From: an uncultured Agrobacterium sp.
GTDB taxonomy: Bacteria > Pseudomonadota > Alphaproteobacteria > Rhizobiales > Rhizobiaceae
Direction of reading: 5' to 3'
Assembly: GCA_913777615.1 (NCBI GenBank)
Contig: CAJYTK010000009.1
Span: 186,001-250,000, forward strand
DNA length: 64,000 bases
The notes under the pieces: generated by a model
Databases searched by the model: none
The model's input: the letters and a program-made list of their open reading frames with translations, nothing else
Told to the model about the DNA's origin: nothing
Part shown: positions 1 to 64,000 of the stretch, piece after piece
Numbering within the stretch: the stretch's first letter is position 1
Layout of the letters: every line of letters begins with the position of its first letter
Program-made: the position numbers and the translations under genes

Positions 1-2978
1 AAATCGGTGAACACCTTCGGATACATCAGGTAAGAGGCGAACTCGAAATCATCGACCGGACGCTCAAGCTTGGTTTCGATTGCCTTGCGCTCGGCCTCCA
101 GATCGGCATCTTCCAGCAGCGAGCCTGGACGGACCGTGTAAGGCTTATCGCCCTTCAACGCCTTTTTCTGCAACGCTTCTGGCCAGCCACCCGGCGATTG
201 GCCGAGATCGCCCTTCAGCATGGAGACGACCGAATCGGGGAAGGAGACTTCCTTCTCCGGGTTTTCGACATCGGCCACCGTCAGATCCTGGCTCACCATC
301 ATCAGCGCCATGTCGCCGACGACCTTGGAGGATGGCGTGACCTTGACGATATCGCCGAACATCCTGTTGGCATCGGCATAGGCCTGCGCCACTTCGTGCC
401 AACGGCTTTCGAGACCGAGCGAGCGCGCCTGCTCCTTGAGGTTGGTGAACTGGCCGCCGGGCATTTCGTGCAGATAGACTTCCGATGCCGGTCCCTTGAG
501 ATCGCTTTCGAAGGCGACATACTGGTTGCGCACGGCTTCCCAATAGAAGGAAATGCGGCGGATCCACTCGGCGTCGAGACCGGTATCGCGCTCCGAACCG
601 GCCAGCGCCTCGACGATGGAGCCGAGGCAAGGCTGCGACGTGGTGCCGGAGAAGGCGTCCATCGCCGCATCCACGGCATCCACACCTGCATCGACGGCGG
701 CAAGAACTGTTGCGGCAGCAATGCCGGAGGTGTCATGCGTGTGGAAATGGATCGGCAGGCTGGTGGCTTCACGCAGCGCCTTGAACAGCACCTTGGCGGC
801 GGCAGGCTTGAGAAGGCCAGCCATGTCCTTGACGGCAATGATATGGGCGCCGGCCTTTTCCAGCTCGACTGCGAGGTTGGTATAATATTTGAGGTCGTAT
901 TTCGGGCGCGCCGAATTCAGAAGATCACCCGTATAGCAGATCGTCGCTTCGCAGAGTTTGTTCTCTTCGGCGATCGCATCCATCGACACGCGCATGTTTT
1001 CGACCCAGTTCAGGCAGTCGAAGACCCGGAACAGGTCCACGCCACCCTTGGCCGCCTGACGGACAAAGTATTTGACGACATTATCTGGATAGTTCTTGTA
1101 GCCGACGCCGTTGGCGCCACGCAAAAGCATCTGCAAGAGCAGGTTCGGCGCGCCTTCGCGGATCAGCGCCAGACGCTCCCACGGGTCTTCGGTGAGAAAG
1201 CGCATGGAGACGTCGAAGGTCGCGCCACCCCAACATTCCAGCGAGAGAAGCTGCGGCAGGGCCTTGGCATACACACTTGCAACGCGAGAAATGTCATGAG
1301 TGCGCACGCGCGTTGCCAGAAGCGACTGATGGCCGTCGCGCATGGTGGTGTCGGTGACGAGAACACGCTTTTCGTTGCGCATCCACTCGGCAAAGCCCTT
1401 TGGCCCAAGTGTGTCCAAAAGCTGCTTGGTGCCATCCGGCGTTGGCGCGTCGATGTAGGGCACGACAGGCTTGACGGCCTTGTCGGAGGGCGTTGCGCGG
1501 CCCTTGGTCTCCGGGTGACCGTTGACTGTGACATCGGCCAGATAGGTGAGAAGCTTGGTGGCTCGGTCCTGACGCTTCACCTGGGCAAAAAGCTCTGGCG
1601 TCGAGTCGATGAAGCGCGTCGTGTAGGTGTTGTTGCGGAAGCTCTCGTGACCGATGATAGCCTCAAGGAAGGTGAGGTTTGTCGCCACGCCACGAATACG
1701 GAATTCGCGCAGCGCACGATCCATACGGCTGATCGCTTCATCCGGCTGCGGCGCCCAGGCGGTCACCTTGACAAGAAGCGGATCGTAATAGCGGGTGATC
1801 ACGGCGCCGGTATAGGAGGTGCCACCATCCAGACGAATGCCGAAGCCCGAAGCAGAACGATAGGCCGTGATACGTCCGTAGTCCGGAATGAAATTGTGCT
1901 CGGGATCTTCGGTGGTGATACGGCACTGCAGCGCGTGGCCGTTAAGACGGATATCCTTCTGCTCGGGAACGCCCGATTCCGGCGTGCCGATGGCAGCCCC
2001 TTCAAGAATGTGGATCTGCGCCTTGACGATATCGATGCCGGTGACGACTTCGGTCACCGTGTGTTCTACTTGGATGCGCGGATTGACCTCGATGAAGTAA
2101 AATTTGCCGGTATCGGCATCCATCAGATATTCGACCGTGCCTGCGCCGATATAATTCGTCGCCGATGCGATCTTCAGCGAGTAACTGGCAAGTTCCTGAC
2201 GCTGCGCTTCTGTCAGGTAGGGCGCAGGCGCGCGCTCGACCACCTTCTGGTTACGGCGTTGGATGGAGCAGTCGCGCTCGAAGAGGTGAACGACATTGCC
2301 ATGTGTATCGCCAAGGATCTGGCTTTCCACATGGCGGGCACGCTCCACCAGCTTTTCGAGATAGACTTCGTCCTTGCCAAAGGCCGCCTTGGCTTCGCGC
2401 TTGGCCTCGGTCACTTCGCGGGCAAGGTCCTCCTTCTTGCGGATGGCGCGCATGCCGCGACCGCCACCGCCCCAGGAGGCTTTGAGCATTACTGGATATC
2501 CGATTTCCTCGGCCATGCGCTCAACCTGGGCGAGATCATCCGGAAGGGGTTCAGTTGCCGGAACCACCGGAACGCCAACCGAGATCGCCAGATTGCGTGC
2601 GGCTACCTTGTTACCGAGCTGGCGCATGGTTGAAGGCCGTGGGCCGATGAAGGTAATACCCGCCGCATCGCAAGCATCGACGAATTCGGGGCTTTCCGAC
2701 AGAAGGCCGTAGCCTGGATGAATGGCATCGGCACCGGACAGCTTGGCGACGCGGATGACTTCTTCGATCGACAGGTAGCTCTCGATCGGTCCCATATCCT
2801 TGGCAAGGTGCGGACCGCGACCGACCTGATAGCTTTCATCCGCCTTGAAGCGATGAAGCGACAGCTTGTCCTCTTCCGCCCAGATGGCGACCGTTTTTAT
2901 ACCGAGCTCGTTGGCGGCACGAAATACGCGGATTGCGATCTCCGAACGATTGGCAACGAGAATTTTCGATATCTTCAA
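1..2978 (-). CDS. pyc: Pyruvate carboxylase, 3' end beyond the window
   Basis: Biotin-dependent anaplerotic enzyme that carboxylates pyruvate to oxaloacetate in the cytosol. About 992 codons are visible and the frame is open through base 1, so the C-terminal biotinyl carrier domain (AMKM-type lysine) lies outside. Visible in order: biotin carboxylase domain beginning KISKILVANRSEIA, the glycine-rich ATP-grasp loop KASWGGGGRGMR, the motif FIEVNPRIQVEHTVTE, then the carboxyltransferase domain with DTTMRDGHQSLLATR and the metal-site region HFHTHDTSG. The start is a TTG at 2978, 5 bases downstream of GGGAGG; no ATG lies near the conserved N-terminus. Full-length rhizobial Pyc is about 1150 residues, so roughly 160 are missing because of the window edge, not because of mutation. 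Identification is very secure; the start is inferred. Confidence 0.97.
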   Translation of the reverse strand, partial: MKISKILVANRSEIAIRVFRAANELGIKTVAIWAEEDKLSLHRFKADESYQVGRGPHLAKDMGPIESYLSIEEVIRVAKLSGADAIHPGYGLLSESPEFVDACDAAGITFIGPRPSTMRQLGNKVAARNLAISVGVPVVPATEPLPDDLAQVERMAEEIGYPVMLKASWGGGGRGMRAIRKKEDLAREVTEAKREAKAAFGKDEVYLEKLVERARHVESQILGDTHGNVVHLFERDCSIQRRNQKVVERAPAPYLTEAQRQELASYSLKIASATNYIGAGTVEYLMDADTGKFYFIEVNPRIQVEHTVTEVVTGIDIVKAQIHILEGAAIGTPESGVPEQKDIRLNGHALQCRITTEDPEHNFIPDYGRITAYRSASGFGIRLDGGTSYTGAVITRYYDPLLVKVTAWAPQPDEAISRMDRALREFRIRGVATNLTFLEAIIGHESFRNNTYTTRFIDSTPELFAQVKRQDRATKLLTYLADVTVNGHPETKGRATPSDKAVKPVVPYIDAPTPDGTKQLLDTLGPKGFAEWMRNEKRVLVTDTTMRDGHQSLLATRVRTHDISRVASVYAKALPQLLSLECWGGATFDVSMRFLTEDPWERLALIREGAPNLLLQMLLRGANGVGYKNYPDNVVKYFVRQAAKGGVDLFRVFDCLNWVENMRVSMDAIAEENKLCEATICYTGDLLNSARPKYDLKYYTNLAVELEKAGAHIIAVKDMAGLLKPAAAKVLFKALREATSLPIHFHTHDTSGIAAATVLAAVDAGVDAVDAAMDAFSGTTSQPCLGSIVEALAGSERDTGLDAEWIRRISFYWEAVRNQYVAFESDLKGPASEVYLHEMPGGQFTNLKEQARSLGLESRWHEVAQAYADANRMFGDIVKVTPSSKVVGDMALMMVSQDLTVADVENPEKEVSFPDSVVSMLKGDLGQSPGGWPEALQKKALKGDKPYTVRPGSLLEDADLEAERKAIETKLERPVDDFEFASYLMYPKVFTD

Positions 2979-3098
2979 AACGGCCTCCCAAGAACCTAGA
3001 GCAAGTCAACATGCTGCAGCGCGAAACTAAGCAGTAAAATCAGATGTTGGAAAGGCCGATTTTCAACTTCACGGTTCTGGTGCGCTCGTCTGGATGCG

Positions 3099-3836
3099 TC
3101 AGGCAATCAGACCACAGCGAAACGCAAGCGCGATAACATGCTGACGGTTGCGCGCGTCGAGCTTGCGCTGAATACCATTGATGTACCAATCCACCGTGTG
3201 GCTCGAAATGGAAAGGGCGTGGCCGATCTCCGGGGAGGTGTTGCCGAGCGCCAGCAGGTTCAGCACATCCCGTTCCCGGCGCGTCAGTTGCGCCACCGAA
3301 AGATTGGGGCGAGCCAGCAGCTCTTGCATGTGACCGGCAAACCCGGCAAGACGCCAAAATGTGGCGCGCATGGCCGCATCAAGGGTGCAAAGCTCCGCCG
3401 CGCTAAACTCGCATCCCCGACCACTGATGAAAACGCCACCGAGCAACCCGTTGCGACCATGGATCGGAAATGCGTATCCCTCGCCCAATCCAGAGCGCGC
3501 TGCATCCTGAAAAAGTTTCGACGCCCGTTTGCGATGTGTCGCCTGCGACAGAAATGCGACCCCATCACGCCATCTGAATGGGACTTGCATCAGGTAGAAC
3601 GCTCTCTCGACCGGATCCACTTCCACATATTTCTTGGCGCGGTAGAGGTCAGCCCAGCCATCCGGCAGGTGCTCTGAAAGAGTGATGTCGGTGACACTTG
3701 CATGGCTGACGACGCGGCGGAAGACACGGTAATGATCGAACCCGTAGTGGCTGATGAGGCTTTGAAAAACGGAAAGAAACTCGCTCCTTCCCATGGGCTC
3801 GGCATGGGTGTAGAGAAAATCAAATACCTTCTGCAT
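3099..3836 (-). CDS. LuxR-family autoinducer-domain transcriptional regulator (LuxR solo)
   Basis: 245-residue DNA-binding regulator with an N-terminal acyl-homoserine-lactone-type ligand domain (about 15-165) and a C-terminal LuxR helix-turn-helix (about 180-242; LTRRERDVLNLLALGNTSPE). The ligand-pocket residues of TraR/LasR proteins are present in order: W61, Y65, D74-P75 and W89, so it could bind an acylated signal. The HTH recognition segment ends KLDARNR where KLGVxNR is usual. There is no luxI-type synthase anywhere in the window, so this is a solo. It lies between pyc (convergent in direction, 120 bp downstream) and chvA, which is divergent across 331 bp. Targets cannot be read from the sequence. 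Rhizobial relatives at this locus are usually only annotated as LuxR family. Confidence 0.88.
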   Translation of the reverse strand: MQKVFDFLYTHAEPMGRSEFLSVFQSLISHYGFDHYRVFRRVVSHASVTDITLSEHLPDGWADLYRAKKYVEVDPVERAFYLMQVPFRWRDGVAFLSQATHRKRASKLFQDAARSGLGEGYAFPIHGRNGLLGGVFISGRGCEFSAAELCTLDAAMRATFWRLAGFAGHMQELLARPNLSVAQLTRRERDVLNLLALGNTSPEIGHALSISSHTVDWYINGIQRKLDARNRQHVIALAFRCGLIA

Positions 3837-4167
3837 TTCAAGACGTATCCTGGCACTCGAATAGATCGTGACCGTAGCGAGAGGGGCCCTCCTGCCCTCA
3901 TGGATCAGGCGTTGTCACGACAAAATTGCAATCAGTCGACAGCACTACAAAACTTATCCGCGAATTATGATGATTTGACAATCTTTCGCGGCAAATTTCC
4001 GACCTGCGATTCTATTGGCCTCGCGCCGAGAATCCCCGTTAAGCGCCCATTCATGTAGAAAGTGCAATAAAACAACTGCTTGCCTAACCCGCAATCGCCC
4101 TTGTCGCTCAAGGCTTCAGGGTTTCGCCCCAACCGGGCACGACTGAAATGAAGACGGGATTTGGAAA
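3837..4167. other. Intergenic region between the LuxR solo and chvA
   Basis: 331 bases holding the divergent promoters of the LuxR-type gene and chvA. A TTGACA hexamer sits at 3975-3980 on the plus strand but I see no convincing -10 at 16-18 bases, so it is only a weak promoter candidate for chvA. No classical 18-20 bp lux-box palindrome, repeat or small ORF with a good ribosome binding site was recognised. Confidence 0.4.
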
Positions 4168-5952
4168 TTGACACTGTTTCAAGTTTACACGCGCGCACTG
4201 CGCTACCTTGCAACCAACAAGTGGCGGGTCACGATCGTCGTTGTTGCAAACGTTATTCTTGCGGCAATCACCATTGCGGAGCCGGTTCTTTTCGGCCGCA
4301 TCATCGATGCGTTGTCCACGGGTTCCGTTCCGACCAATATCCTCATTCTCTGGGGCGCTTTCGGCCTGTTCAACACGGTCGCTTACGTCGCTGTGGCGCG
4401 TGAGGCAGACCGGCTTGCCCATGGACGCCGCGCATCGCTTTTGACCGAAGCTTTCGGTCGTATCATTTCCATGCCGCTGTCCTGGCATCACCAGCGTGGT
4501 ACCTCCAACGCGCTGCATACGCTGCTGCGCGCCAGCGAGACGCTGTTCGGCCTGTGGCTCGAATTCATGCGCACGCATCTGGCAACCTTCGTTGCCGTTG
4601 CGTTGCTGATTCCGACTGCATTCTCGATGGATATCCGCCTCAGCTTCGTGCTGGTGGGCCTCGGCATCTTCTACTGGTTCATCGGCAAGTGGGTAATGAA
4701 CCGCACGAAGGAAGGCCAGGCCTCCGTCGAGGAGCACTACCACACCGTTTTTGCCCATGTGAGCGACTCGATCAGCAACGTCTCGGTGCTGCACAGCTAC
4801 AACCGTATCGAAGCGGAAACCAAGGCTCTGAAGTCTTTCACCGAACGGTTGCTGAGTGCCCAGTACCCGGTTCTCGACTGGTGGGCGTTTGCCAGCGCGC
4901 TGAACCGCACGGCCTCGACGCTGTCGATGATGATCATCCTGATCATCGGTACGATCCTGGTGAAGAACGGCGAGCTTCGCGTGGGTGACGTCATTGCCTT
5001 TATCGGCTTTGCCAACCTTCTCATCGGTCGCCTTGACCAGATGCGCGCCTTCGTTAGCCAGATTTTCGAAGCCCGCGCCAAGCTCGAGGACTTCTTCAAG
5101 CTCGAAGATTCCGTTCAGGAGCGTGAAGAACCGAGTTCGGCCGGCGAACTTGGTCACGTCAAAGGCACGGTTGAATTCCGCAATGTCAACTTCGGCTTTG
5201 CCAACACCAAGCAGGGCGTCCACGACGTTTCCTTCGTTGCCAATGCTGGCGAAACGGTTGCCATCGTCGGCCCGACGGGCGCAGGCAAGACGACGCTCAT
5301 CAACCTGTTGCAGCGTGTCTACGACCCCAACTCGGGCCAGATTCTCGTCGATGGCACCGATATCTCGACGGTCACCCGCCAGTCGCTCAGAAGCTCGATC
5401 GCAACCGTGTTCCAGGATGCCGGCCTTCTGAACCGCTCGATCCGCGATAACATCCGCCTTGGCCGCGAAACGGCCACCGACGATGAGATCGTCCAGGCCG
5501 CAACTGCGGCGGCCGCGACCGACTTCATCGACAGCAGGCTGAACGGCTACATGACCCAGGTCGGTGAGCGCGGCAACCGTTTGTCCGGTGGTGAGCGCCA
5601 GCGTATCGCCATCGCCCGTGCGGTTCTGAAAAATGCGCCGATCCTCGTGCTCGACGAAGCGACCAGTGCGCTCGACGTGGAAACCGAAGCACGCGTCAAG
5701 GACGCGGTCGATGCGCTGCGCAAGGACCGTACCACCTTCATCATCGCCCACCGCCTATCGACGGTCCGCGACGCCGATCTGGTGCTGTTCATGGAGAATG
5801 GCCGGATTATCGAAAAGGGCACCTTCGATGAGCTCAGCATGCGCGGCGGTCGCTTCACATCGCTGCTCAGAGCGAGCGGCCTCGTCAACGACGATGAGAA
5901 GACCGGCACGCCGTCGCTCAATATGCCACAGCGGCAGTTGAACCACGCATAA
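4168..5952 (+). CDS. chvA: Cyclic beta-1,2-glucan exporter, ABC permease-ATPase fusion (ChvA/NdvA)
   Basis: 594-residue half-size ABC exporter that acts as a homodimer in the inner membrane and secretes cyclic beta-1,2-glucan to the periplasm, where it serves osmoadaptation and host attachment or nodule invasion. Six membrane segments occupy about residues 20-285 (type-1 exporter fold). The nucleotide-binding domain follows: Walker A GPTGAGKTT near 368-376, signature LSGGERQR, Walker B ILVLDEATSALD, and the H-loop IIAHRLS. The start is TTG: an ATG 20 bases upstream is out of frame and stops at once, and the known family N-terminus MTLFQVYTRALRYL begins exactly here. The glucan synthase partner (chvB/ndvB) is not in the window. 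A rho-independent terminator follows 30 bases after the stop. Confidence 0.97.
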   Translation: MTLFQVYTRALRYLATNKWRVTIVVVANVILAAITIAEPVLFGRIIDALSTGSVPTNILILWGAFGLFNTVAYVAVAREADRLAHGRRASLLTEAFGRIISMPLSWHHQRGTSNALHTLLRASETLFGLWLEFMRTHLATFVAVALLIPTAFSMDIRLSFVLVGLGIFYWFIGKWVMNRTKEGQASVEEHYHTVFAHVSDSISNVSVLHSYNRIEAETKALKSFTERLLSAQYPVLDWWAFASALNRTASTLSMMIILIIGTILVKNGELRVGDVIAFIGFANLLIGRLDQMRAFVSQIFEARAKLEDFFKLEDSVQEREEPSSAGELGHVKGTVEFRNVNFGFANTKQGVHDVSFVANAGETVAIVGPTGAGKTTLINLLQRVYDPNSGQILVDGTDISTVTRQSLRSSIATVFQDAGLLNRSIRDNIRLGRETATDDEIVQAATAAAATDFIDSRLNGYMTQVGERGNRLSGGERQRIAIARAVLKNAPILVLDEATSALDVETEARVKDAVDALRKDRTTFIIAHRLSTVRDADLVLFMENGRIIEKGTFDELSMRGGRFTSLLRASGLVNDDEKTGTPSLNMPQRQLNHA

Positions 5953-5981
5953 GATAAAAAGACCTCGTGATCTAAGACTGA

Positions 5982-6015
5982 CCTCCGCCGCTTCGCGCTG
6001 CGGGGGTTTTTCTTT
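5982..6015 (+). terminator. Terminator of chvA
   Basis: Imperfect GC-rich stem (CCTCCGC pairing with GCGGGGG around a CGCTTCGCGCT loop) followed by TTTTTCTTTT, 30 bases after the chvA stop codon. Confidence 0.8.
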
Positions 6016-6037
6016 TCTCAGGCCTCGTCTCAAGAAC

Positions 6038-6063
6038 AAAAAAGCCCCGGCTTGAACCGGGGC
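6038..6063 (-). terminator. Terminator of trcR
   Basis: Perfect 7-bp inverted repeat GCCCCGG-CTTGAA-CCGGGGC at 6044-6063 with a run of A at 6038-6043, which reads as a T-tract on the minus strand just after the trcR stop. It sits back-to-back with the chvA terminator. Confidence 0.85.
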
Positions 6064-6129
6064 TGTCATAGAAGTAGCGCTGATGCTGGACTGGGGCTGC
6101 CGCAAAGCGGATAACCCCGATCGAACGTC

Positions 6130-6831
6130 TCAATAATTGTCGTCTTCGTCTTCGTCCTTGCGGGTAGACTTGAGCGAGGAGAGCTTGGCGAAAACGGCGT
6201 TGGCGTCGATTTCCTTCTCTTCTTCGCGCTCGTAGCTAAAGTCGAGCTTCTCGGTGGTGCTTGCCGGCTGGAGGGTTGCGTCCAGCTCTTCCTGGGTCGG
6301 AAGCGGACGACCGCGCGATGCGCGTTCAACTTCAAGGTCGAGATCGATCTGGCTGCAAAGGCCGAGCGTGACCGGATCCATCGGCGTCAGATTGGCCGCG
6401 TTCCAGTGCGTGCGGTCACGGATCTGCTCGATGGTCGACTTGGTGGTGCCGACGAGGCGCGAAATCTGCGCATCCTTCAGCTCCGCATGGTTGCGTACCA
6501 GCCAGAGAATGGCATTGGGACGGTCCTGGCGCTTGGAAACAGGCGTGTAGCGCGGGCCACGGCGCTTGGATTCGGGAACGCGAACCTTCGGCTCCGAAAG
6601 CTTGAGCTTGTGGTTTGGATTGGCTTCTGCGCGCTGGATTTCGTCGCGGGAAAGCTGCCCGGTCGCGATCGGATCGAGACCTTTAATACCCTGCGCTGCT
6701 TCACCATCGGCGATTGCCTTGACCTCAAGCGGATGAAGCTTGCAGAACGTGGCAATCTGATCGAACGACAGCGCCGTGTTGTCAACGAGCCAAACGGCCG
6801 TCGCTTTCGGCATGAGCAGTGTTTGAGCCAT
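6130..6831 (-). CDS. trcR: Cell-cycle transcriptional regulator TrcR (DUF1013)
   Basis: 233-residue cytosolic protein of the DUF1013 family, essentially confined to Alphaproteobacteria and named TrcR for its role in cell-cycle-dependent transcription. The diagnostic N-terminus MAQTLLMPKATAVWLVDNTALSF is present. Two helix-turn-helix-like segments can be proposed: about 20-45 (LSFDQIATFCKLHPLEVKAI) and about 108-135 (RNHAELKDAQISRLVGTTKS). The C-terminus is acidic (EREEEKEI, then DEDEDD). It is monocistronic: its own terminator lies downstream and acsA is divergent upstream. The length is as usual for the family. Function is assigned by family; nothing here shows its targets. Confidence 0.93.
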   Translation of the reverse strand: MAQTLLMPKATAVWLVDNTALSFDQIATFCKLHPLEVKAIADGEAAQGIKGLDPIATGQLSRDEIQRAEANPNHKLKLSEPKVRVPESKRRGPRYTPVSKRQDRPNAILWLVRNHAELKDAQISRLVGTTKSTIEQIRDRTHWNAANLTPMDPVTLGLCSQIDLDLEVERASRGRPLPTQEELDATLQPASTTEKLDFSYEREEEKEIDANAVFAKLSSLKSTRKDEDEDDNY

Positions 6832-7060
6832 AGATACAATCCTTCTGAGCGTCCGCGCCGGTGTCGCGGGCGTGGGATGAAACCACTGATTTCCGGGAAT
6901 ATGACCGTTCTATAACCGGACTGCATCAGAATTGCAATTGTTCGCGCGACAAATGACCTTTGTCTAATTGCCGGACGTCACCAACCTGTTATGAATTGAG
7001 CACATGACTGGAGAAAGGAGTCTCCAGACTTAAAAAGACAATCTGCATGAGGAGGAGTTC

Positions 7061-9019
7061 ATGGCTTCGAAGATCTACCCGGTTCTCAAATCGGCCAAGA
7101 CCGGCACGCTGATCGACAATGACCGCTATCTGAAATGGTATCAGGACAGCGTGGAAGATCCGGAAAAGTTCTGGGGCAAGCACGGCAAGCGGATCGACTG
7201 GTTCAAACCCTATACCAAGGTCAAGAACACCTCCTTCAAGGGCAAGGTACCGATCAAGTGGTTCGAGGACGGCCAGACAAACGTCTCCTACAACTGCATC
7301 GACCGTCACCTGAAAACCCACGGCGAGCGCACCGCGATCATCTGGGAAGGCGACAACCCCTATATCGACAAGAAGATCACCTATAATCAGCTCTATGACG
7401 CCGTCTGCCGCCTTTCCAACGTGCTGAAAAAGCATGGCGTCAAGAAGGGCGACCGCGTCACGATCTACATGCCGATGATCCCGGAAGCGGCCTATGCGAT
7501 GCTTGCCTGCGCCCGCATCGGCGCCATCCATTCCGTGGTCTTTGGCGGCTTTTCGCCGGAAGCGCTGGCGGGGCGCATCGTCGACTGCCAGTCCACCTTC
7601 GTCATCACCTGCGATGAAGGCGTGCGCGGCGGCAAGCCCATTCCGCTCAAGGAAAACACCGACAAGGCGATCCATATCGCCGCGCGCCAGCATGTCATCG
7701 TCAACAAGGTTCTGGTCGTGCGCCGCACCGGCGGCAAGACCAACTGGGCGCCCGGTCGCGACCTCTGGTATCATCAGGAAACCGCAAACGTAAAACCCCA
7801 TTGCGAGCCGGTGAAGATGAAGGCGGAAGACCCGCTCTTCATTCTCTACACCTCAGGCTCCACCGGCAAGCCGAAGGGTGTTCTGCACACCACGGGCGGC
7901 TATCTCGTCTATGTGTCGATGACGCATGAATATGTCTTCGATTACAAGGATGGCGATATCTACTGGTGTACGGCCGATGTCGGCTGGGTGACCGGCCACT
8001 CCTATATCGTCTACGGACCGCTCGCCAATTGTGCCACGACGCTGATGTTTGAAGGCGTACCGAACTTCCCCGACCAAGGACGTTTCTGGGAAGTCATCGA
8101 CAAGCACAAGGTCAATATCTTCTACACCGCACCCACCGCGCTTCGGTCGCTGATGGGTGCCGGCGACGAATTCGTCAAACGGTCCGAGCGTTCCAGCATC
8201 CGCCTGCTCGGCACGGTCGGCGAGCCGATCAACCCGGAAGCCTGGGAGTGGTATTATCACGTGGTCGGCGAGGACAAGAGCCCGATCGTCGACACATGGT
8301 GGCAGACGGAAACCGGCGGCATTCTGATTTCGCCGCTCCCCGGCGCAACCGACCTGAAGCCCGGCTCTGCCACCCGTCCCTTCTTCGGTGTCCAGCCGCA
8401 GCTCGTCGATGCCGAAGGCAAGGTGCTGGAAGGGGCAGCCGACGGCAACCTCTGCATCATCGACAGCTGGCCGGGACAGGCACGCACCGTCTATGGCGAT
8501 CACCAGCGGTTCATCGAGACCTATTTCTCCACCTATAAGGGGAAGTACTTCACCGGCGATGGATGCCGGCGCGACGAGGACGGCTATTACTGGATCACCG
8601 GCCGCGTCGATGACGTGCTGAACGTCTCTGGCCACCGCCTCGGCACCGCGGAAGTGGAATCGGCGCTCGTCTCGCACAGCGCCGTTTCGGAAGCGGCTGT
8701 GGTTGGCTATCCGCACCATATCAAGGGACAGGGCATTTATTGCTATGTCACGCTGATGGCGGGCAAGACCGGCGACGAAGCGCTACGCGCCGAACTTATC
8801 AAGCATGTGCGCGATGAGATCGGACCGGTGGCAACGCCGGACAAGATCCAGTTCGCACCGGGCCTGCCGAAAACCCGATCCGGCAAGATCATGCGCCGCA
8901 TTCTGCGCAAGATCGCCGAAGACGATTTTGGCGCGCTGGGGGATACCTCGACACTTGCCGATCCCGCAGTCGTCGACGACCTGATCGAGAACCGCCAGAA
9001 CAAGCCTGTGGCGGCGTAA
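7061..9019 (+). CDS. acsA: Acetyl-coenzyme A synthetase
   Basis: 652-residue AMP-forming ligase that activates acetate to acetyl-CoA through acetyl-adenylate, allowing growth on acetate and recycling of overflow acetate. The ANL-family motifs are in order: P-loop [18 protein letters not shown] (about 265-282), [20 protein letters not shown] and [17 protein letters not shown]. The C-terminal acetylation motif [11 protein letters not shown] places the catalytic lysine at K609, the same number as in Salmonella Acs, which supports the start chosen. That start follows GAGGAGG by 6 bases. K609 acetylation by Pat-type acetyltransferases is known to switch such enzymes off; no such regulator is adjacent. 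It ends in a strong terminator. Confidence 0.98.
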
Positions 9020-9053
9020 GGTCTTCATCAACCCGTAGGTCCTACGAAACGAC

Positions 9054-9088
9054 AAACGCCCGGCGACGATCTGTCACCGGGCGTTTTT
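9054..9088 (+). terminator. Terminator of acsA
   Basis: Stem AAACGCCCGG / CCGGGCGTTT around a short loop, followed by TTTTT, 35 bases after the acsA stop. The A-rich 5' side could also work in reverse. Confidence 0.85.
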
Positions 9089-9126
9089 CATCTGAGGCTC
9101 TACGTCGCGCAATCTGTTCAAGAATT

Positions 9127-9231
9127 GCCGCTGGCCTGCCGAAAATAGTAATTTCGAGAACCGGAGCGCAGCGTACTTGAGTACGTGAGCACCGGAAGCG
9201 CAGAAATTGCCATTTGCAGGCGGCCAGCGGC
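9127..9231. repeat. RIME-like rhizobial intergenic palindromic element
   Basis: A 105-bp imperfect palindrome between acsA and the TRAP genes. The outer arms read GCCGCTGGCC and GGCCAGCGGC, and the inner dyad is GCGTAC-TTGA-GTACG flanked by CCGGAGCGC and GCACCGGAAGCGC. The layout resembles the approximately 130-bp RIME elements dispersed in Rhizobiaceae genomes. It ends 17 bases before the stop codon of the TRAP binding-protein gene, so it would fold into a long hairpin in that mRNA. Assignment to RIME is from memory of the family. Confidence 0.75.
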
Positions 9232-9248
9232 GATTATGGGATAGACTG

Positions 9249-10256
9249 TTACTGGGCGCGAACTTCCTTGAGCTTGGCCTGAATGCCGTCAACGACATCC
9301 GCACCGATTTCAGCCTTGTGCTTTTCGTAGACGACCGCAGACTTTTCGCGGATACGCGCCTGCTCTTCCGCAGACAGAACGTTCACCTTCAGACCAGCTT
9401 CCTTGATCTTGTCGAGCGACTTCTGGTTCAGCGCGCGGATGACCTTGCGCTCTTCGTCACGACCAACGATCGCGCATTCGCGCAGAGCCGTCTGCTCTTC
9501 GGGCGTGTAGCTGTCAAAGATCGGCTTGGAGAAGAGGAAGAGGAACGGCGTGTAAGCGTGGTTCGTCTCGGTGACGAATTTCTGCACCTCGTAGAACTTG
9601 GAGGTGTCGATCGTCACATAGGGGTTTTCTTGTGCGTCGATCGCGTTGGTTTCCAGCGCCGAGAACACTTCACCGAAGGCCATCGGCGTGGCATTGGCAC
9701 CGAGGTTCTGGAAGGTGTCGAGGAAGATGTTGTTCTGCATCACGCGGACTTTGAGGCCGGAGAAGTCTTCCCACTTGTCGACCGCGCGCTTGGAGTTGGA
9801 CAGATTGCGGAAGCCGTTTTCCCAATAGGCAAGGTTTACGAGGCCCTGCTCTTCCAGCTTCTTGTTCATCATGTCGCCGAACTCGCCGTCGAGAACGGCG
9901 TCGACTTCCTTCGTGTTGGAGAACAGGAAGGGCAGATCGAAGACGCCGAGTGCCGGGATCAGGCCGACGAGCGGTGAGGAGGACGTCACGACTGCTTCCT
10001 GGACGCCAGAACGCAGTGCCTGCGTTGCCTGAAGGTCGCCGCCGAGAGCGCCGCCCCAGAAGGCCGTCATCTTCAGCTTGCCACCGGTCTTGTCATCGAG
10101 GCAGGCCTGCATGGCCTTGATGCCGTTGCCGACCGGGTGGTCCTGATTGATGCCATTCGACACGCGGATCATGCGGCTGTTGTATTCGGCGAAAGCAGGT
10201 GCCGTGGCACCGGCGGTGAAGGCGATGGCTGTTGTGAGTAGAAGTAGCTTTCTCAT
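9249..10256 (-). CDS. TRAP transporter periplasmic substrate-binding protein (DctP family)
   Basis: 335-residue secreted binding protein. An N-terminal signal peptide is clear (MRKLLLLTTAIAFTAGATAPAFA, cleavage after AFA at about 23). The DctP fold follows, with the conserved arginine region SGLKVRVMQNNIF (near 167) and the NPYVTIDTSKFYEVQ segment seen in organic- and sugar-acid receptors. It delivers ligand to the DctQ-DctM pair encoded just upstream on the same strand (84 bp from dctM). A GGGAGG ribosome site precedes the ATG. The genetic neighbours suggest that a sugar acid such as a pentonate or tetronate is the ligand; that is inference, not visible in the protein. Confidence 0.93.
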   Translation of the reverse strand: MRKLLLLTTAIAFTAGATAPAFAEYNSRMIRVSNGINQDHPVGNGIKAMQACLDDKTGGKLKMTAFWGGALGGDLQATQALRSGVQEAVVTSSSPLVGLIPALGVFDLPFLFSNTKEVDAVLDGEFGDMMNKKLEEQGLVNLAYWENGFRNLSNSKRAVDKWEDFSGLKVRVMQNNIFLDTFQNLGANATPMAFGEVFSALETNAIDAQENPYVTIDTSKFYEVQKFVTETNHAYTPFLFLFSKPIFDSYTPEEQTALRECAIVGRDEERKVIRALNQKSLDKIKEAGLKVNVLSAEEQARIREKSAVVYEKHKAEIGADVVDGIQAKLKEVRAQ

Positions 10257-10340
10257 GTTTTCCTCCCTTGGAATTGAGCAAGTCCAGTCAAGATGTGTGC
10301 GGCTTTACGGCCGCGAATGTGGTGGAGTGAGGAGTATTCC

Positions 10341-11618
10341 TCACCGCAGATATTGCAGCGGCACCATGACGATCTGCGGAAAGATCACCAGAAGAGCGAG
10401 CACGATGGTTTCGGCGACCAGGAACGGCCAGACGCCGACCGTCACCTTGCCCAGCGGAATGCGCCCGACGCCCGACACCACGTTGAGGACAACACCGACC
10501 GGCGGCGTAATGAGGCCGATGGCATTGTTGATGATGAAGAGCACGCCGAAATAGACCGGATCGATACCCGCCTGCTTGATGATCGGCATCAGAACGGGCG
10601 TCAGGATCAGGATAGTCGGCGTCAGATCGAGCGCGGTACCGACCACGAAGACCAGCACCATGATTACGGCCATGAGCAGCATCGGACGGTCGATCAGCGG
10701 CTCGATATAGCCCGCAACTTCCGCCGGAATATTGGCAGCGGTTATCAACCAGGCCGAAACCAGCGCTGCAGCAACGAGGAACATGATGATCGATGTGCTC
10801 TTGGCAGCGCGAAGCAGCACATGCCACAGATCCGCAGGCTTCAGCTCGCGGTAGATGACCATACCGACGAAGAGTGCATAAGCGGCGGCAATGACCGCGG
10901 CTTCCGTCGGCGTCATGATCCCGGCCTTGATGCCACCGAGAATGATAACCGGCATGCCGAGCGCCCATCCGGCGCGACCCGTTGCCACGAGACGTTCCTT
11001 TGCCGTCGTCTTCGGCAGCGGCTGGACATTGTCCTTACGCACGACGATCAGCCAGGCGATGATCAGGGATGCGCCCATCAGGACGCCAGGCACGATGCCG
11101 GCAAGGAAGAGTTGGGTAATCGACACGTTTGCCGCCACACCGAAGACGATAAAGGCCATGGACGGTGGGATAACGGGGGCGATGATGCCACCGGCAGCAA
11201 TCAGACCGCCGGAACGGGGAATGTTGTAACCGGCCTTCGCCATCATCGGGATGAGGATCGCCGCAAGTGCTGCGGTATCGGCTGCGGCCGAACCGGAAAT
11301 CGATGCCATGATGATCGCAGCGACGATGGCAACGATACCGAGACCGCCGCGAATATGGCCCACGAGTGCAATGGCAAAATCGATGATGCGGCGCGACAGT
11401 CCGCCGGAATTCATCAACTCACCCGCCAGGATGAAGAAGGGAATGGCGAGCAGCGTGAAGGTATCGGCGCCGGAAATCATGTTCTGGGCGATGATCGCCG
11501 TGTTGAACATGCCCATGTACCACATCAGCACGACGCCGCAGAACATCAGCGAGAAGGCGACCGGAACACCGATGGCCATGGCGCCGAGGAGCGAGCCGAC
11601 AAAAACGAAAAGTGTCAT
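10341..11618 (-). CDS. TRAP transporter large permease (DctM family)
   Basis: 425-residue inner-membrane protein with about 12 hydrophobic segments, the ion-coupled translocating subunit of a tripartite ATP-independent periplasmic transporter. Family landmarks include the N-terminus FVFVGSLLGAMAIGVPVAFSL, the PFFILAGELMNSGGLSRRIIDFA loop and the GIIAPVIPPSMAFIVFGV motif, repeated in the second half as ITPPVGVVLNVVSGV. The start is 3 bases after the stop of dctQ, so the two are translationally coupled. The symporter is expected to be sodium-driven. Length is typical. Confidence 0.95.
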   Translation of the reverse strand: MTLFVFVGSLLGAMAIGVPVAFSLMFCGVVLMWYMGMFNTAIIAQNMISGADTFTLLAIPFFILAGELMNSGGLSRRIIDFAIALVGHIRGGLGIVAIVAAIIMASISGSAAADTAALAAILIPMMAKAGYNIPRSGGLIAAGGIIAPVIPPSMAFIVFGVAANVSITQLFLAGIVPGVLMGASLIIAWLIVVRKDNVQPLPKTTAKERLVATGRAGWALGMPVIILGGIKAGIMTPTEAAVIAAAYALFVGMVIYRELKPADLWHVLLRAAKSTSIIMFLVAAALVSAWLITAANIPAEVAGYIEPLIDRPMLLMAVIMVLVFVVGTALDLTPTILILTPVLMPIIKQAGIDPVYFGVLFIINNAIGLITPPVGVVLNVVSGVGRIPLGKVTVGVWPFLVAETIVLALLVIFPQIVMVPLQYLR

Positions 11619-11621
11619 GTG

Positions 11622-12152
11622 TCAGCGCTCCGAAAGCTGTTCGATGGTGAGATTTTCACCGGCAAAGGCGGCAATCTCGTCTTCGCGAACCTTGCCCGTC
11701 AGAAACCGGTAGAGCCGTTCCAGTGCGATGATGAACATAATGCCGCCGGTGAACATGCCGATGCCATAAACCCAGATCATCGACAGACCCGTGACCGGCG
11801 CATGCATGCTGGCATTGATGCCGGACTGCTTCCATGTCCCCCAGAAGAAGATCGCCGAGCAAAGAAGGATGATGATGTTCGACAGGATCATGCAGAATAT
11901 GCGCATGCGCCGCGACAGGAACATCACCAGCGTTTCGATGCCCATATGGCTGTTTTCACGGAAGGTCACGACCGCACCGACGAAGGTGATCCAGACGAAG
12001 AAATAGCGCGCCAGTTCTTCCGAGACATTGATGCCGGAATTCATGGTGTAGCGCATGACCACATTGACGAAGACCATGATTGCCATGCCTGCGAGAAGCG
12101 CGACGAGAATGGTCTCGAGGATGCGGTAAAAAAGATTGATGACTTTCTGCAT
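11622..12152 (-). CDS. TRAP transporter small permease (DctQ family)
   Basis: 176-residue membrane protein with four hydrophobic helices (about 12-38, 50-70, 88-110, 130-152). The DctQ-type loop RYTMNSGINVSEELARYFFVWITFVGA lies between the first two. It is the small accessory subunit that pairs with the large permease and docks the binding protein. Start ATG follows GGGAGGGG. The gene is 114 bp downstream of the FAH-superfamily dehydratase gene and probably shares its transcript, linking uptake to catabolism. Confidence 0.93.
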   Translation of the reverse strand: MQKVINLFYRILETILVALLAGMAIMVFVNVVMRYTMNSGINVSEELARYFFVWITFVGAVVTFRENSHMGIETLVMFLSRRMRIFCMILSNIIILLCSAIFFWGTWKQSGINASMHAPVTGLSMIWVYGIGMFTGGIMFIIALERLYRFLTGKVREDEIAAFAGENLTIEQLSER

Positions 12153-12266
12153 CTTCCCCTCCCGAGAATGCTGCGAGGCGGCGCGGACACACGAAGGTGC
12201 GCGCGCAACGGTCTAAGCCTTAAGGATATGCGTGCCGCGCCAGGCGAACTCGCCCGGCAACGGAGA

Positions 12267-13427
12267 TTATAGAAGCCCGCGCTTTGCGAGATTGCGCATC
12301 AATGCCGTGGTGCCGAAGGTCCATTCCGGACAATCGGATGTGCTGGCCACCCAGTTGACCAGCTTACCCAACCTCGGGCTTGAGATTTCCACGCGGTCAC
12401 CCTTGGCATGGGTGAAACCAAGGCCCGGGCCATGACGATCCTTGACCGGAGCGAACATCGTGCCGAGAAAGAAGACGGCGCCGTCCGGATACTGGTGATC
12501 GCGGTTCAAGAGCTGCGACACCAGGTTTTCCGGCGTGCGGCTGATCGCCTGCATTGGGCTCACACCCGTCATGGTGAAACCATCTTCACCTTCGACGAGC
12601 AACGAAATCTGCGCCTGCTTGACGTCGTCCAGCGTGAACTTGCCATCGAAAAGACGGATGAACGGGCCGATCGAGCAGGAAGCGTTGTTGTCTTTCGCCT
12701 TGCTGAGCAACAGGGCGGAGCGCCCTTCGAAATCTCGCAAGTTGACGTCGTTACCGAGCGCTGCACCGACGATGCGACCGTCGGAGGTGACGGCCAGCAC
12801 GACTTCCGGCTCGGGATTGTTCCACTGCGACTTCGGATGAACACCGATCAACGAGCCGCAGCCAACGGACGACAAGGGCTGCGCCTTGGAGAAAATCTCC
12901 GCGTCGGGGCCGATACCGACCTCCAGATATTGCGACCAAAGGCCCATTTCCTGCAGCAGGCGCTTAACCTCGGCAGCCTTTTCGGAGCCCGCCTCGACAC
13001 CCTTGAGGCTATCGCCAAGCACGGGGGCCAGGCGGCCGCGAATTTCCTGTGCGCGCTGCGGATCACCCTTTGCCTGTTCTTCGATGACGCGTTCCAGCAT
13101 ACTATCGGCGAAGGTAACGCCGGCAGCCTTCACCGCCTGAATGTCGTTCGGCGCAAGCAGTTGTCCAGCCGAACCATCAAGAAAAGCGTCAAAGGCCCCG
13201 AGTGCAGCAAATTGCATGGTGTCGGCCAGACGATTGATGAGATCATGCTTTTCCAGCAGTTCCGAAACGGTCGGCGCGAGGCTGGAAAGATCGTAGAGAA
13301 CACCGTCCTTCAACAGGACGGGACACGGGCCATCTTCGCTCTTGGACCAGACGCGACCGATCAGGATGGCATCCTGATGGTCTTCCGGCAAAATTGCAGC
13401 TGATTCGACAGTCCTGATTCCGACCAA
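12267..13427 (-). CDS. FAH-superfamily 2-keto-3-deoxy-pentonate dehydratase (XylX-like)
   Basis: 386-residue enzyme of the fumarylacetoacetate hydrolase superfamily. The C-terminal half matches the Caulobacter XylX type (2-keto-3-deoxy-D-xylonate dehydratase, Weimberg pathway) as I recall it: LWSQYLEVGIGPDAEIF (163-179), NNPEPEVVL (203-211), GNDVNLRDFEGRSALLLSKAKDN (225-247), HQYPDG and the C-terminus LMRNLAKRGLL. The metal-site acids would be E206/E208 and D227/D232. The expected reaction is 2-keto-3-deoxy-pentonate to alpha-ketoglutarate semialdehyde, which the aldehyde dehydrogenase of this cluster could oxidise to 2-oxoglutarate. The start is TTG at 13427 after GGAGGG. A palindromic operator lies 55 bases upstream. 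Related FAH enzymes can be hydrolases instead, so exact chemistry and stereochemistry are open. Confidence 0.82.
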   Translation of the reverse strand: MVGIRTVESAAILPEDHQDAILIGRVWSKSEDGPCPVLLKDGVLYDLSSLAPTVSELLEKHDLINRLADTMQFAALGAFDAFLDGSAGQLLAPNDIQAVKAAGVTFADSMLERVIEEQAKGDPQRAQEIRGRLAPVLGDSLKGVEAGSEKAAEVKRLLQEMGLWSQYLEVGIGPDAEIFSKAQPLSSVGCGSLIGVHPKSQWNNPEPEVVLAVTSDGRIVGAALGNDVNLRDFEGRSALLLSKAKDNNASCSIGPFIRLFDGKFTLDDVKQAQISLLVEGEDGFTMTGVSPMQAISRTPENLVSQLLNRDHQYPDGAVFFLGTMFAPVKDRHGPGLGFTHAKGDRVEISSPRLGKLVNWVASTSDCPEWTFGTTALMRNLAKRGLL

Positions 13428-13481
13428 GCCTTATCCCTCCCACTTTCAGACCATCCGACAGCTGCCTCCACAGCACCTATA

Positions 13482-13500
13482 TTGTCTGGATGTCTGACAA
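13482..13500. promoter_or_regulatory. Candidate GntR/FCD operator upstream of the XylX-like gene
   Basis: TTGTCTGGATGTCTGACAA: outer TTGTC and GACAA half-sites, with the nested perfect 9-bp palindrome TGTC-T-GACA at 13491-13499. It is followed by CCT, giving GACAACCT as also seen at 15944-15950. Position between the gntR stop and the dehydratase start fits repression of the dehydratase-TRAP genes. Confidence 0.6.
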
Positions 13501-13618
13501 CCTGAATACGTACATCTTCTTAGTATGAGAAAAACGCTTAGTCCAGCCTGCATTGCTTCGAATCTCGGCGGAAAGTCGTAAAATCAAAACCGGCGCGGAC
13601 AAGCAGTAGTGCCCTTGC

Positions 13619-14338
13619 TCAGGAATAGACTTCGAGATGGAGATTGACGCGCTCGGCGGCACCGGACAGATGCGCGCGCATTGCAGCCCGGGCAGCCGAC
13701 GAATCTGAGGCGGCAACCGCTTCATAGATCGCCACATGCTCAGCAATCGTGGTTTCAAGAATCTCGCCGAAGACGGCGCGGGAAAAGGCTGTGTTGATGG
13801 CCGAACTGATCCGTTCTGCAATAAAGCCCAGGAACATCGAGAAGTAATCGTTCTGGGTGGCGTCGGCGAGCGTCCGATGGAAATCGAGATCGGCCGCAAT
13901 CCCGTCCTTTTCCCATACCGGCGCGTGGCGCATGTTGTGGACCGCCGTCTTCAGCCGCTCCAGTTGCGCGTCCGTGCGGTGGACGGCAGCAAGTCCTGCC
14001 GCCTCTATTTCAAGAGGCATGCGCAACTGAAAGAGATCGCGGAAATTATCCGGATCGTTGAGTTTGGATCGTTCGATACGGATAGAAACGCGCTGCCTCG
14101 GATCGGTGACGAAAGCGCCGACACCCTGGCGGGTTTCGACCGCACCCTCGTTGCGCAGCTGAGCAATCGCTTCGCGGATGACAGAGCGACTAACCCCGAA
14201 GGTTTTGGAGAGCGCATGCTCCGTCGGTAGCTTGTCACCGGCTTTCAGCTTTCCATCATTGATCTCACGCGCGATCTCCGCAGCAATACGGCCGGGAAGA
14301 TGATCTGCGCGGTGAATCTGATTGAACTCCAACGTCAT
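13619..14338 (-). CDS. GntR-family regulator, FadR/FCD subfamily
   Basis: 239-residue ligand-responsive DNA-binding protein. The winged helix occupies about 12-80 (LPTEHALSKTFGVSRSVIREAIAQLRNEGAVETRQGVGAFV). The all-helical FCD effector domain (about 95-230) shows the metal-binding set DLDFHRTLADATQN (D and H), IAEHVAIYEAV and MRAHL, typical of FCD proteins that sense carboxylates or sugar acids. The gene lies 51 bp downstream of the FAD oxidoreductase and upstream of the XylX-like gene, all minus strand. Two related palindromes in the cluster (13482-13500 and 15933-15951) are the natural candidates for its operators. It most likely represses the island until the substrate or an intermediate is present. 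Confidence 0.93.
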   Translation of the reverse strand: MTLEFNQIHRADHLPGRIAAEIAREINDGKLKAGDKLPTEHALSKTFGVSRSVIREAIAQLRNEGAVETRQGVGAFVTDPRQRVSIRIERSKLNDPDNFRDLFQLRMPLEIEAAGLAAVHRTDAQLERLKTAVHNMRHAPVWEKDGIAADLDFHRTLADATQNDYFSMFLGFIAERISSAINTAFSRAVFGEILETTIAEHVAIYEAVAASDSSAARAAMRAHLSGAAERVNLHLEVYS

Positions 14339-14389
14339 GATGGCTCCCGGTGGACACGAAACGCCGATGAGGGCGCATTTCTACTTCTT

Positions 14390-15835
14390 CTAGCTAGCCA
14401 CTTGTACGGCAAGCTGGCAACCGGGATTCATGCGAAGCTGCGGATCGAAAGCGGCTTTCAGCCGCTCGATCATATCCCGCTGCACGTAACCAAGCCGGCT
14501 TTCGAAATCCTCCCGCTTCAATCGGCCAATGCCGTGTTCAGCGCTGATGCTGCCTGCGTAGCGGTCGAGCACCGTGTTGACGATGACCTTGGCCTTATAG
14601 ATGAACGCATCCCGCTCTTCCCGCGTGCTGCCGTTAGGCGGAAGCACGTTGAGATGCACATTGCCGTCTCCGACATGACCATAGGAAACCGCCAGGCATT
14701 CCGGCAATTGTTTGGCGAGCTCGGCTTCCGCCTCCGCAACGAACTGAGCAAGGCGGGAAAGCGGCACGGAAATATCGGTGCGCATATGGGCGCCACGCAG
14801 CGCCTGCCCCTCATTCATGCCCTCGCGGAACAGCCAGAGCGATTGCGCCTGCGCACGCGAGGAGGCAATGACGCCATCGAGCACAAGCCCGTCTTCCATA
14901 ACGCCTTCGAGGAAGCGGCTCATAAGATCGCCGGTATCGACCAGACCCGAGCCGGAAATTTCCATCAGCACATAGGCTGCGTAATTGTCCGCGATCGGCA
15001 TTTTCAGAGCGGGAATTGCTTCCATGGCAAGTGCGAAGGCGACCGGAGGCATGAATTCGAAGGCTGACATCAGATCGCAGCACTCCCGGCGGGCGCGACG
15101 GTAAAGCTTGATCGCGTCATCAAGCGAGTTCAACCCGAGGAGCGCGGTCTCGACATGATCGGGATTTGGATAGAGCTTGACCGACACGGCAGTGACGATG
15201 CCGAGCGTGCCTTCCGCGCCAATGAAAAGCTGCTTGAGGTCGATGCCGCGATTGTCCTTGCGAAGTGTCGAGAGACCGTTCCAGATCGTTCCATCCGGCA
15301 GCACCACTTCAAGACCGAGCACCAGCTCTCGCGTCATGCCATAGCGAAGCACATTGATGCCGCCGGCATTGGTCGAGACATTACCGCCGATGCGGCATGA
15401 CCCTTGCGCACCGAGAGACAGTGGGAAAAACATGCCCTTTTCCTGCACCGCATCCTTGAATTCCGACAGGATGCAGCCCGCCTCCACCACGGCAGAAAAG
15501 TCTTCCGTATCGATGGAACGGATAGCGTTCATGCGCTCGAGGCTGAGAACGACCTGGCGGTCCGGCGCGTCGGGAACGCCGCCGAGCACGAGACCGGTAT
15601 TGCCGCCCTGCGGCACGATAGCAAGACCAAGCTCTGCGCAGAGCCTGACGGCGGCGGCGACGTCCTCCACATTACGGGGGCGAATGACGGCGACCGCGCC
15701 ACTGGACACATCGCCATGCCAGTCGCGACAATAGCGAACCATGTCTGTCGTGTCCGTCAGAACCAGCTCATCGCCAAGACTGGCCGTTAAGGACGCCTGC
15801 AACTCCTCGCGTGATCGCTCTTGACCCTTGAGCAT
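14390..15835 (-). CDS. FAD-linked 2-hydroxyacid dehydrogenase (GlcD / D-2-hydroxyglutarate dehydrogenase type)
   Basis: 481-residue flavoprotein of the VAO/PCMH family. The FAD-binding half contains RNVEDVAAAVRLCAELGLAIVPQGGNTGLVLGG and LGAQGSCRIGGNVSTNAGG. The FAD-oxidase C domain carries YGHVGDGNVHLNVLPP (metal-binding histidines) and SAEHGIGRLKR. Members oxidise D-2-hydroxyacids such as D-lactate, glycolate or D-2-hydroxyglutarate and pass electrons to quinones or electron-transfer flavoprotein. Within this cluster it may oxidise the C2 hydroxyl of a sugar acid or a short product; that is inference. ATG 15835 follows AGAGGG by 5 bases; an in-frame GTG at 15853 would use that site as codons and is less likely. 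It is divergent from the DenD-like gene. Confidence 0.88.
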   Translation of the reverse strand: MLKGQERSREELQASLTASLGDELVLTDTTDMVRYCRDWHGDVSSGAVAVIRPRNVEDVAAAVRLCAELGLAIVPQGGNTGLVLGGVPDAPDRQVVLSLERMNAIRSIDTEDFSAVVEAGCILSEFKDAVQEKGMFFPLSLGAQGSCRIGGNVSTNAGGINVLRYGMTRELVLGLEVVLPDGTIWNGLSTLRKDNRGIDLKQLFIGAEGTLGIVTAVSVKLYPNPDHVETALLGLNSLDDAIKLYRRARRECCDLMSAFEFMPPVAFALAMEAIPALKMPIADNYAAYVLMEISGSGLVDTGDLMSRFLEGVMEDGLVLDGVIASSRAQAQSLWLFREGMNEGQALRGAHMRTDISVPLSRLAQFVAEAEAELAKQLPECLAVSYGHVGDGNVHLNVLPPNGSTREERDAFIYKAKVIVNTVLDRYAGSISAEHGIGRLKREDFESRLGYVQRDMIERLKAAFDPQLRMNPGCQLAVQVAS

Positions 15836-15932
15836 CTGCCCTCTCGCCTCCACCCCGGCGGTAACGCTACTTTGGCGTCTCCGCTCTTAAATTTTTCGGT
15901 TTTTCAAAATACTGTTTTCAAGCTAGCAATAT

Positions 15933-15951
15933 AAGGTTATCAGACAACCTT
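15933..15951. promoter_or_regulatory. Candidate GntR/FCD operator in the divergent promoter region
   Basis: AAGGTTATCAGACAACCTT, a near-perfect 19-bp palindrome (8 of 9 pairs plus a centre base). It lies in the 154-bp region between the divergent FAD oxidoreductase and DenD-like genes, 39 bases before the latter's ATG. It shares the half-site GACAACCT with the site at 13482-13503, so both are probably read by the cluster's GntR protein. Confidence 0.65.
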
Positions 15952-15989
15952 ACAAGTTAAATTTTTGGACGGTGAGGAGGAGACACAGG

Positions 15990-16976
15990 ATGCATATCGC
16001 GATTATCGGGGCAGCCGGAATGGTGGGGCGAAAGCTGACCGAAAGATTGGTTCGTGAAGGAGGTCTGAGCGGCAGGGCCATCGAGAAATTCACGCTGATC
16101 GACGTGTTTCAACCAGAGCCGCCCGCCGGCTTCGATGGCACGGTCGATGCGCGCGCAGCCGATCTTTCCGCGCCCGGCGAGGCCGAAAAGCTGGTTTCCG
16201 CAAGACCCGATGTGATCTTCCATCTGGCGGCCATCGTCTCTGGCGAAGCCGAGCTCGATTTCGACAAGGGCTATCGCATCAATCTGGATGGCACGCGCTA
16301 TCTTTTCGACGCAATCCGAATTGCCAACGGTCAGGATGGCTACAAGCCGCGTGTGGTCTTCACCTCGTCCATCGCCGTCTTCGGCGCGCCGCTGCCATAC
16401 CCGATCCCCGACGATTTCCACACCACGCCTTTGACCAGCTATGGTACGCAGAAAGCGATTTCGGAGTTGCTGCTGTCCGATTACACCCGCCGCGGTTTCT
16501 TCGAAGGCATCGGCATTCGCCTGCCGACGATCTGCATCCGTCCCGGAAAGCCGAATGCTGCCGCGTCCGGCTTCTTCTCCAACATTCTGCGCGAGCCGCT
16601 GGTAGGCCAGGAAGCCGTGCTGCCAGTGCCAGAGACCATCCGCCACTGGCATGCTTCGCCGCGTTCGGCTGTCGGCTTCCTGCTGCATGGCGCAACCATC
16701 GATTCCGACAAGGTCGGTCCCCGGCGCAATCTTTCCATGCCGGGCCTGAGTGCAACGGTCGGCGAGCAGATCGAGGCGCTGCGTAAGGTCGCCGGCGAAA
16801 AGGCCGTCAGCCTTATCCGCCGCGAGCCGAATGAGATGATCATGCGCATGTGCGAAGGCTGGGCTCCCGGCTTTGAAGCCACCCGCGCCCGCGAACTGGG
16901 CTTCACCGCCGAAACGAATTTCGAAGAGATCATCAAGGTCCATATCGAAGACGAGCTGGGAGGTTCGCTGAAATGA
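15990..16976 (+). CDS. NAD-dependent epimerase/dehydratase-family dehydrogenase (D-erythronate dehydrogenase DenD-like)
   Basis: 328-residue extended short-chain dehydrogenase. The N-terminal Rossmann motif is GAAGMVG (7-13) and the catalytic set is S126/S127, Y151 and K155 (TSYGTQK). The overall pattern (HIAIIGAAGMVGRKLTERL, ASGFFSNILREPL, RHWHASPRSAVGFLLH) is that of DenD proteins, which oxidise D-erythronate at C2 with NAD. It is not a sugar-nucleotide epimerase of the usual kind. ATG 15990 is preceded by GAGGAGGAG; an upstream GTG falls inside that ribosome site. The stop overlaps the next start (ATGA). Classical DenD neighbours OtnK and OtnC, a kinase and an aldolase for four-carbon acids, are absent, so the true substrate may be another aldonate. 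Confidence 0.83.
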   Translation: MHIAIIGAAGMVGRKLTERLVREGGLSGRAIEKFTLIDVFQPEPPAGFDGTVDARAADLSAPGEAEKLVSARPDVIFHLAAIVSGEAELDFDKGYRINLDGTRYLFDAIRIANGQDGYKPRVVFTSSIAVFGAPLPYPIPDDFHTTPLTSYGTQKAISELLLSDYTRRGFFEGIGIRLPTICIRPGKPNAAASGFFSNILREPLVGQEAVLPVPETIRHWHASPRSAVGFLLHGATIDSDKVGPRRNLSMPGLSATVGEQIEALRKVAGEKAVSLIRREPNEMIMRMCEGWAPGFEATRARELGFTAETNFEEIIKVHIEDELGGSLK

Positions 16977-17875
16977 CGGGATCTGACAAACAAGCACGCA
17001 CCATAGCCTTTCTCGGCACCGGCCTGATGGGCGGACCGATGGCCCGCAACCTGTTGAAGGCAGGCTTCACAGTTCGCGTCTGGAACCGCAGCACGGAGAA
17101 AGCACAGGCGCTGATGGAGGATGGCGCCATGCTTGCCGCCTCTCCCGCTGAGGCCGCCAAAGGCGCCAATATCGTCATCACGATGCTGAGCGATGGCAAC
17201 GCTGTCGGCAATGTGCTGTTCGACATGGGCGTTGCCAACGCGCTGGGAAAAGGCGCCATCGTCATCGATAGCAGTTCGATTGCACCGCCAATTGCCCGTG
17301 ACCATTCGCAAAAACTGAAAGCGCTGGGCATTGCTCATGTGGACGCACCCGTCTCCGGCGGCGTGCCGGGGGCGACAGCCGGAACGCTGGCGATCATGGC
17401 CGGTGGCGACGAGGCGACGGTGACAAGCCTTGGCGATATCTTCTCCGCCATGGGGCGGTTGACCTATGTTGGACCATCCGGGGCGGGACAGCTTTGCAAG
17501 CTCGCCAACCAGCAGATCGTCGCCATCACCATCGGCGCGGTGGCAGAAGCCATGATGCTGGTCGAAGCGGGTGGCGCATCGCGTGAAGGCTTCCGCAACG
17601 CCATCCGTGGCGGCTTTGCCGAAAGCCGCATTCTGGAACTGCATGGCGAGCGCATGGTGAAACGCAACTTCACCCCCGGCGGTCCGTCGAAGTTCCAGCT
17701 GAAGGATTTGAACGGCGTTCTGGCAACCGCCAAGGATCTCGATCTGGCGCTGCCACTGACGGAAGAAGTGACCCGCGCCTTCGATGCCTTCGTCAACGAC
17801 GGTGGCGCAGACAAGGATCATAGCGGCCTGCTGCTGCATCTGGAAAGGCTCAACAAGCGAGAGCATGAGAGCTGA
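16973..17875 (+). CDS. NAD(P)-dependent beta-hydroxyacid dehydrogenase (3-hydroxyisobutyrate dehydrogenase / GarR family)
   Basis: 300-residue dehydrogenase. Rossmann motif FLGTGLMGGPMARN (13-26), substrate-binding DAPVSGGVPGATAGTL (124-139) and the catalytic lysine K176 with N179 in AGQLCKLANQ. The family covers 3-hydroxyisobutyrate dehydrogenase, tartronate semialdehyde reductase and L-threonate dehydrogenase LtnD; residues alone do not decide among these. It starts within the last codons of the DenD-like gene (4-bp overlap), so the two enzymes are translationally coupled and probably act in consecutive or parallel sugar-acid oxidations. Confidence 0.88.
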   Translation: MTGSDKQARTIAFLGTGLMGGPMARNLLKAGFTVRVWNRSTEKAQALMEDGAMLAASPAEAAKGANIVITMLSDGNAVGNVLFDMGVANALGKGAIVIDSSSIAPPIARDHSQKLKALGIAHVDAPVSGGVPGATAGTLAIMAGGDEATVTSLGDIFSAMGRLTYVGPSGAGQLCKLANQQIVAITIGAVAEAMMLVEAGGASREGFRNAIRGGFAESRILELHGERMVKRNFTPGGPSKFQLKDLNGVLATAKDLDLALPLTEEVTRAFDAFVNDGGADKDHSGLLLHLERLNKREHES

Positions 17876-18048
17876 TTAAAAAATCATACAATTAGATGGG
17901 CAGACGCCTTTCGCGATGGGATGACATGACATAGGGTCACCGCCGACGTCGTCGCGCGTAGTCGTGCGACGCACCCGCACGGGAGGAAGGCAGCGCCCAG
18001 ACGCTGCCAGAACGCCGAAGAATTCAAGATATTATAGGGAGTACACCC

Positions 18049-19482
18049 ATGACAATTCATCAAAACCTTATCAACGGCGAGTGGATCGGCGCTGACACGT
18101 CGAAGAACATCAATCCATCCGACACAAACGAAGTCGTCGGTCATTACGCCCAGGCTTCCGCCGATGACGCGAAGCAGGCGATTGCAGCAGCCAAGGCCGC
18201 ATTTCCGGCCTGGTCGCGCTCCGGCATTCTTGAGCGTCACGCCATCCTGAAGAAGACCGCCGACGAAATTCTCGCCCGCAAGGACGAGCTCGGCGCGCTT
18301 CTGGCCCGCGAAGAAGGAAAGGTTCTTGCCGAAGGCATCGGCGAAACGATCCGTGCCGCGCAGATTTTCGATTTCTTTGCCGGCGAAGCATTGCGCCTGG
18401 CAGGCGAGGTCATTCCGTCCGCTCGCCCGAATATCGGCGTCGAAGTCACACGCGAGCCTCTCGGCGTCATCGGCATCATCACGCCCTGGAACTTCCCGAT
18501 CGCCATTCCGGCCTGGAAGATTGCACCGGCGCTTTGCTACGGCAACACCATCGTCTTCAAGCCTGCCGACCTCGTTCCCGGTTGCGCATGGGCGATCGTC
18601 GATATCCTGCATCGCGCAGGCCTGCCGAATGGCGTTCTGAACCTCGTCATGGGTCGCGGCTCCGTCGTCGGCCAAGCCATGCTCGACAGCCCGGATCTTG
18701 CCGGCATCACCTTTACCGGCTCCACCGGCACTGGCCAGCGCGTCGCAGCTTCGTCGCTGCCTTTCAACCGCAAGTTCCAGCTGGAAATGGGCGGCAAGAA
18801 CCCCTTCGTCGTTCTCGATGATGCGGATCTCGGCGTCGCCGTGGAAGCTGCAGCCAACTCCGGCTTCTACTCTACCGGACAGCGTTGCACCGCCTCTTCG
18901 CGCATCATCGTCACCGAAGGCATTCACGACAAGTTCGTGTCAGCGCTTTCCGAGCGTCTGGCCAAGATCAATGTCGGCAATGCCATGTCGAAGGACACCC
19001 ATGTCGGACCGGTCGTCGATGAAAAGCAGCTGAAGCAGGATTGCGACTATATCGAAATCGGCAAAAAAGAGGGCGCGAAGCTGGCCTTTGGCGGCGAAGT
19101 GCTGAAGCGCGAAACCCCCGGCTTCTTCCTGCAGCCGACCCTGTTCACCGAAGCCACCAATGACATGCGCATCTCGCGCGAGGAAATCTTCGGACCGGTC
19201 GCCTCAGTCATCCGCGTCAAGGATTACGACGAGGCTCTGGCCGTTGCCAACGACACGCCCTTCGGCCTGTCCTCCGGCATCGCCACCACCAGCCTGAAGC
19301 ACGCCACCCACTTCAAGCGCAATGCCGAAGCCGGCATGGTCATGGTCAACCTGCCAACCGCAGGCGTCGACTTCCACGTTCCCTTCGGCGGCCGTAAGGC
19401 ATCGTCCTTCGGCCCGCGTGAGCAGGGCAAGTATGCCAACGAATTCTTCACCACGGTGAAGACGGCCTACACGCTGGCATAA
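18049..19482 (+). CDS. Aldehyde dehydrogenase, alpha-ketoglutarate semialdehyde dehydrogenase-like
   Basis: 477-residue NAD(P)-dependent aldehyde dehydrogenase. Catalytic residues are all present: N148 (PWNFP), E246 (LEMGGKN) and nucleophile C280 (STGQRCTASSR). The RCTASSR context resembles GucD/YcbD and other ketoglutaric semialdehyde dehydrogenases. In this setting it would oxidise alpha-ketoglutarate semialdehyde, the expected product of the XylX-like dehydratase, to 2-oxoglutarate. It lies 173 bp after the hydroxyacid dehydrogenase, with its own AGGGAG ribosome site, and is closed by a strong terminator that marks the end of the island. Succinate-semialdehyde or other aldehydes cannot be excluded. 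Confidence 0.88.
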   Translation: MTIHQNLINGEWIGADTSKNINPSDTNEVVGHYAQASADDAKQAIAAAKAAFPAWSRSGILERHAILKKTADEILARKDELGALLAREEGKVLAEGIGETIRAAQIFDFFAGEALRLAGEVIPSARPNIGVEVTREPLGVIGIITPWNFPIAIPAWKIAPALCYGNTIVFKPADLVPGCAWAIVDILHRAGLPNGVLNLVMGRGSVVGQAMLDSPDLAGITFTGSTGTGQRVAASSLPFNRKFQLEMGGKNPFVVLDDADLGVAVEAAANSGFYSTGQRCTASSRIIVTEGIHDKFVSALSERLAKINVGNAMSKDTHVGPVVDEKQLKQDCDYIEIGKKEGAKLAFGGEVLKRETPGFFLQPTLFTEATNDMRISREEIFGPVASVIRVKDYDEALAVANDTPFGLSSGIATTSLKHATHFKRNAEAGMVMVNLPTAGVDFHVPFGGRKASSFGPREQGKYANEFFTTVKTAYTLA

Positions 19483-19504
19483 TTTCAAACTCAGACGCAC
19501 AAAG

Positions 19505-19532
19505 ATCCCCGGCTTCGACCGGGGATTTTTTG
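19505..19532 (+). terminator. Terminator of the sugar-acid cluster
   Basis: Perfect 8-bp stem ATCCCCGG-CTTCGA-CCGGGGAT followed by TTTTTT, 22 bases after the aldehyde dehydrogenase stop. Confidence 0.9.
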
Positions 19533-19589
19533 GCTTCACGTCGCCGCATTTGGCCCTATGGTAGCCTGCAGTTCGAATGACGTGAGACG

Positions 19590-20567
19590 ATGATGACCGA
19601 TATTGCGATGATCGAAGCGGCCCGCCAGCGCATGAATGGCGAGGCCATCCGCACCCCCTTGATGTCCTCCCCTTTTCTTGACGAGATTGCCGGACGCAAG
19701 GTCCTGGTCAAGCCGGAATGCCTGCAGCGCACCGGCTCCTTCAAGTTTCGCGGCGGCTGGTCGGCGGTCTCGGCACTGGAACCAGAGGTGCGAAAGCGCG
19801 GCGTCATCGCCTTTTCCTCCGGCAATCACGCCCAGGGCGTCGCACTGGCGGCAAGCCTGCACGGCGTGCCCGCCGTCATCATCATGCCGCGCGATGCACC
19901 GAAGATCAAAATCGAAAACACCAAAGCCTATGGCGCCGAGGTCGTGCTCTATGATCGCGCCAATGAAGACCGTGACGCAATCGGCGCGACGTTGTCCGAA
20001 GAACGCGGCCTGACCTTGATTCGCCCCTATGACGAACCGCTGGTGATCGCAGGCCAGGGAACGGTCGGGCTGGAGATTGCCGAACAGGCGCAGGAGGCTG
20101 GCATCGAGAAAGCAGAGGTGCTGGTTTGCTGCGGTGGCGGCGGGCTGACATCGGGTGTCGCGCTTGCCTTAGAAGCCAAGGCCCTAGGCCTGAAGGTCCG
20201 TACCGCAGAACCCGAACATTTCGACGACGTGGCGCGCTCGCTCGCCTCGGGAAAGATCGAGAGAAACGTAGCCCTCAGTGGCTCCATCTGCGACGCGATC
20301 ATCACGCCGCAGCCCGGCAACATCACCTTTCCGATCCTCAAGCGCCTGTGTGGTGCTGGCGTTGCCGTCACCGAAGAAGAAGCGCTGCGGGCCATGGTGC
20401 TCGCCTTCCAGCGCCTGAAAATCGTGGTGGAACCGGGCGGTGCCGTGGCACTGGCAGCCGCCCTTTTCCATGGCAATGAGCTGGAAACCGATACCGTCAT
20501 CGCTGTTGCATCCGGGGGCAATGTCGATAGCGCCATCATGGCGGACGCGCTGTCGAAATACGCGTGA
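19590..20567 (+). CDS. PLP-dependent serine/threonine dehydratase-like protein
   Basis: 325-residue fold-type II PLP enzyme. The Schiff-base lysine is K52 in [10 protein letters not shown]. Further motifs are [14 protein letters not shown] and the phosphate-binding loop [10 protein letters not shown] near 173-182, with SGGNVD near the C-terminus. There is no C-terminal ACT domain, so this is the catabolic, non-allosteric type (threonine or serine dehydratase, threo-3-hydroxyaspartate ammonia-lyase, or EutB-like). Members convert a beta-hydroxy amino acid to a 2-oxo acid and ammonia. The next gene, a cupin, begins 28 bases later and is probably cotranscribed. Substrate is undetermined. Confidence 0.88.
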
Positions 20568-20595
20568 TCTTCGAGATTTTAACGAGACGAGGAAC

Positions 20596-21000
20596 ATGAT
20601 CATGGAAATCACCCGCGCTGGCACGAAACCATCGGGCAAAGGCTCTTCCGACTATTTCACCGGAACGGTCCGCATCGATCCACTGTTCAATCCGCATGAT
20701 GCAGAGCGCGTGCAGGGCGCGCAGGTAACTTTTGAGCCCGGTGCCCGCACAGCTTGGCATACCCATCCGCTTGGTCAGACACTGATCGTGACCTCCGGAT
20801 CGGGACTGGTGCAGCGTGAAGGCGGCCCTATCGAGAAGATCGCGCCCGGCGATATCGTCTGGTTTGCACCGGAGGAAAAGCATTGGCATGGCGCGTCGCC
20901 GCAAACTGCCATGACCCACATTGCCATTCAGGAAGTGAAGGACGGCAAGGTGGTGGACTGGATGGAGCATGTAACCGACACGCAATACGCGGGCGGTTGA
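20596..21000 (+). CDS. Small cupin-domain protein
   Basis: 134-residue single-domain cupin. Cupin motif 1 is [22 protein letters not shown] (two metal-ligand histidines in HTH) and motif 2 is [15 protein letters not shown] with its conserved histidines. ATG 20596 has a GAGACGAGGA ribosome site; a second in-frame ATG follows two codons later. Such proteins are annotated as quercetinase- or carboxymuconolactone-decarboxylase-associated cupins, but few have known activity. It follows the serine/threonine dehydratase-like gene closely. A metal-dependent dioxygenase or isomerase role is possible; I do not assign one. Confidence 0.85.
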
Positions 21001-21018
21001 CGATCGGCGAGAGTGTAA

Positions 21019-22122
21019 CTACGCCAATCTCAAAACCACCTCATCCGCAATCGCCAGAGAGGCCGTGAGCCCAGGGCTTTCGATACCGAAAAGATTGACG
21101 AGGCCGGCAACGCCATGGCGCTCCGGTCCATCGATGCGAAAATCCATCGCGGGCTCTGAAGGTCCAGAAATCTTCGGCCTGATGCCGGAATAGGCGGGCT
21201 GGAGCGCATTATCCGGCAATCCCGGCCAATATCGACGGATCGCCTCGTCAAAGCCCGCCGAGCGCTTTGGATCGACGACGTAATCGATGCGGTCGATCCA
21301 CTCGATATCCGGACCGAAGCGCGCCTGTCCGGCAATGTCGAGCGTCAGGTGGACGCCAAGCCCATGGGCATGGGGTGCCGGATAGATGAGTCGCGAAAAT
21401 GGCGCTCTGCCTTTCAGCGAGAAATAGGAGCCCTTGGCATAATAGGCTTCAGGAACATGTGCCGAAGGCAGTCCTTCGATGGCGCTGGCAATCTGCGGCG
21501 CAACCAGCCCTCCCGCATTGATCAGCGTTCGGCCGGTCAATTCCACCGGCTCGCTCCCGCCGACGAAGACCCGGAAGCCATCCTCCTCCACGACCGCGCG
21601 CAGGAACGGCGCCCTGTAGGCCAAGCTGCCGCCCGCATCTTCCATATCGCCAAGCAGCGCCAGCATGTAGCCATGGCTATCGATGATGCCGGTCATCGGT
21701 GACGACAAGGCCGCCTTGCAGGAGAGTGCCGGTTCCAGACGCCGGGCCTCGGACGCACTGATCAGATCCAGCGCCTCGCAGCCGTTATCGAGACCGCGGC
21801 GCTGCAAGTCCTCGATCAGCAGAACTTCTGCCTCGTCTGTTGCCACGATCAACTTGCCACAGCGACGGTGTGCGACCCCGTGGCTCTCGCAATAGTGATA
21901 AAGCTGATTTCGCCCTTCGATACAGAGTCTGGCCTTCAGGCTGCCCTGCGGATAGTAAAGTCCGGCATGGATCACCTCGCTGTTTCGCGAGGAGGTCGCG
22001 GCTCCAAATTCGCCTTCTTTTTCAAGGACGATGACGGAGTGGCCAGCACGAGCAAGCCTGCGTCCGATTGCAAGGCCGATGACGCCCGCCCCTATGATAA
22101 TCGCATCGATATCCGCCAACAT
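21019..22122 (-). CDS. FAD-dependent oxidoreductase, L-2-hydroxyglutarate oxidase (LhgO)-like
   Basis: 367-residue DAO-family flavoprotein. The N-terminal dinucleotide motif is IIGAGVIGLAIGRRLARAG (9-27), followed by the family hallmark ATSSRNSEVIHAGLYYP (about 42-58). The C-terminal FAD contact is NLFGIESPGLTASLAIA. The hallmark is that of L-2-hydroxyglutarate dehydrogenases/oxidases, which recycle L-2-hydroxyglutarate to 2-oxoglutarate with electrons passed to quinone or oxygen. It is convergent with the cupin gene (18 bp apart) and transcribed away from cobalamin genes. Glycerol-3-phosphate oxidase-like members are the main alternative. Confidence 0.83.
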   Translation of the reverse strand: MLADIDAIIIGAGVIGLAIGRRLARAGHSVIVLEKEGEFGAATSSRNSEVIHAGLYYPQGSLKARLCIEGRNQLYHYCESHGVAHRRCGKLIVATDEAEVLLIEDLQRRGLDNGCEALDLISASEARRLEPALSCKAALSSPMTGIIDSHGYMLALLGDMEDAGGSLAYRAPFLRAVVEEDGFRVFVGGSEPVELTGRTLINAGGLVAPQIASAIEGLPSAHVPEAYYAKGSYFSLKGRAPFSRLIYPAPHAHGLGVHLTLDIAGQARFGPDIEWIDRIDYVVDPKRSAGFDEAIRRYWPGLPDNALQPAYSGIRPKISGPSEPAMDFRIDGPERHGVAGLVNLFGIESPGLTASLAIADEVVLRLA

Positions 22123-22343
22123 TGCGCCTTCTTATGCTTGAACCGAAACACCAGTCACGCGTTAAGGAATCGTGAATGCGGTAGATCGGACCTTGTTGGG
22201 AGGCAAGTCACGACCAGTATTTTCCCCGCAAGACCAATCTTATGGAAATTTGTGCCTACTTGAACCCGTGTGAATAGCGATATTCTCAGTGTCATGATCC
22301 CGCAGATCGGCGGTACCGATTTTTGGACGAACAGGAGGGTGCG

Positions 22344-22487
22344 ATGTCTTATTCCAAAGCAGGAAAAGCGAGAGATTTCACGCCATCAACCGCGCCGCAC
22401 CGCGGCTGGCAGGCATCGATCCACACAGCGCTCGTCGGCATCTGCTTCGCCTTTGTCGCCGCGGTGATCTTCGGCCTCGTGCCTTGA
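22344..22487 (+). CDS. Small single-span membrane protein, unknown
   Basis: A 47-codon ORF starting at an ATG preceded by AGGAGG with 5 bases spacing. The N-terminal half is basic and polar (SYSKAGKARDF, then APHRGWQ), followed by one hydrophobic helix, ALVGICFAFVAAVIFGLVP, ending at the stop. It is convergent with cbiD, 7 bases from it. The topology and cobalamin context recall CbtB, but the C-terminal histidine motif of CbtB is missing, so I do not call it that. The excellent ribosome site and TM segment argue that it is translated. Confidence 0.6.
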   Translation: MSYSKAGKARDFTPSTAPHRGWQASIHTALVGICFAFVAAVIFGLVP

Positions 22488-22494
22488 TGACAGC

Positions 22495-23616
22495 CTAGCC
22501 GATCCGGTCCCCAGAATAAGGGGCAGCTCGATCGGATGGCGTTGGTGCGGTACGCCCCTTCAGGCAACCATCACGATCGAATACCAGAATGTCGAGAGCA
22601 ATATCATTACGGCCAAGTGCGCTCGCTGCTGTGGCCCAGGCCTTTTCCGCGACCATACCACCAAGATCGATCCCCGCCGCCTCGGCCAATTGAAAGGCGT
22701 GCGCTACCATATTGGCTTGACGGAGAGCGCCCGATAGCTCGGTCGTCGCACCTGCCTCTTCCGCAAGTTTTGCCAGCGCTTCCAGATCTGCCAGTCCCCG
22801 CTTGGAATGCACGTCCAGCATACCTTGGGCCAACTTGGTCATCTTCGCAACACCACCCGCAACTGTTACCCTTGGAACCGGATGGCTTTTTAAGTATTTG
22901 AGCATACCGCCAATGAAATCGCCCATGTCGATAAGGGCGGTCTCGGGCAGCCCGTAAAAGGCTTGCCCCGCCTTTTCCGATGTATCGCCCGTCGCTCCCA
23001 GTAGATGGGGAAGCCCTTCAGCACGCGCCACATCGATACCGCGCCAGATCGAGTGGATCCAGGCCGAGCAGGAAAAGGGAATGACGATGCCGGTGGTGCC
23101 GAGAATGGAGAGGCCACCGACGATGCCAAGCCGTCCATTCAGCGTTTTTTCCGCCAGTTTCTCGCCGTCGCGCACTGAGATTTCTACCTCGAAATCGGCG
23201 TCCGAGCCCGCTACCTCATGGATTGCCGAAGCGATCATCTGCCTTGGAACAGGATTGATCGCGGGCTCTCCGACCGAAAGCGGCAGACCGGGCCGGGTGA
23301 CGATACCCACTCCCTTGCCAGCCTTGAAACGGATGCCGCTCCCCTTCGCGGTTCGGCGCACGGCGCTTTCGATCAGCGCGCCATGAGTCACATCGGGATC
23401 ATCGCCGGCATCCTTGACGATGCCTGCGCGGGCGAACCCGTCGCCCTTCTCTTCAGTCGCCAGGACGAAAGCCGGGCGCGACCCATTTGGGAGTTCGACG
23501 TCGACAAGATCAGGAAAGGAACCGGTCAAAAGCGCCTGACAGGCGGCCTTCGTCGCCGCGGCAGCGCATGTGCCGGTGGTCCAGCCACGCCGAAGGTTTT
23601 TGCCATCCGTTTCCAT
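22495..23616 (-). CDS. cbiD: Precorrin-5B C1-methyltransferase/deacetylase CbiD
   Basis: 373-residue corrin-ring enzyme that methylates C1 of (cobalt-)precorrin-5B during cobalamin synthesis. In aerobic rhizobial pathways it stands in for CobF. Hallmarks are the N-terminus LRRGWTTGTCAAAATKAA, then GIVTRPGLPLSVGEPAINPVPR, GTTGIVIPFSCSAW, and VTVAGGVAKMTKLAQGMLDVHSKRG. ATG 23616 puts the conserved RRGWTTGTCAA at its usual place; longer in-frame extensions upstream have no family support and would run into the divergent cobB promoter. It is divergent from cobB across 91 bp. I see no B12-riboswitch core on either side. Confidence 0.93.
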   Translation of the reverse strand: METDGKNLRRGWTTGTCAAAATKAACQALLTGSFPDLVDVELPNGSRPAFVLATEEKGDGFARAGIVKDAGDDPDVTHGALIESAVRRTAKGSGIRFKAGKGVGIVTRPGLPLSVGEPAINPVPRQMIASAIHEVAGSDADFEVEISVRDGEKLAEKTLNGRLGIVGGLSILGTTGIVIPFSCSAWIHSIWRGIDVARAEGLPHLLGATGDTSEKAGQAFYGLPETALIDMGDFIGGMLKYLKSHPVPRVTVAGGVAKMTKLAQGMLDVHSKRGLADLEALAKLAEEAGATTELSGALRQANMVAHAFQLAEAAGIDLGGMVAEKAWATAASALGRNDIALDILVFDRDGCLKGRTAPTPSDRAAPYSGDRIG

Positions 23617-23707
23617 GAATATCCTATAGACCTTGCAGCGCGAGCCGTCATCGGTAAACAACAGACCAACTGCACGATCGAAAGCGCCGAAAGTTGAGAC
23701 AATCGCC

Positions 23708-25021
23708 ATGACCGCAAAAGCCCTCATCATCGGTGCGCCACGCTCCAGCTCCGGCAAGACCAGCGTGACCATCGGTTTGCTGCGCGCCTTTGCCCGGCGC
23801 GGCGTCAAGGTGCGCGGCATCAAGACTGGACCGGATTATATCGATCCCGGCTTTCACGCCGTCGCAACCGGAACGCCCGGCCTCAACCTGGATAGCTGGG
23901 CGATGCAGCCGGATCTGCTGCGCCACCTTCTCACCCAGCAGGCAGAGGGTGCAGATCTCCTACTCATCGAAAGCGCCATGGGATTGTTTGACGGTATTGC
24001 CGTCTCCGACAACCGCACCGGTTCGGCGGCAGATCTGGCGCGCCTGTTCCACATTCCCGTGCTGCTGGTGCTGGATGTGTCCGGCCAGTCGCAGACGGCA
24101 GCCGCCATGGCACATGGATTTGCCCATTACGATCCCGCAGTAAAAATGGCTGCCATCATCCTCAATCGGACTGGCAGCGAACGCCACCGCACACTCTGCA
24201 CCGAGGCTATCGAAAAGATCGGCCTGCCTGTTGCCGGCTGCGTCATGCGCGATCCGACGCTCACCCTGCCCGAGCGGCATCTCGGATTGGTGCAGGCGAG
24301 CGAACATCCCGAAATCGACGCCCATATCGAAAGACTGGCGGACACCATGGAGCGCGCCATCGATCTCGATGCATTGCTCGCTCTCGCTAGCCCCATCGAT
24401 CTGGTTAAGGGCTCAACGCAAGCCGGCATCGCCCCGCCCGGCCAGCGCATTGCTCTGGCCGAAGATGCTGCCTTCACCTTCCTCTATCCACACCTGAAAC
24501 GCCAATGGCTGGAAGCAGGCACCGAGATCTTGCCTTTCTCGCCGCTTGCCGATGAAGGCCCCGATGCCTCCTGCGATATCTGCTGGCTGCCGGGCGGCTA
24601 CCCGGAGCTTTTTGCCGGACAGCTTGCTGCCGCCTCGCAATTCAAGGCGTCGCTCGCACGCTTTGCGCAAGCAAAGCCGGTCCATGGTGAATGCGGAGGC
24701 TACATGGTGCTGGGGGAAGCCCTGGAGGACGCGAACGGGGTGACGCATACAATGATGGGCCTGCTCTCCCATGCCACCAGCTTTGCCAAGCGAAAAATGA
24801 ACCTTGGCTATCGTCAGGCAACGATCGCGCATAGCGGGCCGCTTGGCCAAGCAGGCGATGTCCTACGCGGCCATGAGTTCCATTATGCCAGCGTCATGGA
24901 TACCGGAAACGATCAGCCGTTCGCAGACATAGCCGACGGTCTTGGCAAGCCCTTAGGACCATCCGGCGGCAGGCGTGGCCTTGTCAGCGGAACATTTTTT
25001 CACGCGATCGCAAAGGCTTAG
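23708..25021 (+). CDS. cobB: Hydrogenobyrinic/cobyrinic acid a,c-diamide synthase CobB
   Basis: 437-residue ATP- and glutamine-dependent amidase that amidates side chains a and c of the corrin ring. The N-terminal P-loop domain reads LIIGAPRSSSGKTSVTIGLL with GIKTGPDYIDPGFH. The C-terminal class-I glutaminase-like domain carries the nucleophile cysteine in HGECGGYMVLGE (about 322) and a late histidine in GHEFHYASV. Start ATG 23708 agrees with the family N-terminus MTAKALIIGAPRSSSGKT; upstream in-frame starts give unrelated sequence. Neighbouring cbiD is divergent. Length matches CobB/CbiA. Confidence 0.96.
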   Translation: MTAKALIIGAPRSSSGKTSVTIGLLRAFARRGVKVRGIKTGPDYIDPGFHAVATGTPGLNLDSWAMQPDLLRHLLTQQAEGADLLLIESAMGLFDGIAVSDNRTGSAADLARLFHIPVLLVLDVSGQSQTAAAMAHGFAHYDPAVKMAAIILNRTGSERHRTLCTEAIEKIGLPVAGCVMRDPTLTLPERHLGLVQASEHPEIDAHIERLADTMERAIDLDALLALASPIDLVKGSTQAGIAPPGQRIALAEDAAFTFLYPHLKRQWLEAGTEILPFSPLADEGPDASCDICWLPGGYPELFAGQLAAASQFKASLARFAQAKPVHGECGGYMVLGEALEDANGVTHTMMGLLSHATSFAKRKMNLGYRQATIAHSGPLGQAGDVLRGHEFHYASVMDTGNDQPFADIADGLGKPLGPSGGRRGLVSGTFFHAIAKA

Positions 25022-25149
25022 CGGTTTCTTTTTCATAAAGGCTGGTATTACGTCAGCCGCGGGAGTGGAGGAATGGCTTTGCGTTTCCTATATTGCAAGA
25101 ACACAGCATCCACACCTGAAACTGCAAACCGGAACAAGGACGGATCTTC

Positions 25150-26046
25150 ATGACCGACAAGTCTCCTGAAAACAATTTTCCCGCAGGCTACCAGCCGCCT
25201 GAGGTCTGGCAGTGGGAAAAGGGCAATGGCGGCGCATTTGCCAGCATCAACAGGCCAACCGCTGGTCCGACCCATGAGAAGGAACTGCCGGTCGGCAAAC
25301 ATCCGCTGCAGCTCTATTCGCTGGCCACCCCAAACGGCCAGAAGGTCGGCATCCTTCTGGAAGAGCTTCTGGCAGCCGGTCATTCGGGCGCCGAATACGA
25401 TGCGTGGCTGATCAAGATCGGCGATGGCGATCAGTTCGGCTCGGGCTTCGTCGAGGCCAATCCCAACTCCAAGATCCCGGCTCTCATCGATCACTCCACG
25501 CCGGAACCGACCCGCGTTTTCGAAAGCGGCTCGATCCTGCTTTATCTCGCGGAAAAATTCGGTGCCTTCCTGCCGAAGGAGCATAAGGCTCGTACCGAAG
25601 CGCTGAACTGGCTTTTCTGGCAGATGGGCTCTGCTCCTTTCCTCGGCGGTGGTTTCGGCCACTTCTATGCCTATGCGCCGATCCACATCAAATACGCCAT
25701 CGACCGCTTTGCGATGGAAGCCAAGCGCCAGATGGACGTACTTGATCGCCATCTCGCCGAAAACCGTTACGTGGCAGGCGATGAATACTCGATTGCCGAT
25801 ATCGCCATCTGGCCATGGTACGGCAACCTGGCACGCGGACAATCCTACCCGAACGCGGAAGTGTTCCTGGAGGCCGCAAGCTACAAAAATGTGAAGCGCT
25901 GGGCCGATGAAATCGCCGATCGGCCCGCCGTCAAACGCGGACGAATGGTCAACAAAGCTTCCGGTGATCCCTCAGAACAGCTACATGAGCGTCATGACGC
26001 GTCCGATTTCGATACCAAGACGCAGGACAAGATCGGCAAAAGCTGA
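25150..26046 (+). CDS. yghU: Glutathione-dependent disulfide-bond oxidoreductase (YghU-type glutathione transferase)
   Basis: 298-residue Nu-class glutathione S-transferase homologue. The YghU N-terminal arm is recognisable (YQPPEVWQWEKGNGGAFASINRPTAGPTHEKELPVGKHPLQLYSLATPNGQKV). The thioredoxin-like domain follows with NPNSKIPALID and ESGSILLYLAEKFG, and then the helical domain with GDEYSIADIAIWPWYG. These enzymes bind two glutathione molecules and show disulfide-bond reductase activity. The downstream small gene starts 11 bases after the stop, so they are probably cotranscribed. Confidence 0.94.
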   Translation: MTDKSPENNFPAGYQPPEVWQWEKGNGGAFASINRPTAGPTHEKELPVGKHPLQLYSLATPNGQKVGILLEELLAAGHSGAEYDAWLIKIGDGDQFGSGFVEANPNSKIPALIDHSTPEPTRVFESGSILLYLAEKFGAFLPKEHKARTEALNWLFWQMGSAPFLGGGFGHFYAYAPIHIKYAIDRFAMEAKRQMDVLDRHLAENRYVAGDEYSIADIAIWPWYGNLARGQSYPNAEVFLEAASYKNVKRWADEIADRPAVKRGRMVNKASGDPSEQLHERHDASDFDTKTQDKIGKS

Positions 26047-26057
26047 AGGATAAAGTA

Positions 26058-26435
26058 ATGGCGAACCTGCCCGACATGACCAAACACCGTGGTTTTCCAT
26101 CCGGCATGCCGGGTACAGGCGTCCAGTTCACCATACGCCGCGCCAATCCGCGCGGCGTCACCCCCATCAAGCAGTTGCCACGCAAGGCACGCCCCGGCAC
26201 GCCCGAACATCGCATCGATGCCGCTTTCCTGCATGCGCTTTGGCACCATTTCGGCGCTGAACCCTTTGAGCGGGGCAATCTCGATGCCGCCCGCCTCAGC
26301 CTGCTCTTCGGACGTGAAGTTCTCCCCGCCGAGAAGAATTTCGACCCGCTCTCCTATGAGGCGATGCTGGTCATCGATGAACGCGTGGCACGCCAGAGCT
26401 TCCCAGAATCCTTCGAGAACTACTTCGAGATCTGA
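26058..26435 (+). CDS. Hypothetical protein, 125 residues
   Basis: Soluble, unrecognised protein, no signal peptide or membrane segment. A basic N-terminal third (FTIRRANPRGVTPIKQLPRKARPG) is followed by a compact helical part (HRIDAAFLHALWHHFGAEPF, then LSYEAMLVIDERVARQSFPESFENYFEI) that includes the histidine pair HH. It has a good AAGGA ribosome site and lies 11 bases after yghU, so it is real and probably linked to the same stress transcript. Codon use matches its neighbours. No function assigned. Confidence 0.75.
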   Translation: MANLPDMTKHRGFPSGMPGTGVQFTIRRANPRGVTPIKQLPRKARPGTPEHRIDAAFLHALWHHFGAEPFERGNLDAARLSLLFGREVLPAEKNFDPLSYEAMLVIDERVARQSFPESFENYFEI

Positions 26436-26544
26436 GGGCCCAAGCCTCCCCGCGACAAAGTGGAGCGCTTGAAGAAAGTTTCTGTGCGCGGCGCAAAGAA
26501 GATGGTATAGAGCCACCGGTTTCATCATTTCCGGCGGCTCTGAC

Positions 26545-27795
26545 ATGGTCAGGCAATTTGCTCATTTCCTTGCCGCTTCGGCACTGATCCTTCTTCCCGT
26601 GGCCTTGGGCCTGGGCGGGACGGCCCATGGCGGCACCGATTATCCGACCATCGAGAAGCTTGGCGACGCGCTGTTTCACGACGCCAATCTGTCGATGAAC
26701 CGGACCATGTCCTGCTCTACCTGCCACACATCTGCCAACGGCTTTACCGATATTCGTGACACCGAGAAGGTGGGCCATGCTGTCTCGCTCGGCGATGACG
26801 GAAAGTCGCTCGGTGATCGCAACGCGCCGACCGCGACCTATGCCAAGTTCTCACCACCCTTTGGCAAGGACGCGGAGGGGAATTATGTCGGCGGCCAGTT
26901 CTGGGATGGACGCGCCGCAACGCTGGAAGATCAGGCCGGTGGCCCGCCACTCAATCCCATTGAAATGGGCATGGGCGACAAGGGCAGCGTCGTAAAACGG
27001 CTGAAAGAAAACCCGGACTACATGAGCGCTTTCGCCACCCATTTCGGGCCCGATGTGTTCGAAAATGACGAGGCGGCCTTTGCCGCCATGGGCAAGGCGC
27101 TCGCCGCTTACGAACGCTCCGACGCGCTTTCAACCTTCGATTCCAAATATGACCGCTTCCTGCGCGGCGAGGAAAAGCTGACCGATCAGGAAGAACTTGG
27201 CCGCGTTCTGATGTCCTCGACGCAGTTCACCAACTGCAACACCTGCCACACGATCAAGGGTGAGCATGGCCTTTCAGATGGCGTCTTCACCAACCACAAA
27301 TATTTCAATATCGGCGTTCCGGCCAACAAGCTCGCCCGTGCCGCCAATGGCTCCAAGCCGGATGCCGTCGATCTCGGTCTGGCGCAAAACCCGGCGGTCG
27401 GCGACGATCCGACGCAACGCGGCAAGTTCAAGGTGCCGTCACTGCGCAATATCGCAGTGACCGGACCCTATATGCATAATGGCGTGTTCAAGGACCTGCG
27501 CACCGTCGTGCTCTTTTACGTGAAGTACAAAAGCAAGAAGCCGAGCCGCCAGATCAACCCGGAAACCGGCGAGAAGTGGGATGCGCCGGAAGTGCCCGAC
27601 AACATCGCCATGGAAGAACTGACATCCGCGCCGGCACTCGACGACAAGCGTGTCGACGCAATCGTGGCGTTCCTGAAGACGTTGACCGACAAGCGCTACG
27701 AACCGCTGCTTGCCAAGGGTGAGAATATCGGCCGACCGGAAGATCCAGCAGTGCATTCTGTCTCCGCTACCCCCCGTGAGGCAGCGAAGAACTGA
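26545..27795 (+). CDS. Di-haem cytochrome c peroxidase family protein (CcpA/MauG type)
   Basis: 416-residue exported haem protein. A signal peptide covers about residues 1-29 (hydrophobic core FLAASALILLPVALGLGG, then TAHGG). Two covalent haem sites are present: CSTCH (57-61) and CNTCH (near 232-236). The peroxidase domain includes QFWDGRAATLEDQAGGPPLNPIEMG, KVPSLRNIAVTGPYMHNGVFKDL and a distal VAFLKTLTDKRYEP segment. Members reduce hydrogen peroxide in the periplasm using cytochrome c or, as in MauG, perform protein oxidation. The extended C-terminus with KYKSKKPSRQINPETGEKW is not in the smallest classical CCPs. No amine dehydrogenase genes nearby, so a peroxidase role is more likely. Confidence 0.88.
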   Translation: MVRQFAHFLAASALILLPVALGLGGTAHGGTDYPTIEKLGDALFHDANLSMNRTMSCSTCHTSANGFTDIRDTEKVGHAVSLGDDGKSLGDRNAPTATYAKFSPPFGKDAEGNYVGGQFWDGRAATLEDQAGGPPLNPIEMGMGDKGSVVKRLKENPDYMSAFATHFGPDVFENDEAAFAAMGKALAAYERSDALSTFDSKYDRFLRGEEKLTDQEELGRVLMSSTQFTNCNTCHTIKGEHGLSDGVFTNHKYFNIGVPANKLARAANGSKPDAVDLGLAQNPAVGDDPTQRGKFKVPSLRNIAVTGPYMHNGVFKDLRTVVLFYVKYKSKKPSRQINPETGEKWDAPEVPDNIAMEELTSAPALDDKRVDAIVAFLKTLTDKRYEPLLAKGENIGRPEDPAVHSVSATPREAAKN

Positions 27796-27844
27796 GCATG
27801 CACCGAGGCTTTTCAAAGGTCGCTCGGCTACCGATCAGCCGTCA

Positions 27845-29200
27845 TCACGCAGTTTGCGTGCCATAACGTGGCTCTGGCAATGAGAAGGCTGCCAGTGCCG
27901 CGAGGACCGCTGGCAGAGCAAAGAGCGCAAACAGCCACGTTCCGGCAGATGCCGCCCCTTCAACGCCACCCGGATTGAGAAGGCCGGTGCTGTTGACGAT
28001 GACACCGGAGAGTGCCGCGCCAAAGGCGCTGCCAAGAGACTGCATGGTGGTGATGCCAGCCGATGCCTTGTCCTTCTCATCGGGCTCGGCGAGATGCAGA
28101 ATATGGGTCACCAGATGCGCCCAGCCCAGTCCGACGCCAAAGCCCATGCCGAAGATCAGAAGCGCGGCTGCACTCAGCACCAGCACATCGCCTTCGGGAT
28201 TGGGCCGCGCCAGGGTCACCGCCAGCAGGCCAATGCAGACAGATTCCAGAATGGCGCCAGCAAGGATAGAGCGGCGCATGGCCTTGCCTTTCAAATCGCT
28301 GCACAGAAATGCAGACGCTGTCCAGCCGAGAGCCACGAGAGCAACGATATAGCCAGAGATCAGCGGCGGCACCGCATGCAGATTCTGCAGGAAATACGGA
28401 ATGTAGATGTCGCAGGTCAGCGCCGCCAGCAGCATGAACATGGCGCCATAAACGCGGGCGATCGGCATTGACAGCACCGTTCCGCCGCGTGGCAGAATGC
28501 GCAGGGTCGCCCGTCGCTCCACCCATAAAAGGGCCGCTATGGCGAAGAGGGCGCCGATAACAAGCCAGATGCGCAGATCGAACTTTTCAGCGGTGCTGGC
28601 AAAACTGACCAGCAACAGCGAGGCAGACAGCAGGATCATCAGCAGCGCGAAAGGGACGATGACCGCAAACGCGTGGCGCCAGGCGCTCCCATCGGCAAAA
28701 AATCCGCCGAGCGTTGGGCCAATGAAGGTCGAGATGCCCCAGATCGCCGCGTAGAGCGTCGTTGCCTTGCTCCATAAATGCTCCGGATAGACGTAGCGTA
28801 TGAAAGCATAGCCGAGCGTTGCCAGGGTCCCGGCCCCGAACCCCTGCACAGCGCGCCCGGCAAGAACGATTTCCATGGTGGGGGCAGCCGCGCAGATCGC
28901 CGAACCGAGAAGAAAGAGCGCTGCGCCGACACTATAGGTGCGATTGAGGCTGAGGCCCCTTGGGCGGATGGCGATGAAGACCGAACCGAGCACGGAGGCC
29001 GTGACGTAAAGCGTCGTCACCCAGGCAAAAAGGGGCAGACCACCAATATCTCGCACAACAGACGGCATGATGGTGGCTGTCACATAGGTCTCGATCGCAT
29101 AGAGCGCGATGCCACTGGCGAGCATCAGGCTTGCCCCCAGATGCTTGGCTGAGAACAGAGCCCAGAGGCTGGTTGATGAAGGAGCGTCGGCAGGAGGCAT
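27845..29200 (-). CDS. MFS efflux transporter (DHA2-like, about 14 membrane spans)
   Basis: 451-residue inner-membrane protein with many hydrophobic segments across its length. The N-terminal half shows MFS features after TM1: PLFAWVTTLYVTASVLGSVFIAIRPRGLSLNRTY and the AGRAVQGFGAGTLATLGYAFI helix, a pattern of drug/proton antiporters. The substrate is not visible. It is divergent from the SufR-like regulator, with a 20-bp palindrome between them 49 bp from its start, so its expression probably answers to that Fe-S-type regulator. Confidence 0.9.
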   Translation of the reverse strand: MPPADAPSSTSLWALFSAKHLGASLMLASGIALYAIETYVTATIMPSVVRDIGGLPLFAWVTTLYVTASVLGSVFIAIRPRGLSLNRTYSVGAALFLLGSAICAAAPTMEIVLAGRAVQGFGAGTLATLGYAFIRYVYPEHLWSKATTLYAAIWGISTFIGPTLGGFFADGSAWRHAFAVIVPFALLMILLSASLLLVSFASTAEKFDLRIWLVIGALFAIAALLWVERRATLRILPRGGTVLSMPIARVYGAMFMLLAALTCDIYIPYFLQNLHAVPPLISGYIVALVALGWTASAFLCSDLKGKAMRRSILAGAILESVCIGLLAVTLARPNPEGDVLVLSAAALLIFGMGFGVGLGWAHLVTHILHLAEPDEKDKASAGITTMQSLGSAFGAALSGVIVNSTGLLNPGGVEGAASAGTWLFALFALPAVLAALAAFSLPEPRYGTQTA

Positions 29201-29248
29201 GATCGGATTTCCGGTAAAGGCCGTTGCAATCTCGACGGCGAGGCATTA

Positions 29249-29268
29249 TTCCAATTTATAACTTGGAA
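29249..29268. promoter_or_regulatory. Palindromic operator between the MFS gene and the SufR-like gene
   Basis: TTCCAATTTATAACTTGGAA, a 20-bp dyad of the form TTCCAAnTTATAAnTTGGAA (only one mismatched pair). It lies in the 112-bp divergent intergenic region, near where the promoters of both genes must be. Confidence 0.75.
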
Positions 29269-29312
29269 ATTACACTTCAAGCCGAATTATGCAAGCGGCA
29301 GGACAGATAATA

Positions 29313-29930
29313 ATGCGCCCTTCTCCCCGTGACAGATTGCTCTTTCTTTTGAAGACCGAAGGCCCGCAAGCGACGTCGGCCCTCAGTGACGCCCTTGGCC
29401 TGACGGGTGAGGCGGCACGCCAGCAGCTTGCCAAACTCGCAGATGAAGGACTGGTGGAAAGCATCACGCAACCGGCCATCGGTCGCGGTCGGCCACGTCA
29501 AAGCTGGCGTCTGACGAGTGCTGGCCATCGCGAGTTTCCGGATGGTCATGCCGATGTTGCCGTTTCGCTTATCGATGCCATCGGCAGCGAGCTTGGCAAG
29601 GATGCGCTGGACACGATCATGGTAGCGCGGGAGCGCAAGACAGAGGCGATCTATCGCGCAGCGCTTGCCGACGCCGAAACGCTGGAGGAACGGGTTGCGC
29701 GGCTGTCAGCCTTGCGGGTGACTGAGGGCTATATGGCAAGCTGGTGGCAGGAGGCAGATGGGCATTTCATCCTGGTGGAAAATCATTGTCCGATCTGCGC
29801 CGCGGCAACCGCTTGCCGAGGCTTTTGCCAATCGGAAATCGATATTTTCCGAAGCGTGCTGGCCGCGCCCGTTGAGCGGACCGAGCACCTTCTGCAGGGC
29901 GCACGGCGATGCGCCTATCGGATTGGTTAG
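29313..29930 (+). CDS. SufR-like winged-helix regulator with C-terminal cysteine cluster
   Basis: 205-residue DeoR/MarR-like regulator. A winged helix occupies about 5-70 (RDRLLFLLKTEGPQATSALSDALGLTGEAARQQLAKL, wing GRGRPRQSW). The C-terminal domain has the SufR layout ENHCPIC, then C, then FCQSEIDIFRSVL, then GARRCAYRI, with cysteines at 159, 162, 168, 172 and 200, so an oxygen- or NO-sensitive iron-sulfur cluster is plausible. The cysteine that SufR has just before the last motif is a histidine here (TEHLLQG). The start at 29313 has an AGGA nearby; an ATG 24 bases upstream lacks one. Divergent MFS gene and shared palindrome suggest auto- and cross-regulation. Confidence 0.82.
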   Translation: MRPSPRDRLLFLLKTEGPQATSALSDALGLTGEAARQQLAKLADEGLVESITQPAIGRGRPRQSWRLTSAGHREFPDGHADVAVSLIDAIGSELGKDALDTIMVARERKTEAIYRAALADAETLEERVARLSALRVTEGYMASWWQEADGHFILVENHCPICAAATACRGFCQSEIDIFRSVLAAPVERTEHLLQGARRCAYRIG

Positions 29931-30001
29931 AACAAGCTACCGATCCCTAACAAGAGTCACGCCCGAGGCAGGCCCGGGCGCGATGAACCGTAGCAGGGCT
30001 C

Positions 30002-31108
30002 TTACAGAGCCTTGAATTCCGCCAGAACGGCATCGCCCATGTCGGAGGTGCTGACCTGACGTGCGCCTTCCGCCATGATGTCGGCGGTGCGAATGCCCTT
30101 TTCCAGAACATTGGCGATGGCGGTTTCCAGCTTCGTGGCATCATCCACCAAGTTGAAGGAATAGCGCAGGCACATGGCAAAGGAAGCGATCATCGCAATC
30201 GGGTTGGCGATGCCCTGGCCGGCGATATCCGGGGCGGAGCCGTGAACCGGCTCATACATCGCCTTGCGCTTACCGGTCTTTGCATCCGGCGCGCCGAGCG
30301 AGGCGGATGGCAGCATGCCGAGCGAGCCGGTGAGCATGGCGGCGACGTCGGAGAGCATGTCGCCGAAGAGATTGTCGGTGACGATGACGTCGAACTGCTT
30401 CGGCTTGCGCACCAGTTGCATGCCACCGGCATCCGCCAGCATATGCTCCAGCTGGACATCCTTGTACTTTGCCGCATGCGTTTCGGTGACGACCTGGTTC
30501 CACAGGACGCCGGATTTCATCACATTGCGCTTTTCCATGGAGCAAACGCGGTTGCCACGGGTGCGGGCCAGTTCAAAGGCAACGCTGGCGATACGCTCGA
30601 TTTCGAACGTGTCGTAAATCTGCGTGTCGATACCGCGCTTCTGACCGTTACCGAGATCGATGATCTGCTTCGGCTCGCCGAAATAGACGCCACCTGTCAA
30701 CTCGCGAACGATGAGAACATCGAGACCTTCGACCAACTCCGGCTTTAGCGACGAGGCAGAAGCGAGCGCCGGGTAGCAGATGGCAGGACGCAGATTTGCG
30801 AAAAGCTCGAGATCCTTGCGCAGACGAAGAAGACCGGCTTCGGGGCGAACGTCATACGGCACGCCATCCCACTTCGGTCCACCAACGGCACCAAACAGAA
30901 TGGCATCGGCGGCCAGCGCCTTTTCCATATCGGCATCGGAAATCGCCACACCATGCGCATCATAGGCTGAGCCGCCGACGAGACCTTCCTCGACCGTGAA
31001 GCCAGCATTCTTCTCGCTGTTCATGTAATCGATCAGCTTGCGGACCTCGGCCATGGCTTCGGGTCCAATACCGTCGCCGGGCAACAGGAAGAGCGAGCGC
31101 ACAGTCAT
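30002..31108 (-). CDS. leuB: 3-isopropylmalate dehydrogenase
   Basis: 368-residue NAD-dependent oxidative decarboxylase of leucine synthesis, converting 3-isopropylmalate to 2-oxoisocaproate. Family motifs: [18 protein letters not shown] at the N-terminus, the [12 protein letters not shown] substrate segment, and the NAD/metal region [30 protein letters not shown] with [20 protein letters not shown]. Start ATG follows AAGGAGG. leuD lies 400 bp upstream on the same strand; leuC is not in the window. Confidence 0.98.
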
Positions 31109-31508
31109 GAAATCCTCCTTGGGCGCTTAATGAGAAGCGCGCGTCAAAACATGGTTTGCAATGCCGAAAGCCTGCAAGATGCGGGCTTCTTAACGCTCAC
31201 CCTTGCGCATTTCAAGCAAAGCAAAAGCCGATTCGGTACGGGTGACGCACCAAACCGGCTTTCACATCGTCTCAGTTTTATCTCATGCCCCCATTATATG
31301 ACACACGATGTATCAGGCATCGACTGCGTGGTTGGAGGTCAGAGGGCGTCTTCGGCACAAAGCCCTCGTGAGGTCAAAGCTCTCCTCCTCGTCACCCACG
31401 GGCACGACCCGCGAACCCATAACTCATTGACGAGACTGGAAGACATGGATCCTCGGCTCAAGGCCGAGGATGACGACGGAGAGGTGTTGGGCTTCGTTGG
31501 AAGGATGA
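31109..31508. other. Intergenic region leuD-leuB
   Basis: 400 bases with no supported gene. It contains the leuB promoter region and a repeat element around 31388-31476 whose best-formed part is the 23-bp palindrome at 31449-31471. A plus-strand reading frame crosses it and the end of leuD, but it has no ribosome site and no recognisable protein features. Confidence 0.6.
31449..31471. repeat. Dispersed palindrome (ATCCTCGG / CCGAGGAT), copy 1
   Basis: An 8-bp perfect stem around CTCAAGG, the 3' half of a longer composite element that begins near 31388 with a degenerate stem. Its sequence is the exact reverse complement of the palindrome at 33776-33798. This ATCCTCGG...CCGAGGATGACG type is widely scattered in rhizobial intergenic DNA. 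Confidence 0.8.
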
Positions 31509-32114
31509 TCAAGCCCAGGGTCGGGCGGAGGCATTGCTCTTCTCAAAGCTATCGATCGCGCCTGCATGTTCGAGCGTCAGGCCGATATCATCAAGACCAT
31601 TCAGCAGGCAGTGGCGCTTGAATGCGTCGATCTCAAAGCTGATGCGCCCGCCATCGGGGCCGCTGATTTCCTGGTTTTCCAGATCGACGGTGATCACCGC
31701 ATTCGAGCCGCGCGAAGCATCGTCCAAGAGCTTCTCGAGGTTTTCCGGGCTGACGACGATCGGGAGGATGCCGTTCTTGAAGCAGTTGCTGTAAAAAATA
31801 TCGGCAAAGCTGGTGGAGATAACGCAGCGGATACCGAAATCGAGCAGCGCCCAAGGCGCATGTTCACGCGAGGAGCCACAGCCGAAATTGTCTCCGGCAA
31901 CCAGGATCTGCGCATTCTGATAAGCAGGCTTGTTGAGTACGAAATCAGGGTTGGGCGAACCGTCTTCCAGATAGCGCGACTCGGCAAACAGGCCCTTGCC
32001 GAGGCCGGTGCGCTTGATCGTCTTCAGGTAATCCTTTGGAATGATCATGTCCGTGTCGACATTGACGACCGGCATGGGGGCGGCGACACCCGTCAGCTTG
32101 GTGAACTTATCCAT
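31509..32114 (-). CDS. leuD: 3-isopropylmalate dehydratase small subunit
   Basis: 201-residue small subunit of isopropylmalate isomerase, the swivel domain that completes the aconitase-type LeuCD enzyme. Diagnostic features are [27 protein letters not shown] (about 18-45), the substrate loop [17 protein letters not shown] (about 73-89) and [16 protein letters not shown]. The large subunit LeuC, which holds the 4Fe-4S cluster, is not in the window, so leucine genes are dispersed, as is usual in rhizobia. Confidence 0.97.
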
Positions 32115-32259
32115 CTCTCACTCCGAAATTCTACTGCGGTATCAGACCGCGTCATCACCGCCATTAAAGCAAAAAGGCGCGCTTTTGAAGATCAAAGCAC
32201 GCCAATGCGGTACGCCGCTAATAATATGGGTCTAAACGCCTGAAGGCCGGCTGATGCGA

Positions 32260-32496
32260 TCAGAGATCGATGATCGTGCCGCGACCGTCGTTCCACACAC
32301 GCATGTTCTGCTGGCGGCGATGCTGAGTCTTGACGCGGATCGGCTCCGCCTTCATCCGGGCAGAGAACATCTTGGCGATGCTAAGGACCGCAAGCGTTCC
32401 GACGAATGCGATCGTCAAAGATGCGGTGAAGAGCGCGGCCAACGCCAGAACTGCAATGCTGGAGGCTGCGATGAAGAATGTACGAATGCCCTGCAT
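32260..32496 (-). CDS. Small membrane protein, unknown
   Basis: 78-residue protein. A hydrophobic stretch of about 35 residues (TFFIAASSIAVLALAALFTASLTIAFVGTLAVLSIA, two spans or one hairpin) is followed by a basic tail with KAEPIRVKTQHRRQQNMRVWNDGRGTIIDL. ATG 32496 has an AAAGG ribosome site. It is divergent from the HpcH/HpaI gene across 111 bp. The conserved-looking polar tail suggests a real cytoplasmic anchor. I do not recognise the family beyond a rhizobial hypothetical. Confidence 0.65.
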   Translation of the reverse strand: MQGIRTFFIAASSIAVLALAALFTASLTIAFVGTLAVLSIAKMFSARMKAEPIRVKTQHRRQQNMRVWNDGRGTIIDL

Positions 32497-32607
32497 GGTC
32501 CAAACCTTTCTGTCCAGACGAATGTGGGCCTTCTTCTTGACGCTTGCAAGAGGTTTCACACCGTCATCGATCTTGCAGATGTAACAAAAGATTGACACAA
32601 GTGGGGC

Positions 32608-33519
32608 ATGGCCGAATTTTTTGTCGATAATACTGCACGCCCGCGCCGCTCGTTGCTTTCAGTGCCTGCTATCAATCTGCGAGCCTTACAAAAACTGAGC
32701 TCTCTTACCTGCGATGGCGCGATCTTCGATCTGGAAGATTCGGTCGCACCGGAGGTGAAGGACGAGGCAAGGGACAATCTCCTCTCCGTCTTTCGCGAGA
32801 CGCCGCTTGTTAACCGTGAAGCGATCATCCGCATCAATCCTCTATCGTCCACAGCGGGACGCAAGGATGTGGACGCGGTTCTGAGCTGCCTGCCCCAAGC
32901 CGTGCTGCTGCCGAAAGTCGAGCAGCCCTCCGATATTCATGAACTGGCCGATCTGCTGGATGAGGCCGATGCTCCCGAAGGCATGCAAATCTGGGCGATG
33001 ATCGAAACCCCGCGCGGCATTTTGAACGCCGCGGCGATTGCGGAGGCCGCACACACCACGGGCAGCAGGCTCGGCGCTTTCGTCGTGGGGCTAAACGATC
33101 TGCGCAAGGATACCCGCGTTCCGGCAAGACCCGGACGCACCTATCTCGTCCCCTGGCTGATGCAGATCTTGCTCGCAGCCCGCGCCTACGGCCTCGACGT
33201 CATCGACAGCGTTTCCAACGATTTTCGCGATTTGGATGCCTTTGCCACGGAATGCGAACAAGGCCGCGATATGGGCTTCGATGGCAAGATGCTGATCCAC
33301 CCGGCGCAGATCGAAGCGGCGAACGCTGCTTTCGCTCCGGATGAGGCCGCACTTGCCGAGGCGCGAGAGACGATCGCGGCTTTCGCAAAACCCGAATCTG
33401 TGGGATTGAACGTCATCAACATGAACGGGCGAATGATCGAACGGCTGCATGTGACGGGTGCAGAGCGCCTTGTCGCCATTGCCGGGATCATCGCCGCAAG
33501 AAAGGCAGAAAACCAATGA
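32608..33519 (+). CDS. HpcH/HpaI aldolase / CitE-like CoA-ester lyase
   Basis: 303-residue TIM-barrel lyase. The CitE-type motifs are RRSLLSVPAINLRALQKL (R at about 14), DGAIFDLEDSVAPEVKDEAR (metal- and substrate-binding acids), RINPLSS, and VLLPKVEQPSDI with AMIETPRGILNAA. GFDGKMLIHPAQIEAAN closes the barrel. Such enzymes cleave or hydrolyse malyl-CoA, citramalyl-CoA or related esters; stand-alone CitE-like proteins have various roles. The stop overlaps the DUF1737 start by 4 bases (ATGA), so the two are coupled. Exact substrate unknown. Confidence 0.88.
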   Translation: MAEFFVDNTARPRRSLLSVPAINLRALQKLSSLTCDGAIFDLEDSVAPEVKDEARDNLLSVFRETPLVNREAIIRINPLSSTAGRKDVDAVLSCLPQAVLLPKVEQPSDIHELADLLDEADAPEGMQIWAMIETPRGILNAAAIAEAAHTTGSRLGAFVVGLNDLRKDTRVPARPGRTYLVPWLMQILLAARAYGLDVIDSVSNDFRDLDAFATECEQGRDMGFDGKMLIHPAQIEAANAAFAPDEAALAEARETIAAFAKPESVGLNVINMNGRMIERLHVTGAERLVAIAGIIAARKAENQ

Positions 33520-33722
33520 AGGTCTATCGTTTCATCACCGGTCCCGACGATGCCAAGTTTTGTCACCGCGTCACCGAAGCCCTGAACAAAGGCTGGGAAC
33601 TCGCCGGCTCTCCAAGCTACGCCTTCAATGCTGCCGCCGGTGTGATGCACTGCGGCCAGGCGGTTACCAAAACCGTAGAGGGCAAGGAATATCATCCTGA
33701 TATGAAGCTGGGCGAACAGTAA
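33516..33722 (+). CDS. DUF1737 domain protein
   Basis: 68-residue soluble protein with the DUF1737 signature KVYRFITGPDDAKFCHRVTEALNKGWELAGSPSYAFN and a conserved cysteine in GVMHCGQAV. The family has no assigned biochemical role. The 4-bp overlap with the CitE-like gene makes coupled translation, and perhaps a functional link, likely. Confidence 0.85.
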   Translation: MKVYRFITGPDDAKFCHRVTEALNKGWELAGSPSYAFNAAAGVMHCGQAVTKTVEGKEYHPDMKLGEQ

Positions 33723-33775
33723 GGGCTGCTGTGTCATCGACCGTTGTCGTGACGGTCGACACCTTCTCTGCCGTC

Positions 33776-33855
33776 ATCCTCGGCCTTGAGCCGAGGATCC
33801 ACCGACGCCCCAAAAACCTCGATGGCTTATGGATCCTCGCCTCGAGGGCGAGGGT
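33776..33855. repeat. Dispersed palindrome element, copy 2 (two stems)
   Basis: Two adjacent dyads: 33776-33798 (ATCCTCGG-CCTTGAG-CCGAGGAT), the exact reverse complement of copy 1 at 31449-31471, and 33833-33855 (ATCCTCGC-CTCGAGG-GCGAGGGT). They are separated by 34 bases, and the same two-stem spacing can be seen in degenerate form at copy 1. It fills the gap between the convergent DUF1737 and metallopeptidase genes. Confidence 0.8.
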
Positions 33856-33910
33856 GACGAAAAGCAAGCGTTAAGGGTGCCTCACTCGGCAGCACCCTCT
33901 CCCACAACAT

Positions 33911-34354
33911 TCACCCGCGGTCCGTCGCCGCGTCGTCCGCGCTTTCCTCGATCCGCTCCATGTCATCATCGGAGAGGCCGAAGTGATGGCCAATTTCATG
34001 GATGAGGACGTGGGTGATGATGTCACCGAGCGTCTCTTCGTTTTCGGCCCAATAATCCAGGATAGGGCGACGATAGAGGGTGATACGATTCACCATCTCG
34101 CCGGTTTCCATGGTGAAGCGCTCCGACAGACCGCGACCTTCGAAAAGGCCCAGCAGGTCGAACGGGGTTTCGAGCGCCATATCCTCGAACACATCATCGG
34201 TCGGAAACTCCGAGATCTCGATGATGAGGTCTTTGGTCAGGGCGCGAAATTCTTCCGGCAGGTGGCCATATGCCTCAATGGCAAGCGATTCAAACGCTGA
34301 TATTGTCGGCGCGTGGCGATCCCGCCAATCGTCGGTACTGTCTATGCGGGCCAT
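33911..34354 (-). CDS. Minimal zincin-like metallopeptidase family protein
   Basis: 147-residue protein with the zinc-protease motif HEIGHHFGLSDDDM near residue 122, preceded by ITLYRRPILDYWAENEETLGDIITHVLI. This is the metallopeptidase family once called DUF1025 (possible zinc metallopeptidase, acidic and cytosolic). No signal peptide. ATG 34354 follows AAGGAG; longer in-frame extensions are cysteine-rich and lack support. Substrates are not known for the family. Confidence 0.85.
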   Translation of the reverse strand: MARIDSTDDWRDRHAPTISAFESLAIEAYGHLPEEFRALTKDLIIEISEFPTDDVFEDMALETPFDLLGLFEGRGLSERFTMETGEMVNRITLYRRPILDYWAENEETLGDIITHVLIHEIGHHFGLSDDDMERIEESADDAATDRG

Positions 34355-34478
34355 TTCTGCTCCTTGCTGTGGGGCTGATATAAACCCTTGCGATGCAAAA
34401 TTCGAGACCTGTTTGCAACAACCGCATAAAAGGCCTGATTTTCTAGGAGAGACCGTTGTTTTTAGGCCGCTGTGAACC

Positions 34479-34507
34479 TTGACATAAGCGGCTCTCTCGC
34501 GTAACTC
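34479..34507 (+). promoter_or_regulatory. Candidate sigma-70 promoter for rplU-rpmA
   Basis: TTGACA at 34479-34484, a 17-base spacer, then TAACTC at 34502-34507. The -35 is perfect and the -10 is weak. Spacing and location upstream of a highly expressed ribosomal operon support it. Confidence 0.45.
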
Positions 34508-34546
34508 CGCAGCCAAATTGAGGGCGTATTGCGCCTTCCGTTTAAT

Positions 34547-34564
34547 CCGCTTTGAAAAAAGCGG
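34547..34564 (+). promoter_or_regulatory. Hairpin with GAAA tetraloop in the rplU leader
   Basis: CCGCTTT-GAAA-AAAGCGG, a perfect 7-bp stem closed by a GNRA tetraloop, 116 bases upstream of the rplU start. Ribosomal protein leaders often carry autoregulatory RNA folds; whether this is one is unproven. Confidence 0.4.
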
Positions 34565-34679
34565 CCCACCGGCAGAGTTTCAAGGGGCATTTGCCTCGAC
34601 GAATTTCCGCTACTCCGACTGATAAAAAGACGGCCAGCGTCAAAAGCGCAGAGCCGGAACGAACATGAAAGGATAAAAA

Positions 34680-34994
34680 ATGTTCGCAGTCATCAAGACC
34701 GGCGGTAAGCAGTACCGCGTAAGCGCCAACGACGTGCTGACCATCGAAAAGCTGGAAGCAGACGCAGGCGCAACTGTAGAATTCACTGAAGTTCTCGTTG
34801 TCGGCGTTGGCGCTGATGCAAAGTTCGGCGCACCTTTCGTTGCAGGCGCAACGGTCAAGGCTGAAGTTGTAGAACACAATCGCGGCAAGAAGGTCATCGC
34901 CTTCAAGAAGCGTCGTCGTCAGAACTCCAAGCGTACGCGCGGCCATCGTCAGCATCACACTGTCGTCCGCATCACGGACATCGTTGCTGCCTAA
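34680..34994 (+). CDS. rplU: 50S ribosomal protein L21
   Basis: 104-residue large-subunit protein that contacts 23S rRNA. Family signature [30 protein letters not shown] at the N-terminus and the basic [29 protein letters not shown] region (about 75-102), including the L21 signature. AAAGGA precedes the ATG. First gene of the rplU-rpmA operon. Confidence 0.99.
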
Positions 34995-35034
34995 TCGGCG
35001 CGACACGGGAAACTAGGTTTAAAGGAGCAATCCA

Positions 35035-35304
35035 ATGGCACACAAAAAAGCTGGCGGTTCTTCGCGTAACGGTCGCGATTCCAACTCCAAGCGCCTTGGC
35101 GTGAAGAAGTTCGGCGGCGAAGCCGTCATTCCAGGCAACATTATTGTTCGTCAGCGTGGCACGCAGTGGCATCCCGACGCCAATGTCGGCATGGGCAAAG
35201 ATCATACGCTTTTTGCACTCACAGCAGGCAACGTAAACTTCCGCACGAAGGCCAATGGTCGCGTATTCGTGTCCGTAGCGCCGAAAGCGGAAGCCGCAGA
35301 ATAA
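35035..35304 (+). CDS. rpmA: 50S ribosomal protein L27
   Basis: 89-residue large-subunit protein whose N-terminal tail reaches the peptidyl transferase centre. The sequence [29 protein letters not shown] begins directly with the conserved tail, so there is no cleavable N-terminal extension as in Firmicutes. It lies 40 bp after rplU and is followed by a strong terminator. Confidence 0.99.
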
Positions 35305-35370
35305 GCCGGTAAGCGTCATATGCAGCCGGTGTCCCAATGACCCGGCTGAGACGTAACAGGTTCAGTCACA

Positions 35371-35410
35371 AAAAAGGGGAGTTGGGGCACCACCCAACTC
35401 CCCTTTTTTC
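35371..35410 (+). terminator. Terminator of rplU-rpmA
   Basis: Very strong symmetrical hairpin: AAAAGGGGAGTTGGG pairs with CCCAACTCCCCTTTT around GCACCA. The 5' A-run and 3' T-run would make it function in both directions. Confidence 0.95.
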
Positions 35411-35433
35411 TTAACTCCACGGAGGACTGAACC

Positions 35434-36066
35434 ATGCAAGCTGAATTGTTGAGGGTCGACCAATCACGGTCACCCGAAGAACGGATAAGACCTGAACGGT
35501 CAAGGAGCGATTGCCCCGTCTTGTTGTCGCAGAGATTAGTTCTGCGCAAACCCCACGAAGAAGACATCGACGCCCTTGCCCATCTTGCCAACAACGCCAA
35601 CATCGCGACCATGGTGTCGCGCATGCCGCACCCTTACACGGCGAAAGACGCCGCGGATTTCGTGCGCCGTGCAGCAAATGGCGAGATTGGCAAGTGCGTC
35701 TATGCGATTACGCGCATGGACAATGGCGAGTTCATGGGGTGCTGCGGACTGGAGCCGCAGGAAGACGAAAAGACCCTTGAAATGGGCTACTGGCTTGGCG
35801 AACCCTATTGGAACAGGGGCTACACCACAGAAGCGGCTCATGCGCTGATCGATATGGCCTTCCGCACCCGTGAGATAGATCAGATCGATGCGCGGTGCCG
35901 GGTCACCAATATCGGCTCGCGACGGGTCATACAAAAGTGCGGCTTTCAGTTGCAGGGTTCCGGCATGGTCGGATCGCTGGCGCTTGGCGGCATGGTCCCG
36001 GTAGAATGGTACAGGCTGGATCGCAAGACATGGGTATCATTGAGAAGCTGGGGAGACATGCGATGA
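35434..36066 (+). CDS. GNAT acetyltransferase, RimJ/RimL type (first of pair)
   Basis: 210-residue N-acetyltransferase. GNAT domain from about residue 28: LSQRLVLRKPHEEDIDALAHLANN, then MGYWLGEPYWNRGYTTEAAHALIDMAF with the acetyl-CoA loop, and NIGSRRVIQKCGFQLQG. This arrangement is typical of RimJ/RimL-like enzymes that acetylate protein N-termini or small amines. The ATG has a GGAGG site. The stop overlaps the next GNAT gene (ATGA). Substrate unknown. Confidence 0.9.
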   Translation: MQAELLRVDQSRSPEERIRPERSRSDCPVLLSQRLVLRKPHEEDIDALAHLANNANIATMVSRMPHPYTAKDAADFVRRAANGEIGKCVYAITRMDNGEFMGCCGLEPQEDEKTLEMGYWLGEPYWNRGYTTEAAHALIDMAFRTREIDQIDARCRVTNIGSRRVIQKCGFQLQGSGMVGSLALGGMVPVEWYRLDRKTWVSLRSWGDMR

Positions 36067-36647
36067 GTACGGCTCAGTTGATGCGTCCGCGCAGCGTTCA
36101 AACCATGGCTGCCCCAGGCCCCTGCCCGACGATCGAAACCAGGCGCCTGGTGCTTCGGCCCCAGCGGCTTACCGATGCCGGCTCGATTGCGGAAACGCTT
36201 GCCGACTTCCAGGTCACCCGGATGTTGGCCCGCGTTCCCGCACCCTACTACGAGCAGGATGCGCTAGAGTGGCTGATCCTGCGTACCTCCGGCACCCTGC
36301 CCGATTGGGATTTCGCCATCACCTCAGGTGATGACACCCTGATCGGCGTGGTTTCGGTGGAGCGGCGTCACGGCCAGTGGCATCTCGGCTACTGGCTGAA
36401 CCGCTTCTACTGGGGCAAGGGCTATATGACCGAGGCTGTTGGCGCTGTCGTCGAGCGCTTCTTCCGGCGCATGCCGAACGAAGTGCTGCATTCGGGCATA
36501 TTTGCCGATAACCCGGCGTCGCTTAAGGTGCAGCAAAAGCTCGGCTTCAACATTACCGGCTGCAGCGAGATCTATGCGGTCGCACGCTCCACCATGGTGG
36601 CGCATATCGATACCGAGCTGACGGCGGAAGACTTCGTCCGACCGTAA
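36063..36647 (+). CDS. GNAT acetyltransferase (second of pair)
   Basis: 194-residue N-acetyltransferase: PTIETRRLVLRPQRLTDAGSIAETLADFQVTRML, the acetyl-CoA region HLGYWLNRFYWGKGYMTEAVGAVVERFF, and NPASLKVQQKLGFNITG. The start at the ATGA overlap with the upstream gene makes the pair translationally coupled; upstream in-frame starts would lie inside that gene. The two proteins are clearly related but diverged, so an old tandem duplication is likely. A hairpin terminator follows. Confidence 0.9.
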   Translation: MSTAQLMRPRSVQTMAAPGPCPTIETRRLVLRPQRLTDAGSIAETLADFQVTRMLARVPAPYYEQDALEWLILRTSGTLPDWDFAITSGDDTLIGVVSVERRHGQWHLGYWLNRFYWGKGYMTEAVGAVVERFFRRMPNEVLHSGIFADNPASLKVQQKLGFNITGCSEIYAVARSTMVAHIDTELTAEDFVRP

Positions 36648-36662
36648 GGCAACTCATGAGTG

Positions 36663-36694
36663 ACAAGGCCGGTTTCGTTGCAAACCGGCCTTGT
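36663..36694 (+). terminator. Hairpin terminator after the GNAT pair
   Basis: Perfect 13-bp stem ACAAGGCCGGTTT with a 6-base loop CGTTGC and AAACCGGCCTTGT. The T-tract is short, so termination efficiency is uncertain. Confidence 0.7.
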
Positions 36695-36805
36695 TCCATA
36701 GGCGCTTGGCCATGATAATCTTTGACCTTCGGGGCAAGCGGCTATATTCCAGGCGACAGAACCTTTTTGACGCGGCTGGCAAGGCCATGACCGCATGCAA
36801 GCTGA

Positions 36806-39043
<2,238 letters not shown>

Positions 39044-39051
<8 letters not shown>

Positions 39052-40330
39052 CCAGGCCGTGAAGCAAAGCCAGTCCGTTGATGCGCTGATGATGAATATC
39101 GGCGCACAGGCGAAGGCTGCTTCACGACCGTTGTCCATCGCTTCGACCGCGCAGAAGAACCGTGCGCTTCTGGCCATGGCATCCGCCATCGATGCATCGG
39201 TGGACCGGATCCTCGACGCCAACAAAAAGGATGTAGCGGCTGCCGAACAGGCGGGCGTGACGGGCTCCTTCATCGATCGCCTGAAGCTTGACCCTTCGCG
39301 CATTTCCAGCATTTCCGAAGGCATCCGGGCAATCGCAGAACTCGCCGATCCCGTCGGCGAGATGATTGCCTCCTGGGACCGTCCAAACGGTTTGAAGATT
39401 GAGCGCGTACGCACACCACTTGGCGTTATCGGTGTGATCTATGAAAGCCGTCCGAATGTGACGGCGGATGCCGGTGCGCTGTGCCTCAAGGCCGGTAACG
39501 CCGTGATCCTGCGCGGCGGATCGGATTCGCAATATTCATCGCGCGCTATCCATGCCTGCCTAGTGGAGGGCCTGAAGATCGCTGGGCTTCCAGAGCATGC
39601 GATCCAACTGGTGCCGGTGACCGACCGCGCCGCGGTCGGCCTGCTGCTCGGCGGCCTTGGCGGGACTGTCGATGTGATCGTGCCGCGCGGCGGAAAGAGC
39701 CTCGTAGGCCGAGTACAGACGGAAGCCCGCGTACCGGTCTTTGCGCATCTGGAAGGCATCTGCCACGTCTATGTCGACAAATCCGCCGACCTCGATATGG
39801 CACAGAAGATCGTGCTGAACGCCAAGATGCGCCGCACCGGCATTTGCGGCTCCGCCGAAACCTTGCTGGTCGATCGCGCCGTGGCGGCAACCCACCTTGA
39901 ACCCCTGGTAAAAATCCTGCTGGAGGCAGGCTGCGAGGTACGCGGTTCGGATGAGGTGCAAAACGCCGTTGCAGGCGTGACGCTGGCGAATGAGGAAGAC
40001 TGGCGCACGGAATATCTCGACGCCATCATCTCGGTGACCCTGGTGGATGGTATCGACGGTGCGATACAGCATATCGGCACCTATTCCTCAAACCACACCG
40101 AAGCGGTGATCGCCGAAGATCCGCAAGTCGTTGCCCGCTTCTTCAACGAGATCGATAGCGCCATTCTTCTGCACAATGCCTCCACGCAGTTTGCCGATGG
40201 CGGCGAGTTCGGCATGGGCGCTGAAATCGGCATTGCGACCGGCAAGATGCATGCGCGCGGTCCGGTCGGCGTCGAACAGTTGACCTCCTTCAAATACCGT
40301 GTGCACGGCACCGGCCAGACGCGGATCTGA
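39044..40330 (+). CDS. proA: Gamma-glutamyl phosphate reductase
   Basis: 428-residue NADPH-dependent reductase that converts glutamyl 5-phosphate to the semialdehyde. Characteristic motifs: [47 protein letters not shown], and the catalytic cysteine in [17 protein letters not shown] 39044 has AAGGA at 8 bases; an in-frame ATG three codons upstream has the same site directly abutting it. It overlaps proB by 8 bases. Confidence 0.97.
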
Positions 40331-40333
40331 TAT

Positions 40334-40957
40334 TTGGCGGCTGATCCGGTTCTTGACCAACGTTACCTGACCATGCCGCACACCGAGCGCGGCATGGTGA
40401 TCGGGCTATTTGGCGGGTCCTTCAATCCCCCGCATGATGGCCACGCACTGGTGGCGGAAATCGCTATGCGTCGTTTGGGCCTCGATCAACTCTGGTGGAT
40501 GGTGACACCCGGCAACCCGCTGAAGAGCAAGACGGGACTGGCGCCACTTGCCGAACGGATCGCCGCCTGTGAGGACCTCGTCACCGATCCGCGCATCAAG
40601 ATCACCGCATTCGAGCAGACCCTTGGGGTCAGCTACACGGCCAATACGCTCGCCAAGATCAAAGCGCGAAATCCGCACGCCCGTTTCATCTGGGTCATGG
40701 GTGCGGATAATCTGAGGACCTTCCACCATTGGCAGAAATGGCGCGTGATTGCTGAGACCTTTCCAATTGCCGTCATCGACCGCCCGGGGGCAACGCTTGC
40801 CTACCTCTCCTCCACCATGGCGCAGGCCTTCAGCCATGCGCGGATCGATGAGGACGATGCCGGGGTCTTGTGGAAGAAGGACGCCCCCGCTTGGGTTTTC
40901 ATTCACGGTCCGCGCTCGACCTTGAGTTCCACTGCCATACGCAACGGGCATAAATGA
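40334..40957 (+). CDS. nadD: Nicotinate-nucleotide adenylyltransferase
   Basis: Up to 207 residues. NadD joins nicotinate mononucleotide and ATP to form deamido-NAD. The nucleotidyltransferase motif is GLFGGSFNPPHDGHALVAEIA, with WWMVTPGNPLK, WVMGADNLRTFHHW and the C-terminal GPRSTLSSTAIR (ISSTxIR motif). A TTG start at 40334, 3 bases after proA, gives the longest form; an ATG at 40373 is an alternative 13 codons in. Neither has a strong ribosome site, so translational coupling to proA is likely. Confidence 0.93.
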   Translation: MAADPVLDQRYLTMPHTERGMVIGLFGGSFNPPHDGHALVAEIAMRRLGLDQLWWMVTPGNPLKSKTGLAPLAERIAACEDLVTDPRIKITAFEQTLGVSYTANTLAKIKARNPHARFIWVMGADNLRTFHHWQKWRVIAETFPIAVIDRPGATLAYLSSTMAQAFSHARIDEDDAGVLWKKDAPAWVFIHGPRSTLSSTAIRNGHK

Positions 40958-41081
40958 AGTATGAGCCTCTGCGCTACGGCCCACCATCTTGAAAAGTGAA
41001 TATAATGATGCCACCTTTACTGTGTGCCGTGGTGAATCGCGGCGCTCAGTATCTGTTTTGTCATTTCGGAAAGGAAAACCT

Positions 41082-41495
41082 CTGACAACAGTACACACTA
41101 AGGGAAGAGCTTACAGCGCTATCCCGAAGGGCCAGGAGAGTGGCGTCGATGCCGCCCGCCGTGCCCTGGAAACCGTCCTTGCGAGTGTCGAGGACTCCAA
41201 AGCAGAAGATATCGTTTCCCTGAACATTGCCGGAAAGTCGGCGCTGGCAGATTACATGGTGGTCGTGTCCGGGCGTTCGAGCAGGCATGTGACGGCGATC
41301 TGCGAACATCTCATCACCGACATGAAGGATGAGGGTTTCGGCGGCGCGCGTGTTGAAGGCCTGGAGGCTGGCGACTGGGTGCTGATCGACGCAGGCGATG
41401 TCATCATCCATGTGTTCCGTCCAGAAGTGCGGGCGTTCTACAACATCGAAAAGATGTGGGCGACCCCGGACATCGAGGAAGAAACACTGCATTGA
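41082..41495 (+). CDS. rsfS: Ribosomal silencing factor RsfS, probable CTG start
   Basis: 137-residue RsfS/Iojap protein that binds L14 and blocks subunit joining under starvation. Core: LASVEDSKAEDIVSLNIAGKSALADYMVVVSGRSSRHV, then GDWVLIDAGDVIIHVFRPEVRAFYNIEKMWA. No ATG lies near the family N-terminus. CTG 41082 sits 6 bases after a clean AAGGA (41071-41075) and gives (M)TTVHTKGRAYS, the form I recall for rhizobial relatives. The nearest classical alternative, TTG at 40989, adds 31 residues without family resemblance. rlmH follows, in the conserved nadD-rsfS-rlmH order. Confidence 0.9.
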   Translation: MTTVHTKGRAYSAIPKGQESGVDAARRALETVLASVEDSKAEDIVSLNIAGKSALADYMVVVSGRSSRHVTAICEHLITDMKDEGFGGARVEGLEAGDWVLIDAGDVIIHVFRPEVRAFYNIEKMWATPDIEEETLH

Positions 41496-41529
41496 TCGCG
41501 GGTTGGTGCATGCCGCGCAAATATATGCA

Positions 41530-41609
41530 GCGGTTTTGCATTAACGACATGCGATGAAGCATAGGAATAAGGCGTAAGCGCCAATCTGAGAGGTCGCGAC
41601 ACGCTTTAG
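41530..41609. repeat. Dispersed intergenic repeat, copy A
   Basis: About 80 bp between rsfS and rlmH. It shares GCGGTTT, then TAACGACATGCGAT at one end and CTGA-AG-TCGCGACACGCTTTAG at the other with 50875-50946, in the same orientation. The middle differs. It resembles short rhizobial intergenic repeats of unknown role. Confidence 0.8.
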
Positions 41610-41699
41610 GCCGAAGGCTCTTCTCGGTCGCATGGAAATCCGCAGCCAGTTCTGCTACAAGCCGCAGCCTTACAGGGTTGCGAACGGGCTGATATGTGA

Positions 41700-42182
41700 A
41701 TGCGGATTTCAATTTTTGCGGTGGGACGGCTGAAATCCGGCCCCGAGAAAGAGCTTGCGTCTCGCTACCTGGATCGCTTCGCCAAGGCCGGCCCGGCCAT
41801 CGGGCTGGAATTCGGCAAGATGATCGAGGTGCAGGAAAGCCGCGCCTCCAACCCGGATACGCGCAAACGCGAAGAAGCGGCGATGCTGGAAAAGCACCTG
41901 GCCGATGGCGCCGCACTGATCCTTCTGGACGAGCGCGGCAAGGCGCTCGACAGTCCCGCTTTCGCCGAGCTTTTCGCCACCATGCGCGATAATGGCAAGC
42001 GCGATGTCATCATCGCAATCGGCGGTGCGGACGGGCTGGACCAATCGCTGACGGAGAAGGCAGCCGCCACGCTCTGCCTCGGCAAGCTGACATGGCCGCA
42101 CCAGATCGTGCGCTTCCTCATTTCCGAACAGCTTTACCGGGCCGTGACCATTTTATCAGGCCATCCCTACCACCGCGTATAG
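41700..42182 (+). CDS. rlmH: 23S rRNA (pseudouridine-1915-N3)-methyltransferase RlmH
   Basis: 160-residue SPOUT methyltransferase that modifies pseudouridine 1915 in helix 69 of 23S rRNA on assembled ribosomes. Signature: MRISIFAVGRLKSGPEKELASRYLDRFAKAG at the start, and the trefoil-knot SAM site FAIGGADGL-type segment IIAIGGADGLDQSL with LGKLTWPHQIVRFLISEQLYRAVTILSGHPYHRV at the C-terminus. The stop codon overlaps a 20-bp hairpin. Confidence 0.97.
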   Translation: MRISIFAVGRLKSGPEKELASRYLDRFAKAGPAIGLEFGKMIEVQESRASNPDTRKREEAAMLEKHLADGAALILLDERGKALDSPAFAELFATMRDNGKRDVIIAIGGADGLDQSLTEKAAATLCLGKLTWPHQIVRFLISEQLYRAVTILSGHPYHRV

Positions 42183-42231
42183 AGCTTCCTTTGTGCGTCC
42201 TTCAGGGTGCACAAAGGAAGCTCTAACTTTT
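42181..42231 (+). terminator. Long hairpin overlapping the rlmH stop
   Basis: Stem of 16 perfect pairs (AGAGCTTCCTTTGTGC with GCACAAAGGAAGCTCT), extended by two wobble and two GC pairs to a TTCA loop, 42181-42224, then AACTTTT. It includes the last two bases of the rlmH stop codon. Confidence 0.85.
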
Positions 42232-42240
42232 CGAATCTAC

Positions 42241-42283
42241 GCATCGTGCTCTCCGAAAATCGATTCGATTTTCGGGCCGATGC
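42241..42283. repeat. Palindromic intergenic repeat before the EnvC-like gene
   Basis: Outer arms GCATCG and CGATGC enclose the dyad CCGAAAATCGA-T-TCGATTTTCGG with near-perfect symmetry. The CCGAAAATCG-type palindrome is a common rhizobial intergenic repeat; only one copy of this form was noticed here. Confidence 0.65.
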
Positions 42284-42430
42284 TGCAGACAATCTCCTCT
42301 CTGCGGCTCTCACCGACATGCTTTCGTCGCAAACGCGCATCTATGTCGGCTGGCTTTCATGCCTATTGGCGCAAAGCCGCGAAGCAGCGTATGGTCGCCA
42401 ATCTTATCGAGCGGGTAGAAGAACGACGTC

Positions 42431-43840
42431 ATGGGTCAAACGTACGACAAATTCCGGCTTGCGCTGACGACGGGCGTGGCACTTGTCGTCCTTGGCGCCG
42501 CATCCCTTCACACGCCCCAAGCTTCCGCCCAGGACGCAGCGCCAGCCACACCCCCAGCCACGCAACCGGCAGAGACGCCAAGCGAATTGCAGGAACTGGA
42601 GACGCGCCGTGACCAGAACCGCCAGGATTTGGAGGAACTGGTGGACAGTATTGGTTTGTCTGAAGACAAGGCGCGCCAGCTTGAAGAGAGCATCGCGGCG
42701 CTGAACCAGGATACCGCGAGGATCAAGGAAGAGCTGATCGCGTCCGCCCAGCGACGCAAGGATCTGGAAGCCAAAATCAATGATGGGCAGGACCGCCTGG
42801 CAAAGCTGAGCGTGCGCGAGGATTCCGTAAAGGCGTCACTTCGCGAGCGCCGCGGCGTTCTGGCCGAAGTTCTGGCCGCCCTCCAGCGCATGGGCCGCAA
42901 CCCGCCACCCGCCCTTCTGGTGTCACCTGAAGATGCGCTCGCCTCCGTCAGAAGCGCGATCCTGCTGGGAGCTGTGGTTCCGGGCATCCGGGCCGAAACC
43001 GACAAGCTCATCACCGCTCTCAAAGAATTGACTGATCTGCGCCAGGCGATCGCTGTGGAGCGTGAGCAGTTGACAGGCATGATGACGGCAAGTCTGGAGG
43101 AGGAAAAACGCCTCGATCTGCTGCGCGCCGAAAACGACAAGAAGAACAGCCAGACCGCAGCCGAACTGGAAGCAGAACGCAAGCGATCTGAAGAACTTGC
43201 CAGCAAGGCGACAAGCCTTGAAGGCCTCGTTTCATCGCTCGAAAACGAGATATCGTCGGTACGCGAGGCCAAGGAAAAGGCGCGTTTGGAAGAAGAGCGG
43301 ATCGCCCGTCTTCCGCCTGCTGAACGTGACAAATTGGAGGCGCAGAGCGAGGCTGGAACGCCCGATAAAAACCGCATTGCGCCCGCATATCCATTTTCGA
43401 GCTTGAAGGGTAAGCTGGCAATGCCGGTTTCAGGCGAAGTGCTTCGACGCTTCGGCGATGCCGATGGAACCGGGCATTTCTCCAAGGGAATCGTCGTCGC
43501 GACCGGCCCGGAAGCACTCGTTACAGCACCAGCGGACGGCTTCGTGGTTTTTGCTGGAGAATTTCGAAGCTACGGCCGCATGATCATCCTCAATGCTGGT
43601 GACGGTTATCATCTGGTCCTGACAGGCATGGACAATGTGAGAACGCGGCAGGGCATGTTTGTTTTCTCCGGTGAACCGATTGCCTCCATGGGCGTAAAAA
43701 GAGTGGCAAGTGCAGCGGCTTTGGCGCTGGAAACTGACAAGCCAACGCTTTACATTGAATTCAGAAAGGACGGAGTGCCGGTTGATTCTCAACCCTGGTG
43801 GTCCGCAAAAAATACCGGAAGGGCGCGTAATGATTCGTAA
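42431..43840 (+). CDS. EnvC-like murein hydrolase activator (degenerate LytM domain)
   Basis: 469-residue exported protein. Signal peptide about 1-34 (core LALTTGVALVVLGAASLHT, ASAQ). A long coiled coil covers about 50-295, rich in ER, EE and DK pairs. A C-terminal M23/LytM-like domain (about 325-455) includes SGEVLRRFGDADGTGHFSKGIVVAT and GYHLVLTGMDNVRTRQG. The zinc ligands of active LytM enzymes are lost: the GxxHxGxD position reads HFSKGIVV and the HxH position reads LYIEF. That matches EnvC, which activates amidases instead of cutting peptidoglycan. It overlaps ctpA by 11 bases. Confidence 0.88.
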   Translation: MGQTYDKFRLALTTGVALVVLGAASLHTPQASAQDAAPATPPATQPAETPSELQELETRRDQNRQDLEELVDSIGLSEDKARQLEESIAALNQDTARIKEELIASAQRRKDLEAKINDGQDRLAKLSVREDSVKASLRERRGVLAEVLAALQRMGRNPPPALLVSPEDALASVRSAILLGAVVPGIRAETDKLITALKELTDLRQAIAVEREQLTGMMTASLEEEKRLDLLRAENDKKNSQTAAELEAERKRSEELASKATSLEGLVSSLENEISSVREAKEKARLEEERIARLPPAERDKLEAQSEAGTPDKNRIAPAYPFSSLKGKLAMPVSGEVLRRFGDADGTGHFSKGIVVATGPEALVTAPADGFVVFAGEFRSYGRMIILNAGDGYHLVLTGMDNVRTRQGMFVFSGEPIASMGVKRVASAAALALETDKPTLYIEFRKDGVPVDSQPWWSAKNTGRARNDS

Positions 43841-45158
43841 GGCTTCGCTTCTTCTCATCGGTGGGCTCATGGGCGCCACAGCGATGAGCGTTATCTATTC
43901 TGCCAGCCTGCCGGCGCAGGCCGCAGGCCCTTCCACATACAAGGAACTGTCGATCTTCGGCGATGTCTTCGAGCGCGTGCGTGCGCAATATGTAACGCCG
44001 CCGGATGACAAGAAGCTGGTCGAAAACGCCATCAACGGAATGTTGAGCTCGCTTGATCCGCATTCGAGCTTCATGAATGCCGAAGATGCCAACGACATGC
44101 GCACCCAGACCAAGGGTGAGTTCGGCGGTCTCGGCATCGAAGTGACGATGGAAAACGAACTGGTGAAGGTCATCTCTCCGATGGACGATACGCCGGCCGC
44201 CAAGGCTGGTATTCTCGCAGGCGACTTCATCTCCGAAATCGACGGTCAGCCGGTGCGTGGCCTGAAGCTCGAAGAAGCGGTCGAGAAGATGCGCGGCGCC
44301 GTCAAGACGCCGATCAAGCTTACCATTATTCGTCAGGGCGCCGACAAGCCGCTCGACATCACCGTCATGCGTGACATCATCGCAGTTCGCGCGGTCAAGT
44401 CCCGCGTCGAAGGTGGCGATGTCGGTTATCTGCGCGTCATCTCCTTTACCGAGAAGACCTATGACGATCTCGAAAAGGCGATCAAGAAGATCAAGCAGGA
44501 TGTACCGGCCGACAAGCTCAAGGGCTATGTGCTCGATCTGCGCTTGAACCCGGGTGGTCTGCTCGATCAGGCGATCAATGTTTCCGATGCGTTTCTGGAG
44601 CGCGGCGAGGTGGTTTCCACCCGCGGACGTAACCCGGATGAAACCCGTCGCTTCAATGCAACGGCTGGCGACCTGACCGATGGCAAGCCGGTTATCGTTC
44701 TGATCAACGGTGGATCGGCGTCGGCGTCTGAAATCGTTGCCGGCGCGCTGCAGGATCTGCGTCGCGCAACGGTTGTCGGCACGCGGTCCTTCGGCAAGGG
44801 CTCGGTCCAGACGATCATTCCGCTGGGCGAAACCGGTGCGCTTCGTCTGACGACGGCGCTCTATTACACGCCATCCGGCAAATCCATCCAGGGTACCGGC
44901 ATTACGCCTGACATCAAGGTGGAACAGCCGCTGCCGCCAGAACTTCAGGGCCGTGTTCGCGCTGAAGGAGAATCGAGCCTTCGCGGCCACATCCAGGGCC
45001 AGAGCGAAACCGAAGAGGGCTCGGGTTCCGCAGCTTACGTTCCGCCGGAAGCCAAGGACGACATCCAGCTGAACTATGCGCTGGACCTGCTGCATGGCAC
45101 CAAGAACGACCCATCCTTCCCGCCGAACCCGGAAAAGGCAGTCGTCAACAAGCAGTAG
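43830..45158 (+). CDS. ctpA: Carboxy-terminal processing protease CtpA (S41 family)
   Basis: 442-residue periplasmic serine protease. Signal/anchor segment at the N-terminus (LLLIGGLMGATAMSVIYSASLPAQA). PDZ domain about 95-180 (GEFGGLGIEVTMENELVKVISPMDDTPAAKAGILAGDFI). Catalytic domain with S298 (GGSASASEIVAGAL) and K323 (RSFGKGSVQT), the Ser-Lys dyad spaced 25 residues as in Prc/CtpA. ATG 43830 follows GGAAGGG inside the end of the EnvC-like gene. Association with the EnvC-like gene suggests processing or turnover of cell-wall enzymes at division. Confidence 0.95.
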   Translation: MIRKASLLLIGGLMGATAMSVIYSASLPAQAAGPSTYKELSIFGDVFERVRAQYVTPPDDKKLVENAINGMLSSLDPHSSFMNAEDANDMRTQTKGEFGGLGIEVTMENELVKVISPMDDTPAAKAGILAGDFISEIDGQPVRGLKLEEAVEKMRGAVKTPIKLTIIRQGADKPLDITVMRDIIAVRAVKSRVEGGDVGYLRVISFTEKTYDDLEKAIKKIKQDVPADKLKGYVLDLRLNPGGLLDQAINVSDAFLERGEVVSTRGRNPDETRRFNATAGDLTDGKPVIVLINGGSASASEIVAGALQDLRRATVVGTRSFGKGSVQTIIPLGETGALRLTTALYYTPSGKSIQGTGITPDIKVEQPLPPELQGRVRAEGESSLRGHIQGQSETEEGSGSAAYVPPEAKDDIQLNYALDLLHGTKNDPSFPPNPEKAVVNKQ

Positions 45159-45239
45159 GACATCTAAGGCACTGGTCTAAGGCCTGTGCCTTTTCATGTC
45201 CGCTCAGACGTTACCCACGCATCAGCCACGGAAACATCA

Positions 45240-46430
45240 TTGTCATCAGACCTGCGTAAACCGCTCATGGGTCGGAAGCGTAAACAGAGCGCCGGGTTCT
45301 TCCGGCGCTTTTCTGTGTCGATGCTGCTTGCAATTCTTGTTGGCGGCGGTGTGGCCGGACTATCCCTCTACACGGCTCTCTCTCCAGGCAATCTGGCAAA
45401 AAGCTCCACCGCGCCGGACGTGACACTGGGACCGGCGGGAGCGCCGCAGGACCAGGCGGTAGCCGCGAACGACGGTAACGCCGTTGACCTGCAAAGTGGC
45501 CGTTCCGGCGCCAATGTTCAGCGCAATACCATGTCGGACGGCAACGTCGTCTCCGTCTTTTCGCCGAAGGACAGAACCGATAATGCGCCTGTGCTGATGA
45601 CCGGCCAGACGGTTGGGCAGGATCCACGTGTGGCCATGCGGCCGAATGACGAGCTTTTGGAGGATAGCCCCTTCGGCAGACTGCCGATTGTCAGCGCCGA
45701 CGGCTTGAAACCTATGGATCAGTACGCCAGACCCTGGTCCGGTGCGCGCGGCACCCGGATTGCTATCGTCGTTGGTGGCCTGGGGCTCAGCCAGACCGGC
45801 ACGCAGAAGGCCATCAAGGAACTTCCGCCTGAAGTCACCCTCGGCTTTGCCGCGTCGGGGAACAGCCTGCAGCGCTGGATGCAGGAGGGCCGCCGCGAAG
45901 GTCATGAAATCCTGCTGCAGATACCGTTCGAGCCTTTCGGCTATCCTGGCACCAATCCCGGCCCCGATACGCTGCTCATTTCCGACCCGCCCAAGATCAA
46001 TATCGAGCGGTTGCACCGCTCCATGGCCAAGATCACCAACTATACCGGTGTAATGAACTATCTTGGCGCGCGATTCATGGCCGATGACAAGTCGCTTGAA
46101 CCCGTCCTTCGCGATATTGGCCAACGTGGCCTGCTCTTTCTGGATGACGGTTCGTCGGCGCAATCGCGCACCAGCATCATCGCGAAGGCCGTTTCCACGC
46201 CGACAGGCTTTGCCGATCTGCAACTGGACGATCAGGTGAACGAGACAGCCATTCTGCGCAAGCTGGACGATCTGGAGCGGATTGCCCGCAGAAACGGCTC
46301 CGCTATCGGCGTCGCCTCTGCCTTCGATGAAAGTGTTGCCGCCATTTCCAAATGGTCGGTCGAGGCAGCTGGTCGCGGCATCGAGATCGTTGGTGTTTCC
46401 GCGCTTGTTTCGCAAGACGCCAAACAGTAA
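45240..46430 (+). CDS. Divergent polysaccharide deacetylase family protein (YibQ type)
   Basis: 396-residue protein with an N-terminal membrane anchor (VSMLLAILVGGGVAGLSLYTAL, about 25-46), a low-complexity linker to about 160, and a C-terminal divergent polysaccharide deacetylase domain: RIAIVVGGLGLSQTGTQKAIKELPPEVTLGFAASGNSL, then HEILLQIPFEPFGYPGTNPGPDTLL and NYLGARFMADDKSLEPVL. The TTG start at 45240 gives (M)SSDLRKPLMGRKRKQ, close to the rhizobial pattern I recall; a GTG 18 codons earlier is possible. The domain often sits beside EnvC and CtpA in Proteobacteria, which fits a cell-envelope role. Enzymatic activity is unproven for the family. Confidence 0.87.
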   Translation: MSSDLRKPLMGRKRKQSAGFFRRFSVSMLLAILVGGGVAGLSLYTALSPGNLAKSSTAPDVTLGPAGAPQDQAVAANDGNAVDLQSGRSGANVQRNTMSDGNVVSVFSPKDRTDNAPVLMTGQTVGQDPRVAMRPNDELLEDSPFGRLPIVSADGLKPMDQYARPWSGARGTRIAIVVGGLGLSQTGTQKAIKELPPEVTLGFAASGNSLQRWMQEGRREGHEILLQIPFEPFGYPGTNPGPDTLLISDPPKINIERLHRSMAKITNYTGVMNYLGARFMADDKSLEPVLRDIGQRGLLFLDDGSSAQSRTSIIAKAVSTPTGFADLQLDDQVNETAILRKLDDLERIARRNGSAIGVASAFDESVAAISKWSVEAAGRGIEIVGVSALVSQDAKQ

Positions 46431-46466
46431 GTCTTCCCCATCACCCAACAACGTCCGGATTAGAAA

Positions 46467-46979
46467 ATGTCGATCACAGCAGCCGATCTGCCATACCGCC
46501 CCTGCGCCGGTATTATGGTTCTAAATGATAAGGGCCTCGTCTGGGCCGGACGCCGTATCTCGCAAGGCAATTCAGAGTTCGATGGGTCGCCTCAACTCTG
46601 GCAGATGCCGCAGGGCGGCATCGACGAGGGAGAAGCCCCTTTGGCTGCCGCCATTCGTGAGCTCTATGAAGAAACGGGCATGAAGACGGTGACGCTGCTG
46701 GCCGAGGCGCGTGACTGGATCCATTACGATCTGCCGCCGCAGCTGATCGGCATCGGGCTTCGCGGCAAATATCGCGGCCAGGCGCAGAGATGGTTTGCGT
46801 TCAGGTTCGATGGCGACGAAAGCGAAATCCAGATCAACCCACCGCCCGGCAGTAACGAAGCGGAATTCGACGCCTGGGACTGGAAGCCGATGGAAACGCT
46901 GCCAGACCTCATCGTCCCGTTCAAACGGTCGGTCTATGAGCAGGTGGTGGACCAGTTCCGCCATCTGGCAGCCAAGTGA
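46467..46979 (+). CDS. rppH: RNA pyrophosphohydrolase RppH
   Basis: 170-residue Nudix hydrolase that removes pyrophosphate from triphosphorylated mRNA 5' ends and so starts 5'-dependent decay. The Nudix box is complete: G50-x5-E56-x7-REL-x-EE-x-G71 ([20 protein letters not shown]). RppH-specific context: [21 protein letters not shown] and QLWQMPQGG at the start, and [18 protein letters not shown]. It is 36 bases after the deacetylase gene, last of this operon. Confidence 0.96.
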
Positions 46980-46986
46980 TGGCAAC

Positions 46987-47015
46987 AAAAAAGGCGGCAT
47001 CTCTGCCGCCTTTTT
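46987..47015. terminator. Bidirectional terminator between rppH and bfr
   Basis: Symmetrical stem AAAAAGGCGGCA-TCTC-TGCCGCCTTTTT between the convergent rppH and bfr genes, with A- and T-runs on both sides so that it can serve both. Confidence 0.9.
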
Positions 47016-47031
47016 CAATCGTCTGTCAGAA

Positions 47032-47523
47032 TTACTCGGATTCGGCAGAATCGGCCGAGTCGGCGTTGAGCTGGCCGTACTTGGCTTCGCCGATCTTGTT
47101 GAGCAGATCGAGCTGTGTTTCGAGGAAGTCGATATGGCCTTCTTCGTCGATGAGTAGCTGTTCGAACAGCTTCATCGAGACGTAGTCGCCAGCGTCGTGA
47201 CAGATGTCGCGAGACTTCTTGTAGGCTGTCCGAGCGTCATATTCGCCAGCAAGATCGGCTTCCAGCACTTCCTTGACGTTCTGGCCGATGCGCAGGGGCG
47301 CTACGGTCTGAAGGTTCGGATGGCCTTCAAGGAAGATGATGCGATCAATGATCTTGTCAGCGTGCTGCATCTCTTCGATCGACTCGGCGCGCTCTTTCTT
47401 GGCGAGCTTCGTGTAGCCCCAGTCGTTCAACAGCCGGTAGTGAAGCCAGTACTGGTTCACCGCACCGAGTTCGAGGAACAGTGCCTCGTTAAGCTGCTCG
47501 ATGACTCTTTTGTCGCCTTTCAA
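47032..47523 (-). CDS. bfr: Bacterioferritin
   Basis: 163-residue haem-containing iron-storage subunit. With the TTG start at 47523 the ferroxidase ligands fall at E18, E51, H54, E94, E127 and H130, with haem ligand M52, identical in number to E. coli Bfr. That, and an AGGAG site 8-9 bases upstream, decides the start over an ATG 24 bases earlier that lacks one. The C-terminal tail is acidic ([11 protein letters not shown]). The gene overlaps the end of bfd by 35 bases, so the pair is coupled. Control by the Irr-like box upstream of bfd is likely. Confidence 0.95.
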
Positions 47524-47800
47524 TGTCCGCTCTCCTGTGGTCTTCATGTAATTGTTTCAAGCGGGACATAAAATCAAAAACTTCGGCCTCAGTCGAGTGC
47601 CGACGTGCATGATAGTCTTCCGTCGTTTTGATGATCAGGTCGACGACAGTCGGGAAACAGCCACAGCAACGACCGCGCTTCTGCATGGCGTGATAGACTT
47701 TCGCAGGAACGATGAGCTGCCAACAGTCTTCGTCCAGAAGCTCGTTGATGACATCGCGAATGTCGTTATCGGTGATGTAATTGCAGCTACAAACCAGCAT
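47489..47800 (-). CDS. bfd: Bacterioferritin-associated ferredoxin-like (2Fe-2S) protein
   Basis: 103-residue protein with the Bfd core [22 protein letters not shown] and [15 protein letters not shown]; cluster ligands would be C4, C6 and two of C45/C46/C48 (CxC plus CxxC pattern). Bfd reduces stored iron in bacterioferritin so that it can be released. Classical Bfd is about 64-70 residues; here a charged extension of about 35 residues ([20 protein letters not shown]...) is encoded partly in DNA that overlaps bfr in another frame. First gene of the bfd-bfr unit. Confidence 0.88.
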
Positions 47801-47901
47801 GATCCAATGCCTGTGTGACCCAACGCGTTGTTTTTTCTGTTAAACCAAAACAGGACATTCAATGTCAAGAAAAACAATCACGCGATTGGACAAGTGATCG
47901 G

Positions 47902-47918
47902 CTTAGATCGCTTCTAAA
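47902..47918 (-). promoter_or_regulatory. Irr-type iron control element (ICE) upstream of bfd-bfr
   Basis: CTTAGAT-CGC-TTCTAAA matches the rhizobial ICE consensus TTTAGAA-N3-TTCTAAA in 12 of 14 defined positions. It lies 102 bases upstream of the bfd start in the promoter region. Irr represses iron-storage genes under iron limitation in Rhizobiales. Confidence 0.65.
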
Positions 47919-48048
47919 CTAGATGAAAAATTTCGTCTTTTCATCTATTTAGCACATTCTTGATGAGCAGCGCGTTGATCGGCCCGATGAACTCAATCGG
48001 CGAAAGGCATCCGATCTCACGGGTTTGTGATCTCTTTTTCGCCGTCCG

Positions 48049-48774
48049 TTAGGCGAAGTACTGTCCGCCATTGGCCGTCAGTGTCGATCCTGTGATGAAC
48101 CCGGCATCATCGGATGCAAGGAAGAGCGCACATCGGGCAATCTCGTCCGGCTCACCCAATCGACCGACCGGGATCTGCGGGAGGATGCGCTCGCTCAAAA
48201 CGGTTTCGGGAATAGCGCGCACCATCTCTGTGCCAATGTAGCCGGGGCAGATTGCGTTGACGGTGATATTGCGCGCCGCGCCTTCCTGTGCCAGCGCCTT
48301 CGTCAGCCCGATATCGCCAGCCTTGGAGGCGGAATAGTTCGCCTGTCCCGCCTGGCCTTTCTGTCCGTTGATCGAGGATATGGTGATGATGCGCCCAAAA
48401 CCGCGCTCGCGCATGCCGGGCCAGACCGGATGGGTCATATTGAAGACGCCATTGAGATTGGTATCGATGACGTCGCGCCATTGCTGCGGCGTCATCTTGT
48501 GGAACATGGCATCGCGCGTGATGCCGGCATTGTTGACGAGGATGTCGATCGGTCCGAGCGTTCGCTCAACCTCCGCCACGCCCGCCACGCAAGCATCGTA
48601 ATCCCGCACATCCCATTGAAAGGCTGGGATGCCGGTTGTCTGCCGAAAGGCTTCGGCGCGATCCTCGGTAAAGACGTAATTCACCGCGACCTTGTAACCC
48701 GCTGCCTGGAAGGCCTTAGCGATTGCTGCGCCGATGCCGCTCGTTCCACCCGTTACCAATACCACACGGCTCAT
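48049..48774 (-). CDS. phbB: Acetoacetyl-CoA reductase
   Basis: 241-residue NADPH-dependent short-chain dehydrogenase, second step of polyhydroxybutyrate synthesis (acetoacetyl-CoA to D-3-hydroxybutyryl-CoA). Cofactor motif TGGTSGIG (8-15), NNAG (81-84), catalytic S134, Y147 and K151 (YSASK), and the PhaB-typical RNITVNAICPGYIGTEMV. Length is exactly that of rhizobial PhbB when started at 48774. It lies 71 bp downstream of phbA, same strand. The polymerase phbC is not in the window. Confidence 0.96.
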   Translation of the reverse strand: MSRVVLVTGGTSGIGAAIAKAFQAAGYKVAVNYVFTEDRAEAFRQTTGIPAFQWDVRDYDACVAGVAEVERTLGPIDILVNNAGITRDAMFHKMTPQQWRDVIDTNLNGVFNMTHPVWPGMRERGFGRIITISSINGQKGQAGQANYSASKAGDIGLTKALAQEGAARNITVNAICPGYIGTEMVRAIPETVLSERILPQIPVGRLGEPDEIARCALFLASDDAGFITGSTLTANGGQYFA

Positions 48775-48845
48775 CTTCAAGGCCCTCGATTTCAATGCGT
48801 GGTCCTTTAGAGGGGCCAACATGGCATTTCAATGTTTTCAGACGA

Positions 48846-50027
48846 TCACAGACCCTCTAGGCACATGGCAACGCCCATGCCACCGCCAATGCAGAGTGTC
48901 ACAAGGCCCTTTTTTGCCTGACGCCGTTTCATTTCGAAAACGAGCGTGTTCAAGACACGCGCGCCAGACGCACCGATCGGATGACCGATGGCAATCGCCC
49001 CGCCATTGACGTTGACGATCTCCGGGTTGAGATCGAGGTCGCGCACCACGGCACAGGACTGGGCGGCAAAGGCCTCGTTTGCCTCGACTAGATCGAGATC
49101 GCCAACGGACCAACCTGCCTTGCTAAGCGCCTTGCGCGAGGCAGGGATCGGGCCAGTTCCCATGATCTGTGGATCGACACCGGCGGTGGCCCACGACGCG
49201 ATGCGTGCCAGCGGCTGGATGTTGCGTCGGGAAGCCTCTTCTTCCGTCATCAAAAGCACGGCGGCTGCGCCATCATTGAGTCCGGAGGCATTGCCAGCCG
49301 TCACGCTGCCTTCCTTGTCGAAGGCCGGGCGCAGCTTCGTCAGCGCCTCGAGCGAGGCACCCGCACGGATATATTCGTCTGCGGCAATCGTCACATCACC
49401 CTTGCGGCCCTTGATAACGAAGGGGGCAATCTCGTCTTCAAAGCGCCCGGCTGTCTGTGCAGCTTCTGCGCGGTTTTGCGAGCGCACCGCATATTCGTCC
49501 TGCTCTTCACGCGAAAGCTGCCACTGGCGAGCGATATTCTCTGCCGTGATACCCATGTGATATCCATGGAAGGCATCGATCAAGCCGTCCTTCAGCATGG
49601 TATCGATCATCTTGAAATCGCCCATCTTCACGCCGCCCCGCAAATGCGCGCAGTGCGGTGCCATGGACATGGATTCCTGGCCGCCTGCCACGATCAGGGA
49701 AGCATCCCCAAGCGCGATCTGTTGCGCGCCGAGGGCCACGGCGCGAAGGCCAGAACCGCAAAGTTGATTGATACCGAACGCGGTTGCTTCCTGCGGGATG
49801 CCAGCCTTCATTGCCGCTTGGCGCGCGGGATTCTGTCCCTCGCCTGCAGTCAGCACCTGTCCCAGGATCGCCTCATCGACGTCGGTCGCGGCAACGCCTG
49901 CACGGTCCAGAACAGCGGTGATGACGGCTGCGCCGAGTTCGTGCGCCGGCGTGTTGGAAAAGCTCCCGTTGAATGAACCGACCGGCGTGCGGGCAGCGCT
50001 TGCGATCACGATGGAGGATGAAGCCAT
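48846..50027 (-). CDS. phbA: Acetyl-CoA acetyltransferase (beta-ketothiolase)
   Basis: 393-residue thiolase that condenses two acetyl-CoA to acetoacetyl-CoA. Nucleophile C90 in NQLCGSGLRAV, H349 in GGAIAIGHPIGASG and C379 in CIGGGMG are all present. Length and order with phbB match the rhizobial phbAB unit. The gene is divergent from phaR; the 244-bp region between contains three TGC-N3-GCA sites. Confidence 0.97.
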   Translation of the reverse strand: MASSSIVIASAARTPVGSFNGSFSNTPAHELGAAVITAVLDRAGVAATDVDEAILGQVLTAGEGQNPARQAAMKAGIPQEATAFGINQLCGSGLRAVALGAQQIALGDASLIVAGGQESMSMAPHCAHLRGGVKMGDFKMIDTMLKDGLIDAFHGYHMGITAENIARQWQLSREEQDEYAVRSQNRAEAAQTAGRFEDEIAPFVIKGRKGDVTIAADEYIRAGASLEALTKLRPAFDKEGSVTAGNASGLNDGAAAVLLMTEEEASRRNIQPLARIASWATAGVDPQIMGTGPIPASRKALSKAGWSVGDLDLVEANEAFAAQSCAVVRDLDLNPEIVNVNGGAIAIGHPIGASGARVLNTLVFEMKRRQAKKGLVTLCIGGGMGVAMCLEGL

Positions 50028-50110
50028 GAATGTTTTCTCCCGAATTTTCGCGCGAGACTGTCAAAGCTTGGGGCGCAAGTCAATTTGGCGAGGTTGATTT
50101 CGTGGCACGC

Positions 50111-50170
50111 TGCAAAGCAACATCGACATGCTGTACAATTGCTGCGCAAGAAAGTGACTGCTGCATCGCA
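50111..50170. promoter_or_regulatory. Three TGC-N3-GCA motifs, candidate PhaR operators
   Basis: TGCAAAGCA (50111-50119), TGCTGCGCA (50140-50148) and TGCATCGCA (50162-50170), all of the form TGC-N3-GCA reported for PhaR binding in Paracoccus. They lie between divergent phbA and phaR, so PhaR may control both. Confidence 0.65.
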
Positions 50171-50271
50171 CAAACCATTTGTCAGATGCCTTTGTTTCAG
50201 CATAGTCTTTTGGATGGGAAGAGTAAAAACACCAAAAAAATGCGCAATACCGGCATCGCGAGGAGGCGAGC

Positions 50272-50850
50272 ATGGGAAGACATGGCGGCGAGACCATTAT
50301 CAAGAAATACGCCAATCGGCGTCTCTATAATACCGGCACCAGCACCTACGTGACGCTGGAAGACCTGGCGAAAATGGTCAAGCGCGGCGAGGACTTCAAG
50401 GTTCAGGACGCCAAGACATCTGAAGACATCACGCACGCCGTCTTGACGCAGATCATCGTGGAACAGGAAGCCAAGACCGGCAACACGCTGCTACCGACCG
50501 CCTTTCTCCGCCAGTTGATCTCCTATTACGGCGATCAGATGCAGATGGTTGTGCCGACCTTTCTCGAGCATTCGATGAAGACCTTCTCCGAGCAGCAAAG
50601 CCATATGCAGGAGCATATGGGCAAGGCGTTCGGCGACCCGTCGCTGACGAAGAATTTCTCCGCGCCGTTCCAGCTGATGGAAGAGCAGATCAAGCGCAAT
50701 ACCGAACTCTTCAAGCAGACGATGCAGATGTTCACGCCCTTTGCAGCACCTGCATCGGCGCCGAAGGAACAGCGCAAGCCTGACGCCTCCGAGATTGACG
50801 AGTTGAAGGCACAACTGCGCAACCTCCAGACCAAGCTCGATCAGCTTTAA
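50272..50850 (+). CDS. phaR: Polyhydroxyalkanoate synthesis repressor PhaR
   Basis: 192-residue regulator. The PHB/PHA-accumulation DNA-binding domain comprises the first 65 residues (IIKKYANRRLYNTGTSTYVTLEDLAKMVKRGEDFKVQDAKTSEDIT). A PHB-associated region and a C-terminal coiled coil (EIDELKAQLRNLQTKLDQL) follow. PhaR binds granules and nascent polymer; when polymer is absent it represses phasin and its own gene. It is also called AniA in rhizobia for its effect on carbon flux. GAGGAGG site before the ATG. Confidence 0.96.
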   Translation: MGRHGGETIIKKYANRRLYNTGTSTYVTLEDLAKMVKRGEDFKVQDAKTSEDITHAVLTQIIVEQEAKTGNTLLPTAFLRQLISYYGDQMQMVVPTFLEHSMKTFSEQQSHMQEHMGKAFGDPSLTKNFSAPFQLMEEQIKRNTELFKQTMQMFTPFAAPASAPKEQRKPDASEIDELKAQLRNLQTKLDQL

Positions 50851-50874
50851 ACTCGGTCAGCGCTGAACTGTTGA

Positions 50875-50946
50875 GCGGTTTGCGATAACGACATGCGATA
50901 AAAACCAAAGCGTGGCGCGAAGCTGAAAGATCGCGACACGCTTTAG
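50875..50946. repeat. Dispersed intergenic repeat, copy B
   Basis: About 72 bp similar to 41530-41609: GCGGTTTGCGATAACGACAT at one end and CTGAAAGATCGCGACACGCT with TTAG at the other. Same orientation, 9.3 kb apart. It runs through the stop codon of the UMF1 transporter gene, which therefore uses repeat sequence for its last codon. Confidence 0.8.
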
Positions 50947-52337
50947 ATCGTCTTTGGCACTCTGAGCAGCAGCATAAATCCTGCGCCCAGGAACAGGATC
51001 AGCGTTGCCATGCCGATATGGGCGGAGCCAGTTGCATAAGTGGTTGCGGAAAACATCAGCGTTGCCATGAAGCTGGTGGCGCGCCCGGAAAGCGCATAGA
51101 TACCGAAGTAGCGACCCGCTTCCGAAACGGTAATGTTGCGAGCCAGATAGGAGCGTGACGAGGCCTGCACCGGGCCAAAGGCGAGGCCGATCAGAACACC
51201 ATAGACCAGATAAGCCTTTTCCGCCCCGCTGCTGAAGAGGCCGTTGGTTTCCTCCGTCGAGAACTGCAGCAGGCCAAACAGTGTCGATGTCTTCTCGGTC
51301 GAGACGATGCCAAACGTTGCCAGCAACAGCAGCAGCAGGCTGACGATGATCATCCTGCGCGAGCCGAGCCGCTGATCGAGCCGGCCGGCGGCAAAGCAGC
51401 CGCCAATGGCGACGATGTTGAGAATGATGCCGTAAATGCCGATTTCCATCGTCGCCCAGCCGAACATGCCAGCCGCGAAGGCACCACCGAGGATCAGCAG
51501 CCCGTTGACGCCGTCCTGGTAGAGCATCCGCGCGATCAGAAAACGCGTGATCAGCGGGCGGTGGAGCAACTCCCTAAGCGTCGATGTCAATTCCGACAGG
51601 CCCGAGCGTACCGCAAGCCCCAGTGGCAGCCCCTTCTTGACGTCCGGCGTGAAGAAAAACATCGGCAGGATAAAGATGAAGTACCATATCGCGGCGATCG
51701 GTCCGGTGATGCGGGCATCCTCTCCCGTTGCCGGGTCCAGACCGAAAAGCGGCGGCAGGCCGATGATGGTAAGGCCCGTCTGTGGGCTGGCTGCCATGAA
51801 CAGCACGATGAAGATCAGTACGATCATCCCGCCAAGATAACCGAGCCCCCAGGCGGTGTTGGAAATCCGCCCGACATTTTCAGGTGTCGTCAGACGCGGC
51901 ATCATGGAATCGTTGAAGACGATGGAGAACTCGGCCGCAATCGAGGCAAAGATCATGAAGAGGGCCGGCCACAGCACCGGTGATCCGGGCGCGGCAAACC
52001 ACAACATTGCAAGACAGGCGATCTTGATGACGGCAAAAAACGCGATCCAGGGCTTTCGCGACCCGGACTGATCGGCAATCGATCCAAGGATCGGTGAGAA
52101 GATCGCAATGACAACGGACGAGATAGTCGCGACATTGCTCCAGAGCGTCTGCGCCGAGACGGGATCATCCGTCAGCCGCGCGACGAAGTAAGGCCCGAAG
52201 ATGAAGGTGGTGACGACGGTGAAGAAGGGTTGCGCTGCCCAATCGAACAGCATCCAACCCCAGATCCCCTTGGCGTCCGTTTTTGGCGCATCCGCCGTGG
52301 ACTCGACCGATTCTGTCACACGGAAAGAAGAACTCAA
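50943..52337 (-). CDS. UMF1-family (Atg22-like) MFS transporter
   Basis: 464-residue inner-membrane protein, about 12 spans. UMF1/Atg22 features: KGIWGWMLFDWAAQPFFTVVTTFIFGPYF at the start and the loop EFSIVFNDSMMPRLTTPENVGRISNTAWGLGYLGG. Fungal Atg22 exports amino acids from vacuoles; bacterial members have no firm substrate. The TTG at 52337 follows GGAAAGG by 7 bases and is preferred to an ATG 18 bases upstream that has no ribosome site. It lies downstream of the glutamate dehydrogenase gene on the same strand, so amino acids are a reasonable guess for substrate. Confidence 0.87.
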   Translation of the reverse strand: MSSSFRVTESVESTADAPKTDAKGIWGWMLFDWAAQPFFTVVTTFIFGPYFVARLTDDPVSAQTLWSNVATISSVVIAIFSPILGSIADQSGSRKPWIAFFAVIKIACLAMLWFAAPGSPVLWPALFMIFASIAAEFSIVFNDSMMPRLTTPENVGRISNTAWGLGYLGGMIVLIFIVLFMAASPQTGLTIIGLPPLFGLDPATGEDARITGPIAAIWYFIFILPMFFFTPDVKKGLPLGLAVRSGLSELTSTLRELLHRPLITRFLIARMLYQDGVNGLLILGGAFAAGMFGWATMEIGIYGIILNIVAIGGCFAAGRLDQRLGSRRMIIVSLLLLLLATFGIVSTEKTSTLFGLLQFSTEETNGLFSSGAEKAYLVYGVLIGLAFGPVQASSRSYLARNITVSEAGRYFGIYALSGRATSFMATLMFSATTYATGSAHIGMATLILFLGAGFMLLLRVPKTI

Positions 52338-52361
52338 TGGATTGCCTTTCCGCATGCAGGC

Positions 52362-52384
52362 GACCCGGCTTTTACAGCCGGGTC
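52362..52384 (-). terminator. Hairpin between gdh and the UMF1 gene
   Basis: Perfect 9-bp stem GACCCGGCT-TTTAC-AGCCGGGTC in the short gap between the two genes. There is no T-tract on the minus strand, so it may only attenuate or protect the upstream mRNA. Confidence 0.5.
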
Positions 52385-52400
52385 ATTTCGCCGTTGGACC

Positions 52401-55400
52401 TTATACGCTTCTGGTCTGGACTATATCGGAAAGCAGACCAGCGGCAACGGTGAGCCGCGCCAGATTCGTCTCTCCGCTATCGCTGAGCGCAGCTAGTTCC
52501 GAGACGATGCGATTGACGCGTACACGATCGGCTGAATACCACGCCTGCACCGGGTTCTTCTCCTTGGCATGCTCGGTCAGCGCAGAAACCACGATACGTC
52601 GACGCGATGAGGCAATCTGGTCCTGGCTGCGCAGCAGCGCGAGGCTTTCGTAGTGATCAGCCGGGCTGACCCGCTGGCTGGCATCAAGAAGCCTTGCGAC
52701 GCGGAAGGTGGTGGAGACAGCGGCGTAGCTTTCCGCAGCCCGCGCCAATGTCGTGCCGGCCTGATCAGCGATCAGCATGATTTCCGGTACATAGACCAGC
52801 AATCGAAGCGTTTCCAACTCCTTGAGCAGCGAAGGTGAAACGCCATCGACTTCGGCAAGACCGATTTCATCCTGATACTTTGCCGCAGCCGGAGACAGCG
52901 TCTTGATGGCACTTCTCAGTCGCTCCACCTCGTCCTGCATGGCACCAGTGATGGTGCCTGCCGTCTGGAGATAAAGCCGCGTCGCGTCGCCGAAGATCCC
53001 CATAATTTTGGCATAGAAATCGTTTTGCACATCGCCGGAAATCTGCCCATCAAGTGCGTCGATTTCTCCCCACAGCCGCTTAAGACCGAAGCCATCCTCG
53101 ACGATCATCGCGGCCTTGACGACGGCAGGCGCCAGCAGGCCGCTCGCATCCACCAGCTTCTGCACGAAACCCGGACCACCACGGTTGACCACCTGGTTGG
53201 CAAGGACAGTGGCGACGATTTCGCGATGCAGACGATGGCTGGAAATATCGCCCGCATAAGTCTTTTGCATCTTGCTTGGGAAGTAGTCGGTCAGCAGGTG
53301 CTGCAGATAGGGTTCGTCCGGCAGGGTGCTTGCCACCAGCGTGTCGAACAGGGTCAGCTTTGCGTAAGAGAGCAGGACGCCGATTTCCGGCCGGGTCAGC
53401 GATTTGCCCGAAGCATAGCGCTCGCTAAACTCCGCATCGTTCGGCAGGGTTTCGACCTTGCGGTTCAACTGGCCGGAGGATTCCAGTGCCGCCATCAGAC
53501 GGCCGAGCTCCTCGCGGTTGCCGCTGCCCTTACGCTCGACAAGCGAGATCGCCAGCGACTGCAGGTAATTGTTGCGCAGCACCAGTTGCGCCACTTCCGA
53601 CGTCATGGAGGCCAGCAGCTGATTGCGCTTAGGCAAGGTCAGGCGACCGTCATTGACGGCAGATGCCAGCGCGATCTTGATATTGACCTCGACGTCGGAG
53701 GAATTGACGCCCGCCGAATTGTCGATGGCATCCGAGTTGCAGCGTCCGCCGGACAGCGCATAGGCGATGCGACCCTTCTGGGTGATGCCGAGATTGGCGC
53801 CTTCGCCGATCACCTTGGCGCGCACTTCCGTTGCATTGATGCGGATAGGATCGTTGGCACGGTCTCCGACCTCTGCGTTGGTTTCAACCGCCGCCTTCAC
53901 ATAGGTTCCGATACCGCCGAACCACAGGAGATCGGCAGGAGCTTTGAGGATCGCCGTCATGATTTCGAAGGGTGTCGCCACCGTCTTGTCGATACCGATG
54001 GCCGCCGCAGCTTCCGCCGTTAGCGTCACGGATTTTTCCGCTCGCGAAATGATCATCGCACCCGTGGAGAGTGTCGAGCGGTCGTAATCCTGCCAGCTTG
54101 AACGCGGCAGTTCGAAGAGCCGCTTTCTCTCGGCAAAGGATTTGTCCGTATCCGGCGTCGGGTCGATAAAGATATCACGATGATCGAACGCGGCGATCAG
54201 TTCGATCTTTTCCGATAGCAACATGCCGTTGCCGAAGACGTCGCCGGACATGTCACCCACGCCAACGACCTTGAACGGCGTGGTCTGGATATCGGTGTCC
54301 ATTTCGCGGAAATGGCGCTTGACGGTTTCCCAGGCGCCACGTGCGGTAATGCCCATCTTCTTGTGGTCGTAACCGGCAGATCCACCAGAGGCAAAGGCAT
54401 CGTCGAGCCAGAAACCAGCCTCTCGGGCAAGCCCGTTGGCGGTATCGGAAAAGGTCGCCGTTCCCTTGTCGGCAGCAACGACGAAATAGGGGTCGTCACC
54501 ATCGAGCCGAACCGTATCAACAGGCGCAACAACATCATCGCCTACGATATTGTCGGTGATGGACAGAAGCGTGCGGATATAGGTCTTGTAGGCATCCTTG
54601 CCGGCATTGAAGATCTCGTCGCGATTGCCGCCTACAGGCAGCATCTTTGGAAAGAACCCGCCCTTGGCGCCGACCGGCACGATGACGGCATTCTTTACCT
54701 GCTGGGCTTTGACGAGACCAAGAACTTCCGTGCGATAATCCTGGCCACGATCCGACCAGCGAAGACCGCCGCGTGCCACCTTGCCGAAGCGCAGGTGGAC
54801 GCCCTCCACCTCCGTGCCGTAGACGAAGATTTCACGGAAGGGACGTGGGTCCGGCAGTCCATCTAGAAGCTTCGGATCGAACTTGAAGGCAAGCATCGCC
54901 TTTGGCGAACCGTCTTCGTTGCGCTGGAAGTAGTTGGTGCGAAGCGTGGAATCGATTGCGTTCACGTAGCGACGAAGCGTGCGGTCCTCATCCAGATTGG
55001 GCACGCCGGAAAGATCGGCCTCGATGGCTTTGTGGAGATCGGACAGCTTACGCAGCCGCGCCTTCTCACCGAGCTTCGGATCGAAACCATGGGCGAAGAG
55101 TTCGAAAATTCTCCGCGCAATCGCCGGATATTTGAACAGCGTCTCGGAAATATGCTCCTGCGAATAGACGATGCCCGTCTGGCGCAGATAGCGCGCATAG
55201 GCGCGCAGCACCGAAACCTCGCGTACCGTCAGCCCGGCGGCAATGATCAGGCGGTTGAAATTGTCATTGTCTACAGTGCCGTTGAAGGCGGCGAGAAACG
55301 CCTCTTCAAGCCGCGGCCCATTGACGGAAAGATCAAGCGTCACGCCCGGCTGGACCCTGAGCTCCATATCATGAAGAACGATGACATCGGTATGATCGCC

Positions 55401-57164
55401 GGAAAGGACGCCGATATCGAACGTCCGTTCGCTGATGACGCTGAAGCCGAGATTTTCCAGAAGCGGCACGCGGCGCGACAGCGGCAGATGGCCGTCACGG
55501 TGGAAGATCTTCAACGAGAGAATGTTCTGAGCCTGCTCAGGCGTACGGTAGAACTCGATGCGAACCGGCTCGCCCTTGGCAGTGGCGACGATATCGGCCA
55601 TGTCGCCGATCGCTTCCTCTGGCGTGAAGGCTTCCTGATAGGCCTGATCGACATCGAGCGACGGAGCGCCTGGCTCTGAGAGTGCGGTGAAATGATCGAT
55701 CCAGCGTGCGGCGATATCGCTGACGGCATCTTCCAGCTTGTCCTGCGCAATCCGCGGGGTCTTGCCATTACTGCGCCCGACGATGAAGTGAACGCGGGCC
55801 AGTGCCCCTTCCGGAAACGCCGGGTAATAGGCGGAGATGTGGCCGTCATAGACGCGGGCGAGATAGTCGCCGATCTTTTCGCGCACATAGGAATTATACT
55901 CCTCTCGCGGCACATAGATGATGACGGAGACGAAGCGGTCGAAACGATCGATACGGGCAAGCACCCTCACCCGCGGACGGTCGGCAAGCTCCATGATCTG
56001 CTCTGTGTAGCGAACCAGAAGATCGGTTTCGATCTGGAAGAGGTCGTCACGCGGATAGGATTCAAGCGTGTTGTGCAGTATGCGCCCCGAGTGGCTGTTG
56101 GGGTCGAAGCCGAAATGCTCTTCCACCTCGGCGGCCTTGGCGCGCAGAAGGGGTATATCCCTGACCGAGCGTGTATAAGCGGTTGCAGTGAACAGGCCAA
56201 CGATGCGCAGTTCGCCGATCACGTTGCCATCAGCGTCGAAACGCTTGATGCCGATATAGTCCATATAGGCGCGGCGATGGACGAGCGACTTGACGTTGGC
56301 CTTGGTGACAATGAGAAAATCCGGGCCGTCCAGAAACGCCAGGATTTCCGGCGTTGTCATCACAGCATCCTTGCCAAGCCGCAGCACGCGCACATCAGGA
56401 TCGCTCAATATCCCGAGACCGACACCGTCGCCGCGCTCGATCTTCGCCGAACTTCCTTTGCCGGAATAGATGTAGTCGCGCATGCCGAGAAAAGTGAAAT
56501 TGTCCTTGCGTAGCCATTCGAGGAATTCTGTGGCTTCTGCGCGGTCAGCCTTGCGGCGCGAGGAACCGCGCTCCTTCAATTCGTGCAGCGCCTCATCGAG
56601 CTTGGCCAACATTGGCTTCCAGTCGCTATAGGCAGACTGAACCTGGGCTAGAACAAAGCGAAGCCGCTCTTTCAATGCGTCTGCAGCCTGAGATGAGATT
56701 GGCGCGATATGCAGCTGGATGAGGCTGATAGTGTTTTGCGCTGCATCGGTGTCCGGATCGGCCAGCCTATAGCCGCCAATCGCCTGGGCATCGGCCACCA
56801 TGATAGGATGTATTGCGAGATAAAGGCTACGATAGCTGCTGGTCACTTCCCCCATGATCGAGTCATAAAGGAAGGGCATATTGCCCCCAATGATCGTGAG
56901 AATGGAAACCGGGACCTCACGCGGAGACACACCCTCGACCTGCGCAATGCCGATATAGGGACGACCGTCTTTCCAGTGCGACAATTCGCTCGATGTATGG
57001 CTTGCCGCGAGCGCCAGCATCTCCGGCGAATAGTATTCGATATCGTCAGTGCTGGCACGACTAAAAAGTGTAGTTGGATCGATAAAGGGCTTGCCATTGG
57101 CTTGCGCCAGATTTTTTGCTTTTTCGAGCTGTTTGTCGCGTTTTGGGTTGCTTCGGTAGCCCAT
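52401..57164 (-). CDS. NAD-dependent glutamate dehydrogenase, large (180-kDa) class
   Basis: 1587-residue catabolic enzyme oxidising glutamate to 2-oxoglutarate and ammonia, as first described in Streptomyces and Caulobacter. A long N-terminal regulatory region with ACT-like segments covers about 1-700. The catalytic domain follows (about 700-1240) with [46 protein letters not shown], and the NAD fold [21 protein letters not shown]. A helical C-terminal domain completes it. Length is normal for the class. No anabolic GDH in the window. Together with the sugar-acid island it places two routes into or out of 2-oxoglutarate here, but they are far apart and not obviously linked. Confidence 0.97.
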   Translation of the reverse strand: [1587 protein letters not shown]

Positions 57165-57698
57165 TTTGCCTTCTTTCTTCCGAAAATCCGTCCATCTCGA
57201 CGATAAAAGGGAGAAAAATCATGATTTTCCCCAAACTCGAATCGGATATTGGCCCGGAATTATGAATAGTTTAAGTGGCAATCGACAATTTAAAGAAGCG
57301 CTTGGAATTTAATCGATTGACCCCGCTTGGCCGCTCGATTTCGATGGTTTATTGTGCGCTTGATGTTAACGTCTGAATAATCCTTGTTGTGACTCCAGAG
57401 TCACGGTGGAAGCAAATTATTGATTTCCACGTATTTTTGTGGTAGACAGATAAAACTGATCCACAGCGCGGCACTTGTGTGCCCTAAAACACCACGAAAG
57501 CAAATCATCAATTGCACGCGGTTTCCGTGACATATCCTACTTTTGTGTTATCGATCCCCAGATTGCAAGATGGGTTCTTTTTGCGTGCTTGGCTGGACCA
57601 GTGCGGAGTCACCTGACGGTTTCCCCCGTCTCATCCGGGCCTGACCGACCCGACCCCGGAAACCCCCGGGTGTATGTAACAGGGAGTTTTTAAAACGA
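57165..57698. other. Long divergent intergenic region between gdh and carD
   Basis: 534 bases. I see no supported gene; a 72-codon plus-strand frame ending just before carD has no ribosome site or family features. The region is AT-richer than the coding DNA and contains the 16-bp GANTC palindrome at 57389-57404, an inverted repeat GTGGAA...TTCCAC at 57406-57431, and a further GAGTC at 57606-57610. A long 5' leader for carD or a small RNA is possible. Confidence 0.5.
57389..57404. promoter_or_regulatory. Palindrome with two CcrM (GANTC) sites
   Basis: GTGACTCCAGAGTCAC is a perfect 16-bp dyad containing GACTC and GAGTC, both CcrM methylation targets, upstream of carD. Methylation state could couple the promoter to the replication cycle; inference. 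Confidence 0.5.
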
Positions 57699-58271
57699 AT
57701 GACGACCCAGCAGAAGAAATCTCCAGCGCGCCACGGTTTTAAAACCGGAGAAGCGATCGTTTATCCCGCTCACGGTGTCGGTACCATTTCGGCAATCGAG
57801 GAACAGGAAGTCGCGGGCATGAAGCTCGAACTTTTCGTCATCGATTTCGAGAAAGACAAGATGCGCCTCAAGGTGCCTGTCGCCAAGGCTGTCAGCATCG
57901 GCATGCGAAAGCTGTCCGAAGGGGATTTCGTTGAGCGTGCGCTGAAGGTTGTTCAGGGCAAGGCACGTGTCAAGCGCACCATGTGGTCGCGTCGCGCGCA
58001 GGAATATGACGCCAAGATCAATTCCGGCGATCTGATCGCCATCGCAGAAGTGGTTCGCGATCTTTACCGCGCCGAGAACCAGCCTGAGCAGTCTTACTCC
58101 GAACGTCAGCTTTACGAAGCCGCTCTCGACCGCATGGCTCGCGAAATTGCAGCCGTGAACAAGATGTCCGAGACCGAAGCTGTTCGCCTTGTCGAGGTCA
58201 ACCTCAATAAAGGCCCCAAGCGCGGCAAGGCCGTCGAAGAAGACGACGCGCCGGAAGAAGAAGCCGCTTAA
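57699..58271 (+). CDS. carD: CarD/CdnL-family RNA polymerase-binding regulator
   Basis: 190-residue regulator. The N-terminal RNA-polymerase-interacting Tudor-like domain (about 10-70) reads FKTGEAIVYPAHGVGTISAIEEQEVAGMKLELFVIDFEKDKMRLKVP. A helical DNA-binding domain follows (MWSRRAQEYDAKINSGDLIAIAEVVRDLYR and YEAALDRMAREIAAVNK). CarD/CdnL proteins stabilise open complexes, especially at rRNA promoters. The C-terminal tail is acidic (EEDDAPEEEAA). Closed by a strong terminator. Confidence 0.96.
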   Translation: MTTQQKKSPARHGFKTGEAIVYPAHGVGTISAIEEQEVAGMKLELFVIDFEKDKMRLKVPVAKAVSIGMRKLSEGDFVERALKVVQGKARVKRTMWSRRAQEYDAKINSGDLIAIAEVVRDLYRAENQPEQSYSERQLYEAALDRMAREIAAVNKMSETEAVRLVEVNLNKGPKRGKAVEEDDAPEEEAA

Positions 58272-58293
58272 GGCTTGTCACTTACAGAATGTC

Positions 58294-58325
58294 AAAAAAC
58301 CCGCCCGCTTCGTGGCGGGTTTTTT
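58294..58325 (+). terminator. Terminator of carD
   Basis: AAAAAACCCGCC / GGCGGGTTTTTT stem with a short loop, 22 bases after the carD stop; A-run on the 5' side. Confidence 0.92.
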
Positions 58326-58392
58326 GTTTCTTTCGCAAAGATGGCCATTCTGTGTTGAGGGTCTCCCGATGCGTCAATCTTTCTCTAAGGCA

Positions 58393-58938
58393 CTATAAAA
58401 CCTGGATAATCTGTCCTCTATGAAGGTGCGACAAAAGACGGCGCATATCTCTGGGGTGAAGCGCGACGCAGCCGGCAGTCGGCTCGTAACCCGGACGGAT
58501 CATATGCATGAAGATGGCTGAGCCACGATTGCGCTGCCTGCATCTGACGTTCCAGTCGAGCACCAGGCAAACGTCGTAAAGGCCGTCCTCCCTGCGGATC
58601 TCCTCATGGCTCGGTTTGAACGGAGCTTTGACCATCCGATTGTAGTTCGGATCGCTTGGCGCATCGCACCACAACATCGACTTTACCGCCCTACGCAATG
58701 TCAAGCGAGTTTGAACCGCCCGCATGCGCTCTCCCCGGATGAAGCCGTAAAGCAGCGGCATCTGCGCAATCGGTGTTTTACCATCGCCTTCGCACTTGAA
58801 AGCGGTGCGACCCTTGCGACCAATCGCAGCCTGAAACGTTAAGTGACCTAGCTGAACGATCGCTCGACTTTTGCTTAAAGGGGAGGGACGAACGAGAAGT
58901 CTTGGAGCTGGTGCTCGAGATTTAATCTTTCTGGTCAT
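58393..58938 (-). CDS. L,D-transpeptidase (YkuD) family protein
   Basis: 181-residue protein with a YkuD catalytic domain: GDGKTPIAQMPLLYGFIRGE, and the active-site region SAIFMHMIRPGYEPTAGCVALHPRDM, giving H and the nucleophile C in T-A-G-C. The arginine that usually follows in SxGCxR is replaced by A-L, a variant common among Rhizobiales. The N-terminus is basic (TRKIKSRAPAPRLLVRPSPLSK) and shows no signal peptide or membrane anchor. L,D-transpeptidases form 3-3 cross-links or attach proteins to peptidoglycan; how this one reaches the periplasm is unclear. Confidence 0.85.
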   Translation of the reverse strand: MTRKIKSRAPAPRLLVRPSPLSKSRAIVQLGHLTFQAAIGRKGRTAFKCEGDGKTPIAQMPLLYGFIRGERMRAVQTRLTLRRAVKSMLWCDAPSDPNYNRMVKAPFKPSHEEIRREDGLYDVCLVLDWNVRCRQRNRGSAIFMHMIRPGYEPTAGCVALHPRDMRRLLSHLHRGQIIQVL

Positions 58939-59079
58939 CACTCTTCTTCACGAGATTTTGCTTTGAAGATGCTTCACCCTGACGTCATAGCACGGCGTTA
59001 TTGCCGCACAAGGGTTGACGCGAAGCGCGCAAACCGCTGAATTGGTTTGGAAATTAAATAGGAAAGGTGAAGGCATTCT

Positions 59080-59763
59080 ATGACGGCCCGTACATTGCTT
59101 CTGGTTGATGACGACGACGATCTGCGCGACACCCTTGCCGAACAGCTTTCGCCCTATGATGAGTTCTCGCTTCTCACTGGCGCGAGCGCCAACGACGCCA
59201 TACAGACGGTAAAATCCGCACAGGTCGATTTGCTGATCATGGATGTGGGCCTGCCGGACATGGACGGGCGCGAAGCCGTGAAGCTGATGCGCAAGAACGG
59301 CTTCAAGTCTCCCATTATCATGCTCACCGGCCACGATACCGATTCCGACACCATACTGGGTCTCGAGGCTGGCGCGAACGACTATGTGACGAAACCTTTC
59401 CGCTTCGCAGTCCTCCTTGCTCGCATCCGTGCGCAGCTGCGCCAGTACGAGCAAAGCGAAGACGCGGTCTTTACTGTCGGACCTTACCAGTTCAAGCCAA
59501 GCCAGAAGCTGCTGACCACGGAAGACGGCAAGAAGATCCGCCTGACGGAAAAGGAAGCAGCCATCATCCGCTACCTCTACCGCGCTGGCAGCGCCGTCGT
59601 TACACGCGACGTTTTGCTGGAAGAGGTCTGGGGTTACAATTCAGGTGTCACCACCCACACGCTTGAAACCCATGTCTATCGGCTTCGTCAGAAGATCGAG
59701 CGCGATCCGTCAAATGCGGAAATTCTCGTCACCGAGAACGGCGGCTACAAAATCGTCCCTTAG
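59080..59763 (+). CDS. OmpR/PhoB-type response regulator (CenR/OtpR-like)
   Basis: 227-residue response regulator. Receiver domain about 1-120: acidic DDDDD cluster, phosphoacceptor D54 in LLIMDVGLPDMDG, T83 in IMLTGHD and K105 in YVTKPF. The C-terminal winged helix (about 135-225) ends THTLETHVYRLRQKIERDPSNAEILVTENGGYKIVP. The sequence and its neighbour with a cyclic-nucleotide-binding domain recall OtpR of Brucella and CenR of Caulobacter/Sinorhizobium, envelope-related regulators. No histidine kinase is in the window, so the cognate sensor is elsewhere. Confidence 0.88.
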   Translation: MTARTLLLVDDDDDLRDTLAEQLSPYDEFSLLTGASANDAIQTVKSAQVDLLIMDVGLPDMDGREAVKLMRKNGFKSPIIMLTGHDTDSDTILGLEAGANDYVTKPFRFAVLLARIRAQLRQYEQSEDAVFTVGPYQFKPSQKLLTTEDGKKIRLTEKEAAIIRYLYRAGSAVVTRDVLLEEVWGYNSGVTTHTLETHVYRLRQKIERDPSNAEILVTENGGYKIVP

Positions 59764-59881
59764 GGCCTTTTGTGGCATGCCCCCTTGTGTTGGCGCTCAC
59801 ATTGGTTGAAAACCAGTCGGACCGTGTGCCCTTGTTTGAGAGACGCGGCTTCCGACTTCGATCTCCCATCTGGACCAGCTC

Positions 59882-60337
59882 ATGGCGTTGAACGACGATA
59901 TCAAGCTTTTCGCGCAGGTGCCGCTGTTTCAGGGTTTCAGCGAGGACCAGCTGAGGCTGATCGCGTTTGGCGCAGAGCGCCGGCGCGTTTCTGAAGGGCA
60001 TATGCTGTTTCGCCAGCACTCTCCCGCCGAATGCGCATTTGTCGTCTGTCATGGAAGCTTCGATCTCTGGACCGAGGACCGTGACGGTACGCGCGAAATC
60101 CAGGCAACGGTCGGCAGTGGCTGCCTTCTGTCGGAACTCGCGCTCTTCACCCTGTGCGAGCGCAAGTTTACGGCCGTTGCGCGCCAGGATTCCGAGGTCA
60201 TCCGCATCACCCGTATTCTTTTCCATCGTATGATCGAGGAATTTCCGGATGTGGCACAGGTGGTGACCGAGCGCATCCGCGGAAATATCGCGGCGCTCGC
60301 CTCCAGTGCGGCTGCGATGCAAAAGCGCTTTCTCTAA
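59882..60337 (+). CDS. Stand-alone cyclic-nucleotide-binding domain protein
   Basis: 151-residue protein made almost entirely of one cNMP-binding beta-roll: LFQGFSEDQLRLIAFGAERRRVSEGHMLFRQ, CAFVVCHGSFDLWTEDRDG, and GCLLSELALFTLCERKFTAVARQDSEVIRITR. It lacks the C-terminal winged helix of CRP/FNR proteins, so it is unlikely to bind DNA itself. It follows the response-regulator gene by 118 bp, same strand, and may act with it. Whether it binds cAMP, cGMP or another ligand is not decided by the sequence. Confidence 0.85.
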   Translation: MALNDDIKLFAQVPLFQGFSEDQLRLIAFGAERRRVSEGHMLFRQHSPAECAFVVCHGSFDLWTEDRDGTREIQATVGSGCLLSELALFTLCERKFTAVARQDSEVIRITRILFHRMIEEFPDVAQVVTERIRGNIAALASSAAAMQKRFL

Positions 60338-60349
60338 GAGGCGCTATCT

Positions 60350-61153
60350 TCAGAACTTGAAATGTGCCGTGACAGGCACGTGGTCAGAAGGGCGGTTCCA
60401 ACCGCGGGCTTCCTTCAGGATTTCTATGCGGTCGAGCGACGGGCCCAAATCCTGCGATGACCAGATATGGTCAAGACGGCGGCCGCGATTGGCGGCCTCC
60501 CAGTCCTTGGCCCGATAGCTCCACCACGTGTAGATCTTTTCCGTCTCCGGCACGTTGAGCCGCATCAGGTCGAGCCAGTTGCCACGCTTCATCACCTCCA
60601 TGAGCCCCTCCGTTTCGACAGGCGTATGGCTGACGATCTTCAGCAATTGCTTATGCGACCAGACGTCGTTTTCCAACGGAGCGATGTTCAAGTCACCGAC
60701 CAGGATAGACGAAGTGCCAGGCATACTGTCAGCGCTCAGCACCTTCATCTCTTCCACGAAGTCGAGCTTGTGGCCGAACTTCGGATTGATCGACCGGTCC
60801 GGCTCATCGCCACCTGCCGGGACATAAAAGTTATGAAGGCGAATGCGGCGACTGCCGAACTCTACCAGCGCGGAGATATGGCGGGCGTCCCCTACCCCGC
60901 AGTAATCCTGGCGATGATCTTCTGTGAGCGGCAGCTTCGAAGCGATGGCGACGCCGTGATAGCCTTTCTGACCGTGAATAATGATGTGCTCATAGCCAAG
61001 CGCCCGCAAAGGCTTCAGCGGGAATTCGCCGTTCGGGCACTTGGTTTCCTGCAAGCAGAGAACGTCTGGCTTGTAACGCACCAGGAATTGCTCGACGATC
61101 GGCATGCGTAGCCGCACCGAGTTGATGTTCCAGGTGGTTATTGAAAAAGCCAT
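60350..61153 (-). CDS. xthA: Exodeoxyribonuclease III
   Basis: 267-residue AP endonuclease/3'-exonuclease of base excision repair. EEP-family motifs: ITTWNINSVRLRMP, the metal-binding E in LCLQETKC, YHGVAI, the catalytic GDLNIAP, W-rich YTWWSYRAKDWEAANRGRRLDHIW and C-terminal RPSDHVPVTAHF. Convergent with the cyclic-nucleotide-binding gene, 12 bases apart. Confidence 0.97.
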   Translation of the reverse strand: MAFSITTWNINSVRLRMPIVEQFLVRYKPDVLCLQETKCPNGEFPLKPLRALGYEHIIIHGQKGYHGVAIASKLPLTEDHRQDYCGVGDARHISALVEFGSRRIRLHNFYVPAGGDEPDRSINPKFGHKLDFVEEMKVLSADSMPGTSSILVGDLNIAPLENDVWSHKQLLKIVSHTPVETEGLMEVMKRGNWLDLMRLNVPETEKIYTWWSYRAKDWEAANRGRRLDHIWSSQDLGPSLDRIEILKEARGWNRPSDHVPVTAHFKF

Positions 61154-61236
61154 GCCTCACGCTCCATCTCGTCTTGAGTGGAGGCAGGCTTATAACATCG
61201 GACATAAAACGGAAACCGCTTTCTGCCGAGCGATCG

Positions 61237-61911
61237 TCAGCCGCGTTTGCGGACGTCTTCGTAGTTGATGGCAAAAACCTTGTCGTCGAGGTTCACGCCC
61301 GTTTGAACGTTGAAGATCATCACGGTCGTGTCCTTGTTCTGGGCGTCCGTGGTCGTCCATTGACGGAGGTCGAAGGTTTTCGGGTCGAACATCAGCGTGA
61401 TGGTGGAATCGCCGAAAATGCTTTTATCACCGAGAACGATAGTGATCAGATCGGACTCTTCCTTGACGCTGCGAACCTTCTGGTTGCTAAGGTCGATCTT
61501 GTCGGAAAGCAAGAGGCTGAGCGGCGTCTTTGACAGCGGATAGAGGTCCCAGGTCTTCAGCTTCATATTGCCGATGACGACGTTGCGGCCATCCGCAATC
61601 ACGCGCATGGGCGACGGGTCTTCGTAGTTGAAGCGAAGTTTTCCGGGCCGCGAAATATAAAACTTGCCGCCGGTTTGTTCGCCACGCGGGCCGAACTGAA
61701 CGAACTCGCCCATCATCGTCTTGACCGACGAGAAGTGATTGGCGATCTTCTGCGCCGTTGCGCCGTCACCTGCACCCTGGGCAAAAGCCGCGACCGGCGA
61801 AAGTGCTACAGAGGCTGCCGCTGCCGAAAACAGTGTCATCGCAGCTCTGCGCGTCATGCTGCTTTCAAGGCCGGAATGCTGAGCGGAAACGACCGAGCGG
61901 GTATTCTTCAT
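61237..61911 (-). CDS. LolA-like outer-membrane lipoprotein carrier / DUF-type periplasmic chaperone
   Basis: 224-residue exported protein. The N-terminus has a leader with a twin-arginine-like motif (MTRRAAMTLFSAAAASVALSPVAAFA, about 19-44). The LolA-like domain has KIANHFSSVKTMMGEFVQFGPRGEQTGGKFYISRPGKLRFNYEDPSPMRVIADGRNVVI, and a later FDPKTFDLRQWTTTDAQNKDTTVMIFN. ATG 61911 follows AAGGAG with 7 bases spacing. It would carry lipoproteins across the periplasm, although fold alone cannot separate LolA from LolA-like paralogues. Upstream neighbour is ftsK, same strand, in the frequent alphaproteobacterial order ftsK-lolA-xthA. Confidence 0.87.
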   Translation of the reverse strand: MKNTRSVVSAQHSGLESSMTRRAAMTLFSAAAASVALSPVAAFAQGAGDGATAQKIANHFSSVKTMMGEFVQFGPRGEQTGGKFYISRPGKLRFNYEDPSPMRVIADGRNVVIGNMKLKTWDLYPLSKTPLSLLLSDKIDLSNQKVRSVKEESDLITIVLGDKSIFGDSTITLMFDPKTFDLRQWTTTDAQNKDTTVMIFNVQTGVNLDDKVFAINYEDVRKRG

Positions 61912-62078
61912 TCTGTTCTCCTTCATCGCATTCCATGTGCCGAAAAAACACGGCGGCTTCATGACATGGAGCGACGGCTATAACGTCGAAAGCACACGCC
62001 TGGTTGCGGTTACTGAACCGGCACACAGGCGGCGGGTGCCAAAGACCAACCCGCGGTGGCGCATCCGGCATGTGAGGC

Positions 62079-64000
62079 TTAATCATTCTCCGTCGGCACG
62101 AGGATTTCGCGCTTTCCGGCGTGGTTGGCAGGGCCGATGATGCCTTCCTGTTCCATCCGTTCGATCAGCGAGGCGGCCCGGTTGTAACCGATACCAAGCC
62201 TGCGCTGGACATAGGATGTCGAGGCCTTGCCATCACGCAATACGACGGCCACGGCCTGATCGTAGGGGTCGTCGGACTCGGCCATGTTGCCGGTCCCGGC
62301 GGGACCGCCACCATCCTCGTCCTCATCCTCTTCGGTGACCGCTTCGAGATAGTCGGGCGAGCCTTGCGTCTTGAGGTAGGAGACGATCTCTTCCACTTCA
62401 TTGTCCGAAACGAAGGGACCATGAACGCGCTGGATGCGCCCGCCGCCTGCCATATAGAGCATGTCGCCCATGCCGAGCAGCTGCTCCGCACCCTGTTCAC
62501 CAAGGATGGTGCGGCTGTCGATCTTGGAGGTGACCTGGAAGGATATGCGGGTTGGGAAGTTCGCCTTGATCGTACCGGTGATGACATCGACAGACGGACG
62601 CTGGGTCGCCATGATGACATGAATGCCGGCGGCACGCGCCATCTGTGCAAGGCGCTGCACAGCACCTTCAATGTCTTTGCCCGCCACCATCATCAGGTCG
62701 GCCATTTCGTCGATGATGACGACGATGTAGGGCAGCGGCTTCAGATCGAATTCTTCCGTCTCATACATGGCTTCGCCGGTCTGGCGGTCGAAGCCGGTCT
62801 GTACGGTTCTAGTCAGAACTTCGCCCTTATCGAGCGCCTGTTGAACGCGGGTGTTGAAGCCGTCGATGTTGCGAACACCGATCTTCGACATCTTCTTGTA
62901 GCGCTCTTCCATCTCCCGCACCGTCCATTTCAAGGCGACGACGGCCTTCTTCGGATCGGTGACGACAGGCGAGAGCAGATGCGGGATGCCGTCATAGATC
63001 GACAGTTCGAGCATCTTCGGATCGATCATGATCAGGCGGCACTGTTCCGGTGTCATGCGATAGACGAGCGACAGGATCATGGTGTTGATCGCCACCGACT
63101 TGCCCGAGCCGGTGGTACCGGCAACGAGAAGATGCGGCATCTTGGCGAGGTCGGCGATGACGGCTTCGCCGCCGATGGTCTTGCCGAGTGCCATGGGCAG
63201 CTTGGCCTTGCTGCTTTCGAAATCGCGCGACCCGACCAGTTCGCGCAAGAAAACCGTCTCGCGCGTGCGGTTGGGAAGCTCGATGCCGATGGCGTTGCGG
63301 CCAGGAACGACGGCAACGCGGGCGGCAATGGCGCTCATCGAGCGGGCGATATCGTCCGCCAGACCGATGACGCGCGAAGACTTGATGCCGGGCGCAGGTT
63401 CAAGCTCATAAAGTGTTACGACCGGGCCAGGACGCACGTGGATGATCTCGCCCTTAACGCCGAAATCTTCCAGTACGCCTTCCAGACGGCGGGCATTCTG
63501 CTCCAGCACGTCTGCATTCAGCGTGTTGTCTTTGACGACATTCTTTGGCTCGGCCAACAGGTGGATTGAGGGGACCTGGAAGCCATCCGGGGAGATGAAG
63601 GAGGTTTGCGCTTCGCGTGCAACCCGCTCGCTCGGCTTTGGTCGGGCAGGTGGCGCGGTAATGCGCGTTGGGCTTCCCGGTGCGGGTCGCGCGGCAAAGG
63701 GCGCATCGCCGGAGAGTATGCCATCCGGCAGGCTATCCTCGTCATCGAAGGGCTCGTCGAGATCGCCGCCGTTGGCGGATGGTGCCTGCCGTCGGGCACG
63801 CGCTTCTGCCCGTTCCTCGAAGGACGGCTCCGCTCTTTCCAGACGGTTGATCGCTGTTTTCAATCGCGATGGCTCGTTTAGTGTCCCGAATTCGTAGTCG
63901 TTGAAATCGTAAGGCTGCTCGAACTCATTGGTGAGCGACTTGGGCTTGAGACGCAGAATACGGCGCAACCTTGCCTGGGTGATGTACCAGTAATGAGCAA
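62079..64000 (-). CDS. ftsK: DNA translocase FtsK, 5' end beyond the window
   Basis: About 640 codons visible; the reading frame stays open upstream to base 64000 with the conserved [17 protein letters not shown] segment, so the true start and the four membrane spans are outside. Seen: a low-complexity linker, the FtsK alpha/beta motor (Walker [18 protein letters not shown], Walker [43 protein letters not shown]) and the C-terminal gamma winged helix ([40 protein letters not shown]). FtsK pumps chromosomal dimers towards XerCD at the septum, guided by KOPS through the gamma domain. Confidence 0.97.

Follow-up and report, generated by a model that had tools for sequence, protein, structure and literature searches.

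The xylXABCD genes of Caulobacter crescentus encode the Weimberg pathway, and GguC/AraD1-type clusters serve arabinose-galactose substrates. Another described system is the D-erythronate/L-threonate pathway, which comprises DenD, LtnD, OtnI, OtnK, and OtnC. In Route II/III of Herbaspirillum huttiense and Paraburkholderia mimosarum, a FAH-superfamily protein is the 2-keto-3-deoxypentonate (KDP) dehydratase, according to the available text of PMC6336799. Here, we compared with these systems a sugar-acid island of nine genes, all of them intact ORFs (Table 1), in a 64-kb stretch of Agrobacterium DNA (the window).

Table 1. Features of the sugar-acid island, with positions in the window
Feature	Position	Strand	Basis
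dctP, TRAP solute-binding protein	9249..10256	-	TIGR00787 and PF03480; closest solved structure 7bbr
dctM, TRAP large permease	10341..11618	-	TIGR00786, 457.2 bits (cut-off 268.45)
dctQ, TRAP small permease	11622..12152	-	YiaM-like match; placement between FAH and dctM
FAH-superfamily protein (XylX-like), probable 2-keto-3-deoxy-D-pentonate dehydratase	12267..13427	-	PF01557; catalytic residues
Operator-like site TTGTCAGACATCCAGACAA between gntR and FAH	13482..13500	-	Conserved; 0 mismatches in the window
GntR/FCD transcriptional regulator	13619..14338	-	PF00392 and PF07729
GlcD/D-2-hydroxyglutarate-dehydrogenase-like FAD-linked 2-hydroxyacid dehydrogenase	14390..15853	-	PF01565 and PF02913
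Operator-like palindrome GGTTATCAGACAACC, divergent denD/glcD promoter region	15935..15949	+	Conserved
denD, NAD-dependent D-erythronate-dehydrogenase-type SDR	15972..16976	+	NF043036
3-hydroxyisobutyrate/tartronate-semialdehyde-reductase-type dehydrogenase (HIBADH-type)	16973..17875	+	PF03446 and PF14833
Gap of 173 bp where L012 has ilvD	17876..18048		No ilvD remnant detected
Aldehyde dehydrogenase (ALDH), probable alpha-ketoglutaric semialdehyde dehydrogenase	18049..19482	+	NF042993

Profile searches supported the gene families named in the initial annotation. DctP scored 248.2 bits against TIGR00787 (cut-off 175.05), and 7bbr matched it with an E value of 9.7e-84. The three TRAP subunits are adjacent, with DctQ assigned by its position and by a top match, YiaM (94.5 bits, E = 8.3e-27), under its cut-off of 260. 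DenD cleared the equivalog NF043036 (359.1 bits versus 325), and its gene overlaps the HIBADH-type gene by 4 bp, in agreement with the coupling noted earlier. The HIBADH-type protein reached no equivalog cut-off (top NCBIfam match 265.4 versus 340.75), and the GlcD-like protein, whose closest solved structures are 3pm9 and 6lpn, scored under the glcD equivalog TIGR00387 (246 versus 567.9). For the ALDH, the top match was the alpha-ketoglutaric semialdehyde (KGSA) model NF042993 (558.9 bits, E = 9.4e-168), under the equivalog cut-off of 770. It matched no solved structure at 1e-100; at 1e-70, the best were general aldehyde dehydrogenases, and none of the 60 matches listed was named for KGSA. 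A paralogue, 85% identical, is encoded elsewhere in the window's genome.

The FAH protein, which we take to be a member of COG3970, is unique in the window's genome at E 0.001. It matched PF01557 (30.7 bits, cut-off 23.9) and no NCBIfam model at 1e-5; the nearest solved structure is 9kkt (E = 1.3e-120), and a literature search found no paper naming that entry. In a sequence comparison with the Sulfolobus enzyme, E177, E206, E208, D227, and K245 aligned with its catalytic residues. These comprise a catalytic Glu/Lys dyad and three metal ligands (roles taken from the available part of PMC9795676), and all five are kept in 81 of 81 FAH sequences. HxxE, which we inferred to mark a FAH-type hydrolase (Route III) from the His83/Glu86 pair in the available text of PMC6336799, is absent throughout the 386-residue window protein, and the same text gives FAH proteins assigned to COG3970 as assayed KDP dehydratases. 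By sequence, all five residues expected for catalysis by a KDP dehydratase are present in the window protein. A probable Weimberg-type ending, as first annotated, is upheld.

No linked IlvD/EDD- or enolase-family dehydratase had been recognized, and tblastn of the 64-kb window with the XylD-like IlvD, the enolase-superfamily protein, and the C7 IlvD/EDD protein agreed (best E 0.2). Family searches of the island proteins likewise found neither an aldose dehydrogenase nor OtnK/OtnC, as annotated, and no lactonase. Sister loci L001, L002, and L134-L137 also lack a linked dehydratase. The near relative L012 has the order hibadh, 11 bp, ilvD, 41 bp, aldh, and the window is cleanly without ilvD.

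We collected 80 loci with the FAH protein, reaching at most 10 kb beyond it; six are shorter than 21 kb, and linked genes may be undercounted. The genes for GlcD, DenD, and TRAP occur together in 64 of the 80, and 60 of these 64 have a linked XylD-like IlvD/EDD (46) and/or enolase-superfamily protein (37). Only four of the 64 have the ALDH. The best match of the cluster IlvD, at 1041 bits, was 5oyn, which we take to be Caulobacter XylD; galactonate dehydratase 7m3k scored 816 and L-arabinonate dehydratase 480. Hence, the earlier view that the island matches no named pathway has to be revised: it is the dehydratase-less form of a sugar-acid cluster widespread in rhizobia, whose dehydratases are interchangeable and whose operator is conserved. 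The window clade branches within ilvD-bearing Agrobacterium and most relatives have a dehydratase, so the missing step reflects a loss specific to this lineage.

The Agrobacterium loci form a series: with ilvD; with ilvD and ALDH (L012); with ALDH and no dehydratase (the window clade); with no dehydratase, HIBADH, or ALDH; and with the core lacking a linked FAH gene. Of the island genes, L011 retains only those for FAH and ALDH. The ilvD orthologue is absent from 13 of 37 DenD-bearing genomes of the genus. Genome searches covered the genomes of 40 of the 80 loci for IlvD and 25 of the 80 for the enolase-type protein, and no orthologue of either was found in the window's genome or in two sister genomes. 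All eight searched ilvD-bearing Agrobacterium genomes have the enolase-type orthologue (89-90%), and all four searched without ilvD (window, L001, L002, and L011) lack it. Such joint loss points to a single function shared by the two dehydratases and given up entirely, with the remainder kept for another. Five other genomes (L033, L041, L049, L058, and L072) have a FAH locus without a dehydratase and carry XylD (82-86%) and enolase-type (84-91%) orthologues together elsewhere, a precedent for unlinked dehydratases. Three (G051, G067, and G079) have the TRAP-gntR-glcD-denD core without a linked FAH gene; we do not claim from these that FAH is dispensable, since in G051 (the genome of L071, with identical hit coordinates) the FAH orthologue sits elsewhere with an operator-like site. 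In Rhodococcus opacus, the genes for the enolase-type protein, ALDH, and FAH are consecutive, and in Paracoccus liaowanqingii the full cluster lies beside xylA and a GH43 gene.

Two operator-like sites accompany the cluster. TTGTC-N-GACA is present in 58 of 61 examined gntR-FAH gaps, and GGTTGTCTGATAAC (other strand) in 64 of 65 denD/glcD gaps and in 13 of 13 further Agrobacterium loci. A scan of the 4.55-Mb genome, which would overlook weak sites, found at most one mismatch only at the two island sites; at two mismatches there were 13 other sites versus 8 for a reversed control. Across 17 stretches around candidate dehydratases and the ALDH paralogue, no operator lay near a dehydratase gene, and neither of two looser matches was upstream of one. 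The unlinked dehydratase sharing the operator, which the initial annotation had proposed to look for, was thus found neither in the whole-genome scan nor in these stretches. The site preceding the relocated FAH gene of A. bohemicum is at least two bases off the genome-scan pattern.

We lean towards reading the island as a Weimberg-type (Route II) D-pentonate cluster that has been pruned, its first dehydration being performed by an unlinked, non-orthologous enzyme. The TRAP system would import sugar acids, with pentonates our best guess. The likeliest role for GlcD, DenD, and the HIBADH-type enzyme would be to oxidize and re-reduce C2 of the imported aldonates, which would bring other epimers to one accepted by a dehydratase. 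Such an adjustment would be useful because IlvD-type dehydratases tested were active on D-xylonate and not on D-ribonate, D-arabinonate, or D-lyxonate (PMC9314677, available text). The FAH protein would then convert 2-keto-3-deoxy-D-pentonate to KGSA, and the ALDH would convert KGSA to alpha-ketoglutarate. The ancestral cluster had a XylD-like dehydratase of its own, which the common ancestor of the window clade lost by deletion. Counting against this pruned-Weimberg reading are the joint loss of both Agrobacterium cluster dehydratases, after which the rest may be dehydratase-independent; the 13 of 37 DenD-bearing genomes without the ilvD orthologue; an ALDH that is below its equivalog cut-off and in four of 64 core loci; and the three genomes whose core has no linked FAH gene.

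An IlvD/EDD protein (G000:C7:112620-114404) is the most likely enzyme for the first dehydration, as a functional replacement only; its 62% identity, versus 92-100% among orthologues of the genus, rules it out as an orthologue of the lost ilvD. It may do another native job, given its resemblance to 7m3k, its presence in 24 of 24 genomes retaining ilvD, its location near a GguC/AraD1 gene in some relatives, and the lack of any island operator copy found at its gene. Further candidates are enolase-family proteins and two UxaA/GarD-type dehydratases (C6 and C9), the latter two both outside the window. Among enolase-family proteins of the genome, the best match is 52%. The C9 member had looked L-fuconate-dehydratase-like by eye, an assignment we dropped: its NCBIfam matches are all below cut-off, the top one being L-talarate/galactarate dehydratase (117 versus 500).

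Joint dehydratase loss is what a dehydratase-independent Weimberg variant would predict. We consider it quite unlikely that the window clade runs without a sugar-acid dehydratase, with GlcD/DenD oxidizing C2, FAH dehydrating the 2-keto acid (or a 3-deoxy acid, whether produced in the cell or taken up in that form), and the ALDH finishing; if true, such a variant arose through deletion of one step. Also unlikely is a 3-deoxyaldonate or 2-keto-3-deoxy acid as the TRAP cargo, oxidized at C2 by GlcD and finished by FAH and ALDH, with no dehydratase needed. An already-deoxygenated substrate suits the window clade with no need to invoke an unlinked enzyme, and it suits the joint loss; solved relatives of GlcD include 2-hydroxyacid dehydrogenases. 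The conjugative plasmid pAtCFBP7129a, considered as plasmid sequence only, has gntR-FAH-dctQMP with no adjoining glcD, denD, dehydratase, or ALDH. However, a dehydratase-type gene adjoins the same genes in those 60 of 64 relatives, and no role is left for DenD or the HIBADH-type enzyme. A short cut, in which GlcD/DenD oxidize pentonate C2 and FAH removes water from the 2-keto acid to give a dicarbonyl product, fits three genomes that lack both orthologues and keep the other genes under selection; we regard it as very improbable, because no enzyme is evident for the dicarbonyl product and the five catalytic residues are the same as in dehydratase-bearing relatives (81/81). We know of no FAH enzyme that eliminates water directly from a 2-keto acid.

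DenD, above its equivalog cut-off, converts D-erythronate to 2-oxo-tetronate (PMC10580937, available text), and a tetronate pathway would have DenD and the HIBADH-type enzyme oxidize D-erythronate/L-threonate to 2-oxo-tetronate for an unlinked kinase-aldolase pair. This is highly doubtful: the HIBADH-type protein falls under the L-threonate dehydrogenase (LtnD) equivalog NF043037 (143.8 versus 350), OtnK/OtnC/OtnI were not found among the island proteins, and the FAH, ALDH, and XylD-like partners suit a C5 acid. A decaying island, left over once the dehydratase had gone, is scarcely credible, even with the dehydratase deleted, L011 reduced to FAH and ALDH, and dctM of one sister genome aligning in three pieces. 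The window's frames are intact and both operator sites retained, and dN/dS, drawn from the window plus five of the 80 loci, is 0.01-0.10 for island genes among the dehydratase-less window, L001, and L002; this purifying selection means that the island probably still works.

Among the papers listed by literature searches, none described the rhizobial glcD-denD-gntR-FAH-TRAP cluster as a system, and a query with presumed S. meliloti locus tags gave no match. The Agrobacterium series of this cluster makes it directly testable, by means of defined proteins and gene deletions, what each enzyme does and how a pathway can persist once its committed step is gone. In GguC/AraD1-type clusters, a GguC/AraD1 gene (NF040903, 519 bits versus 340) and ABC transporter genes lie near an IlvD/EDD dehydratase, and the C7 dehydratase falls in their IlvD group; they differ from the island in their FAH-like gene, in their regulator, and in having ABC rather than TRAP transport. 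The island shares DenD with the D-erythronate/L-threonate pathway and differs in scoring below the LtnD model and in having no kinase or aldolase among its proteins. Structure 7bbr is presumably CxaP, a sugar-acid TRAP binding protein of Advenella mimigardefordensis, to which similarity to 7bbr alone likens the window DctP. CxaP ligands are D-xylonate, D-fuconate, D-galactonate, and D-gluconate (review PMC12076931, available text). Beyond the shared FAH type, the pathways of H. huttiense and P. mimosarum have a linked UxaA/GarD-type D-arabinonate dehydratase, unlike the island, and the available text of PMC6336799 does not describe the DenD/GlcD/HIBADH set for them. Compared with the Caulobacter Weimberg pathway, the island lacks a sugar dehydrogenase, a lactonase, and a linked dehydratase and adds TRAP acid uptake and three extra dehydrogenases; it resembles that pathway in its predicted XylX-type FAH dehydratase and KGSA-type dehydrogenase and, among its relatives, in the XylD-like IlvD/EDD enzyme.

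The minus strand of the island carries dctP, dctM, dctQ, the gene for the XylX-like FAH-superfamily protein (FAH), gntR and glcD, and the plus strand carries, divergently, denD, an overlapping 3-hydroxyisobutyrate-dehydrogenase-type (HIBADH-type) gene and an aldehyde dehydrogenase (ALDH) gene. The coordinates and gene names of the initial annotation were upheld, several of the names at family level only: in a family search, DenD scored above its curated equivalog cut-off, while GlcD, the HIBADH-type protein and ALDH each fell under their own and so bear family-level names. The host is Agrobacterium-like, and its FAH shares 96% identity with the Agrobacterium cavarae RZME10 protein. A literature search, with subscription literature mostly outside its reach, found no description of the cluster as a system. 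Adjoining the island is a cupin that scores 199.2 with the NCBIfam model of (R)-mandelonitrile lyase, above its cut-off of 140; it is flanked by threo-3-hydroxyaspartate-ammonia-lyase-like and L-2-hydroxyglutarate-oxidase-like genes, both below cut-off.

Coordinates of features discussed in the text (window numbering unless a genome or locus is named)
Feature	Position	Strand
FAH gene	12267..13427	-
HIBADH-type gene	16973..17875	+
Inverted repeat upstream of ALDH gene	17927-17939	
ALDH gene	18049..19482	+
Cupin gene	20614-21000	
Unlinked IlvD/EDD gene (C7 IlvD)	G000:C7:112620-114404	
gntR-FAH-dctQMP, A. tumefaciens plasmid	L128: 9093-14042	

A single scan with FAH matched at least 567 related stretches, of which the 80 best (70-96% identity) were retained. 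Among these best 80 loci, glcD, denD and the TRAP gene dctM occur together in 64; 46 of the 64 have a linked IlvD/EDD dehydratase gene (ilvD), 37 a linked enolase-superfamily protein and 60 one or both. Only four of the 64 lack both. Two of them, L001 and L002, are sisters of the window; the other two, L017 and L018, keep the enolase-type gene at another place in the genome (85-86%). The HIBADH-type gene is present in 62 of the 64 and ALDH of the window's kind in only four. Against solved structures, the linked IlvD scored highest with 5oyn, which we take to be Caulobacter XylD (1041 bits), ahead of galactonate dehydratase (816) and L-arabinonate dehydratase (480). The closest solved relative of the enolase-type protein, 4dx3, is named by family only, and we infer that this protein is a dehydratase. 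The absence of a linked dehydratase, noted at the outset, was confirmed by tblastn of the 64-kb window with both cluster dehydratases and an unlinked IlvD/EDD protein of the same genome (C7 IlvD; best E 0.2). The accompanying interpretation, which could match the order of steps to no named pathway, is partly supported but incomplete, given the dehydratase-type genes of the 60 relatives. Elsewhere, glcD and the HIBADH-type and enolase-type genes of Brucella cytisi (L035) seem split into shorter frames, and ilvD, dctM, dctP and the enolase-type gene are doubled within one Rhizobium plasmid locus (L062).

The Agrobacterium loci place the loss of ilvD within the genus. In the relative L012, the HIBADH-type gene, ilvD and the ALDH gene are separated by 11 and 41 bp; in the window, 173 bp lie between the HIBADH-type and ALDH genes, and no ilvD remnant was detected in that gap. 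A quick maximum likelihood FAH tree of 81 rows grouped the window with L001, L002 and L011 (SH-aLRT 88), nested in a 13-row Agrobacterium group (SH-aLRT 100) whose remaining nine rows have ilvD. Across 39 genomes of the genus, 24 hold an ilvD orthologue (92-100%) and 15 only a C7-type protein (62-63%). Since DenD (at least 75%) occurs in 37 of the 39, 13 of the 15 ilvD-less genomes retain it. We retrieved the locus from 12 of these 13 (all but the window): denD, glcD and gntR are together in all 12, TRAP genes in 11, FAH in eight and the HIBADH and ALDH genes in four. None of the 12 holds an IlvD orthologue, and their only dehydratase-like matches at 33% or more are one of enolase type (51%) and one of IlvD type (39%). 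The absence is more than a draft gap, because the sister genome G059 consists of two contigs. In a two-contig sister genome (L134), dctM aligns as three pieces, which may reflect a broken transporter gene or sequencing error.

The enolase-type gene follows the same distribution. Whole-genome searches found it (89-90%) in all eight ilvD-bearing Agrobacterium-group genomes searched (L003, L004, L006-L010 and L012), and no orthologue in the four ilvD-less genomes searched (the window's, L001, L002 and L011). The best matches were 52% in each of the first three, with none at 1e-120 in L011; at 91.85% completeness, the window's genome would be weak evidence of absence if taken alone. If both dehydratases serve a single purpose and were lost as a pair, what is left of the island may have a function that requires neither. 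Supply from elsewhere has a precedent, in which the two again keep company: five relatives (L033, L041, L049, L058 and L072) have no dehydratase at the FAH locus but hold a XylD orthologue (82-86%) at another place, with an enolase-type orthologue (84-91%) at most about 10 kb from it.

What remains of the island is probably still functional, as pairwise dN/dS ratios suggest (Nei-Gojobori, own script). Among the window, L001 and L002, all island genes with unsaturated dS gave 0.010 to 0.100 (gntR was saturated between the window and L002); for acs, a neighbour of the island, the range was 0.021 to 0.031. In the minimal clusters L143-L145, dctP, dctM, glcD, denD and gntR gave 0.017 to 0.093. Residues E177, K245, E206, E208 and D227 of the window FAH align with the Glu/Lys catalytic dyad and three metal-binding residues of the Sulfolobus enzyme, the roles of which are described in PMC9795676. 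All five are identical in 81 of 81 FAH sequences (the window and the 80 best-ranking relatives, out of at least 567), and the His-x-x-Glu expected of the hydrolase branch is absent from the window FAH. We take this protein to belong to COG3970. Bacterial FAH-superfamily proteins of COG3970 have been assayed as 2-keto-3-deoxypentonate (KDP) dehydratases (PMC6336799), and D-specific enzymes of that step are also characterised (PMC7374468). Searched against the genome at E 0.001, the window FAH matched no protein but itself; three other PF01557 proteins there were unmatched.

Two operator-like sites accompany the genes. In the denD/glcD gap, GGTTGTCTGATAAC occurs in 64 of 65 sequences (exception L080), and TTGTC-N-GACA occurs in the gntR-FAH gap in 58 of 61 (exceptions L002, L067 and L080). 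At 13 further Agrobacterium loci, the first was found in 13 and the second, by a slightly looser pattern, in 12, L138 having no gap to measure. Within the window alone, the first pattern (up to three mismatches) matches twice, a chance level reached by 58 of 100 shuffles; the second also matches twice and is rarer by chance (1 of 100). Across the window's genome, matches with at most one mismatch fall only at the two island sites, and two mismatches add 13 more versus 8 for a reversed control. The case for putative operators stands on conservation and position. In Agrobacterium bohemicum (L071), FAH lies apart from the TRAP core and retains an operator-like site, so relocation of a gene inside the regulon has a precedent. 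No such site lies in the 173 bp between the HIBADH-type and ALDH genes; an inverted repeat there, TGACATAGGGTCA, is present in L001 and nearly so in L002, and possibly marks separate control of ALDH.

Substrate clues came from seven annotated loci, picked from 25 listed of 279 plasmid records, and from DctP. Pentoses are favoured by Paracoccus liaowanqingii (complete cluster, adjoined by xylA and a GH43 gene), Rhodococcus opacus (consecutive enolase-type, ALDH and FAH genes) and Ensifer canadensis (lactonase, enolase-type, SDR, aldose epimerase and FAH genes grouped). Other contexts do not favour pentoses or point to other acids: FAH adjoins Gfo/Idh and unrelated genes in R. leguminosarum 4B; it lies with dihydrodipicolinate-synthase-family, ALDH and shikimate-dehydrogenase genes in Paracoccus denitrificans, an altronate-dehydratase gene being nearby; and a gluconokinase gene adjoins gntR in Brucella-group loci (L033: 188 bits, cut-off 113.75). 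Sinorhizobium meliloti strain ml45 has the cluster as well. In sequence, the window DctP resembles 7bbr, presumably CxaP. Ligands given for CxaP in PMC12076931 are D-xylonate, D-fuconate, D-galactonate and D-gluconate. On an Agrobacterium tumefaciens plasmid typed conjugative (L128), none of the remaining island genes adjoins gntR-FAH-dctQMP, which may be a mobile cassette.

The four D-pentonates all yield one 2-keto-3-deoxy-D-pentonate, because the C2 and C3 stereocentres vanish on dehydration, and a strict dehydratase would therefore gain if the remaining epimers were oxidised and then re-reduced at C2. GlcD-type enzymes oxidise 2-hydroxyacids. DenD converts D-erythronate to 2-oxo-tetronate (PMC10580937). 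The island dehydrogenases could oxidise and re-reduce C2 of epimers that are not accepted, feeding a strict dehydratase. Four loci (G087, G080, G085 and G078) have no HIBADH-type gene and retain DenD and GlcD, which makes these two the constant pair and counts against a simple three-enzyme reading.

Candidates for the missing step include two UxaA/GarD genes and several enolase-family genes in the window's genome. It also encodes four IlvD/EDD proteins, of which C7 is nearest to the lost IlvD (62%); C7 scores 1202 bits with 7m3k, a 'galactonate dehydratase'. C7 may natively act on a different acid, since a GguC/AraD1 gene and ABC transporter genes are found close to the C7-type gene of some relatives. 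According to PMC9314677, PuDHT is active on D-xylonate and inactive on D-ribonate, D-arabinonate and D-lyxonate, limits stated there for sugar-acid dehydratases in general. The C-terminal residue of C7 IlvD is a histidine, a feature it has in common with the assayed sugar-acid dehydratases of that study.
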